Shown: positions 1 to 36,348, counted from the stretch's first letter. The stretch: 36,348 nt of DNA from Candidatus Terraquivivens tikiterensis (GCA_003056285.1 NDWU01000018.1:1-36348), one strand, 5' to 3'. Notes: generated by a model not told the origin, from the letters alone. Program-made: numbers and translations.

Positions 1-23
1 TGCTTTAACATTGTGAGCGGGAA

Positions 24-48
24 ATCCCACACCATTCATGGGTGGGAT
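24..48 (+). repeat. Left-end hairpin of the IS200/IS605-type relic
   Basis: Seven-pair outer stem (24-30 with 42-48) plus a four-pair inner stem (32-35 with 38-41), separated by a single unpaired A at 31. Its place upstream of the relic's promoter and ORFs marks it as the left end. Confidence 0.75.
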
Positions 49-87
49 GAAAGCGAACATTTATATATCAAGCTATAATCTATCTAT

Positions 88-228
88 ATGATTGCTATGA
101 GTGAGTGGACAACGATAATGGTGCGAAAAGATACGCGGGATAAGTTGAAAAAGCTTAGAATCGCTAAAAGAGAGTCTTACGATGAGGTTATAAACAGGTT
201 GATTGAGAAATGCAAAAAGTCCAGCTGA
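88..228 (+). CDS. Small ribbon-helix-helix (VapB-like) protein upstream of TnpB relic
   Basis: A 46-residue ORF from ATG at 88, or 43 residues from ATG at 97. The protein starts MIAMSEWTTIMVRKDTRDKL and ends VINRLIEKCKKSS. A short beta strand (TTIMV) followed by two helices, the second with SYDEVINRLI, is the pattern of archaeal RHH antitoxin-type DNA-binding proteins. A TATA-like stretch at 60-68 lies the right distance upstream for a leaderless transcript. Its 3' end overlaps the TnpB relic start (210) by 19 bases, so the two look translationally coupled. It may regulate the element's own promoter. No toxin gene follows; tnpB occupies that place. Confidence 0.6.
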   Translation: MIAMSEWTTIMVRKDTRDKLKKLRIAKRESYDEVINRLIEKCKKSS

Positions 229-533
229 CCTACAAGTTCAGGCTTTACCCGAAGAAGGAGCAAGAGGAACGGCTACTAGAGACCTTAAAGCTGTGCAGTC
301 AGACCTACAATCACTTCTTAGCACAGTGGAATGGGAAGCAAAGGATTCCGAGCGGCACCCCGGAAGGGCTAGGCTACGAAAACCCTTATAGGGACTGGAT
401 TTCTGCATGTAGAATAAAGATGAGGGGATGGGGCAGCCCTGATTCGCCTGCCGAGGTGGAGCCCCTACTGGTAGGGATACCAGCAAGCTCCACCTTTGAA
501 GCAGGAAGCCCACTGGCTTTCAGCCGTGGGTAG
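210..533 (+). pseudogene. TnpB (RNA-guided nuclease) remnant, internally deleted
   Basis: 107 codons in one open frame. The first ~48 residues (YKFRLYPKKEQEERLLETL, then YNHFLAQWNGKQR) are the conserved N-terminus of TnpB/OrfB. The last ~58 residues resemble the disordered C-terminal tail found where the TnpB reading frame runs through the right-end/omega-RNA sequence. The central ~300 residues with the RuvC catalytic residues and zinc finger are missing, so no nuclease can be made. The deletion kept the frame open. The retained 3' part overlaps the right-end hairpin at 508-531 and could still be transcribed as an omega-RNA-like molecule. Confidence 0.8.
508..531 (+). repeat. Right-end hairpin of the IS200/IS605-type relic
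   Basis: GCCCAC (508-513) pairs with GTGGGT (526-531) and GGCT (515-518) with AGCC (522-525), leaving T514 unpaired and a TTC loop. It sits in the last codons of the TnpB relic, as is usual for these elements. Confidence 0.75.
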
Positions 534-591
534 CTCACAAGGAAGGTGCTGATGTTTAGGCATAAGCGCTCTTGAAAGGGTGCGCTAGAGC

Positions 592-1800
592 TTGGAGATA
601 ACGGGTATAGTTGGGAAGGCGAACACTGGCAAGAGCACGCTCTTCTCCGCCATGACGTTAGTGCCCGTCCAGGTAGCGAACTACCCGTTCACGACGATCA
701 AGCCAAACGTCGGCATAACCCATCTTAGGATAGATTGCGTTTGCAGGGAGTTTGGAGTAAAGGACAACCCGAAGAACTCGCTATGCATCAACGGCGTAAG
801 GCTCGTTCCCATCCAGGTAATAGATTGTCCAGGGATAGTAAGGGGTGCCCACGCCGGCAGGGGGTTGGGTCTACAATTCTTGGACGAGATCAGGCAGGCA
901 AGCGCCCTCATCGTTGTGTGCGACGCGGCTGGCGCAACAGACGCAGACGGTAGGCCCGTCGAGCCGGGAACGCACGACCCCGTTGAGGACGTAAGGATGG
1001 TAGAGGAGGAGCTGGCCTTCTGGATTGCAGGGATGATCGAGAAAGACTGGCGAAGGATATGCAGGGCTGTTGAGAATAAACAATCGACTTTGGTTGACGA
1101 GCTGTCCAACAAGCTCTCTGGGTTGGGCATCGCTCCTAGCCACATCGAGCAGTCCATACTATCTTTGGGGATAAACCCTAACGCACCGTCTAAGCTCGGA
1201 AAGAACGAGTTGCTTAGGTTAGCTATGGAGCTACGGGCGCTCTCAAAACCCATACTCGTAGCAGCGAACAAGGTTGATATAGAGGGGTCAGAGAAAGGTG
1301 TCGAGAGGCTTAGGTCTGCCGGCTATAACGTCATACCCTGTAGCGCAGAGGCGGAAAGGATACTCAGGATGGCTGCAGAAAAAGGCCTCGTCCGGTACAC
1401 CCCAGGCGATCCATGCTTTGAGATCGTGGACAGTTCAAAGTTGACGCCGCAACAGAAGAAGACGCTCGAGATGATAGAAGCTCGCGTCTTGGAAAGATGG
1501 GGAAGCACCGGGGTGCAACAACTCATCAACGTAGCCTACCTTGAAATCCTAGGCTACATACCCGTTTACCCAGTCGAGGATGCTGACAAACTTTGCGACA
1601 AGCATGGAAACGTGCTACCCGATGTCTACCTTCTCCCGAAGGGTTCGACCGCAAGAGACCTTGCCTACAAGATCCATAGCGAGCTCGGTAAGGGATTCCT
1701 GTACGCGATAGATGTGAGGACGAAGCTGAGGCTAGGTGAAAAGCATCAGCTTAAGAGCGGGGACGTCATCTCTATAATATCCACGACCAAGCGCGGCTAA
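592..1800 (+). CDS. Obg/YchF-type GTPase with C-terminal TGS domain
   Basis: A 402-residue P-loop NTPase of the archaeal Obg/YchF-related group, the usual length for that group. Visible motifs: Walker A GKANTGKS at 8-15, switch-II DCPG at 78-81, NKVD at 226-229 as the base-recognition motif, and a TGS domain from about 315 to the end (LPKGSTARDLAYKIHSELG). NKVD suggests guanine specificity, though YchF relatives can prefer ATP. Such proteins bind ribosomes and are thought to act in ribosome function or stress. The start is a TTG at 592; no ATG fits the conserved N-terminus better. It lies just downstream of the transposon relic, which leaves about 50 bases for its own promoter. Confidence 0.9.
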   Translation: MEITGIVGKANTGKSTLFSAMTLVPVQVANYPFTTIKPNVGITHLRIDCVCREFGVKDNPKNSLCINGVRLVPIQVIDCPGIVRGAHAGRGLGLQFLDEIRQASALIVVCDAAGATDADGRPVEPGTHDPVEDVRMVEEELAFWIAGMIEKDWRRICRAVENKQSTLVDELSNKLSGLGIAPSHIEQSILSLGINPNAPSKLGKNELLRLAMELRALSKPILVAANKVDIEGSEKGVERLRSAGYNVIPCSAEAERILRMAAEKGLVRYTPGDPCFEIVDSSKLTPQQKKTLEMIEARVLERWGSTGVQQLINVAYLEILGYIPVYPVEDADKLCDKHGNVLPDVYLLPKGSTARDLAYKIHSELGKGFLYAIDVRTKLRLGEKHQLKSGDVISIISTTKRG

Positions 1801-2138
1801 CGTATGAACTTCGAGTAGTAGCCAAGCTCCTTCTTTGGGCCGAAGCTCCTGACACCCATCTCGGCTATCTGCTTCCTCAACCTATCAGCCTCCTCCTTCG
1901 TGACCTCACCCCTAGACTCCAAGTAGTCAACGAGCTTAATGGCCTCCTCGTCCGTGTCGCACCGCCTTATGTAGTCGACTGGTCCCGGAAGGCCACCGCG
2001 TAGCACGTTCATCGCCTCCTCAGCCCTCTCCTCGGAATCCCTCTGGGCATCTATCCTGATGCTCATCTTTTTCTGGACTATCTCTCTGTAAAGGTTCGGG
2101 AACCTCCTCCTAAACTCCTCTATTTCAAAGTCGATCAT
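1797..2138 (-). CDS. DUF2095-like small archaeal protein
   Basis: 113 residues, mostly charged and predicted helical, with an N-terminal EEFRRRFPNLYREI segment and a C-terminal LGYYSKFIR. The composition and motif recall the archaeal DUF2095 family, whose function is unknown. Its start overlaps the stop of the upstream nucleotidyltransferase gene by four bases (2135-2138), the ATGA arrangement of coupled translation. It is the last gene of the ribosomal/KEOPS block. Its own stop overlaps the end of the convergent GTPase gene by four bases. Confidence 0.6.
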   Translation of the reverse strand: MIDFEIEEFRRRFPNLYREIVQKKMSIRIDAQRDSEERAEEAMNVLRGGLPGPVDYIRRCDTDEEAIKLVDYLESRGEVTKEEADRLRKQIAEMGVRSFGPKKELGYYSKFIR

Positions 2139-2791
2139 TCCTCTACCCTCACCCTACCCTTTGGGACCCTGAGCTCTGCCGAATCCCTCGAGAGCAATTC
2201 CTCCAGCTCATCAATGCTCAGACCCTTCTTTAGGTCTCCGAATATCTCACACCTAGCGGGCTTATTAAGCATTCCCGGCTCTTTCACTATTATTTCTAAG
2301 TCGTAGCCCCTTCTTGACTTCCCCCTAATCCTATAAAGAGACCCGAGCCTCATCTGTTCAGGAAGGTTTACCTCCTCCCGTGCCGATATCTTGCTCACTA
2401 CGCCCTCTAGCCTCGAGAGGACGGCATTCAAATCTTCGGTGTAAACTTCTATATCGATGTCGCTCCTTGGCGTAAGTACGCCGCGCCATACGCTGCCTAC
2501 AAGGCGGGGCGCGAACGCTGAGAGGGCCTTCATGACTTCTAGCGCCTCCTCCCTCATAGACTTAAGCCTTTCCGTGTACGCTGCTCCCTCGACCTCTTCT
2601 GCATACCTTCTCAACTCCATCGCGACCTCGTAGTTGCTAGGCATGACCTTAAGCCCAAGATTCTCAGCCGCGACCTCCTTCGCCTCTTTATACTCTGAGG
2701 CAAGACCTTCGTACAGGAGGATTGCTGCCTGCCTCGCCACCATCGACCTGCTTTCCTTTCTATCTAAAGGCCTCCTGTTCAAGGTATTCAT
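2135..2791 (-). CDS. Nucleotidyltransferase-fold protein (Pol beta superfamily)
   Basis: 218 residues. The signature is GSVWRG at 99-104 followed by TPRSDIDIEVY at 107-117, giving the G-S...D-x-D arrangement of the DNA polymerase beta/CCA-adding enzyme nucleotidyltransferase fold, with D111 and D113 as likely metal ligands. The N-terminal ~90 residues are helical and resemble a domain fused to the same fold in other archaeal proteins (VMPSNYEVAMEL). A CCA-adding enzyme would be about twice as long, so this is not one. Substrate unknown. ATG at 2791 is used; Met17 is an alternative start. An A/T-rich gap after eS1 could carry its promoter. Confidence 0.75.
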   Translation of the reverse strand: MNTLNRRPLDRKESRSMVARQAAILLYEGLASEYKEAKEVAAENLGLKVMPSNYEVAMELRRYAEEVEGAAYTERLKSMREEALEVMKALSAFAPRLVGSVWRGVLTPRSDIDIEVYTEDLNAVLSRLEGVVSKISAREEVNLPEQMRLGSLYRIRGKSRRGYDLEIIVKEPGMLNKPARCEIFGDLKKGLSIDELEELLSRDSAELRVPKGRVRVEE

Positions 2792-2836
2792 TCAAAAAAG
2801 GTATACGTGCATCGAATTTATGTTTTACTTAATGTC

Positions 2837-3451
2837 CTATCCTCCTTGGGCCAGCTCCTCCAACCTTTCCTTGGAGTAAACCCACTCCGGGATCTTAAGG
2901 ACCTTAGACTTAACGACGCCGACGTGTCTAAAGAGGGCGATCTTCTTCGCCGAGTTAAATATATCAGATGCAGACTTTCCCAAAACCATCTCCTGTGAAA
3001 ACTGTTCCAACGTTAAGCTCTGCCCAGCTTTCGTTACTATCTCCTTCATGATGTGCCTTATCTTTCTCTCCTTACCCCGCCTTATCCTGTTTATCGTGAA
3101 CGCCGTGATGGTCAACCTAAGGTGGAATCCGTCCTTCGTCGTAACGTCGAATATGCCATCTACCTTTGTGCTACCCCTCCTGACCAAGCTCCTTAAGAAT
3201 TCCCTTCCGTATTCGTGACCATAGAATATCGTAGAGGCGGAAGAATCCTCGACGCCGACTATCTTGAAGTATATCAGTAGATAGTGTTTGGATGGGTCGC
3301 CCGTAAGCTGGTACAGATCGGTCCTTATTACCCTACCGACTACTCGGCTAGGATCCGACGCTAGTATCGTGCCTATCTCCCGCCCACCAAAGTAGGGCGG
3401 CGAATACACCGTTATCAGATGCTTGACCTTTTCACCCGTCTTCTTGGACAT
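2837..3451 (-). CDS. rps3ae: 30S ribosomal protein eS1 (S3Ae)
   Basis: 204 residues, the normal archaeal length. Features typical of the family are YSPPYFGGREIGTILASDP near the N-terminus, GHEYGREFLRSLVRRGSTKV in the middle and the basic RIRRGKERKIRHIMKEIV segment. It is a small-subunit protein near the mRNA exit channel. The start is an ATG with a strong ribosome binding site, GAGGAGGG on the minus strand at 3457-3464, five bases upstream. It follows pcc1, RecJ-like and uS15 on the same strand, an order known from many archaea. Confidence 0.95.
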   Translation of the reverse strand: MSKKTGEKVKHLITVYSPPYFGGREIGTILASDPSRVVGRVIRTDLYQLTGDPSKHYLLIYFKIVGVEDSSASTIFYGHEYGREFLRSLVRRGSTKVDGIFDVTTKDGFHLRLTITAFTINRIRRGKERKIRHIMKEIVTKAGQSLTLEQFSQEMVLGKSASDIFNSAKKIALFRHVGVVKSKVLKIPEWVYSKERLEELAQGG

Positions 3452-3456
3452 TCGAG

Positions 3457-3464
3457 CCCTCCTC
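3457..3464 (-). promoter_or_regulatory. Ribosome binding site of eS1 gene
   Basis: GAGGAGGG five bases before the ATG at 3451, one of the strongest Shine-Dalgarno matches in the window. It fixes the start of the eS1 gene. Confidence 0.8.
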
Positions 3465-3496
3465 GGTTTCAGCCTTTTCCGATTTTTCTGAAAAGT

Positions 3497-3790
3497 TCAC
3501 TTATTAATCTTTGCTTTCACTTCAGAAATTACCTTATTTATAAGGGATGCCATCGATAGGACGTCGTCGAGCGTGTTCAGGAGCGAGTGGACGGACCTCC
3601 TGCACTCGACCTCCAAAACGAGCTTGCGCTCCTCCGCATACATCGAGAGCCTCAGACCATCAGGGAGCGGTAGATTATCAGGCGATAGTGCGGAAGCGAC
3701 GAGCCTCGCCTCCTCCTCTGAATCGTAGGTTATCTCAAGCACTGCCCTGATGGGCTCCCCTTCAAAGCTGAGACCCAACCCTTCTGTCAA
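3497..3790 (-). CDS. pcc1: KEOPS complex subunit Pcc1
   Basis: 97 residues with the Pcc1 pattern: a beta strand and helix (RAVLEITYDSEEEARLVASAL), a central DGLRLSMY.. strand pair, and a C-terminal helix with RRSVHSLLNTLDDVLSMASL. Pcc1 is the dimerising subunit of KEOPS, which makes N6-threonylcarbamoyladenosine at position 37 of ANN-decoding tRNAs. The annotated start is a TTG at 3790 that overlaps the RecJ-like gene by 29 bases. A later TTG at 3778 or GTG at 3742 would also keep the domain, so the exact N-terminus is open. Confidence 0.85.
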   Translation of the reverse strand: MTEGLGLSFEGEPIRAVLEITYDSEEEARLVASALSPDNLPLPDGLRLSMYAEERKLVLEVECRRSVHSLLNTLDDVLSMASLINKVISEVKAKINK

Positions 3791-5189
3791 CCTCCTTCAG
3801 GAACAGCTCAAGCGCATCTGCGGGCACGTCGGCTCCCGCTGCGACGTTGTGCCCTCCGCCCCTGCCGCCCACGCTACCGGCTACCTCTGAGAGGATGCTT
3901 CCCAAGTTGATTCCCCTCTCAACGTGCGACCTGCTAGCCCTGGCGGATACCTTAATCCTATCGCCATGCCTTGCCCATGCTATTAGGACCTTATCCTGCG
4001 GTATCATGCCAGAGGATGAGATGAGCGATGCCAAGGAGCTAACCTGCCTCTCATCTATCAAATCCCCGCCGTTGATGACTACGATGTGCTCCATGCTCGT
4101 CATGGCATCCGGTCTTGTAATTAGCTCCATGTTCTTTGCCATCTGAACCCTGTAATCTTCCAGGAGTTTCTGCGCCTCCTCCAGCAAGCCTCCCCTAACG
4201 CCAGCGGCTACTGCCATCCCAACCCAAGCGTTGCCGGTCTTCCCGCAGGCGTTCAGGAGCCAGGCAAACTCCCTAGCATCCCTAAGGTAGGTCCACCTGT
4301 CTTCCTCGGCCAGCTCATAGACCGTTCCTATCAGCTCCCTCGCGATGCTGCTCGCCGGCAGCCCTTTGGATGCGAGGAAGGATATTATCCCGTTATAAAG
4401 CCTTGACTTTTCCTCCTCGGTAAGGTCGGCGAGGACGCGCCATGCGTCGCCTTCTTTGACCTTTATGCCCAAAGAGGCGATCAGGCTGTAGCATGCGTCC
4501 TCCCTGCCCGTTAACCCTGGCAAGAACGGGCTGGATGTGCTCGCGAGCGCCACGTGGAGTGGCCTGAAGCTCCTGCCGAAAAGTATTAGGTCCTCCGTGG
4601 TATGCATGAGGCCCCTCTCGACGGCCTCCTCGACTATCTTCGCGTTTACGCCCCTCAACCTCCTCTGGCCATCCTTATCCTGCAGGTCGCCGAGGGCGCC
4701 TACCACGGCGATAGGGGAATAAACGTAGTTCTCCTCGTCAAGCGCCCTCGAGACCAAATAGGCCAAGCCCGAGGCGCTTACCTGCGTCGCGCCGTCCAGG
4801 CCTTGGAAGTGGGGGTTCAGGTGGAAGAAGCCCTTCGGGACGTCAAGGCTCTGCGGCTGGTGGTGGTCGATGATGACGACCCTCCTTTCGCCGAATCTGT
4901 TATGTATCTCCTTCACGTAACCGCTCCCTATATCAAGGAAGACTATGCAGTCAGCGCCCACCAAACCCTCTTCGGCTTGCCGAAAAAGCTCATCGATTCT
5001 GTTGACAGACCTTGCAAGAAACCTCGCATCCTTCCTCCACAGCGAGCCCACCATGATCCCGCAGGCCGAAAGGGCATCCGCGTCGTTGTGGCAAACGAGT
5101 AGCAGGAGGCTATCCTGCTCGATGCACTCTTTTATGACCTCGGCTGCGTTCGCGGCCGAGTATAGCAGCCGCTCGTAAGGCTCATTCAT
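3762..5189 (-). CDS. Archaeal RecJ-like DHH-family nuclease
   Basis: 475 residues. N-terminal DHH domain: HNDADA at 34-39, D86 in FLDIGSG, the DHH triad at 108-110, and D168 in GALGDLQD. The C-terminal DHHA1 domain ends in a glycine-rich GGRGGGHNVAAGA near 445-457. Metal-binding Asp and His residues are all present, so the enzyme should be active as a 5'-3' or 3'-5' single-strand nuclease. Archaeal relatives bind the CMG replication helicase (GAN) or act in RNA turnover. The gene lies six bases after uS15 and overlaps pcc1, the conserved archaeal order, which suggests expression with translation genes. Confidence 0.9.
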   Translation of the reverse strand: MNEPYERLLYSAANAAEVIKECIEQDSLLLLVCHNDADALSACGIMVGSLWRKDARFLARSVNRIDELFRQAEEGLVGADCIVFLDIGSGYVKEIHNRFGERRVVIIDHHQPQSLDVPKGFFHLNPHFQGLDGATQVSASGLAYLVSRALDEENYVYSPIAVVGALGDLQDKDGQRRLRGVNAKIVEEAVERGLMHTTEDLILFGRSFRPLHVALASTSSPFLPGLTGREDACYSLIASLGIKVKEGDAWRVLADLTEEEKSRLYNGIISFLASKGLPASSIARELIGTVYELAEEDRWTYLRDAREFAWLLNACGKTGNAWVGMAVAAGVRGGLLEEAQKLLEDYRVQMAKNMELITRPDAMTSMEHIVVINGGDLIDERQVSSLASLISSSGMIPQDKVLIAWARHGDRIKVSARASRSHVERGINLGSILSEVAGSVGGRGGGHNVAAGADVPADALELFLKEVDRRVGSQL

Positions 5190-5195
5190 CTTATG

Positions 5196-5639
5196 CTAGG
5201 CTACCTCCCCTATCGGAGGCACCCACTCAGGAGGCAACTCCCCTATCCTCTTATAGTACTTGATTAGCCTTCTCACCTTGGACTCGATCAGCTGGAGTCT
5301 ATGGACGTTTGCCCTATCGGACTTGAACCTCTCAAGGTGCTTCCTCATCCTCATCACCTTGGCCAGGAGGTTCTCCAGATCCTCCGGTATGCCTGTGTAT
5401 AGGCCGTTCTCTTTAAGTATCTGCTTGATGCTCTTCCCGGTTATCTGCTTGACGAGGGGTACGCCATGGCTGTCCCTCAGGATTGTGCCTATCATGCTGG
5501 GCTTGTAACCCTGCTTGTAGTACTCTACTACTAGGCTTTCGACCTCCTCAGGCGTCATCTTTACCCAAGCCGGCGGAAGCTTGCTTATGGGCCTCACGGA
5601 GCCTGACTTTCCGCGCCTCCTAGCATGCATCCTTGCCAT
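5196..5639 (-). CDS. rps15: 30S ribosomal protein uS15
   Basis: 147 residues from ATG at 5639, beginning MARMHARRRGKSGS, the standard archaeal uS15 N-terminus. An in-frame extension to 5804 exists but encodes only the antisense of mptE. The body has the family pattern (PISKLPPAWVKMTPEEVE, then the helical RNA-binding region HLERFKSDRANVHRLQLIESKVRRLIKYYKR). uS15 binds 16S rRNA early in 30S assembly. An A/T-rich stretch around 5665-5675 (GTATTTTTAGG on the minus strand) about 30 bases upstream is a likely TATA element, giving the ribosomal part of the block its own promoter. Confidence 0.95.
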   Translation of the reverse strand: MARMHARRRGKSGSVRPISKLPPAWVKMTPEEVESLVVEYYKQGYKPSMIGTILRDSHGVPLVKQITGKSIKQILKENGLYTGIPEDLENLLAKVMRMRKHLERFKSDRANVHRLQLIESKVRRLIKYYKRIGELPPEWVPPIGEVA

Positions 5640-5692
5640 GCTTGTTCGGGAGGATGTCTGGCGAAGTCCTAAAAATACCTTTAGCCCGTTTT

Positions 5693-6526
5693 TCATTCTA
5701 CGCGGCTGAGCTCGCCAAAGGAATTCAGCCTCCTTATCCCCCTTAGCTCCACGCCGTAAGAGGTAAGGTTGTACATACGGACCCTTGCCTTCTTCGCCAA
5801 CCATTCGAGGAGCATCTTCGCTATCCTTAGCTTCTTTCTCTTAACCCTAAGGCGTTCGGGCGTTAGGAGGCCGACCGGTTTCGAGTAAGGTCCTACCTCC
5901 TCCCCCAGATCCATCCCCGCAAGGACGATGGCCCTAACGCCGACCGAGGAGCAAAGGAAGGCCGTCCTGTCGCCGTCAGTAAAGCCTCCGAAGTTGTACA
6001 GGCATCCGAATGGCTCGGTCTGGGTCGTAGGCAAAACCCTACAGTCAACTAAGGATAGAAAGCTTTCAAGCCGGCTTATGTTATCGCCGTGCGCGTGGAC
6101 CACGAGCATAGAGCCGAGCGCGTAAACCCTCAGCAGGTCCTCGATGGGGCCGTCCAGATCAGTAACGACTACGTCGGGAATTATCCCGTGCTTAAGCAGC
6201 GCCGTCGTGGCACCATCGGCGGCCAGAACGGCAAACTCTTCCTTGTGCGGAAACTCGGCGAACTTCTTGACGTCGGCCTCGAGGGAAGGGCCGGCACCGA
6301 ACACGAGGGAGAACCTACCGGAAAGCATACGTTCGGCCTGCGTAACGTCCAGGGCCTTTCCCCTGACCATGGAATCGAGAAGCCTAGCGGCCTCGAGGTC
6401 TGCTAGGGCATCGAGCCCGCACTCCTTGACTATGCCGCCATACCATCCCAACCACTCTTCCAAGGTTATCCAAGGGTTGTGGAGCTTTCCCACGTTACTC
6501 GACGGCCCCTCGGCTACCCATGCCAT
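5693..6526 (-). CDS. mptE: 6-hydroxymethyl-7,8-dihydropterin pyrophosphokinase, MptE type
   Basis: 277 residues of the archaeal DUF115/MptE family, unrelated to bacterial FolK. Motifs seen: GAGPSL at 78-82, AADGAT at 102-107, VVTDLDG at 120-126, HAHGDN at 144-149 and GGFTDGDR at 180-187. The family transfers pyrophosphate from ATP to 6-hydroxymethyl-dihydropterin, the activated pterin for tetrahydromethanopterin (or folate-like) synthesis. It overlaps the 3' end of mptA by 13 bases, so the two are translated from one message. The dihydroneopterin aldolase step (MptD) is not encoded in this window. Confidence 0.88.
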   Translation of the reverse strand: MAWVAEGPSSNVGKLHNPWITLEEWLGWYGGIVKECGLDALADLEAARLLDSMVRGKALDVTQAERMLSGRFSLVFGAGPSLEADVKKFAEFPHKEEFAVLAADGATTALLKHGIIPDVVVTDLDGPIEDLLRVYALGSMLVVHAHGDNISRLESFLSLVDCRVLPTTQTEPFGCLYNFGGFTDGDRTAFLCSSVGVRAIVLAGMDLGEEVGPYSKPVGLLTPERLRVKRKKLRIAKMLLEWLAKKARVRMYNLTSYGVELRGIRRLNSFGELSRVE

Positions 6527-7437
6527 CGAGGAGCGAGCGCTCTCCTAACCTCACCCACGGTGGTCCTGATGGAGGCTACCATGTCGTGTCCATGGACGCT
6601 CTCCATGCTCCTCACCCTCACAAAGATGGCACAGCTATCTCTAACCTTTAGCTCAGACGTTCCCTTGGCTATCCATCTCGCCACGTCTTCTACGAACCTC
6701 GGTTTCATAACGGCACCCATAACAACTTCGGCCTCGTCGTCCCTCTTGAGCAGCTCGTATGTTGCGGAGCTCATGGAATCGTTGACTATCTTAACGAGGT
6801 CCATTACGTCAACGCTATCCTCTGAGACATCGACGATGAGCGTGCCCTTACACCTCTGTGTATGGGTCGCTATAGGCAGCCCCTTGATTACCCGCTCAAA
6901 GGGCTCCCCGTCGATGTCAGCCAACCTTTTCCTACACGCTTCCTTTATAATCTCTAGCGCGCAAGGACAAGCCGTCATGCCCACGACAGTTACGCCCACC
7001 ATCTTCCTTAACGAGAAGGCATCCCCTTCCCTAGTAGCATAGCTCCTGGCGTGTAAGATGAAGGTCTCGTGGGAGGTGCGGCCCGATGGCATCCTGCTTT
7101 CGTAGAAAGCAGTCGCATCGGCCTTCACGTAGGATCTTCTCGAGTACTCGTGCTTTTTCAAGAGGGAAACCGCTACTTCTGCCGTCAGGTCTTCTAGCCT
7201 GAAGACCTTCCCCTCGTACGCCCTAACTATCTCGACTATGGGCTCGTAGTTCCTAGACGCATGCACGCCACGGCGGTCTGGCGGAAGGTCTATGAAGGCA
7301 CCGAACCTTGATACCATGAATATCCCCAGGTCGCCTAGCCTGACATGGCCTGCCGGCATCCTTACACCATCTATCCCGACCATCTGGATGGGAAGCTTTA
7401 CGTCGGGCTGCTCGTCCTTTATATCCGGGATGGCCAT
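6514..7437 (-). CDS. mptA: GTP cyclohydrolase MptA (GTP cyclohydrolase IV family)
   Basis: 307 residues from ATG at 7437, where the protein begins MAIPDIKDEQPDVKLP, matching the family N-terminus. Longer starts at 7488 and 7527 are possible, but the second overlaps the divergent gene. The family motifs are present: GVHASRN near residue 58, MTACPCALEI near 154-163 and THTQRCKG near 191-198, with His and Cys residues that bind the catalytic iron. MptA opens the GTP ring to give 7,8-dihydroneopterin 2',3'-cyclic phosphate, the first step towards methanopterin. It overlaps mptE and diverges from the beta-RFAP synthase gene of the same pathway. Confidence 0.9.
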   Translation of the reverse strand: MAIPDIKDEQPDVKLPIQMVGIDGVRMPAGHVRLGDLGIFMVSRFGAFIDLPPDRRGVHASRNYEPIVEIVRAYEGKVFRLEDLTAEVAVSLLKKHEYSRRSYVKADATAFYESRMPSGRTSHETFILHARSYATREGDAFSLRKMVGVTVVGMTACPCALEIIKEACRKRLADIDGEPFERVIKGLPIATHTQRCKGTLIVDVSEDSVDVMDLVKIVNDSMSSATYELLKRDDEAEVVMGAVMKPRFVEDVARWIAKGTSELKVRDSCAIFVRVRSMESVHGHDMVASIRTTVGEVRRALAPRWHG

Positions 7438-7491
7438 CCTAAGCTCAGCGCTAAGCGGATAGCTTAACTGGGATTTAACGGTGAGCATCTT
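7438..7491. promoter_or_regulatory. Compact divergent promoter region, mptA / beta-RFAP synthase
   Basis: Only 54 bases separate the chosen starts of two divergent methanopterin genes. A/T-rich elements TAGCTTAAC (about 7460-7468) and GATTTAACGG (about 7472-7481) could be TATA boxes, one for each direction. With the longer mptA start at 7488 the gap would shrink to three bases, which argues for the shorter protein. One region serving both genes would let a single regulator control the pathway. Confidence 0.5.
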
Positions 7492-8436
7492 ATGAGGGTG
7501 CACGTAAAAACGCCTTCGAGGCTCCACCTCGGCATCTTAGACCTTAGCGGTAGCCTTGGCAGGCTTTACGGCTCCTTGGGCCTTTCCATTTTAACGCCAT
7601 CCTTCGAGGCTGTCATAGAGCCTAGCCCGTCAGAGGTCGTGATCGAGCCCTACGACGCGTTCGTGAAGGAGGCAGTGGAGAGGTCGAGGAGGGTATTGGG
7701 TACGAGCGAAGGCTTCGCCGTAAAGGTCGTGGAGAAGATACCGAGGCATGTGGGCTTGGGCTCCGGGACGCAAACGTTGTTGGGCATAGCCATGGGGCTG
7801 GCAAGCCTTCTGGACGTCGAGGCTTCTGTCGATGAGCTTGCGGCCAAGCTCGGTAGGGGTACTGTATCAGGCGTAGGGACTGCTGTCTTCAAGCACGGCG
7901 GTTTTGTCATCGACGGGGGACTAAAGCCTAACAAGGGGCGGATCCCACCAACCATCGTGAGGGTGAACTTCCCGGAAAGATGGCACGTAGTTCTTGCGAT
8001 ACCATACGGTGCCAGGGGTCTAAGCGGATGGGAGGAGGAGAGGGCATTCAGGAAAATCGGAAGGCAGCCTGATTGGATAGCCGAGAGGATATGCAGGCTC
8101 GTGCTGATGAAGCTACTCCCTGGAATATTGGATGAGGACATAATGGAGTTCGGCGAGGCCCTGACCGAGGTGCAGAGGCTCGTCGGTACCTACTTTTCAA
8201 GCGTTCAGGGAGGGATATTCTCGAATGAGTTGACGCGTCTTTGCGTGGAGACTATGCTGGAGAGCGGAGCGGCAGGCTCTGGCCAGAGCTCATGGGGTCC
8301 TACGGCCTACGGGTTTACCGACTCTGCCAAGGCCGCGGAGAGGGTTGCGTCAGCCCTGAGGGACGTCCTATCGAGCAAAGGAAGGGTGCTCACCACGAAG
8401 GCCTCCAACTCCGGCGCCCTTATACGGAGAATTTAA
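7492..8436 (+). CDS. mptG: Beta-ribofuranosylaminobenzene 5'-phosphate synthase
   Basis: 314 residues of the GHMP superfamily. The N-terminus VKTPSRLHLGILDLSG, the ATP-loop-like PRHVGLGSGTQ at 84-94 and the C-terminal GAAGSGQSSWGP at 259-270 are hallmarks of beta-RFAP synthase. The enzyme condenses 4-hydroxybenzoate (or 4-aminobenzoate) with PRPP and loses CO2, the committed step of tetrahydromethanopterin synthesis. It therefore distinguishes that pathway from folate synthesis. It diverges from mptA and mptE. The ATG is within about 25-30 bases of a TATA-like element, so the transcript is probably leaderless. Confidence 0.92.
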   Translation: MRVHVKTPSRLHLGILDLSGSLGRLYGSLGLSILTPSFEAVIEPSPSEVVIEPYDAFVKEAVERSRRVLGTSEGFAVKVVEKIPRHVGLGSGTQTLLGIAMGLASLLDVEASVDELAAKLGRGTVSGVGTAVFKHGGFVIDGGLKPNKGRIPPTIVRVNFPERWHVVLAIPYGARGLSGWEEERAFRKIGRQPDWIAERICRLVLMKLLPGILDEDIMEFGEALTEVQRLVGTYFSSVQGGIFSNELTRLCVETMLESGAAGSGQSSWGPTAYGFTDSAKAAERVASALRDVLSSKGRVLTTKASNSGALIRRI

Positions 8437-8531
8437 ACGTAGTATCTCCGAATGCTCCCTGTGCACTAAAACCATAAGATTGGCCGGTAATGGTTTATCT
8501 ATGAGCTTAAGCACGAATACAATGGCTTAGG

Positions 8532-10310
8532 ATGCTGTTCTCGGAGCTCGTTGAGTTTTACGAAAGGATAGAGGCCACGACGAAGAGGCTGGAGATGACC
8601 GACATACTCGTAGAGCTCTTCAGGAAGACGAGCCCAGAGATAATAGACAAGGTCGTCTACATGACGTTGGGCGAGCTATACCCACCGTTCGTCGGCATAG
8701 AGCTAGGCGTCGCGGAAAAGCTTGCGCTCAGGGCGCTCAGGTCTGTCGCGGGCGTGTCCGAAAAAAAGGCACAAGAGCTCTATGGAAAGCTGGGCGATAT
8801 AGGATTGGTAGCCGAAAGGCTTCTCGAATCAAAGGCCCAGGCCACGCTTTTCGCGGAGCCTCTGACCGTCGAGCGCGTATACTCTTCGCTGGAGAAGATA
8901 GCAAGGACGACGGGAGAGGGTGCCATCGAGACGAAGCTCCAGGTACTCACAGGAATCCTCGGCTCCGCGCAGCCAAAGGAGGCCAAGTACATCATGAGGA
9001 TGGTAACGGGCACGATGAGGCTAGGCGTTGCCGACATGACGATACTTGACGCCCTTGCCGTGGCTTACGGGGGCGGTAAGGAGGTAAGGGAGGCTTTCGA
9101 GAGAGCGTACAACTTAAGCTCGGACATAGGCCTCGTTGCGAAGGTCGCTGCCAAGGAAGGGCTTAAGGCGATAGAAGAGTTTAGGATAAGGATTGGGAAC
9201 CCGATAAGGCCAATGCTGGCTGAAAGGCTCTCTACCGCCGAGGAGATCCTCGAGAAGCTCGATGGCAAGGGGCTGGCGGAGTTTAAGTACGACGGCGAAA
9301 GGATGCAGATACACAAGCGGGGCGACGAGATACTGATCTTCTCGAGGCGCCAAGAGAACATAACCGCACAATACCCTGACGTTATCAATTACGCAAGGGC
9401 CTGCATAAAGGCGAGGGAGGCCATAGTCGAATGCGAGGCCGTCGCCATAGATCCTGAAACGGGCGAGATGTTACCTTTCCAGGAGCTAATGCACCGAAGG
9501 AGAAAATACGAAATCGAGAAGGCTATAGAAGAGTACCCGGTCAGCCTCTTCTTCTTCGATGCGCTTTACGTGGACGGGCAGGACTTAACGTCTAAGCCGC
9601 TCCTAGAAAGGAGGAAGGTACTGGAAAGCATAACGGAGGTCAACGAGAGGGTTATGCTGACGGAGAGCAGGATAGTAGAGAGGCCAGAGGAGCTTGAGGA
9701 GTTCTTCCTGAGGGCCGTGGAGAGCGGCTGCGAGGGTGCCATCGTTAAGTCGATATCCCCAGAATCCCTTTACAAGGCAGGCGCGAGGGGCTGGCTCTGG
9801 ATTAAGTACAAGCGCTCTTACGTATCAAAAATGGTAGACACTGTCGACCTCGTCGTCGTCGGAGCGTTCTACGGAAGGGGGAAGAGGAGGGGTAAGTTCG
9901 GAGCGCTCCTAATGGCCGCGTACAATCCCGAGAGGGATGTCTTCGAGTCCGTCTGCAAGGTTGGATCTGGCTTCACGGACGAGGACCTGGCTAAGCTGCC
10001 CGAGATGCTTTCGCCCTACATATCGAAGGATAAGCCCCCGAGGGTAGAGTCCAGCATGCAACCGGACGTGTGGCTCAAGCCTGGAATGGTCTTGGAGATA
10101 ATCGGCGACGAGATCACGCTCAGCCCCGTCCACATGTGCTGCCGAGATCTGGTTAGGAAGGGGTCTGGCCTTGCCATCAGGTTTCCACGCTTCACGGGTA
10201 GGTTCAGGCTTGACAAGTCTCCAGAGGATGCGACGACGTCTTCGGAGATAATGTCAATGTACGAGAGGCAGCTGAAGAAGGTGGTTGAGAAGCCGGCAGA
10301 GGGTGCCTAA
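8532..10310 (+). CDS. lig: ATP-dependent DNA ligase
   Basis: 592 residues, the usual length for archaeal replicative ligase. The N-terminal DNA-binding domain covers about 1-215. The adenylation domain carries the active-site motif KYDGER with Lys252 as the nucleotidyl acceptor. ECEAVAID near 301-308 and the later EGAIVK and WIKYK motifs complete the set, followed by an OB-fold with RGKRRGKFGALL. It seals Okazaki fragments and repair nicks. The ATG at 8532 follows a short upstream AUG that ends at TAG just before, so the long frame must start here. The next gene starts four bases after the stop. Confidence 0.97.
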   Translation: MLFSELVEFYERIEATTKRLEMTDILVELFRKTSPEIIDKVVYMTLGELYPPFVGIELGVAEKLALRALRSVAGVSEKKAQELYGKLGDIGLVAERLLESKAQATLFAEPLTVERVYSSLEKIARTTGEGAIETKLQVLTGILGSAQPKEAKYIMRMVTGTMRLGVADMTILDALAVAYGGGKEVREAFERAYNLSSDIGLVAKVAAKEGLKAIEEFRIRIGNPIRPMLAERLSTAEEILEKLDGKGLAEFKYDGERMQIHKRGDEILIFSRRQENITAQYPDVINYARACIKAREAIVECEAVAIDPETGEMLPFQELMHRRRKYEIEKAIEEYPVSLFFFDALYVDGQDLTSKPLLERRKVLESITEVNERVMLTESRIVERPEELEEFFLRAVESGCEGAIVKSISPESLYKAGARGWLWIKYKRSYVSKMVDTVDLVVVGAFYGRGKRRGKFGALLMAAYNPERDVFESVCKVGSGFTDEDLAKLPEMLSPYISKDKPPRVESSMQPDVWLKPGMVLEIIGDEITLSPVHMCCRDLVRKGSGLAIRFPRFTGRFRLDKSPEDATTSSEIMSMYERQLKKVVEKPAEGA

Positions 10311-10314
10311 AGAT

Positions 10315-10896
10315 ATGTCTGAGGATAGCGGCGAGGAAAGGCTGAAGAAGTTGGCGATGGTTAAGAGTTACTTGGAGAGGAGGATCGAGGAGCTTTCGAG
10401 CGAGGTCGAGGCCATAAGGTTCCTTGTCTCGATCGTGGATGAACAGCTGGCCGCGAGGAGCTTCAGGACGGCGGAGACCATCAGGAGGGAGGAGGCGCAG
10501 AAGGCCGTAGAGGCCGCGAAGAAAGAGGAGAGGCCAAGGGAGCTTGGCGCCGTGAGAAACCTTCGGGGCAAATCAGGAAACCTGCTCGGGATGCTAACGG
10601 TAACGCCGGACGAGATCAGGGTTACAATCAACCCCGAGCTGCACATAACGTCCGACATGAGGCCCTTCTCATCCTTCCTCATAAAGAAGGTCCTGGACGC
10701 GATGGTCAAGGTCGACAAGGAGAGCGTTGAGGCAGGAAGGCTGGAGCCAGGCAAGGAGCTGAGCTACGATATAACGTACGAAGGCGAAGAGGTCAGGGAA
10801 ATAATCGTAAGGAATTACCGGGACGACGTGAGGCTAAGGGAGGTCGTGAACTCGATAAGGTGGGCCCTGGACACGATATCCTCATCCCAGAGGTAG
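10315..10896 (+). CDS. Coiled-coil protein of unknown function downstream of ligase
   Basis: 193 residues from ATG at 10315, four bases after the ligase stop; an earlier in-frame start at 10285 lies inside the ligase gene. Residues ~5-80 form a charged helical or coiled-coil segment (YLERRIEELSSEVEAIRFLV). Residues ~85-175 look like a compact alpha/beta domain (GNLLGMLTVTPDEIRVTINP, then FLIKKVLDAMVKVDKE). No signal peptide, membrane segment or catalytic motif is visible. I do not recognise the family. Its tight coupling to the ligase hints at a DNA-related role, but that is inference only. Confidence 0.65.
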   Translation: MSEDSGEERLKKLAMVKSYLERRIEELSSEVEAIRFLVSIVDEQLAARSFRTAETIRREEAQKAVEAAKKEERPRELGAVRNLRGKSGNLLGMLTVTPDEIRVTINPELHITSDMRPFSSFLIKKVLDAMVKVDKESVEAGRLEPGKELSYDITYEGEEVREIIVRNYRDDVRLREVVNSIRWALDTISSSQR

Positions 10897-10897
10897 C

Positions 10898-11317
10898 TTA
10901 ATCGCCCACGACCGTTACCACGATCTTTCTCTCCCTGGGCCTGACGTCCAACTCCAAGAAGACAAGCTGTTGCCAAGTTCCCAGCAAAAGCTTCCCGCCC
11001 CTCAATGGGATCGATAGGCTGGGACCTATGAGGGCAGCCCTCACGTGGGAATGCCCGTTGTAGTCTCCCCACCTTTCGTGGTGCTTGTACGGATGGTTCT
11101 TTGGCGCGACCCTCTCAAGGATGTCCGAAATATCACGGACCAGGCCTGGCTCGTGTTCCATCGTAGTTACTGCCGCCGTTGAGCCCATAACGAACACGTT
11201 CACTATGCCATCCGATATCCCCGAGTCCCTTACTGCCGAGCATACTATATCCGTTATATCAACGACGTCGCCCTCGCCCTTCGTCTTTATGGATAGCTCG
11301 CCAGACCAAACGGCCAT
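10898..11317 (-). CDS. YjbQ/UPF0047-family protein
   Basis: 139 residues from ATG at 11317, where the family's opening strand (WSGELSIKTKG) begins; a longer frame to 11383 is not conserved-looking. The family signatures are VMGSTAAVTTMEHEPG, HERWGDYNGHSHVRAALIGPS and the C-terminal GTWQQLVFLELD. The conserved His and Glu residues form a metal/phosphate site. Bacterial YjbQ has weak thiamin phosphate synthase activity and its true role is unsettled. It converges on the coiled-coil gene (one-base gap) and diverges from the surface protein gene. A TATA-like GGATATATTC on the minus strand at about 11350-11360 is its likely promoter. Confidence 0.88.
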   Translation of the reverse strand: MAVWSGELSIKTKGEGDVVDITDIVCSAVRDSGISDGIVNVFVMGSTAAVTTMEHEPGLVRDISDILERVAPKNHPYKHHERWGDYNGHSHVRAALIGPSLSIPLRGGKLLLGTWQQLVFLELDVRPRERKIVVTVVGD

Positions 11318-11366
11318 CCTGAACACCACGGTATCTTGATAGTACCCCGAATATATCCTTAGGTTC

Positions 11367-11380
11367 AAAAAGCTTAAAGG
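11367..11380 (+). promoter_or_regulatory. BRE/TATA promoter of the surface protein gene
   Basis: AAAAAGCTTAAAGG lies about 25-35 bases before the ATG at 11405. It matches the purine-rich BRE plus AAAGCTTAWA core seen before other genes in the window (16919, 18371, 20236). Confidence 0.6.
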
Positions 11381-11404
11381 CATACCCTTTACACGGAATT
11401 CATA

Positions 11405-14119
11405 ATGATGAGACGTACCTTTTGGTTTCTTTCGCTTTTCGTCCTTTCCCTCGCGGTAATCATAGCTTTGTACTCATTCCCCTCAGTATCCGCCTCTTAT
11501 GGAACGCTGAGCATCACGGTAAAGAATAAGGACGGTAGCGTACTTCCAGGCGCAACGGTAAGGGTAAACGGAACGGTTGGGACCACGGACGAGAACGGCG
11601 TCGTATCCTTTACTAACATAAACCTGTACGCGAACCACTCGATAAAGATAACCTATCTGGGCTTCTCGGTCTACGAGGTCAGCGTATTTAACGCATCGGG
11701 CTCCAGCGCTGTTACTTTTACTGCGAGCGTCTCGAGCTGGAGCATAAAGGTATACGACGCCTCGGGTAGGAACGCAGTCCCGAACGCAACCGTAAGGGTA
11801 AAGGTAAACGTGCTGGAGAGGGAGGGCAGGACGAATAAAGACGGCCTCGTAACGTTCGAAAACATGCCCTGGACTTCCGGCTACAGGGTAAGGGTGTTTT
11901 ATGCCGGTAGGGAGGTCTTCAACGAGGAAAAAGGGCTGGGCGAGAATACCAGGAGCATCGAGGTAAGGGCGGCCCTATATAACCTAACGGTAAGGGTAAA
12001 CGATAGGAGCGGCAAGCCAGTCCAGGGCGTCGAGGTAAGGGTTTGGAACGGCTCTACGGCATACCCTGTATACGCGACCGCGACGAGCGGCCCGGACGGC
12101 AGGGCCTCCCTTAAATACCTGGTCTCGGAGAACTACATAGTCCTATCGACTTACAGGGGAGACGTCTTATCGAACGAGACTTTGAGCGTTACTGAGGACA
12201 AGGTTTACACAGTGAGCGCACCCCTCCAGATGGTCAACGTGACCGTATACAACTCAAAGGGTACCAGGGTTATTCGGGGCGAGGGGTACGAGCTCAAGGG
12301 TCAGCTCTTCCGGGACGGTATACCGTACAGCGGGGTAACGTTCACGAAAGACGGTACCCTCAGGTTAGGCCACGCATACTACCCTAGAAGCTACAGGTTG
12401 GTCGTAAGCTTTGCGGGGGTTGAGGTCTACGATGGTATTTGTGAGGTAAACGAGCAGACTGCTTCCTTCAACATAAATGCAGAGTTCTACGACCTTCTCC
12501 TACAGGTCAGCGAAGAGGGTCTTTTCAGCGGAAAGCTTAGGGAGAAAGTAACGGTAACGCTTAGCCTAGGCGATGCCTTCAGCGTAACGGCTATGACGAG
12601 CCAGGGTGTGGCTACGATAAACGACGTACCCCATACAACTTACGACTACAGAATCCATTACGGTACCTACTTGGTAGGATCAGGAGAGGTTGGCTTCACC
12701 GGAGACATGGAGGCCGTTACCTTGAAGCTAAGGAGCTACAGGCTAAACGTTACGCTCATGAATTCCGAGGGTGGCGGTGTTCCGGCTACCGTCACGGTAA
12801 AGACGTACGACGGAAAGGTTCTGGGCGACGTAAAGGCAGACGATAGAGGCTTGGCGGTCTTGAACGGTCTAATACCGATAAGGTACTCCATCTACGTAAA
12901 GCACATGGGCTTTGACGTAGGTTCTGCGGAGGATGTTGTGCTAGATGGCGACCGTGAGATAACGGTAGAGACCAGCGTCCACAACCTCAAGCTCATGGTT
13001 CTAGATTACGACGGCATAGACCCCATCGAGGGCGCAGAGGTGAACGTTAAGGTCGGGGATGCAAGGCTTGAGGGGACGACGAACTCCTCGGGCATCGCCA
13101 TCGTTAGAAACGTTCCCCAGACGACGTGCGACTTATCGATAGAGCTTCACGGTATCGAGATTTACAGGGATTCCCTGAGGGTTACATCCAGTAGCCTACG
13201 GACAGTATCGAAGACGTACGTCTACGACCTCGTCGTCAAGGTCTTCGATGCTGAGAAGATGCCGCTTGACAAGGGTACCGTCGCCGTCTTGTTCGGGGAT
13301 TACAAACTAGAGGCCAACGTGACGGCCGATGGTACGGCAAGGCTTGAGAACCTGCCGGCCTCACGGCTCTTGATTAAGTACTATCTCTACGGCGTAGCGG
13401 CGGGTGAGGTAACGCCCGACCTACAGTACGACGAGCAGTCCGTGGAGCTTCTGTCCAAGGTCTATACCGTGACGCTGAACTACAGGATGGCAGACGGCAA
13501 GCCTATGTCATCGGGTTACGTCAAGGTTTACCTTGGAGCGAGGGAGTTGATGACGGTGGACGTAGATAGGACGGGTAGGATATCGATCAGGCTACCGAGG
13601 GGCGACTATACGTTTGCGGCCTACTACCAGGATGTCGAGGTATCCAAGAAAGAGGTCTCCGTCTACGACAGGGTCAGCATGGCCTTGGATGCGGAGGTCT
13701 ACTTGACGGTCCTCAGGGTGAAGGATGCGAGGGGCAGGCCCATTGTGGGCGCTGAGGTGAAAATATCAAGAGAAGGAAGGGCTCCAATATACGGTGTTAC
13801 GGACTCGGATGGCACTTTCTCCACGTACCTTGCCAAAGGCCAGTACGGTTGGCAACTCAGGATAGGAGACTACATGCTCAACTCAACCTACGAGGCTAAC
13901 TCCAACAACGAGGTCGTCGTAGTCCACCTTACGCCAAGGGTAGCGGAGCCGTACGTCGTGCTCGGTACGGCATCGGGCATTATAGCGTTGGTCGCGTTCT
14001 TTTACTCGAAAAAATTTATCAAGAGGCGAGCTACCCTAACCAGGCCAGCTTTACGGAGGCAAAAATCAGGTGGTCAGGAAGGGGAAAGCGTCCAAAGGAG
14101 GCGCCTGCCTAGGATATAG
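11405..14119 (+). CDS. Large cell-surface protein of about ten tandem beta-sandwich repeats
   Basis: 904 residues. Residues ~5-30 are a signal peptide (FWFLSLFVLSLAVIIALYSF then SVSASYG). About ten repeats of roughly 80-95 residues follow, each built as L-x-V-x-V-x-D-x-x-G-x-P-x-x-G-A-x-V, a TDxxGxxxFxNLP turn, then a Y-x-I-x-V strand with YxGxEV. This is the carboxypeptidase-regulatory/Cna-B/prealbumin-like fold. Repeats begin near residues 31, 117, 195, 285, 365, 452, 542, 630, 715 and 800. A membrane helix (VVLGTASGIIALVAFFY, ~855-875) and a basic cytoplasmic tail anchor it. It has many Asn-X-Ser/Thr sites for archaeal N-glycosylation. It probably forms a stalk or surface-layer filament. 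The signal peptidase gene follows at once. Confidence 0.8.
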   Translation: MMRRTFWFLSLFVLSLAVIIALYSFPSVSASYGTLSITVKNKDGSVLPGATVRVNGTVGTTDENGVVSFTNINLYANHSIKITYLGFSVYEVSVFNASGSSAVTFTASVSSWSIKVYDASGRNAVPNATVRVKVNVLEREGRTNKDGLVTFENMPWTSGYRVRVFYAGREVFNEEKGLGENTRSIEVRAALYNLTVRVNDRSGKPVQGVEVRVWNGSTAYPVYATATSGPDGRASLKYLVSENYIVLSTYRGDVLSNETLSVTEDKVYTVSAPLQMVNVTVYNSKGTRVIRGEGYELKGQLFRDGIPYSGVTFTKDGTLRLGHAYYPRSYRLVVSFAGVEVYDGICEVNEQTASFNINAEFYDLLLQVSEEGLFSGKLREKVTVTLSLGDAFSVTAMTSQGVATINDVPHTTYDYRIHYGTYLVGSGEVGFTGDMEAVTLKLRSYRLNVTLMNSEGGGVPATVTVKTYDGKVLGDVKADDRGLAVLNGLIPIRYSIYVKHMGFDVGSAEDVVLDGDREITVETSVHNLKLMVLDYDGIDPIEGAEVNVKVGDARLEGTTNSSGIAIVRNVPQTTCDLSIELHGIEIYRDSLRVTSSSLRTVSKTYVYDLVVKVFDAEKMPLDKGTVAVLFGDYKLEANVTADGTARLENLPASRLLIKYYLYGVAAGEVTPDLQYDEQSVELLSKVYTVTLNYRMADGKPMSSGYVKVYLGARELMTVDVDRTGRISIRLPRGDYTFAAYYQDVEVSKKEVSVYDRVSMALDAEVYLTVLRVKDARGRPIVGAEVKISREGRAPIYGVTDSDGTFSTYLAKGQYGWQLRIGDYMLNSTYEANSNNEVVVVHLTPRVAEPYVVLGTASGIIALVAFFYSKKFIKRRATLTRPALRRQKSGGQEGESVQRRRLPRI

Positions 14120-14128
14120 GTGGGCCGG

Positions 14129-14698
14129 ATGGCAAAGCTCAAAGGCGTAAAGCGCGCAGCCACCTACCTATTTTACGCACTCTTGATTCTCCTTGCGGCT
14201 ATCAGCATATTCTCTGCAGTCCAAGGCGCGACTGGTAGTTCCTTTCCGCTCCTTGTGGTGAAAAGCGGAAGCATGGAGCCCGTAATACATCCGGGCGACA
14301 TAATAATCACCGCTCCAGTCAAGCCTTCTGAAATAAGGGCAGACCCCAGGGACGGTGACGTGATAGTATTCTTCAAGCCTCCATACTACGGTGACCTAAA
14401 CTACCTTATCGTGCACAGAGCCATAGGGGTTGTGGACGGTGGCTTTGTAACGAAGGGCGATGCGAACTCGATACCAGACCCTTGGAGCCCCGTCCCGCCC
14501 AACTACGTCGTGGGAAAGTGGACGGGGATGAAGCTGCCCTATTGGACCGGCATAGGTTACCTATCGCTTTTCCTAAGGGGCGAGGTATTTTCTCCCTACG
14601 GCCGAATAGTCCTCGTGCTCATCATCGCAGTTAACGCGCTCCTGATACTCTTGGAGTTCAGAAGGGCTTGGAAAGAGTCTAGGAAGGCCCCAGCCTGA
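14129..14698 (+). CDS. Signal peptidase I, archaeal/ER type
   Basis: 189 residues from ATG at 14129, preceded by GGTGGG; a GTG at 14120, directly after the stop of the surface protein, is an alternative. The order of features is an N-terminal membrane helix (~12-35), the catalytic Ser in VKSGSMEPVIHPGD, the YLIVHRAIG motif whose His replaces the bacterial catalytic Lys, FVTKGDANSIPDPW, and a second membrane helix near the C-terminus (IVLVLIIAVNALLILL). The enzyme removes signal peptides at the outer face of the membrane. Its coupling to one giant secreted protein suggests it may serve that protein in particular. The 3' end overlaps the convergent DUF447 gene. Confidence 0.9.
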   Translation: MAKLKGVKRAATYLFYALLILLAAISIFSAVQGATGSSFPLLVVKSGSMEPVIHPGDIIITAPVKPSEIRADPRDGDVIVFFKPPYYGDLNYLIVHRAIGVVDGGFVTKGDANSIPDPWSPVPPNYVVGKWTGMKLPYWTGIGYLSLFLRGEVFSPYGRIVLVLIIAVNALLILLEFRRAWKESRKAPA

Positions 14699-15334
14699 AA
14701 TTAGCCCCATTATCCTATCCATTACGGACGAATAAACGGTCTTTGGGGCTATCCTAGAGACTAGCGCGTTATAATGCTTGACGAGGAGCGCAAGCTGCAT
14801 GGCTTCTTGCATCATGCCATGCTCCAAGAAGAACTTTATCCTAGTTGCGTGAATGAGCGATTCGATGACGGCATGCTCAGCCCTCGTGTACGGCCTCGCG
14901 TCCCTCCGTTTCCAAAAGGCCCTGAGCACATTGCAGCTCAGGGTTACCCTTTCCCCATCCTCGCCCTCAACCCGCCCTACGACAAACTCCAACTTAGCGT
15001 ACACGTTTGCCAACGACGGCGCGGGTACCGACATCGAGGCCGTTAAGAGCTCGTTAAGACAGCCTTCCTTACCGAAGGTAGCTGCGTAGAACACTTCGAC
15101 GTCGTCTGTAAAGTTTAAGACGCCGTAAGGAAAACGCATCAGCAACTTATAGCTCCTCGTGGTCTTAAACGGTCTGAGAACCACTGTGCCGTTTTTGAAG
15201 ACTACACCCATGGGTGCCGCGTTCGTCTCCTCGCCCGCACCCGTGGTAAGTATGCACTCGTAAACGACGTTGGGGACTATGCGGTTTCTCTCCACGAATT
15301 CCTCGAGGCTTCCTTCCGTGTATGCATCGGACAT
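14573..15334 (-). CDS. DUF447-family protein (flavin-reductase-like fold)
   Basis: About 253 residues. The N-terminal half (VVYECILTTGAGEETNAAPMGVVF, RPFKTTRSYKLL, GVLNFTDDVEVFY) matches DUF447 (COG2457), a split-barrel FMN-binding-like fold; the rest contains ARPYTRAEHAVIESLIHATR. As I recall, the family travels with tetrahydromethanopterin C1 genes in archaea and methylotrophic bacteria, and its role is not established. ATG at 15334 is preferred; an in-frame GTG at 15343 is possible. The last ~40 residues look foreign to the family and lie antisense to the signal peptidase gene (126-base overlap), as if an original stop was lost. Confidence 0.8.
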   Translation of the reverse strand: MSDAYTEGSLEEFVERNRIVPNVVYECILTTGAGEETNAAPMGVVFKNGTVVLRPFKTTRSYKLLMRFPYGVLNFTDDVEVFYAATFGKEGCLNELLTASMSVPAPSLANVYAKLEFVVGRVEGEDGERVTLSCNVLRAFWKRRDARPYTRAEHAVIESLIHATRIKFFLEHGMMQEAMQLALLVKHYNALVSRIAPKTVYSSVMDRIMGLISGWGLPRLFPSPSELQEYQERVNCDDEHEDYSAVGRKYLAP

Positions 15335-15343
15335 GGATTCCAC

Positions 15344-15650
15344 GCATCAGGGTGCATAAGGGGCTTTATCACGGTTGCCCCGAGAGCTTAGCCAGTAGGG
15401 AAGGGCATGAGGATCATCGAATCCCATGACTTTGACACTCCCACGCCTAAAGGACGTTGGCTTTCTCGTCGAGTATGGTAAGTCAGAAGTGCGTTCCCAT
15501 GAACCTTGAGGCCATGCGGCTGAGGCTGATGGGCGAATGGACTGATGGCTGAGAGGCGACGCCCGAACGCTGAAAGTGTTTGAGAAGAGGCCGGGTGGGG
15601 AATAAAGACGGGGAGAGCCGGAAGCTCCAGGCTTAAGCTCGGAGAGGTTG
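15344..15650 (-). mobile_element. TnpB 3'-end and right-end fragment of an IS200/IS605-type element
   Basis: The stretch between the CitG-like gene and DUF447 holds no intact gene. On the minus strand, 15440-15460 forms a hairpin with a bulged T and a TTTA loop (GCCAACGTCC then GGCGTGGG), the same layout as the right end at 508-531. Upstream of it an open frame (about 15388-15696) reads a Pro/Ser/Arg-rich tail ending RRESQRPLGVGVSKSWDS through the hairpin. A tail reading through the right end is usual for TnpB. One stem pair is mismatched, a sign of decay. No catalytic part is left. Confidence 0.55.
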
Positions 15651-16577
15651 TCAAGGCCTGAAGCCCTCCAACAAGAGAACAGCTAATGACGAGCACAAAA
15701 GGTCTGCCGTAGCTCCGGGTCTTAACAGCTTGCCTACCCTGAACCGCTCGTCCATCCTTTCGACCTCCCGTCTCCCCCTCATGGAGCTTATGCCGCCCAG
15801 CCTAGCAGCCCTCTCCGCCATGGCCGATGCGAGCCTCGCGACCTGGATTCCTGCCCTCCTCGCTATCAGCGTATCCGGTTTTCGGGCCAGGATGCTCAAG
15901 AACGCGTTAACGATGGCCTCGTTCAAGTGCCTCGCCCTCGCTATCTGCCTCTTCAGCTCCTTGTACCCTAAATCAAACGTGAGGCTGTACGCTGTAGCCC
16001 ACTCGTGTGCTACTATGTCCCTGTCCTTGTAAAGGCCTAAAGCCATCAATGGCGTAATACCTTTTCGCCTAATCTCCTCGTATGTCTTAGGTTCCGTCAC
16101 ATCCATGTAGGGAACCCTTCCAAGACCTCCAGGCATGGTAAACGCTATGGACCGAAAAATCGACTCAGTATCCTCAGGCCCCATCATCCTCAGAACCCTC
16201 TTTAACTCTTTTCTAAGCTCACTCGGTTTGACGACGGAATCGCCGGCCATGCCGGCCGCAGCAGCTAACGGCATGACGAGCAGCAGGGCACCCAGGTGCG
16301 TGTTACCGCCATGCTGCCAGCTAAGCATCCGCCTAACCGCAAGCTTCACCAGAGGTCCGATCGAGCCCCTTCCCCTCAGGCCAACCATGGCGGCCTCGAA
16401 GAACGGCCAGTATAGGGAGGATGCGGACGAGAGGAAATGCTCGAAGCTTGTCTCGCGAAATTCCCTAGTCCTATGCACCAGACCGGGCTTCGGGTAAGCG
16501 CTCACCTCCAAAAGCAGCGCAAGCTGGCAGCATGCCGCTATGTCGTGGGCCTTCTCGTATAATAATAAGTCCGCCAT
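15651..16577 (-). CDS. CitG-like (triphosphoribosyl-dephospho-CoA synthase family) protein
   Basis: 308 residues from ATG at 16577. Family features: EVSAYPKPGLVHRTREF near the N-terminus, the WQHGGNTHLGALLL glycine/His motif, ITPLMALGLY, and the C-terminal RPGATADLLCSSLAVLLLEG. CitG makes the prosthetic-group precursor of citrate lyase, but no citrate lyase gene is here. Archaeal homologues, and as I recall the orf19-type homologues of C1 metabolism in methylotrophs, are linked to methanopterin genes instead. A longer frame to 16667 reads back into TnpB-derived sequence and is not part of the protein. DUF447 lies next downstream on the same strand. Confidence 0.82.
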   Translation of the reverse strand: MADLLLYEKAHDIAACCQLALLLEVSAYPKPGLVHRTREFRETSFEHFLSSASSLYWPFFEAAMVGLRGRGSIGPLVKLAVRRMLSWQHGGNTHLGALLLVMPLAAAAGMAGDSVVKPSELRKELKRVLRMMGPEDTESIFRSIAFTMPGGLGRVPYMDVTEPKTYEEIRRKGITPLMALGLYKDRDIVAHEWATAYSLTFDLGYKELKRQIARARHLNEAIVNAFLSILARKPDTLIARRAGIQVARLASAMAERAARLGGISSMRGRREVERMDERFRVGKLLRPGATADLLCSSLAVLLLEGFRP

Positions 16578-16616
16578 GGATCGGGATTGTGTGCATAGCG
16601 CTGTTTGCGACGTCCT

Positions 16617-16636
16617 CTCCTGACTTAAGCCAGGAG
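16617..16636 (-). repeat. Right-end-like hairpin of TnpB relic
   Basis: CTCCTG and CAGGAG arms around GCTTAAGT on the minus strand. It lies 40 bases before the CitG-like start and could fold in that gene's leader. Confidence 0.5.
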
Positions 16637-16759
16637 CTTCCAGCTTTTCCTTCGTGTTAGGCTTCATCCGTCACCATCTGGCCGTTTTTCTGGAAGCATG
16701 CTTTCGGCCGGGGCTTTTCGCTCCGGCCACATATGCTGGTTCAGGAGCGTCACGGCTAT

Positions 16760-16784
16760 CCCATGCCTCCCGTTAAGGCATGGG
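16760..16784 (-). repeat. Perfect 8-bp inverted repeat inside TnpB relic
   Basis: CCCATGCC (16760-16767) and GGCATGGG (16777-16784) with a nine-base spacer. Probably part of the structured 3' region of the decayed element rather than a terminator, since no T-run follows on either strand. Confidence 0.6.
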
Positions 16785-16918
16785 CTACTCTGCTATTCCA
16801 ACCTCGGCCAACATGGCTTCATGGGTCATCGGAACATCCTCGTAACAATAATATATTTAAGTTTTGCCAACTAATCCTAAGCTAAAGCCCTAGGTTTTCT
16901 GGGAACTATATCTGTAAA

Positions 16919-16932
16919 AGCTTATATATAGC
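16919..16932 (+). promoter_or_regulatory. Strong BRE/TATA promoter of the HTH-ACT regulator
   Basis: AAAAGCTTATATATA with a purine-rich upstream flank at about 16917-16930. The ATG at 16965 is 35-45 bases downstream, leaving a short leader. Confidence 0.7.
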
Positions 16933-16964
16933 AGGCCTTTATGCACAAAAATTGACATCGAAAA

Positions 16965-17468
16965 ATGTGGAAGAGCATTCTGGAACAACTTAGCGAATAT
17001 CCTGCACGCATAAAGGTAGTTAGGCTCATGATAGAGCACGGAATCGGTATTACCGAGCATGGAAGCCTCGTCGTTGGGCCCGTAGAGATAACAGACTTGG
17101 CCTTAGCTAGGGCTGCTGGCGTCGATAGGAGGAGCGTAAGGAAGACCGTCGAGTACCTATTATCGGACGAGACCCTAAAAAGGATATTCACGGGTTTAAG
17201 ACCCGCGGGAGCCCTGCTGTCGCCGATCGCGAAGGCCCTAGGCTACTCAGTCCTTGAGGTCAGGGCAGACCCCTCTGCCGTCGGTGTGCTTGCCGGGATC
17301 GCCTCGATAATCGCCGAGGAGGGTATACCGATAAGGCAGGCATCTGCCGAGGACCCAGACCTATTCCCAGAGCCAAGGCTGATACTCGTCCTCGAAAGGT
17401 ATCCTTCTGGCGATGCGATTAAGAGGATGCTGAGGATACCGACCGTCAAGTCCGTTACGGCATACTAG
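16965..17468 (+). CDS. HTH-ACT domain transcriptional or metabolic regulator
   Basis: 167 residues. The N-terminal half (about 1-80) has a winged-helix-like pattern (ILEQLSEYPARIKVVRLMIEHG, then LALARAAGVDRRSVRKTVEYLL). The C-terminal half (about 90-167) is an ACT domain (VLEVRADPSAVGVLAGIASIIAEEGIPIRQA, closing strand RLILVLERYPSGDAIKRML). It resembles archaeal ACT-containing regulators of amino-acid metabolism. The ligand cannot be told from sequence. The gene stands alone with its own strong promoter and ends four bases inside the convergent presenilin-type gene. Confidence 0.75.
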   Translation: MWKSILEQLSEYPARIKVVRLMIEHGIGITEHGSLVVGPVEITDLALARAAGVDRRSVRKTVEYLLSDETLKRIFTGLRPAGALLSPIAKALGYSVLEVRADPSAVGVLAGIASIIAEEGIPIRQASAEDPDLFPEPRLILVLERYPSGDAIKRMLRIPTVKSVTAY

Positions 17469-18322
17469 AAGTAGCCAAAGAGCATGGCAAGGGCTAACCC
17501 GATTAAGATAGGGGCTGGCAATCCTGGCAGCATCCCTCTTCTTTCCAGCAGCTTTAGCGTCAGCACGTATCCAGCCAGTATGCCTAGGGTCCCGCCGACA
17601 CCTGCCAGAAGCCCTACGCGGAGTGTCGTGAAGGATGTAAGGAGGGCGTAGAAGAAAATGTCGCCGAGCCCTATCATAAGGCCACCGTACTCCACAACAA
17701 ACCCCCTCAAGCTCTCGAGCTCTTGCCCTTTCAGCGCTCCGAGATGACCGCGTAAAACTGCTAGGACGTCGTAAGCCGAGATAGAGACTAAGAGAACGAT
17801 AGCCGTCCAGAAAGGCATGCTGCTACCTAAGGTTACGCCGGCGCCAGCGCCTACGATTCCGCAAGAAAAAAGGCTCAGGATGCCTTTCTTGGAGGCCGAC
17901 ACGTACGCTGCAACCGTGGCCGTAACCGCCGCTATAGGTAGCAAAATTCTTTCGGCGTTGCTTCCAGGGAGCAAAGCACGCGAGCATAACAGCGCGTAGA
18001 AGGACGAAACAGAGAAAGCCGCAAGCCAAAGAGCACCGACGACAAAAGCCCTTATGAACCTCTTAAAGAATTTTAGGAAGACGATGACGAATGCGCTACC
18101 AGCCAATACGGCCCCTAAGAATGCTAGCGTGTTTAAGTAGGGCGATGGGCTTTCCAGGAGCACCCCAGGATGCCGGCCGTTCGTAGGCTCCTCGAAGGGC
18201 GCTAGAAACATAGCAGACTCAACCTTCGAGAAGATCACGAGGGCTAAGAAGAGCCATGCCATCGAGAGGCTGACGGCGACCGGCACGAGCATCCTAAGAC
18301 TTAGCTTAGGTTTATCGGACAT
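17465..18322 (-). CDS. Presenilin/signal-peptide-peptidase-type intramembrane aspartyl protease
   Basis: 285 residues with about nine membrane helices. The catalytic pair is present: Tyr184-Asp185 in SAYDVLAVL and Asp221 in MIGLGDIFFYAL, the YD and GLGD motifs of family A22. The third motif appears as LPGLPAP at 265-271, close to the PAL signature. Archaeal members such as Methanoculleus MCMJR1 are the structural model for presenilin. They cut peptides within the membrane, probably leftover signal peptides or anchors. The signal peptidase 3 kb away is a natural partner. Upstream, the region to 18404 is shared with a divergent gene. Confidence 0.88.
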   Translation of the reverse strand: MSDKPKLSLRMLVPVAVSLSMAWLFLALVIFSKVESAMFLAPFEEPTNGRHPGVLLESPSPYLNTLAFLGAVLAGSAFVIVFLKFFKRFIRAFVVGALWLAAFSVSSFYALLCSRALLPGSNAERILLPIAAVTATVAAYVSASKKGILSLFSCGIVGAGAGVTLGSSMPFWTAIVLLVSISAYDVLAVLRGHLGALKGQELESLRGFVVEYGGLMIGLGDIFFYALLTSFTTLRVGLLAGVGGTLGILAGYVLTLKLLERRGMLPGLPAPILIGLALAMLFGYF

Positions 18323-18356
18323 ACCTCCGTCTTCTTCTGCTTATGGGCTCCTCCCT

Positions 18357-18368
18357 TATACGCGTATA
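18357..18368. promoter_or_regulatory. 12-bp perfect palindrome TATACGCGTATA between divergent genes
   Basis: The palindrome lies 35 bases from the presenilin-type start and 37 bases from the CoA-binding protein start. It reads TATA in both directions, so it may be a two-way promoter element or an operator. The flanking sequence GCGTATAGGAAAG (18362-18374) recurs before alba. Confidence 0.55.
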
Positions 18369-18404
18369 GGAAAGTTTAAAGCAAAGGCCCCCTCTTTTGG
18401 TTGC

Positions 18405-18869
18405 ATGTTCGAAGAAAAGGACGGCCTCCCGGACGAGGAGATTAAGAGGATCCTATCCGATTATAAAGTCGTGGCCGTCGTAGGCATGAGCAGGGATCCG
18501 ACGAAGCCGAGCCATTTCGTCCCAAGATTCCTCATTAAGCATGGTTATAGGGTAATTCCCGTCAACCCTGCTGCTAACGAAATTAAGGTCGGAGACCGTG
18601 TCTATAAATCTTATAAAAATCTCCTTGAGGTTCAGGAGGATGTCGATATAGTCAACGTCTTCAGACGGTCTGAAGACGTACCGCCTATAGCAGAGGATGC
18701 TGTAAAAAAGGGCGTAAAGGTCTTCTGGATGCAGGAGGGCATATACAATAGGGAGGCTGCGGAGAGGCTTCGAGTGGCCGGCATCACGGTCATCTGGGAT
18801 AGATGCATGATGAAGGAATATTCTAGGCTGTTTAACGTGAAGCCTTTCGCTCCCATATCAAGGTTGTGA
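18405..18869 (+). CDS. CoA-binding domain protein (YccU family)
   Basis: 154 residues, a single Rossmann-like CoA_binding domain: VVAVVGMSRDPTKPSHFVPRFL at 24-45, HGYRVIPVNP, then VDIVNVFRRSEDVPPIAEDAV and VFWMQEGIYNREAA. This matches the small YccU/COG1832 proteins. They bind CoA or a similar nucleotide and have no settled reaction; larger relatives are acyl-CoA synthetase subunits. The TATA element at about 18371-18381 (AAAGTTTAAAG) is 25-30 bases from the ATG, so the message is nearly leaderless. Trm112-like, deoxyhypusine synthase, alba and nnrD follow on the same strand. Confidence 0.88.
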   Translation: MFEEKDGLPDEEIKRILSDYKVVAVVGMSRDPTKPSHFVPRFLIKHGYRVIPVNPAANEIKVGDRVYKSYKNLLEVQEDVDIVNVFRRSEDVPPIAEDAVKKGVKVFWMQEGIYNREAAERLRVAGITVIWDRCMMKEYSRLFNVKPFAPISRL

Positions 18870-18880
18870 GGTTTGTTGGC

Positions 18881-18886
18881 AGGAGG
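18881..18886 (+). promoter_or_regulatory. Ribosome binding site AGGAGG deciding a GTG start
   Basis: A perfect AGGAGG five bases before GTG at 18892 fixes the start of the Trm112-like gene on a non-ATG codon. Confidence 0.75.
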
Positions 18887-18891
18887 CTAGC

Positions 18892-19272
18892 GTGTTGAAG
18901 TACAGGTTGATGGATTTGCTTGCATGCCCGATTTGCAAGACGTTCCCGCTCTCGCTTTTAGTATTTAGCGAGCTAACGCTTCAGCCACCGAAGAACATCA
19001 GGAAGTGCGAGCTTTACTGCGCTTACCATGGCAGGAGCACTTCAGAGGTACAGAACCCCGACTGTGCCTCGTGCCATACGAAGGAAGTATCGTCCGGTAT
19101 CTTGATATGTAACGGCTGCGGAAGATGGTATCCGATAGAAGAAGAGATACCGAGGCTTTTGCCCGATGAGCTCAGGAAAGCTAACGAGGAGGTTGCGTTC
19201 CTGAAGAAGTGGAGGGACAGGATACCAGAACATATTCTGAGAGAGGGTAAGCCATTTTCTTTAAAGGATTAA
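18892..19272 (+). CDS. Trm112-like zinc-binding protein
   Basis: 126 residues from GTG. The fold signature is LMDLLACPICKTFPL at the N-terminus and ILICNGCGRWYPIEEEIPRLLPDELR in the second half. Eight cysteines form four pairs (12/15, 39/43, 58/61, 73/76), more than the classical four, so a second zinc site may lie in the inserted middle. Trm112 activates several methyltransferases that act on tRNA, rRNA and release factor. It may partner the tRNA modification proteins encoded elsewhere in this window. The deoxyhypusine synthase gene begins seven bases after its stop. Confidence 0.82.
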   Translation: MLKYRLMDLLACPICKTFPLSLLVFSELTLQPPKNIRKCELYCAYHGRSTSEVQNPDCASCHTKEVSSGILICNGCGRWYPIEEEIPRLLPDELRKANEEVAFLKKWRDRIPEHILREGKPFSLKD

Positions 19273-19279
19273 AGCTCGA

Positions 19280-20215
19280 GTGGTCGGAGTGAAGGAGCTC
19301 GGAAAGCTCGATCTTGATTACACGATAGGATACTATGAGCTTTTGAAGAGGTTTTCTCAGATAGGCATGGTTGCAAGGGAGCTTGGTAGGGCGTTATCGA
19401 TAATGGTAAGCATGTACTCGGATGGCGGGTGTCATAGGCTCCTCGGCATAGCTGGAGCCGCTATAGCGTCAGGCCTGAGGCCCCTCATAACCAAGTTGAT
19501 AAGGTTGGGCTTTGTCAATACAATCGTAACGACGGGTGCGAATATAACGCACGATATCATAGAGGCGATAGGCGGCAAGCACTTTGTGCTTGAACAGGAT
19601 GAGATGGATGACGTCAAGCTGGCAAGGAGGGGAATATTTAGGATATACAACATAGGCGTTACGAAGGAGTCCTATATCATGCTGGAAAAGTTCGTGGACA
19701 AGACTTTCGAGGGCGTGAGCGGCGTCTTCTCGAGCCCCGAGATAACAAAAATCCTGGCCTCGAGGATCAACGACAAAGATTCCTTCTTAAGGACGTCCTA
19801 CGAGATGGGGGTAGAGGTCTTCAGCCCAGCCATGGCAGACTCGATCATCGGGAGCCAGATAAGGTTTAGGACCGGCGGAAGGGTTAAGTTGGACGCGCTC
19901 TCGGACGTAAGCAGGCTAGTGGAGAGGGTGTGGGCCTCAAAGCGTACTGGAGCCATCTTCCTCGGCGGCGGTACACCGAAGCACTTTATTATGATGGCGG
20001 CGAATGCCGCGGACAGGCCGCTGAGCTATGCCGTTCAAATAACGACGGATAGGGAGGAGCATGGCGGGCTTAGCGGGGCTAGGCTGGAGGAGGCTAAGTC
20101 TTGGGGGAAGGTTATGGAGGGGGGCATGGTCGCGAACGTTTGTCTTGACATGTCCGTAGCCCTACCCCTTCTCGTGCTGGCATTCGAGGAATGGGTGAGG
20201 CAAAAGCGTTCCTAG
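19280..20215 (+). CDS. dys: Deoxyhypusine synthase
   Basis: 311 residues, normal for archaea. Motifs: SDGGCHRLLGIAGAAIASGL, the NAD-binding IVTTGANITHDI at 82-93, SPAMADSIIGSQ, and the active-site loop GGGTPKHF at 229-236 with Lys234 as the likely imine-forming lysine. The enzyme moves the aminobutyl group of spermidine to a lysine of translation factor aIF5A. A GTG at 19280 is used; a second in-frame GTG at 19289 is possible. Some homologues act as homospermidine or agmatine-using enzymes, which sequence alone cannot exclude. Confidence 0.9.
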   Translation: MVGVKELGKLDLDYTIGYYELLKRFSQIGMVARELGRALSIMVSMYSDGGCHRLLGIAGAAIASGLRPLITKLIRLGFVNTIVTTGANITHDIIEAIGGKHFVLEQDEMDDVKLARRGIFRIYNIGVTKESYIMLEKFVDKTFEGVSGVFSSPEITKILASRINDKDSFLRTSYEMGVEVFSPAMADSIIGSQIRFRTGGRVKLDALSDVSRLVERVWASKRTGAIFLGGGTPKHFIMMAANAADRPLSYAVQITTDREEHGGLSGARLEEAKSWGKVMEGGMVANVCLDMSVALPLLVLAFEEWVRQKRS

Positions 20216-20226
20216 AGTGCCCTACG

Positions 20227-20245
20227 GCGTATAGGAAAGCTTATC
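20227..20245 (+). promoter_or_regulatory. Promoter of alba, sharing a 13-base block with 18362-18374
   Basis: GCGTATAGGAAAG followed by CTTATC. The same 13 bases stand before the CoA-binding protein gene, followed there by TTTAAAG. The GGAAAG part is BRE-like and the next bases are the TATA box. ATG of alba is at 20291, about 45 bases on. Confidence 0.55.
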
Positions 20246-20290
20246 TACCAAAAAGTTTCTTGAATAAACGCCCAAGAACGGGTGAACGGT

Positions 20291-20599
20291 ATGAGCAGCA
20301 CGGAGGCCGTCGTTCTCGTAGGAAAGAAACCTACGATGAACTATGTGCTCGCTACCACTTTGCCGCTCGCTGAGGGCAAAAAGGTGCTGCTGAAGGCAAG
20401 GGGACGCGCCATAAGCAAGGCGGTCGACATCGTAGAGGTCGTTAGGAGGAGGTTCGTCCAAAACGCCGTCGTGGAGAAGGTAAACATCGGCACGGAGGAG
20501 GGCAGGGTAGGCGCTGACGGCAAGCCGAGGAACGTCAGCACCATCGAGATACTCGTCAGCGTCCCAGAGCAGCCGGCTAAGAAGGAGAAGGGTAAGTGA
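20291..20599 (+). CDS. albA: Alba, DNA/RNA-binding chromatin protein
   Basis: 102 residues from ATG at 20291, preceded by GGTGA (20281-20285); a GTG at 20282 would add three residues. The start STEAVVLVGKKPTMNYV with the paired lysines (residues 13-14) that contact nucleic acid, LKARGRAISKAVDIVEVVRRRF and the C-terminal STIEILVSV are diagnostic. Alba dimers coat DNA and structured RNA, and the lysine is a target of acetylation or methylation in some archaea. It has its own promoter and is followed by a hairpin that may end its message. Confidence 0.95.
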   Translation: MSSTEAVVLVGKKPTMNYVLATTLPLAEGKKVLLKARGRAISKAVDIVEVVRRRFVQNAVVEKVNIGTEEGRVGADGKPRNVSTIEILVSVPEQPAKKEKGK

Positions 20600-20627
20600 G
20601 CACATAGTCCAAAGACTTCCCCCGAAT

Positions 20628-20665
20628 GCGCCGAGTACTTTTGACACCTCGGCGCGAATCTTTTT
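20628..20665 (+). terminator. Hairpin plus T-run after alba
   Basis: GCGCCGAG (20628-20635) and CTCGGCGC (20648-20655) form a perfect eight-pair stem with a 12-base loop, followed by GAATC and five Ts (20661-20665). It lies 28 bases after the alba stop. The T-run also serves as part of the likely TATA box (CTTTTTATG) of the next gene. Confidence 0.5.
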
Positions 20666-20704
20666 ATGTTTCCCTTTCATATCTTTAGCGTCACCTTGAG
20701 TTTT

Positions 20705-20710
20705 GGAGGT
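20705..20710 (+). promoter_or_regulatory. Ribosome binding site GGAGGT deciding a TTG start
   Basis: GGAGGT six bases before TTG at 20717. The in-frame ATG at 20666 lies in the TATA-like TTTTTATG and is an unlikely start. Confidence 0.7.
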
Positions 20711-20716
20711 CAACGA

Positions 20717-21586
20717 TTGGACCGGGTTAGGGAATCCTCAGATGAGGACGTCAGGAATGCGTTAAAGCCCAGGAGGACCTTCTCAAGGAAGGGCGAGAAC
20801 GGCGTCGTGCTCGTCGTTGGCGGAAGCTGGCTCTACCATGGCGCTCCGGCGCTTGCAGGCATGGCAGCTTTCAGATGCGGCATAGACCTTGTCTACATCG
20901 CGGTACCCGAGAAGATAGCGACCGCCATAAGGGCCCTCTCGCCAAACTTCATAGTTCTGCCCCTGCCAGATTTGAAGTTGACGAAGGGCTCGGCTAGAAG
21001 GCTCGAGAAGGTCCTTCCCGAAGTAGACGCAGCCGTCGTCGGTCCAGGCCTCGTACCGAAGGATGCCGAGACCTTGAATTTCCTCTTGAAGGAGCTCTTG
21101 GATAGGGATATAGCGCTCGTGCTGGATGCGGCAGCTCTTATACCCGACGTGCTCGATGTGGTGAGGGGGAAGAAGGTAGTGCTCACGCCCCATGCAGGAG
21201 AGTTTAGGAGAGTGTTCGGCATCGAGCTTCCGAGGAGCGCCGAGGAGCGGGCTACGCACGTTAGGGAGAAGGCGTCGGAGTATTCCCTTACGATACTCCT
21301 GAAGGGACCAGTTGACGTCATATCCGACGGTACGGAGGTTGTGCTAAACAGAACGGGTACCCCTGCTATGACCGTTGGCGGGACTGGGGATGTGCTGGCC
21401 GGGCTCACGGCCGGCTTTCTCTCAAAGGGGGCAAGACCTATTGAGGCCGCAGTGGCCGCTGCCAGGGTGAACGGTCTGGCTGGAGAGAGGGCCACTGTTA
21501 GGCTCGGCTACCACATAGTGGCGAGCGACCTATTGGATGAGATACCGCAGATACTGAAGGTCTATGATGCCGTAGTCGACAGTTGA
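20717..21586 (+). CDS. nnrD: ADP/ATP-dependent NAD(P)H-hydrate dehydratase
   Basis: 289 residues, a stand-alone dehydratase of ribokinase-like fold. Motifs: GENGVVLVVGGSWLYHGAPALAGMAA split as a nucleotide-binding N-terminal region, VVGPGLV, VLDAAAL, VVLTPHAGEF, and the catalytic GGTGDVLAG at about 221-229 with Asp225 as base. It restores NAD(P)H from its damaged hydrated form, together with the epimerase. In many microbes the two are one polypeptide. Here an epimerase gene with a decayed second domain lies 0.8 kb away on the other strand, with transposon debris between them. Confidence 0.92.
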   Translation: MDRVRESSDEDVRNALKPRRTFSRKGENGVVLVVGGSWLYHGAPALAGMAAFRCGIDLVYIAVPEKIATAIRALSPNFIVLPLPDLKLTKGSARRLEKVLPEVDAAVVGPGLVPKDAETLNFLLKELLDRDIALVLDAAALIPDVLDVVRGKKVVLTPHAGEFRRVFGIELPRSAEERATHVREKASEYSLTILLKGPVDVISDGTEVVLNRTGTPAMTVGGTGDVLAGLTAGFLSKGARPIEAAVAAARVNGLAGERATVRLGYHIVASDLLDEIPQILKVYDAVVDS

Positions 21587-22386
21587 TTATCATGATATGC
21601 CGGAAATGCTGCATGCCCTCAAGGATGCTTTAAACTTCATAATAAATAGCGGAGAGGTAGGCCGATAAAGGTAAGAGGCAAGTTAGGCTTATTCCGTAAT
21701 ACGATAAATCGAGAAAATTCAAGACCATCCTGAGAGGTAGATATCTTGAAGGTTGGCCTTTTTCTTCGCATTGGGTCGATTCAGCGTTGAGGACGGCTTT
21801 CTCGATAATCTATTCGTGGAAGAAGAACTATGTGAATGGGAGGTCCGTGGTTAAAAAGTTATCCCTCAGATTTAAGCAGACGCTATGCAAGCTTGAAGGA
21901 GAGATTCTAAGGATAGCTATCGATGTTGACGCTCATACGGCTGAAGCCGGGAGATTCTCGGTCGGCTCATCGGTTCGCAGTTGCCGGGTTCTGGGCTGTG
22001 CCAGATCCGGATAGCATTTCTTCGAACGGTATAGATGAGCCTGCGGTAACACCGGAGATTGTATATCTTCCAGTCCACTGGGGGAAAGAAAAATCAAAGC
22101 CTACAAAGAAGGCAGCGTTGGACTGGAGCTTCCTTAGCATGGATGGGTTAGAACAGATACTAAAGCAATTGGTCTCAGCACTTGAAAAAAGGAGAGGTGT
22201 GCAAAAGAAGGCATCAAAGTCGAAGAAGGCCAAAAGGTTCCTACAAAGTATAGCAGAAGGGAAAAGCACAGGACAAAAGCATCAGATAGAGATAGCAAGA
22301 GCGATTTCATCTAAATGGGTTTTGAAAAATTGAGAAAGGAAAGGTGTACACAAACCCAAGAAAATTGGCCAGATGGGCTCTTTTCT
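21587..22386 (+). mobile_element. Degenerate TnpB-derived region between nnrD and the nnrE-like gene
   Basis: No intact gene is seen in these 800 bases. At 21701-21940 one frame reads YDKSRKFKTILRGR, WPFSSHWVDSALRTAFSIIY, SWKKNYVNGR and LRFKQTLCKLEGEILRIAI, the N-terminal region of archaeal TnpB. It is preceded by in-frame stops. Downstream, another frame (21923-22333) gives a Lys-rich sequence with SNGIDEPAVTPEIVYLPVHW. That could be a TnpB tail joined by deletion, or an unrelated gene end; I cannot decide. A 23-codon ORF starting at 21598 (MPEMLHALKDALNF) may be the stump of a gene the element interrupted. Confidence 0.6.
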
Positions 22387-23829
22387 CTACCCTGTTAGAA
22401 TGCTCGATAACTTCATCTCCTCCAAGAGCTTTCTGAAAACCTCGAGCATGCCCTTTGGCGTCGCCTCCTCTTTGGCTCTTAATAGCCTGGCGATCACGCT
22501 CCTCGTAGCAAAGCTGGCTGCGGAGAGGGACCTTACGGCGCTGACCCCCCAGGAGAGGAATGCGGAGGCTACTGCAAGGTAAAGATACCTATGCGTTGGT
22601 TCACGGGTTGGCTCCGGAAACCAATTTATCTTCGTGACTTCTCCGTCCGAGATGCCGTCAACATCAGCCATTATGCCGACGGGCATGCTGAGCCTCCTAC
22701 TTAGTTCTTTTGTAGCCCCAACGGCAGACTTTACGCTCCTGAAAGCATCCGGGATAAACAGGCCAAAGGATGCTGCATCCTCCGATGAGATGGCCAGCAC
22801 AGCCTTAAGATGCTTTTTAGCGGAGACTGCAAGCTCGTACGAGTGCGTGAGTACCCCAGCATCGACGCCGACGTCGATTACCTTGGCTAGAGCTTCTTTT
22901 CCACTTTGCCCCTCAAGAAACATCGTCGATAAGTTTTTTACAGAATCAACGAATTCCTTCATGCCCACGTACCTTACATTAGGTTTGGGAAAGTCGTGGG
23001 CTCCCGCTTGACCCAAGACCACAACCTCTTTGCAAAGCAGGCTACAGACCTTCAGCAGAATCATATTCTCATCCGATACCTTTTCGAGTACAACGCCGAG
23101 CCTTCCCAAGCCCTTGCCAACGTAAGCTGCCGCAGCCCTCATGTCACCTGGTCCGGCAACCAGCTCGGCCTCTGGCGGTATGCCTATGGACGATACCAGA
23201 AGCTTGCCCGATAGCGCCCTACCCTCTTCCGTCATTAGGCCCGGCTTCGGCCTGTGGAAAGTTATCGTCGTGTTTGCCTTGACAGCCGCGCCAGCGACGG
23301 AACCTGTGTCAGGGTCGAGGCCGGAAGGAACATCTATCGCTACGACGTACCTGCCCAGCTTGTTTATTTGCTCTATCGCAGTTAGCCATGGTTCCCTGAC
23401 CTCCCCCTTTATACCCGTTCCGAATATGCCGTCAACGACGGCATCCGAGTTCTTTACCTTATCCGCTAAAGACTCCAAGGTTGCGGCATCCTTCGCTATT
23501 ACGATGTCTACCGTTGCTTTCATGGAGTTGAGGGCCGCGAAGTTCCTACTTGCCTCGTACGTCCTTATCTTATCCGGGCTTCCTAGAAGTACGACGAGGA
23601 CCCTGCACCCATAGGCCGCCAGATGCCTCGCTGCAACCATACCATCCCCACCGTTATTCCCAGTTCCGCAGAAAACGACCACGAACCTGTCTCTCAACTC
23701 TTTGAGGTGCTCCCTTAGATGCTCGGCGACCGCCCTTCCGGCATTCTCCATCAGGAGGATCCTAGGTACGCCAAGGTACTCGCTGTTCTCGTCGACGACA
23801 GCCATCTCTTCAGACGTTATGGTCTCCAT
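22387..23829 (-). CDS. nnrE: NAD(P)H-hydrate epimerase with a degenerate dehydratase-like C-terminal domain
   Basis: 480 residues. The N-terminal ~230 are an intact YjeF_N epimerase: GTGNNGGDGMVAARHL at 55-70, VVDGIFGTG at 131-139 and AIDVPSGLDPDTG at 164-176. Residues ~235-480 align in order with the dehydratase NnrD (GRLGVVLEKV with GENGVVLVVG; VDGISDGEVTKINWF with VDVISDGTEVVLNRT; ASAFLSWGVSAVRSL with TAGFLSKGARPIEAA), but the catalytic GGTGD is replaced by EPTHR. The second half therefore cannot dehydrate NAD(P)HX. It may be a structural or regulatory leftover. The gene is last in a six-gene minus-strand run. Confidence 0.88.
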   Translation of the reverse strand: METITSEEMAVVDENSEYLGVPRILLMENAGRAVAEHLREHLKELRDRFVVVFCGTGNNGGDGMVAARHLAAYGCRVLVVLLGSPDKIRTYEASRNFAALNSMKATVDIVIAKDAATLESLADKVKNSDAVVDGIFGTGIKGEVREPWLTAIEQINKLGRYVVAIDVPSGLDPDTGSVAGAAVKANTTITFHRPKPGLMTEEGRALSGKLLVSSIGIPPEAELVAGPGDMRAAAAYVGKGLGRLGVVLEKVSDENMILLKVCSLLCKEVVVLGQAGAHDFPKPNVRYVGMKEFVDSVKNLSTMFLEGQSGKEALAKVIDVGVDAGVLTHSYELAVSAKKHLKAVLAISSEDAASFGLFIPDAFRSVKSAVGATKELSRRLSMPVGIMADVDGISDGEVTKINWFPEPTREPTHRYLYLAVASAFLSWGVSAVRSLSAASFATRSVIARLLRAKEEATPKGMLEVFRKLLEEMKLSSILTG

Positions 23830-23858
23830 AACCAGGCATGATATCGCTTAAGGGCGGC

Positions 23859-24521
23859 TTAAACGTTTCCTTTTTTGGAGATGCCGATCAGCCTCGGTAG
23901 CTCGGCTAATACGCCTTTCCACCCTCTCTGCTTTAGGGTCGTTATGAATCCTTGCCAATCCATCCTAAACAGTATTATGGAAAAGAAAACCATGACGACG
24001 ACGGCAACCAAAACGGATAACGTGTTCATCGACTCGCCGACGAACATATCCATCAACTCTATGTAGTATCTACCAAGGTATGAGACGAATATGGCGAGGA
24101 TGATTTTACCGGCGCAGTTTGCCAGCATGAACTTCAAAAAACCGTAGCCTATGATGCCCATGGGTATGTATATGACGTCGTCTGGCAGCGGCGTTAACGC
24201 GAAGAGGAAGACTGCGATCGCGCCGTATTTGTCGATCATGGATTTGAAAAAATCAAGCCTATCCCTGCTATCCTGAGATACGAGCCTCCTCCAAAACCTC
24301 CCTACCACGTAGGAGGTAACCTTTCCCAACGATCCTCCAAGCCCTGAAAGCAATCCTACGAGCAATGGGTCGAGCTTCATGCTCAACAGAACTACCGGAA
24401 GAAGGTATGGTAAAGGTAGAAAAGGTATGAGGCTTCCCAAGAAGGATATAACAAAAGAGCCGAAATAACCGTAAGAGAGGAATAGATCGATAAGCCCGTA
24501 GAAGCTCTCTAAAATGCTCAA
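23859..24521 (-). CDS. VTT-domain (DedA/SNARE-associated) membrane protein
   Basis: 220 residues with about five membrane segments. Family marks are the re-entrant LGSLIPFLPLPYLLPVVLL, GGSLGKVTSYVVGR at 62-75, the TPLPDDVIYIPMG motif from 110 and the later AGKIILAIFVSYLGRYY. VTT proteins are lipid scramblases or transporters for polyprenyl-phosphate carriers. That would fit the phosphohexomutase gene seven bases upstream, since both could serve glycan building. The C-terminal ~35 residues are basic and cytoplasmic. Confidence 0.82.
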   Translation of the reverse strand: MSILESFYGLIDLFLSYGYFGSFVISFLGSLIPFLPLPYLLPVVLLSMKLDPLLVGLLSGLGGSLGKVTSYVVGRFWRRLVSQDSRDRLDFFKSMIDKYGAIAVFLFALTPLPDDVIYIPMGIIGYGFLKFMLANCAGKIILAIFVSYLGRYYIELMDMFVGESMNTLSVLVAVVVMVFFSIILFRMDWQGFITTLKQRGWKGVLAELPRLIGISKKGNV

Positions 24522-24528
24522 AACAGAA

Positions 24529-25899
24529 TTACCCTTTCGATATCTCGTCGATTTTTTTCTGGATCGCTTCCTGCGCCATATTGACGAGCTCCTTCAGCCT
24601 ATCCTCTGTCTTAGCCTCTGCGGTCATCTTTATCTGGGGCATGGTGTTCGATGGCCTGATGAGGATCCAGCCATCCTCAGAAGCTGCCTTCACACCGTCT
24701 ATTTTGCTGACCGTGAAACCTTTAGATTCAAAGAACCCTGCAAGCTCTTCCACGACCTTAAATTTGTACTCGTCTGGACAATCGAACGAGATTATGGGAA
24801 CTGACGGAATCCTGGGGAACCTGTCAACCATCTTGGACAGGCTAGCCTCGCTTCTCGATATTATCTCTGCCATCTTGCCGATCGCAAATATAGCATCGTC
24901 AAAACCATAGACATCCGAGAAGTAAATGTGGTTGCTCTTCTCACCCCCGATGATAGCACCGGTCTCCCTTACCTTTCTCATCATGAAGGCCCTGCCTACC
25001 CTGCACTCAATAGGTTCGCAACCGGCCTCCTCTATTACCTTCTTTAGGAAGGAAGAAGAGCTGACGTCGTAAACTACTTTGCCCTTCCTCCCCAGGTTGC
25101 TAACGAAGACAGCAAGCGCCACATCTCCTGGCAGCACTCTCCCTAGGTCGTCGACGAATACAGCCCTGTCGGCATCGCCATCCAGACCGACGCCGAAATC
25201 GGCCTTTGAGCTGACGACAAGTTGCGAGAGAGGTTTTAGGTTTTCCTCCGTTGGCTCTGGAAGATGTCCGGGAAAGTTTCCGTCGGGCACGTCGTTTATC
25301 GTAACCACGTCACAGCCTATCCTGGAGAGGAATCTTGGCACGAAAAAGCATCCAGCACCGTTCGAAAGGTCGAGCGCAACCCTAACCCTTCGCTCCAGCT
25401 TAAACCTCCCTGATAGAAAGTTCTCGTAAACCGAGAGGACGTCAACCTTCTTTAGGCTGCCCTTCTTTTCTGCGAGCCTGAACTCCCGTCTTAGCACCAT
25501 CTCCTTTACTTTTTCCATACCGAAGCCTTCCGAAACGGTATCCCCGGTCTTCAGGATAAGCTTGAAGCCATTCCACTCTGGAGGGTTGTGCGATGCAGTC
25601 ACCTGGAAGCCTCCGTCCATCTTTAGCGCCACTATTCCAAAATAGGCTGCTGGCGTTGGTATGATCCCTGCATCGTAAACGTTACAACCCGCATCCCTCA
25701 TGCCCTCGCCGAAGGCCATGCACAGCGTTTCGCCGCTAAGCCTAACGTCCCTGCCGGCCAGGACTTCGCCCTCGTTACCGATGTACGTTCCGAAGACCCT
25801 TCCTATAAGCACCGCAACCTCTTCGTTTATGTCCCTATTGAAAACACCTCTGATGTCGTACGCCCTGAATATGTTAGGTTCGACCATCTCTACATCCAA
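24529..25899 (-). CDS. Phosphomannomutase/phosphoglucomutase family enzyme
   Basis: 456 residues, full length for the alpha-D-phosphohexomutase family with four domains. The phosphoserine loop is TASHNPPEWNG with Ser103. The metal loop is DGDADR at 240-245. The sugar loop is GGEKSNH at 318-324. The phosphate loop near the C-terminus is RPSNTMPQI. The third and fourth loops match the bifunctional PMM/PGM group more than phosphoglucosamine mutase. Products feed nucleotide sugars for glycans or compatible solutes. It is tightly spaced with the F420 oxidoreductase upstream (five bases) and the VTT protein downstream (seven bases). Confidence 0.9.
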   Translation of the reverse strand: MDVEMVEPNIFRAYDIRGVFNRDINEEVAVLIGRVFGTYIGNEGEVLAGRDVRLSGETLCMAFGEGMRDAGCNVYDAGIIPTPAAYFGIVALKMDGGFQVTASHNPPEWNGFKLILKTGDTVSEGFGMEKVKEMVLRREFRLAEKKGSLKKVDVLSVYENFLSGRFKLERRVRVALDLSNGAGCFFVPRFLSRIGCDVVTINDVPDGNFPGHLPEPTEENLKPLSQLVVSSKADFGVGLDGDADRAVFVDDLGRVLPGDVALAVFVSNLGRKGKVVYDVSSSSFLKKVIEEAGCEPIECRVGRAFMMRKVRETGAIIGGEKSNHIYFSDVYGFDDAIFAIGKMAEIISRSEASLSKMVDRFPRIPSVPIISFDCPDEYKFKVVEELAGFFESKGFTVSKIDGVKAASEDGWILIRPSNTMPQIKMTAEAKTEDRLKELVNMAQEAIQKKIDEISKG

Positions 25900-25904
25900 T
25901 TTTT

Positions 25905-26582
25905 CTACCTGCTGAAATACGTTACTCCGCCGAGGCCAGTGAAGCGCACGCCCGAGGATTTGACGGAGTATTTCTTGTTCAAGAAGAGGAGTAGTGAAGT
26001 AAGCTCCTCGACGAACCTAGAGTTACTCAGAGGTCCGCCGTCGATGGGCCTTACGCCGTCTATCTTCTCCGCAAGCTGCATGACCAACTGCCTAGCGTCG
26101 TCGTGGTCGCTACAGACGACGACGTCGCATTCTACAGGTTTTTCAAGGTCGCTTAGTGCCTCAGCCGAAACGTTATGGAAAGCCGCTACAACTTTCGAGT
26201 CCTTTAACCTTTCTGCAACGAGCTCGGCAACGGACCCTGACCATAGACGGATGGGTCTTAACGTTCCGCCAATCTCCGCCTCGAGCGGGACAACCGGCGA
26301 AACAACCACTTTTCCCCTCACGTTGTTTGCGATTGCTTTGAGCGTCGGTATCAGACCTATGAGCGGCACCGTGAGGAACACTACATCCGCTACTTTGGCA
26401 GCATCCTCGTTCAGCATCCCCTCGATCTTTACGCCGCCCAGCCTGCTTTTGACGTTCTTTGATGCCTCTAAAGCTCTTTCCATACTCCTAGAACCTATGA
26501 CCACGTCCATGCCTGCTTTGCAGAACCTTAGGGCAAGGCCTAGACCTTGGTCACCCGTACCTCCCAAAAGCGCTATCTTCAT
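25905..26582 (-). CDS. fno: F420-dependent NADP oxidoreductase-like protein
   Basis: 225 residues. The N-terminal nucleotide motif GGTGDQGLGLALRF at 7-20 and GSRSMERA are those of the archaeal F420H2:NADP oxidoreductase, as are VVVSPVVPLE, AAFHNVSAEAL, DHDDAR and DGGPLSNSRFVE. The NADP-recognising Ser-Arg after the second strand (GSRS) supports NADP. The enzyme shuttles hydride between coenzyme F420 and NADP. It implies that the cell makes F420, in line with the methanopterin genes. Some homologues lacking F420-pocket residues have other roles; I cannot check the pocket without a structure. Confidence 0.85.
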   Translation of the reverse strand: MKIALLGGTGDQGLGLALRFCKAGMDVVIGSRSMERALEASKNVKSRLGGVKIEGMLNEDAAKVADVVFLTVPLIGLIPTLKAIANNVRGKVVVSPVVPLEAEIGGTLRPIRLWSGSVAELVAERLKDSKVVAAFHNVSAEALSDLEKPVECDVVVCSDHDDARQLVMQLAEKIDGVRPIDGGPLSNSRFVEELTSLLLFLNKKYSVKSSGVRFTGLGGVTYFSR

Positions 26583-26638
26583 CCCATAGCACCGTTCAGT
26601 ATTGCGTTTTGAACTTATCTAAAAACATAACGGTGCTC

Positions 26639-27787
26639 TCATTCCAAAGACTCGAGCAAGTCGAGCGTCTCAGCAACAGCATCTTCTAGCCCAAGCCTAT
26701 CCCAAACCTCTTGGACCACTTCGGGCTTTGAGGAGGTCTCAGGATGCTTGGCAATTATAGAGCAGCAATCCTTATACTCTTTCAACGATAGCTCATACGT
26801 GCCTACATGCTTGGCCAATCTTACGATCTCCTCCTTGTCGTATGTCAAGAGAGGCCTGTAGACTGGTACGTCGAGGCCTTTCTGCGCGGACCAGATGTTC
26901 CGAAGCGTCTGGGACGCGACCTGACCTATGCTATCGCCCGTGACTATTCCTAGGTAGCCCTCACGCTTTGCCAAAGACTCTGCAACCCTTAGCATGAATT
27001 TTCTGAATAAAACCAGCTCGAGCCTCGCAGGTGCTTTCAGAGCTTTCTCTAAGAACTTGTAGAAAGGTACGGCGAATAGCTTGGAGCCTTTGCAAAAGGA
27101 GGATAGGTACCTAAAAATCTCAACAATTTTGGAGCCCTGCAACTCCTGCATGCTCCTAAGAGCATGGAGGTGAAGGAAGTCGACGTGGCAACCCCTCTTC
27201 ATCATCAGCCAGGCTGCCACGGGCGAGTCCAGCCCCCCTGATAGGAGGCTTAAGACCTTTCCGCTTACCCCAACCGGCAGGCCTCCGAGCCCTTTTATTT
27301 TTTCGAAGTAAAAGTAAGCCTTTCCGCCAGCAAGCTCTATGAATACTGTAACGCCAGGGTTTTCGAGGTCGACATCCATGCCCGTGCTCTCGACTATCTT
27401 TGCGCCCACCATCCTGTTTACCTCGATGGACGTGTACGGAAAGTCCTTATCCGCCCTTCTTGTCTGAACCATAAAGGTCCTTGCCCTTATACCGTGCTCA
27501 GCAAGCCTCCTGAGGACTTCCTTAACTATGGTATCTATGTCCTGCTCGCTCTCGTAAGCAAGAGTAAACCAAGCTATCCCGAAAACCCTTCCTAAGGCCT
27601 GTTTTACCTTCTCCGAATCTACATCAGGCCTCAGCCTAACCAGTACCCTTCCCCTTAGGCGTAAAACTTCGCCCACGTTGTTTTCCAAAGACCATTTTAT
27701 ATTTTCGACTAACGCTTTCTCGAAGACAGGCCTGTTGGAACCTTTCGTCCCTATCTCGCCATAGTGTATTAAGGCAACATCGTACAA
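26639..27787 (-). CDS. thiI: ThiI-type tRNA 4-thiouridine synthetase
   Basis: 382 residues. An N-terminal ferredoxin-like and THUMP region (about 1-165; HYGEIGTKGSNRPVFEKAL, RARTFMVQTRRADKDFPYTS) precedes a PP-loop ATP pyrophosphatase domain with SGGLDSPVAAWLMMKRG from 183. Two adjacent cysteines (341-342) in EYKDCCSIIAKHP fit the archaeal type, which lacks the rhodanese domain of E. coli ThiI. The enzyme makes 4-thiouridine at tRNA position 8. It is in one operon with a MiaB-like tRNA methylthiotransferase (36-base gap), a second tRNA sulfur-adding enzyme. Confidence 0.92.
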   Translation of the reverse strand: MYDVALIHYGEIGTKGSNRPVFEKALVENIKWSLENNVGEVLRLRGRVLVRLRPDVDSEKVKQALGRVFGIAWFTLAYESEQDIDTIVKEVLRRLAEHGIRARTFMVQTRRADKDFPYTSIEVNRMVGAKIVESTGMDVDLENPGVTVFIELAGGKAYFYFEKIKGLGGLPVGVSGKVLSLLSGGLDSPVAAWLMMKRGCHVDFLHLHALRSMQELQGSKIVEIFRYLSSFCKGSKLFAVPFYKFLEKALKAPARLELVLFRKFMLRVAESLAKREGYLGIVTGDSIGQVASQTLRNIWSAQKGLDVPVYRPLLTYDKEEIVRLAKHVGTYELSLKEYKDCCSIIAKHPETSSKPEVVQEVWDRLGLEDAVAETLDLLESLE

Positions 27788-27823
27788 GCTCTGAAGAGAG
27801 CTATCATCTCCAGGTTATTAAGC

Positions 27824-29119
27824 CTAACCTAGGACGTTCTCGAGCTTCCCGAATAGACAGTACGCTCCGGCACTAGTAACGCTGACCTCGACGAACTTGC
27901 CGATCAGGTCCTGCCTCGTGTCCAGCGCTATCGGTTTATAAGATGCATTCCTGCATACCATCTCTCCATATTTTCCTACCTCATCCACTAGGGCCAGGCC
28001 ATGCCAGCCGATCCACCTCTCGTTAGCCCTCGCCGAAAGCTCCCTGCAGAGCTCCGTCATAACCTTGCTCCTCTCATCAACTACCCTCGATGGTAGCTGG
28101 GGAAGCTTGCTCGCCGGGGTCCCAGGCCTGGGATAGAACTTTGAGATGTTAACCATGTCGGGCTTTATCTCCTCAAGAACCTTGATGCTCATCTCGAAGT
28201 CTTCATCGGTCTCGGTTGGGTACCCGACGATTATATCCGTTGCCAGCGTAAGCCCTGGGATCGATGCCCTGAACCTCTCGACTATGCTCCTGAAAAGCTG
28301 GGGCGTATACCCCCTGCCCATATCTCTCAAAACCTTAGCCGAGCCAGATTGTAAAGGTAGGTGAAGGAATTTGAAGACCTTTGGGCTTGAGTAGGATCTG
28401 ATTAACCTCTCCAGTATCGGACCTAGGTATATCGGGTTCATCATGCCTACCCTTACGAAGAACCTTCCATCCAAGCCTGCTACCTCCTCTATCAGGTCGG
28501 GCAGCATGTTCCTTCCAAGGTCAAGGCCGTAGCTGCCCATGTCTTGGCTCGTTAACCATATCTCTCTGCAGCCATCCTCAAGAAACCTCCTAACCTCACC
28601 CACCACCTCGCCCATCGGATAGCTGGAGAAAGGCCCCCTTGCCCTCGGAACTATGCAGAAAGCGCACCTTGCCCATCTACAACCCTCCGACACAGGCACT
28701 ATACCAACAACCCTATTCTTTCTGCGTCTGTGCTGCCCTAACTTACCGTCGGTAGTTGAAGGTATGCGAGCGCATTCTAAGCCCATTCGGCTACTGACTA
28801 CCTCGACTACCTTGCACACATCCCGCGGGCCGATAAGGATCGCAGATGGCGCGACGTTCCTTATCGCTTCCCGTTCCGCCGTTACCATGCATCCTGCAAC
28901 GAGGAGCGTCTTTCCGCTTTCGTAAAGCCTCCTTGCCCTCTCGAGCATCCTGTCCGACGTGGGCTTCTTCACGGCGCAGGTAACGAGTACGTTTAGGTCA
29001 GCCTCATCAGGGCGACTGACGATGCTAAACCCCGCTCTCTCCAGCAAACCCAGAATTATTTCGCCGTCGGCCTGGTTAGCCGCACAGCCGTATACTTCAG
29101 CGTAGACCTTCGGTGGCAT
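27824..29119 (-). CDS. MiaB-family tRNA methylthiotransferase (t6A to ms2t6A type)
   Basis: 431 residues from ATG at 29119 (MPPKVYAEVYGC); an in-frame extension to 29308 overlaps the divergent gene. The N-terminal cluster cysteines are C12, C48 and C77. The radical-SAM cluster motif reads EGCRWARCAFC, with C147, C152 and C155. That is C-x4-C-x2-C, one residue longer than the standard C-x3-C-x2-C. A C-terminal TRAM domain follows (LALVDEVGKYGEMVCRN to the end). Archaeal members add a methylthio group to t6A37, the base made by KEOPS, whose Pcc1 is also in this window. Operon with thiI. Confidence 0.88.
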   Translation of the reverse strand: MPPKVYAEVYGCAANQADGEIILGLLERAGFSIVSRPDEADLNVLVTCAVKKPTSDRMLERARRLYESGKTLLVAGCMVTAEREAIRNVAPSAILIGPRDVCKVVEVVSSRMGLECARIPSTTDGKLGQHRRRKNRVVGIVPVSEGCRWARCAFCIVPRARGPFSSYPMGEVVGEVRRFLEDGCREIWLTSQDMGSYGLDLGRNMLPDLIEEVAGLDGRFFVRVGMMNPIYLGPILERLIRSYSSPKVFKFLHLPLQSGSAKVLRDMGRGYTPQLFRSIVERFRASIPGLTLATDIIVGYPTETDEDFEMSIKVLEEIKPDMVNISKFYPRPGTPASKLPQLPSRVVDERSKVMTELCRELSARANERWIGWHGLALVDEVGKYGEMVCRNASYKPIALDTRQDLIGKFVEVSVTSAGAYCLFGKLENVLG

Positions 29120-29187
29120 TTGGCCAGTTTGTGTATGAGCATGCGCACGATAAAAACTTAAAGGGAGCTTTCCATGGGAAAAATTTG

Positions 29188-30429
29188 ATGCTAAGTTTTG
29201 GCTTGACGGAAAACGTTTTCGAGCTCCGCGTCCCCTACGTAAAGTTTGGTATCGGATCGGTCTACGAGCTTGGCTATGATCTCTCCAGGCTAAAGCTAAA
29301 AAGGACACTTATCGTTACTGATGAGTACATAAGCAAAAAGACGGACTATGTCGAACGCGCCGTTTCATCGTTTAAACAGCTTGGAATCGAGGCTGACGTT
29401 TGGGACGGTGTGGAGCCAGAGCCCTCGGATACTTCAATACAGAGGGGGATAGATTTCGCCAAGGAAGGGAGGTACGATAGCTTCGTGGCAATCGGCGGCG
29501 GTAGCTCGATAGACACTGCCAAGCTGATCGACCTGTACACGACGTACCCGGCTGATCTAACCGACTACTTTGCGCAACCGATAGGCAAGGGCATACAGAT
29601 TCCGGGCCCAATAAAATTCTTAGCTGCCGTGCCGACGACCTCTGGAACCGGCAGCGAAACTACTGCTACTGCCGTGGTAACCTTCGTAGCCAAAAAGTCT
29701 AAGTTTGGCATAACGCACGAGTGCCTAATGCCTAAGATAGCGGTCCTTGACCCCCTATTGACAACATCCATGCCGCCAGGACTGACAGCAAGCACTGGCG
29801 TGGATGCGCTGATGCATGCAGTCGAGGCGTACTTGGCGAGGCCGTACACCACGAGAGAGAGGCCGCAATCGCCGCTTACCAGGCCTGCCTACCAAGGCTC
29901 CATGCTCATAACCGACTTTCTTGCAGAGAAGGCAATACAACTGATCGGAGAGTATCTCCCGAAGGCCTACGCAAACGGCCTTAACATGGAGGCAAGGTCT
30001 AACATGCATCTTGCCGCCTTCATAGCGGGCGTAGCCTTTGGAAACGCCGGCGTCCACTTGGCGCATGCCCTTGCCTTATCTCTTTCCACGATCGCCATGG
30101 AGAAAGGCATAAAGCTGCCGCACGGCGTTGCGGCAGGAGTTTTCGGACCAGGCCTGCTGAAGGTCTTGGAGCCTTTCTATCCAGAGAGGTGCTCGATCGT
30201 AGCGAGCTACTTGGGCAAAGGTGTCAGAGCTCGTGCTCACGAGGCAATGTCGGAGTTCATTAAGGCCTTGGGCCTTCCAGGAGGCCTTCATGAGCTAGGA
30301 ATAACTGAAAGGGAAGTCGATGCTTTGGTCGAGGGCGCCCTCATGAATAAGCGGCTTCTGTCCATAAGCCCCATAACCCCCAGCAAAGACGTTTTGAAGA
30401 AGATAGCGACTGAAAGCTTTCAATACTGA
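29188..30429 (+). CDS. Iron-containing dehydrogenase, hydroxyacid-oxoacid transhydrogenase-like
   Basis: 413 residues from ATG at 29188; an open frame to 29113 would overlap the divergent miaB-like start. Group III alcohol dehydrogenase fold: GGGSSIDTAK from 103, PTTSGTGSE from 149, metal ligands in GVDALMHAVEAY (Asp206, His210), HLAHAL (His293) and LPHGVA (His312). The stretches LYTTYPADLTDYFAQPIGKG, ARPYTTRERP, RPAYQGS, EARSNMHLA and AFGNAGVHL closely recall mammalian and bacterial hydroxyacid-oxoacid transhydrogenase (ADHFE1). Such enzymes oxidise a 3-, 4- or 2-hydroxyacid while reducing 2-oxoglutarate, with bound NAD. A TATA-like stretch (ATAAAAACTTAAAG, about 29151-29164) lies upstream. 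Confidence 0.85.
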   Translation: MLSFGLTENVFELRVPYVKFGIGSVYELGYDLSRLKLKRTLIVTDEYISKKTDYVERAVSSFKQLGIEADVWDGVEPEPSDTSIQRGIDFAKEGRYDSFVAIGGGSSIDTAKLIDLYTTYPADLTDYFAQPIGKGIQIPGPIKFLAAVPTTSGTGSETTATAVVTFVAKKSKFGITHECLMPKIAVLDPLLTTSMPPGLTASTGVDALMHAVEAYLARPYTTRERPQSPLTRPAYQGSMLITDFLAEKAIQLIGEYLPKAYANGLNMEARSNMHLAAFIAGVAFGNAGVHLAHALALSLSTIAMEKGIKLPHGVAAGVFGPGLLKVLEPFYPERCSIVASYLGKGVRARAHEAMSEFIKALGLPGGLHELGITEREVDALVEGALMNKRLLSISPITPSKDVLKKIATESFQY

Positions 30430-30492
30430 CAAAATAAATAAAAGTTAAAATACAGGCATTACTGACAAAATAAAAGTTAAAATACAGGCATT
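30425..30492 (+). repeat. Two tandem copies of a 32/36-bp A/T-rich unit
   Basis: Copy one (30425-30460) and copy two (30461-30492) both read ACTGACAAAATAA, then AAGTTAAAATACAGGCATT. Copy one has four extra bases (ATAA) within its A/T-rich part. The first copy includes the stop codon of the iron dehydrogenase gene. Each holds a TATA-like GTTAAAAT. The unit lies 27 bases before the zinc dehydrogenase gene, so it may carry its promoter or a regulator site. Confidence 0.85.
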
Positions 30493-30518
30493 TACATTAA
30501 TAAAGATTGTGAACCTTT

Positions 30519-31712
30519 ATGGCGGAAAAACATAAAGTAGCTGGAACGTGGCCTGGAAAAGTTGAAATTCTTGAGCATGCGCTACCGACGCTCAAGGACG
30601 ACCAGATGCTAATCAGGGTCGAGCTATCCGGCATCTGCGGAACGGATGCCCACACTTTCGAGAAGGGCTTCGGACCGCACAGGATATCCGGAAAGGTCGG
30701 CTATCCGCTATACCTTGGGCACGAGTACGTAGGCGTAATAGAGAAGAAGGGAAAAGAGGCCGATAAGAACATGTTTTACCACACGGAGGTGCCGCAGGAG
30801 GGCGATAGGATCTGGTGGGGCCTAGACCACTACTGCAACGTATGCGATTGGGAGGTTCTGTACCCAGGATGGCAGCAGTGGTGTCTTGGCGCGTTCTTCT
30901 ATGGTTTCGACGAGACCCCCTTCCACGGTGCATGGAGCCGTTACGTCATCCTTGAGCCCGGCACCCACATTTGGAAATTCGACAAAAAGATAACGCCGGA
31001 AAAGGGCGTCGTCGTAGAACCCTACATAGTAGGCCTGAGAGCTGTTGACAAGGTGCTGACGTTGCTCTCGATCTCCGAGAAGGAGGCCAACCCTGCTACC
31101 GACCTGTTTGTGATATACGGTGCGGGTGCCATTGGAAACGCCGCGCTTACAGCCCTTAAGGCTTCAGTTCCAAACTCCATTGCGATCGTGGTCGACCCCA
31201 ATAAGCACAGGCTGGAGATGGCCAAGAAGCTGGGTGCTGACCATGTCCTCAATGTCAAGGAGACTACGAGAGATGAGAGGATAAAGTTCATCAAGGAGAT
31301 CGCGACTAGCTTGGACAGGCCAAGACTCGGCGACAGGTGGGGTGTAGACGCCGTAATCGACTGTACTGGAAAGAATGCAGATGTTGTCATACCAGAGGCT
31401 ATCGAGATCCTAAGGCCCATGGGTGTGCTGGATGAGGTCGGTGCATTCACCGCCTTTACAGCCGGCAAGTTCACCATCGACCCCCACGAGATCTGTGCCA
31501 GGGAGCTTTTCTTCGTGGGGAGCTGGGCATATCCGCTCTCGACCTGCGACAAGGCCATCAAGCAGGTCAACAAAGGACTTTTCGATAAAATACCATACCA
31601 TGAGATAATCACCCACCGGCGTAGGCTGGTCGCCGAGGATATAACCAACGGCATCAAGTCCCTCCTTTCGGGTGTCGGCATAAAGCACGTAATAGACCCA
31701 TGGAAAGCGTAA
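30519..31712 (+). CDS. Zinc-dependent alcohol dehydrogenase (MDR family)
   Basis: 397 residues. Catalytic zinc site: Cys40 in SGICGTD, His68-Glu69 in LGHEY, and Glu167-type residue in VVVEPY. The structural zinc loop is unusual: Cys106, Cys109 and Cys122 are seen within YCNVCDWEVLYPGWQQWC, but the fourth cysteine of the usual set is absent. The Rossmann domain has VIYGAGAIGNAALTAL and VVDPNKHRLEMAKKLGADHV; the Asp after VV favours NAD. A Trp-rich insert (RIWWGLDHY) sets it apart from threonine and sorbitol dehydrogenases. Substrate unknown. It sits between the transhydrogenase-like and methyltransferase-like genes on the same strand. Confidence 0.85.
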   Translation: MAEKHKVAGTWPGKVEILEHALPTLKDDQMLIRVELSGICGTDAHTFEKGFGPHRISGKVGYPLYLGHEYVGVIEKKGKEADKNMFYHTEVPQEGDRIWWGLDHYCNVCDWEVLYPGWQQWCLGAFFYGFDETPFHGAWSRYVILEPGTHIWKFDKKITPEKGVVVEPYIVGLRAVDKVLTLLSISEKEANPATDLFVIYGAGAIGNAALTALKASVPNSIAIVVDPNKHRLEMAKKLGADHVLNVKETTRDERIKFIKEIATSLDRPRLGDRWGVDAVIDCTGKNADVVIPEAIEILRPMGVLDEVGAFTAFTAGKFTIDPHEICARELFFVGSWAYPLSTCDKAIKQVNKGLFDKIPYHEIITHRRRLVAEDITNGIKSLLSGVGIKHVIDPWKA

Positions 31713-31723
31713 AATATCCTCCA

Positions 31724-31738
31724 TATTTTTTATTTATC
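31724..31738 (+). terminator. T-rich stretch after the zinc dehydrogenase
   Basis: TATTTTTTATTTAT directly after the gene, the T-rich form of archaeal intrinsic terminators. No hairpin is needed or seen. Confidence 0.45.
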
Positions 31739-31773
31739 TACCTACTCTAACTCTAATTCAAGGAGTTTATATA

Positions 31774-32796
31774 ATGTTGCCGTATGAGAGGGTAATGGAG
31801 GTATTTAGGGGAGGTACGCCGGATAGGATTCCTTGCGTAAACTTCGCAAGCGTCATAACGAAGGAATTCTTGGCCTACTACAATGCAAACTGGGTTGACA
31901 TCTATCAAGATCCGGAGAAGATGGCTAGCGTAGCCTCTGCGGCTCATAGGCTCTGCGGTCTTGATAACATAAGCCTTCCGTTCGACCAATCCGTCGAGGC
32001 GGAATTGCTAGGAATAAAGTTCGACTACCATCCCGATGGCCCGCCTACTCCCTTGAGCTTTTTATCAGAAGAACAATACTTTGAGATAGTCGTACCGCAC
32101 TCCCTAGCAGACAAAGGCAGGATGCCCGTTATCCAAAAGGCCATCAAGAGGCTTAAAGAGGAGTTTGGAGGCAGGGTGCCCATTAACGTGATCGTTAGCC
32201 CACCCATGACCACCGTTGCAGGGTATCTTTTGGGGCCGTCGGCCACGAACCTTATGATGAGGAGGTTCCCGGGCGCGCTCAAGGGTATGCTAGAAGAGAC
32301 GTTCAGGCTTCATCTAGAGCTTGTGAACCTGTATGAGGAGTGGGGCGCTGATATAATAACGCTCCACGACCCGAAGGGCTCGCCAGACGTCCTAAACCCA
32401 GGCTTCTTCGATTCGCTCGTTTTGTCGTATCATAAGTCGCTCATCGAGGAGACAAAGCTGCCAACCGTCGTTAACGTATGCGGGAACATAATCCATGTTT
32501 TAGAGAAGATAATCAGCTGCAACCCTTCGGCCATCGTCTTCGACTACAAAACCCCAGTAAAGTCCGTGATGAAAGCTTTAAGCGAGGCTAACAAAAAGAT
32601 ACCAGTCGCCGGCAACCTATCACCATTTTGGGACATATACTTGGCAGATGATGAGAGGATGGAGGAGAGGGTGGTAGAGGTTATCAAGGGAGGCGTGGAT
32701 TTTGTCTCGCCGGGTTGCGACCTATGGGTAGCGACGCCGATAGAAAAGCTAAGGGGTCTAGTAAGCCTGGTTGAAAAGTACGGGAAAATCAGATGA
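31774..32796 (+). CDS. UroD/MtaA-family protein (methylcobamide methyltransferase-like)
   Basis: 340 residues of the uroporphyrinogen decarboxylase fold, nearer to MtaA/MtbA corrinoid:thiol methyltransferases than to HemE. It opens YERVMEVFRGGTPDRIPCV and has ADIITLHDPKGSPDVLNPGFF. The zinc site of MtaA/MtbA is His-x-Cys and a distant Cys. Here it reads NVCGN (Asn234, Cys236) and SPGCDLW (Cys315), so the His is replaced by Asn while both Cys remain. AAGGAG eight bases before the ATG is its ribosome binding site. No corrinoid protein gene is near. It may move a methyl group to a different acceptor. Confidence 0.8.
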   Translation: MLPYERVMEVFRGGTPDRIPCVNFASVITKEFLAYYNANWVDIYQDPEKMASVASAAHRLCGLDNISLPFDQSVEAELLGIKFDYHPDGPPTPLSFLSEEQYFEIVVPHSLADKGRMPVIQKAIKRLKEEFGGRVPINVIVSPPMTTVAGYLLGPSATNLMMRRFPGALKGMLEETFRLHLELVNLYEEWGADIITLHDPKGSPDVLNPGFFDSLVLSYHKSLIEETKLPTVVNVCGNIIHVLEKIISCNPSAIVFDYKTPVKSVMKALSEANKKIPVAGNLSPFWDIYLADDERMEERVVEVIKGGVDFVSPGCDLWVATPIEKLRGLVSLVEKYGKIR

Positions 32797-32878
32797 ACGT
32801 CTCATAAAAACCAACTAATAGTTAATATTTCAGCAATTTTAACTGAGCCGAGGGCTGAAAAGGTCACGGTGATGCTGG

Positions 32879-33883
32879 TTGCCAAATAAGTCGGAGGTTC
32901 TACTACTCTCCGAGGAGGACGTCATCTCAACCGGTTTAACGATGTCCCAATGCATGGAGCTTGTCGAGGAGGTTTTGAGGGCGCGTGCTAACGGCCAAAC
33001 CCTTTCTCCGCCCAAGGTCTTTTTGGACATGAGGCTGAATAGCGAGCACCAGTGCGATGCGGATGCGATGCCGGCTTATGTCAAGTACATCGACATGTGC
33101 GGGCTAAAGTGGATAGGTGCTAACTGGGAAAATAGGTATAAACGGGGCCTACCTAACGTTATCGGAATAGTAATCTTAAACGACCCTGAAAGCTTCGTGC
33201 CTTTAGCGATCATGTCCGCAAACTGGCTGACCGCTATGAGGACGGGGGCTGCGACCGGGTTGGCCGTAAGGGAGCTGGCCGGTAAGGGTTCTAAGATACT
33301 TTCGATAATCGGAACTGGTTACGAGGCTAAATTTCAGCTGATGGCCATAAACGAGGTTGTAAAGCTGGATGAGGTTAGGGTGTTTGACATAGACAGAGAT
33401 GCGATGGAATCTTTTCTCAGGGATGCCGACCAAACGTTTAGCGTTAACATAATTCCATGCAAAGGCGTTAAGGAGGCCGTCGATGGTGCAGACCTGGTAG
33501 TAACCGTCACATCCTCCCGCATACCCGTTCTGGGTGAAGACTTCGTACCCGACACGGCAAAGCTAATCTGCTCGATCGGTACGTACAATGAGCTTGGAGA
33601 TAAGATCGTGGGATGGTTTGACAAAATAGTAGTCGATACCCGAGAACAGGCGAAATCCGAGGGCGCATTAGCCGATTGGTTTGCAAGGGGGCTTATATCA
33701 AACGGGGACATCTACGCCGAACTTGGTGAAATACTGGTAGGGAGAAAGAAGGGAAGGGTCTCGGAGGACGAAAAGATACTTTGCGTTTTGACTGGGCTGG
33801 GATGCGAAGACGTTGTGGTCGCTAACAGGGTATACAGAATAGCAAAAGAAAGGGGGTTGGGGAAGACTTTCAGGTTTTTCTAG
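32879..33883 (+). CDS. Ornithine cyclodeaminase/mu-crystallin family dehydrogenase
   Basis: 334 residues from TTG at 32879. In-frame TGA at 32870 limits the start, and GGTGA lies just upstream. Family features: LKWIGANWENRYKRGLPNV with Lys77, ILNDPESFVPLAIM, NWLTAMRTGAATGLAV with Arg121, the NAD(P) loop IIGTGYEAKFQL from 143, and the closing GLGCEDVVVANRVYRIA. Members include ornithine cyclodeaminase, alanine dehydrogenase (Archaeoglobus type), ketimine reductase and pyrroline-2-carboxylate reductase; sequence cannot pick one. An upstream AGTTAATATTTC (about 32819-32830) may be its promoter. It converges on the Fe-S gene with a one-base gap. Confidence 0.85.
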   Translation: MPNKSEVLLLSEEDVISTGLTMSQCMELVEEVLRARANGQTLSPPKVFLDMRLNSEHQCDADAMPAYVKYIDMCGLKWIGANWENRYKRGLPNVIGIVILNDPESFVPLAIMSANWLTAMRTGAATGLAVRELAGKGSKILSIIGTGYEAKFQLMAINEVVKLDEVRVFDIDRDAMESFLRDADQTFSVNIIPCKGVKEAVDGADLVVTVTSSRIPVLGEDFVPDTAKLICSIGTYNELGDKIVGWFDKIVVDTREQAKSEGALADWFARGLISNGDIYAELGEILVGRKKGRVSEDEKILCVLTGLGCEDVVVANRVYRIAKERGLGKTFRFF

Positions 33884-33884
33884 T

Positions 33885-35165
33885 TCAATGGAGGCCCGTC
33901 GAGGCAACTACTATATCTACGATGTCCATGTATTTTGCCTTGAGCCTGAGGTTTTTTATTCCTTTTTTAATCATCAGGGCGCAGACAGGACAGCATGAGG
34001 ATATTATGTCAGGGTTTCCGACGTTAAGCTCCGATACACGGTTTACGGAGGCCCTCGTTGCCACGTCCCTATAAATCAGCTCGACGCCGCCGCCTCCGCA
34101 ACACTTCGTCTCGCGTCTATTATTCGGTGGCTCTACGAGCTCTAAGTTTTCTATAGCTTTTAGTACAACCCTTGGCTCATCCACAACGTTCATGAACCTT
34201 GCAAGATAGCAGGGGTCATGAAATACAACCTTTGCAGGCTCTGGGAATCGGAGATCTATGCCGTTGTTTTCTATAACTTCGGCAAGCACCTCCGTTACAT
34301 GCTTAACTTCGATGTCCCAACCCTCTACATAGGACGGGTATTCGTCCTTCAAGACGCCGCCGCATATAGGGTTGTGGACTATCAGCCTTTTGACGCCCCT
34401 TTCCTTAAGGATTTTGTAGACTTTTTTGGCGTGCTCGGCGAACTCGTCTAGCAGGCCATAAGTGTGGAGGGCCGCACCGCAGCATGGCTCGTCGTTCCCC
34501 ATGTAGGAGAAGTCAACGTTTAGCATCTTCAGGAGTTTTGCAGTGTTGGCCAAGCTGTTTCTATAAAACCTGTGTTTTCCCTCGAGGAGTGCATCGAGAA
34601 ACTTGGTAACGCCGAGGCTCTGGATCCGTGAGCTCAAAGACATCAGGGTGTTTTCGGCCCATCCGAACGTCTCGAGCATGTTGACCAGGAGCTCACCGTA
34701 AGCCATCGAGGAGTCCATACAGCTGGCAAATAGGACTGTGTCGGAATTCCTGGGTAAGCCTAGGTCCTCAGCCCACTTTGCCTTCGTCGCGGCCGAGCCG
34801 AATATATCGCCCTCCTTAACGCCCGTTACCAGGCTATCGGCAACCTTCCTCATGAATGGGTTAAGGGCGTTTGCCTTTATGATCATATGCCTTGCCTGAA
34901 CGGATATCTCCGAGGTGTCGATGCCTTGTGGGCATTTCACGGCGCATGCCCTGCAAACCCCGCACATGTAGAACTTCTGGGCCAGCCTGGGCGTTGGCTG
35001 GACCGTGCCTTCGAGCAGCAACTGGAAGAGGGTCTTTCTGCCCCTTGGGCCAACCGACTCCTCCATGTTGGAGGCTTCCAAAAAAGGACAGACTGAGCGG
35101 CAGAAACCACAATGCTCGCAAAATCGGATCTTCTTCATTAGAGCGTCAAGGCTTTTACCTACCAT
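33885..35165 (-). CDS. Iron-sulfur subunit with CCG domains (GlcF/HdrD-like)
   Basis: 426 residues from ATG at 35165. Two ferredoxin-type 4Fe-4S motifs occur near the N-terminus: CEHCGFCRSVCP and CGVCRACAVKCP. Two cysteine-rich CCG domains follow: EPCCGAAL with later HNPICGG, and HDPCYLARF, KCCGGGG and SCCPVCALMI. This is the plan of glycolate/lactate oxidase subunit GlcF and heterodisulfide reductase HdrD. Electrons from the FAD subunit upstream would pass through it to quinone or to a thiol/disulfide acceptor. It begins one base after the FAD gene's stop, with GGGTG upstream as a likely binding site, so the two form one operon. Confidence 0.88.
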   Translation of the reverse strand: MVGKSLDALMKKIRFCEHCGFCRSVCPFLEASNMEESVGPRGRKTLFQLLLEGTVQPTPRLAQKFYMCGVCRACAVKCPQGIDTSEISVQARHMIIKANALNPFMRKVADSLVTGVKEGDIFGSAATKAKWAEDLGLPRNSDTVLFASCMDSSMAYGELLVNMLETFGWAENTLMSLSSRIQSLGVTKFLDALLEGKHRFYRNSLANTAKLLKMLNVDFSYMGNDEPCCGAALHTYGLLDEFAEHAKKVYKILKERGVKRLIVHNPICGGVLKDEYPSYVEGWDIEVKHVTEVLAEVIENNGIDLRFPEPAKVVFHDPCYLARFMNVVDEPRVVLKAIENLELVEPPNNRRETKCCGGGGVELIYRDVATRASVNRVSELNVGNPDIISSCCPVCALMIKKGIKNLRLKAKYMDIVDIVVASTGLH

Positions 35166-35166
35166 C

Positions 35167-36348
35167 CTACACACCCATCTTGCCCGGGTTCATTATATTG
35201 TTCGGGTCTATCAACCCCTTTATCGCCCTCATAAGCGCCATGGCTGCTGGGCCAACCTCCTCCGCCAAAAGCTCGGCCTTGTCGATTCCTATGCCGTGCT
35301 CACCGGATATCGTTCCGCCGATTCTGATCACGTACCTGCACATCTCGTCGTGAGCCCTCTTCGCCCTTGCACTCTCCTCTGGGTCGTTTAGGTTAACGGA
35401 GAAGATTGCGTGCACGTTCCCGTCACCGGCATGCGAAAGGATGGCCACAGGTATACCGTACCTATCGCAGATCTCTCTAATCGTCTTGAACGCCTCCGGT
35501 AGCTTGCTTATAGGCACGCAGACGTCGTGCGTGACGTTCATCTTACCGGTTACGTTGGGTAGCGCCGTGGCACCCTCGCTCCTGATCGTCCATATCTCGT
35601 TGAACTCCTCCTGCGTAGTTGCCCTTAATACCTGCGAGGCGCCAGACTCCCTCAGGACCTGCTCTACCTTGCTTGCCGTAGCCTCCACCTCGCTTCTAGA
35701 GCCATCGACGCTCACGATTAGGTACGCATCCATGTCTGGGAATTTTTTGCCGAGCCACTTGCTGACTGCGGCTATTACGCTCCTGTCCATCAGCTCGATG
35801 GAAGCAGGAACTATCCCAGCCATGTATATTTTCGAGACAGCCTCGCCCGCCTTCTCTATGCTCTCGAAGTAGGCGGATATCCTGTTTTCAGCCTCGGGGA
35901 TCGGCCTAAGCTTCAGCGTAGCCTCCGTGATTATCCCGAGCGTTCCCTCGGAGCCAACGAAGAGCCTAGTAAGGTCGTAGCCGGCATTGCCCTTGAGCGT
36001 TCTGCTGCCCGTCCTTATAATTTCACCGTTGGGCAATACGACCTTTAGGCCGAGCACCCAGTCCCGTGTGGTACCGTACTTCAATGCCCTCATGCCGCCT
36101 GCGTTCATCGCGATTACGCCGCCCATCGTGCAGGCATCGCTACTGCCTGGGTCTGGTGGCCAGAACAGGCCGTGTTTTGCGAGCTCGCTCTCAAGCTTAG
36201 CATGGACTACGCCTGCCTCAACGGTGCACCTTAGGTCTGCAGGGCTGATCTCGAGTATCCTGTTCATACCGGTAAGGTCTACGACTATGCCGCCTTTCGA
36301 GGGCACGACCCCACCCACGAAGTTTGTGCCCGCACCCCTGGGTATGAC
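35167..36348 (-). CDS. FAD-linked oxidase (GlcD/D-lactate dehydrogenase type), cut by window edge
   Basis: 394 codons are visible and the frame continues past 36348, so the N-terminus is outside the window. The FAD-binding PCMH domain shows IPRGAGTNFVGG at the edge, PPDPGSSDACTMGGVIAMNAGG, KGNAGYDLTRLFVGSEGTLG and TEATLKLRP. The cap and C-terminal region have SHAGDGNVHAIF and SGEHGIGIDKAELL. The visible part ends GLIDPNNIMNPGKM, typical for the family. It oxidises a 2-hydroxyacid such as glycolate, D-lactate or D-2-hydroxyglutarate and passes electrons to the GlcF-like subunit. The transhydrogenase-like enzyme nearby would make or use such hydroxyacids. Confidence 0.92.
   Translation of the reverse strand, partial: VIPRGAGTNFVGGVVPSKGGIVVDLTGMNRILEISPADLRCTVEAGVVHAKLESELAKHGLFWPPDPGSSDACTMGGVIAMNAGGMRALKYGTTRDWVLGLKVVLPNGEIIRTGSRTLKGNAGYDLTRLFVGSEGTLGIITEATLKLRPIPEAENRISAYFESIEKAGEAVSKIYMAGIVPASIELMDRSVIAAVSKWLGKKFPDMDAYLIVSVDGSRSEVEATASKVEQVLRESGASQVLRATTQEEFNEIWTIRSEGATALPNVTGKMNVTHDVCVPISKLPEAFKTIREICDRYGIPVAILSHAGDGNVHAIFSVNLNDPEESARAKRAHDEMCRYVIRIGGTISGEHGIGIDKAELLAEEVGPAAMALMRAIKGLIDPNNIMNPGKMGV

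Follow-up and report, generated by a model that had tools for sequence, protein, structure and literature searches.

Does a run of six genes at the end of an archaeal contig encode a single electron-relay pathway, two units working in parallel or a chance grouping? The window, as we call the whole stretch of DNA analysed, corresponds to the whole of contig C12 (36,348 bp) in an archaeal assembly of 1.54 Mb and 97% completeness (G000), whose nearest named relatives are Ca. Terraquivivens species. This hot-spring archaeal genus has been placed in the Caldarchaeales/Aigarchaeota (PMC9246946). The initial annotation of the locus proposed that a HOT-like iron-dependent dehydrogenase passes electrons, in the form of a hydroxyacid, to a GlcD/GlcF oxidase, while a variant MtaA homologue and an ornithine cyclodeaminase (OCD)-family enzyme process a methylated or amino-acid substrate.

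Layout and conservation of the six genes

The place, order, strand and family of each gene were borne out by gene calls and by Pfam and NCBIfam profiles (Table 1). No NCBIfam equivalog cut-off is reached by any of the six proteins, and an Rfam scan of the region gave no match. The genes form two converging units that meet tail to tail, almost without a gap. Unit A, on the plus strand, comprises the HOT-like Fe-dehydrogenase, a Zn-dehydrogenase, the UroD/MtaA homologue (UroD-NxC below) and the OCD-family enzyme, separated by intergenic gaps of 60–90 nt. Unit B, on the minus strand, comprises GlcF and GlcD, whose reading frames overlap by 8 nt. The contig end removes the 5' end of glcD, leaving a protein without its N-terminus that is shorter than the ~460 aa of its relatives. 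The A-rich element preceding unit A may serve as a promoter. Between the HOT-like and Zn-dehydrogenase genes, at 30428-30492 of the window, lies a ~30-bp A-rich tandem duplication (GACAAAATAAA...AGTTAAAATACAGGCATT) that is present as a single copy in relatives.

Table 1. Features of the six-gene locus, in window coordinates
Feature	Position	Strand	Details
A-rich TATA-like element CGATAAAAACTTAAAG	29148..29163	+	24 nt upstream of HOT start codon; kept in 6/6 species
HOT-like iron-containing alcohol dehydrogenase, 413 aa	29188..30429	+	PF00465, PF25137
Zn-dependent medium-chain dehydrogenase, 397 aa	30519..31712	+	PF08240, PF00107
UroD/MtaA-family protein (UroD-NxC), 340 aa	31774..32796	+	PF01208, 179 bits; Asn-x-Cys...Cys replacing His-x-Cys...Cys
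Altered Zn motif Asn234-Val235-Cys236 of UroD-NxC	32473..32481	+	codons AAC GTA TGC
Second Cys of UroD-NxC, C315, codon	32716-32718	+	
Ornithine cyclodeaminase/mu-crystallin family enzyme, 334 aa	32879..33883	+	PF02423, 223 bits
GlcF/TfrB-type subunit, 429 aa	33885..35174	-	PF13183, PF02754 x2; two 4Fe-4S motifs, two CCG domains
GlcD FAD-linked hydroxyacid dehydrogenase, 393 aa	35167..36348	-	TIGR00387, 430 bits

All six genes are found in the same order and orientation in each of the six available Ca. Terraquivivens genomes (the window's included; in G031 the contig ends inside GlcD). A search of 44 genomes of the class recovered orthologues of all six, 76–91% identical, in the five other genomes of the genus. 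In comparisons with computable dS, the dN/dS ratios are 0.03–0.07 for the cluster genes vs 0.06–0.10 for housekeeping neighbours; the six genes are thus under purifying selection, like those neighbours. The neighbouring genes for MiaB, ThiI, NpdG and phosphomannomutase, among them tRNA-modification and sugar-phosphate genes, show the same synteny across the genus, and the left-hand flank is as well conserved in every species. Outside the genus the set did not recur, either in the 44 class genomes or in phylum searches of the Zn-dehydrogenase and UroD. Recurrence in relatives had been proposed as a check of functional grouping, and it was found in all six species of the genus but not beyond. 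Since unrelated neighbours are equally syntenic and the set did not recur in the genomes searched beyond the genus, this recurrence is weak evidence: the linkage is conserved at the genus level, but such synteny does not establish a functional tie. Alignments inspected by eye gave no sign of an operator common to the sequences upstream of HOT and of GlcD, and we found no paper describing the six-gene set in the open-licence literature.

The initial annotation also suggested looking past the right edge for corrinoid proteins or transporters. The corresponding contigs of three relatives (G032, G033 and G034) revealed neither a corrinoid protein nor a recognised transporter. In each, a gene resembling glycerol dehydrogenase (323 bits vs a cut-off of 336) runs divergently from GlcD, two of the three copies being cut by contig ends. 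Next in G034 comes a gene for a 195-aa protein that matches no known family, and then those for aspartate kinase, homoserine dehydrogenase and malic enzyme.

The Zn-dehydrogenase has the catalytic site C40/H68/E69; its structural-zinc loop, earlier described as depleted, retains three cysteines (C106, C109 and C122) in all six species and has an invariant Glu112 near the fourth position; the earlier description is thus only partly right. No full-length homologue was detected outside the genus at E<=1e-45 among 398 genomes of the phylum. A truncated paralogue (G000:C27:35422-36213; L083:5423-6235), 47% identical over residues 131–396 and found only in the window's genome, is possibly a pseudogene. 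The OCD-family enzyme is nearest to archaeal alanine dehydrogenase, with 1omo/1vll as best structures. It falls short of the alanine dehydrogenase score (TIGR02371, 238 bits; cut-off 409), and the Arg of the 1omo/1vll DLRAMPA motif is Asp in all six species.

The HOT-like enzyme and the GlcD pocket

The closest plasmid-encoded matches of the HOT-like enzyme are annotated as hydroxyacid-oxoacid transhydrogenase. In a quick tree, labelled by database names, it is nested in a starred 13-row clade with HOT of Actinobacteria and Deinococcus, which also includes copies from a sister genus and from G022. Two inserts, of 19 residues (alpha5-alpha6) and 13 residues (alpha8-alpha9), are present in all HOT proteins (PMC5125639). 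In our alignment the first region is 25 residues long, against only 7 in ordinary Fe-ADHs. The second has 30, between the 38 of Actinobacteria/Deinococcus HOT and the 25 of ordinary Fe-ADHs; with 25–26 residues in other archaeal copies, the second insert is 5 residues long here and 0–1 there. The enzyme thus resembles the HOT/ADHFE1 subfamily (cd08190) in its clade position, its first insert (18–19 residues) and its retained Asp-His-His-His metal site, but lacks most of the second, and its acceptor is putative. The earlier HOT/ADHFE1-like label holds for the clade and the first insert and fails for the second, and for this reason we use the name 'HOT-like' only, for a possible transhydrogenase.

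The window copy of GlcD, which has no N-terminus, scores 430 bits against the glcD model (cut-off 568 bits), and its best structure matches are glycolate oxidase, LctD and D-lactate dehydrogenase. Arg386, His434, His441, Glu475 and His476 are common to D-2-hydroxyglutarate dehydrogenase (D-2-HGDH), D-lactate dehydrogenase and GlcD, whereas Thr390, Lys401, Tyr432 and Asn443 make up the C5-carboxylate site of D-2-HGDH and are replaced in the other two (PMC7801405). In the window and the four other species with enough sequence, GlcD keeps the equivalents of the five common residues in the motifs WTIR, SHAGDGNVH and GEHG, and replaces all four of the others (Thr390 by Ala, Lys401 by Thr, Tyr432 by Leu, Val or Glu, and Asn443 by Ile), the positions being located by aligning GlcD with 3pm9 and with D-lactate dehydrogenases and not directly from the human sequence. 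By these residues, the pocket is of the D-lactate/glycolate type. The overlapping FAD and Fe-S/CCG pair, the catalytic and C1-carboxylate residues and the pocket type agree with GlcD/GlcF glycolate oxidase and D-lactate dehydrogenases. Unlike the glycolate oxidase, the locus has no adjacent GlcE, its scores lie below the equivalog cut-offs, and its GlcF resembles TfrB more closely than E. coli GlcF (TfrB 125 bits, GlcF 82 bits, both under their NCBIfam cut-offs).

A separate GlcD-GlcF-like FAD/Fe-S fusion of ~980 aa is encoded on contig C16 and, unlinked to the six genes, in all six species. Its score against the YdiJ model (449 bits; cut-off 1350) is close to those of bacterial HOT partners (442 and 454), with which it has Glu-Asp and His-x-Arg motifs in common. 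D-2-hydroxyglutarate, if made, would more likely be oxidised by this fusion than by the GlcD of the locus.

Pairing of HOT with flavin oxidases was observed elsewhere. In three species of the sister genus (G027, G028 and G029), HOT, GlcD and a GlpC-like Fe-S gene are arranged in tandem with an AttM/AhlS-like lactonase gene upstream, one small gene separating HOT from GlcD in G027. These sets (L075:5274-10734 in G027, L073:6558-11418 in G028 and L074:4690-9566 in G029) resemble a lactone/hydroxyacid catabolic operon. On plasmids of M. dioxanotrophicus and R. ruber YYL, HOT adjoins a FAD/Fe-S fusion, and the former plasmid has a succinic-semialdehyde dehydrogenase gene near HOT; no FAD/Fe-S oxidase adjoins HOT in the other nine plasmid neighbourhoods inspected. 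These degradation-plasmid clusters share with our locus the adjacency of HOT and a FAD/Fe-S hydroxyacid oxidase, but their oxidase is a single YdiJ-like fusion beside HOT, whereas the YdiJ-like fusion of Terraquivivens is unlinked. Together, the sister-genus and bacterial arrangements support a possible, looser link between HOT and flavin oxidases. In G022 (L077:735-4107, G022:C11), the gene after HOT, on the same strand, codes for an aldehyde:ferredoxin oxidoreductase, an order that suggests oxidation of an alcohol to an acid via the aldehyde.

UroD-NxC and the corrinoid methyltransferase island

The description of the UroD homologue as a variant MtaA proved apt. The His that serves as a zinc ligand in MtaA aligns to Asn234 in all six species, and Cys236 and Cys315 are retained. 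MtaA (4ay7) was the sole solved relative found by sequence, and an AlphaFold model built from five close orthologues is of low confidence (mean pLDDT 57). UroD-NxC reaches 213 of 244 bits with PRK06252, 191 of 400 with MtaA and 163 of 235 with another family model. It shares with the MtaA/MtbA CoM methyltransferases and Mlp proteins (PMC10418091) the UroD family, MtaA/PRK06252 as closest NCBIfam models and both zinc-ligand cysteines. It differs from them in the Asn at the zinc-ligand His, in scoring below every family cut-off, in having no corrinoid or activase gene nearby and in being retained where a corrinoid island is absent. UroD-NxC is not a standard corrinoid:CoM methyltransferase. The nearest UroD protein outside the genus is 36% identical and has an unrelated gene context. 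Among the phylum homologues aligned, Asn-x-Cys occurs outside the genus only in G249b, which, in a tree with long branches, falls into one starred clade together with the Terraquivivens proteins and with its own His-x-Cys neighbour G249a. The G249b locus (L162; G249:C79) encodes three UroD-family proteins, one Asn-x-Cys and two His-x-Cys, together with MtrH, MttB, a corrinoid protein and RACo.

A methyltransferase island encoding an MtmB-like protein, MtaB, a corrinoid protein and RACo was found, unlinked to the six genes, in four of the six genomes of the genus (the window's included). In the window's genome (G000:C2:68127-73519; L114:6128-11520) the activase is RACo/AcsV-like, a BMP-type ABC transporter is encoded nearby, the MtmB-like protein reads without an in-frame stop (no pyrrolysine TAG), and MtaB scores 534 bits (cut-off 720). 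Presence of UroD-NxC and of the island is uncoupled: G031 and G033 (97–98% complete) keep UroD-NxC at 85–88% identity and lack the island MtaB and corrinoid protein, while G030 and G009 have MtaB and lack UroD-NxC. An obligate partnership is therefore unlikely, and a facultative one is possible. The methyl-processing role proposed for the MtaA-like protein is doubtful, given that no corrinoid protein lies nearby and that two species keep the gene without the island. The presence/absence pattern of UroD-NxC and of MtaB and corrinoid proteins likewise led us to reject all six genes as one corrinoid-dependent pathway.

Parallel units, relays and chance

Our tentatively preferred reading, to which we give slightly less than even credence, is a genus-specific neighbourhood in which two converging units act in parallel, and not as one relay, on small alcohols and hydroxyacids. 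In unit B, GlcD would oxidise a 2-hydroxyacid of the D-lactate or glycolate type at FAD, and electrons would flow through the two 4Fe-4S clusters and CCG domains to a putative membrane acceptor. Unit A would oxidise short-chain hydroxy compounds: the Fe-enzyme may convert a hydroxyacid or alcohol to an aldehyde, with hydride passing to a 2-oxoacid or NAD(P), the Zn-enzyme may carry out an NAD(P)-linked polyol or hydroxyacid step, and the OCD-type enzyme an imine/2-oxoacid step. UroD-NxC might act as a metal-thiolate transferase independent of the known corrinoid island, and the enzymes may cooperate. This reading draws on the families and key residues, the gene order in six of six genomes, the dN/dS values, the GlcD pocket, the HOT clade and first insert, the third conserved metal-dependent dehydrogenase beyond the edge, and the retention of UroD-NxC without the island in G031 and G033. 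Against it, each gap within unit A could hold a promoter, the upstream regions of HOT and GlcD have no common motif visible by eye, every substrate is putative, the six proteins all fall short of the equivalog cut-offs, and the HOT-GlcD tandem of the sister genus suggests some direct link.

Chance grouping, with units A and B adjacent merely because the genus kept its gene order, is the strongest rival, though we consider it rather unlikely: synteny is no weaker for any flanking gene tested, and the searches beyond the genus did not recover the set, but HOT and GlcD are neighbours in three sister-genus species, where random adjacency of two given genes would be well under 1% (a very rough estimate based on ~1,700 genes, a number derived from genome size). 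A relay in which the HOT-like enzyme couples oxidation of a hydroxyacid to reduction of 2-oxoglutarate, the resulting D-2-hydroxyglutarate being re-oxidised by this GlcD/GlcF, could call on the HOT clade, the sister-genus tandem and the two plasmids. We nevertheless rejected it as highly improbable because the four C5-carboxylate replacements are the pattern of enzymes without D-2-hydroxyglutarate activity (PMC7801405), the sister-genus GlcDs likewise lack Lys401 and Asn443, and all six species encode elsewhere the YdiJ-like fusion, whose score matches those of bacterial HOT partners. A single electron-relay pathway of all six genes is accordingly not supported, its key link failing the residue test. 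Were the acceptor pyruvate or glyoxylate, with D-lactate or glycolate carrying electrons to GlcDF, both the GlcD pocket and the sister-genus adjacency, whose GlcD pocket is also of a non-D-2-hydroxyglutarate type, would fit. This version is still improbable, however, as HOT and GlcD lie here in opposite, convergent units, and we know of no HOT-family member that prefers either substrate.

Two further proposals concern UroD-NxC. It could be the methyl-acceptor enzyme (MT2) that the unlinked MtaB/MtmB-corrinoid-RACo island seems to lack, seeing that no UroD or MtrH gene adjoins the island on C2, no MtrH was found in the genus, UroD-NxC is the only URO-D protein above the cut-off in its genome, and its nearest relative outside the genus, G249b, stands beside MtrH in an MttB/corrinoid/RACo cluster. 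We regard this as unlikely in view of the uncoupled distribution in G031, G033, G030 and G009, the lack of any B12-binding-domain protein in G033, and a UroD dN/dS of 0.05 between the window and G031, with no relaxation. A slightly less probable proposal is that UroD-NxC represents a branch of the MtaA family that needs no corrinoid and that Terraquivivens recruited to a new anaerobic pathway with the HOT-like, genus-specific Zn-dehydrogenase and OCD-type enzymes, e.g., to process a hydroxy compound that is methylated or thiol-linked.

Taken as a set, the six genes bring together known enzyme families in a neighbourhood at genus level, with UroD-NxC as the most unusual member. Were UroD-NxC to act with no corrinoid partner, it would widen the chemistry known for the MtaA branch within the UroD superfamily. 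That HOT is repeatedly paired with a flavin oxidase, in bacteria as well as archaea, suggests that such pairs are a reusable microbial module for oxidising hydroxyacids.
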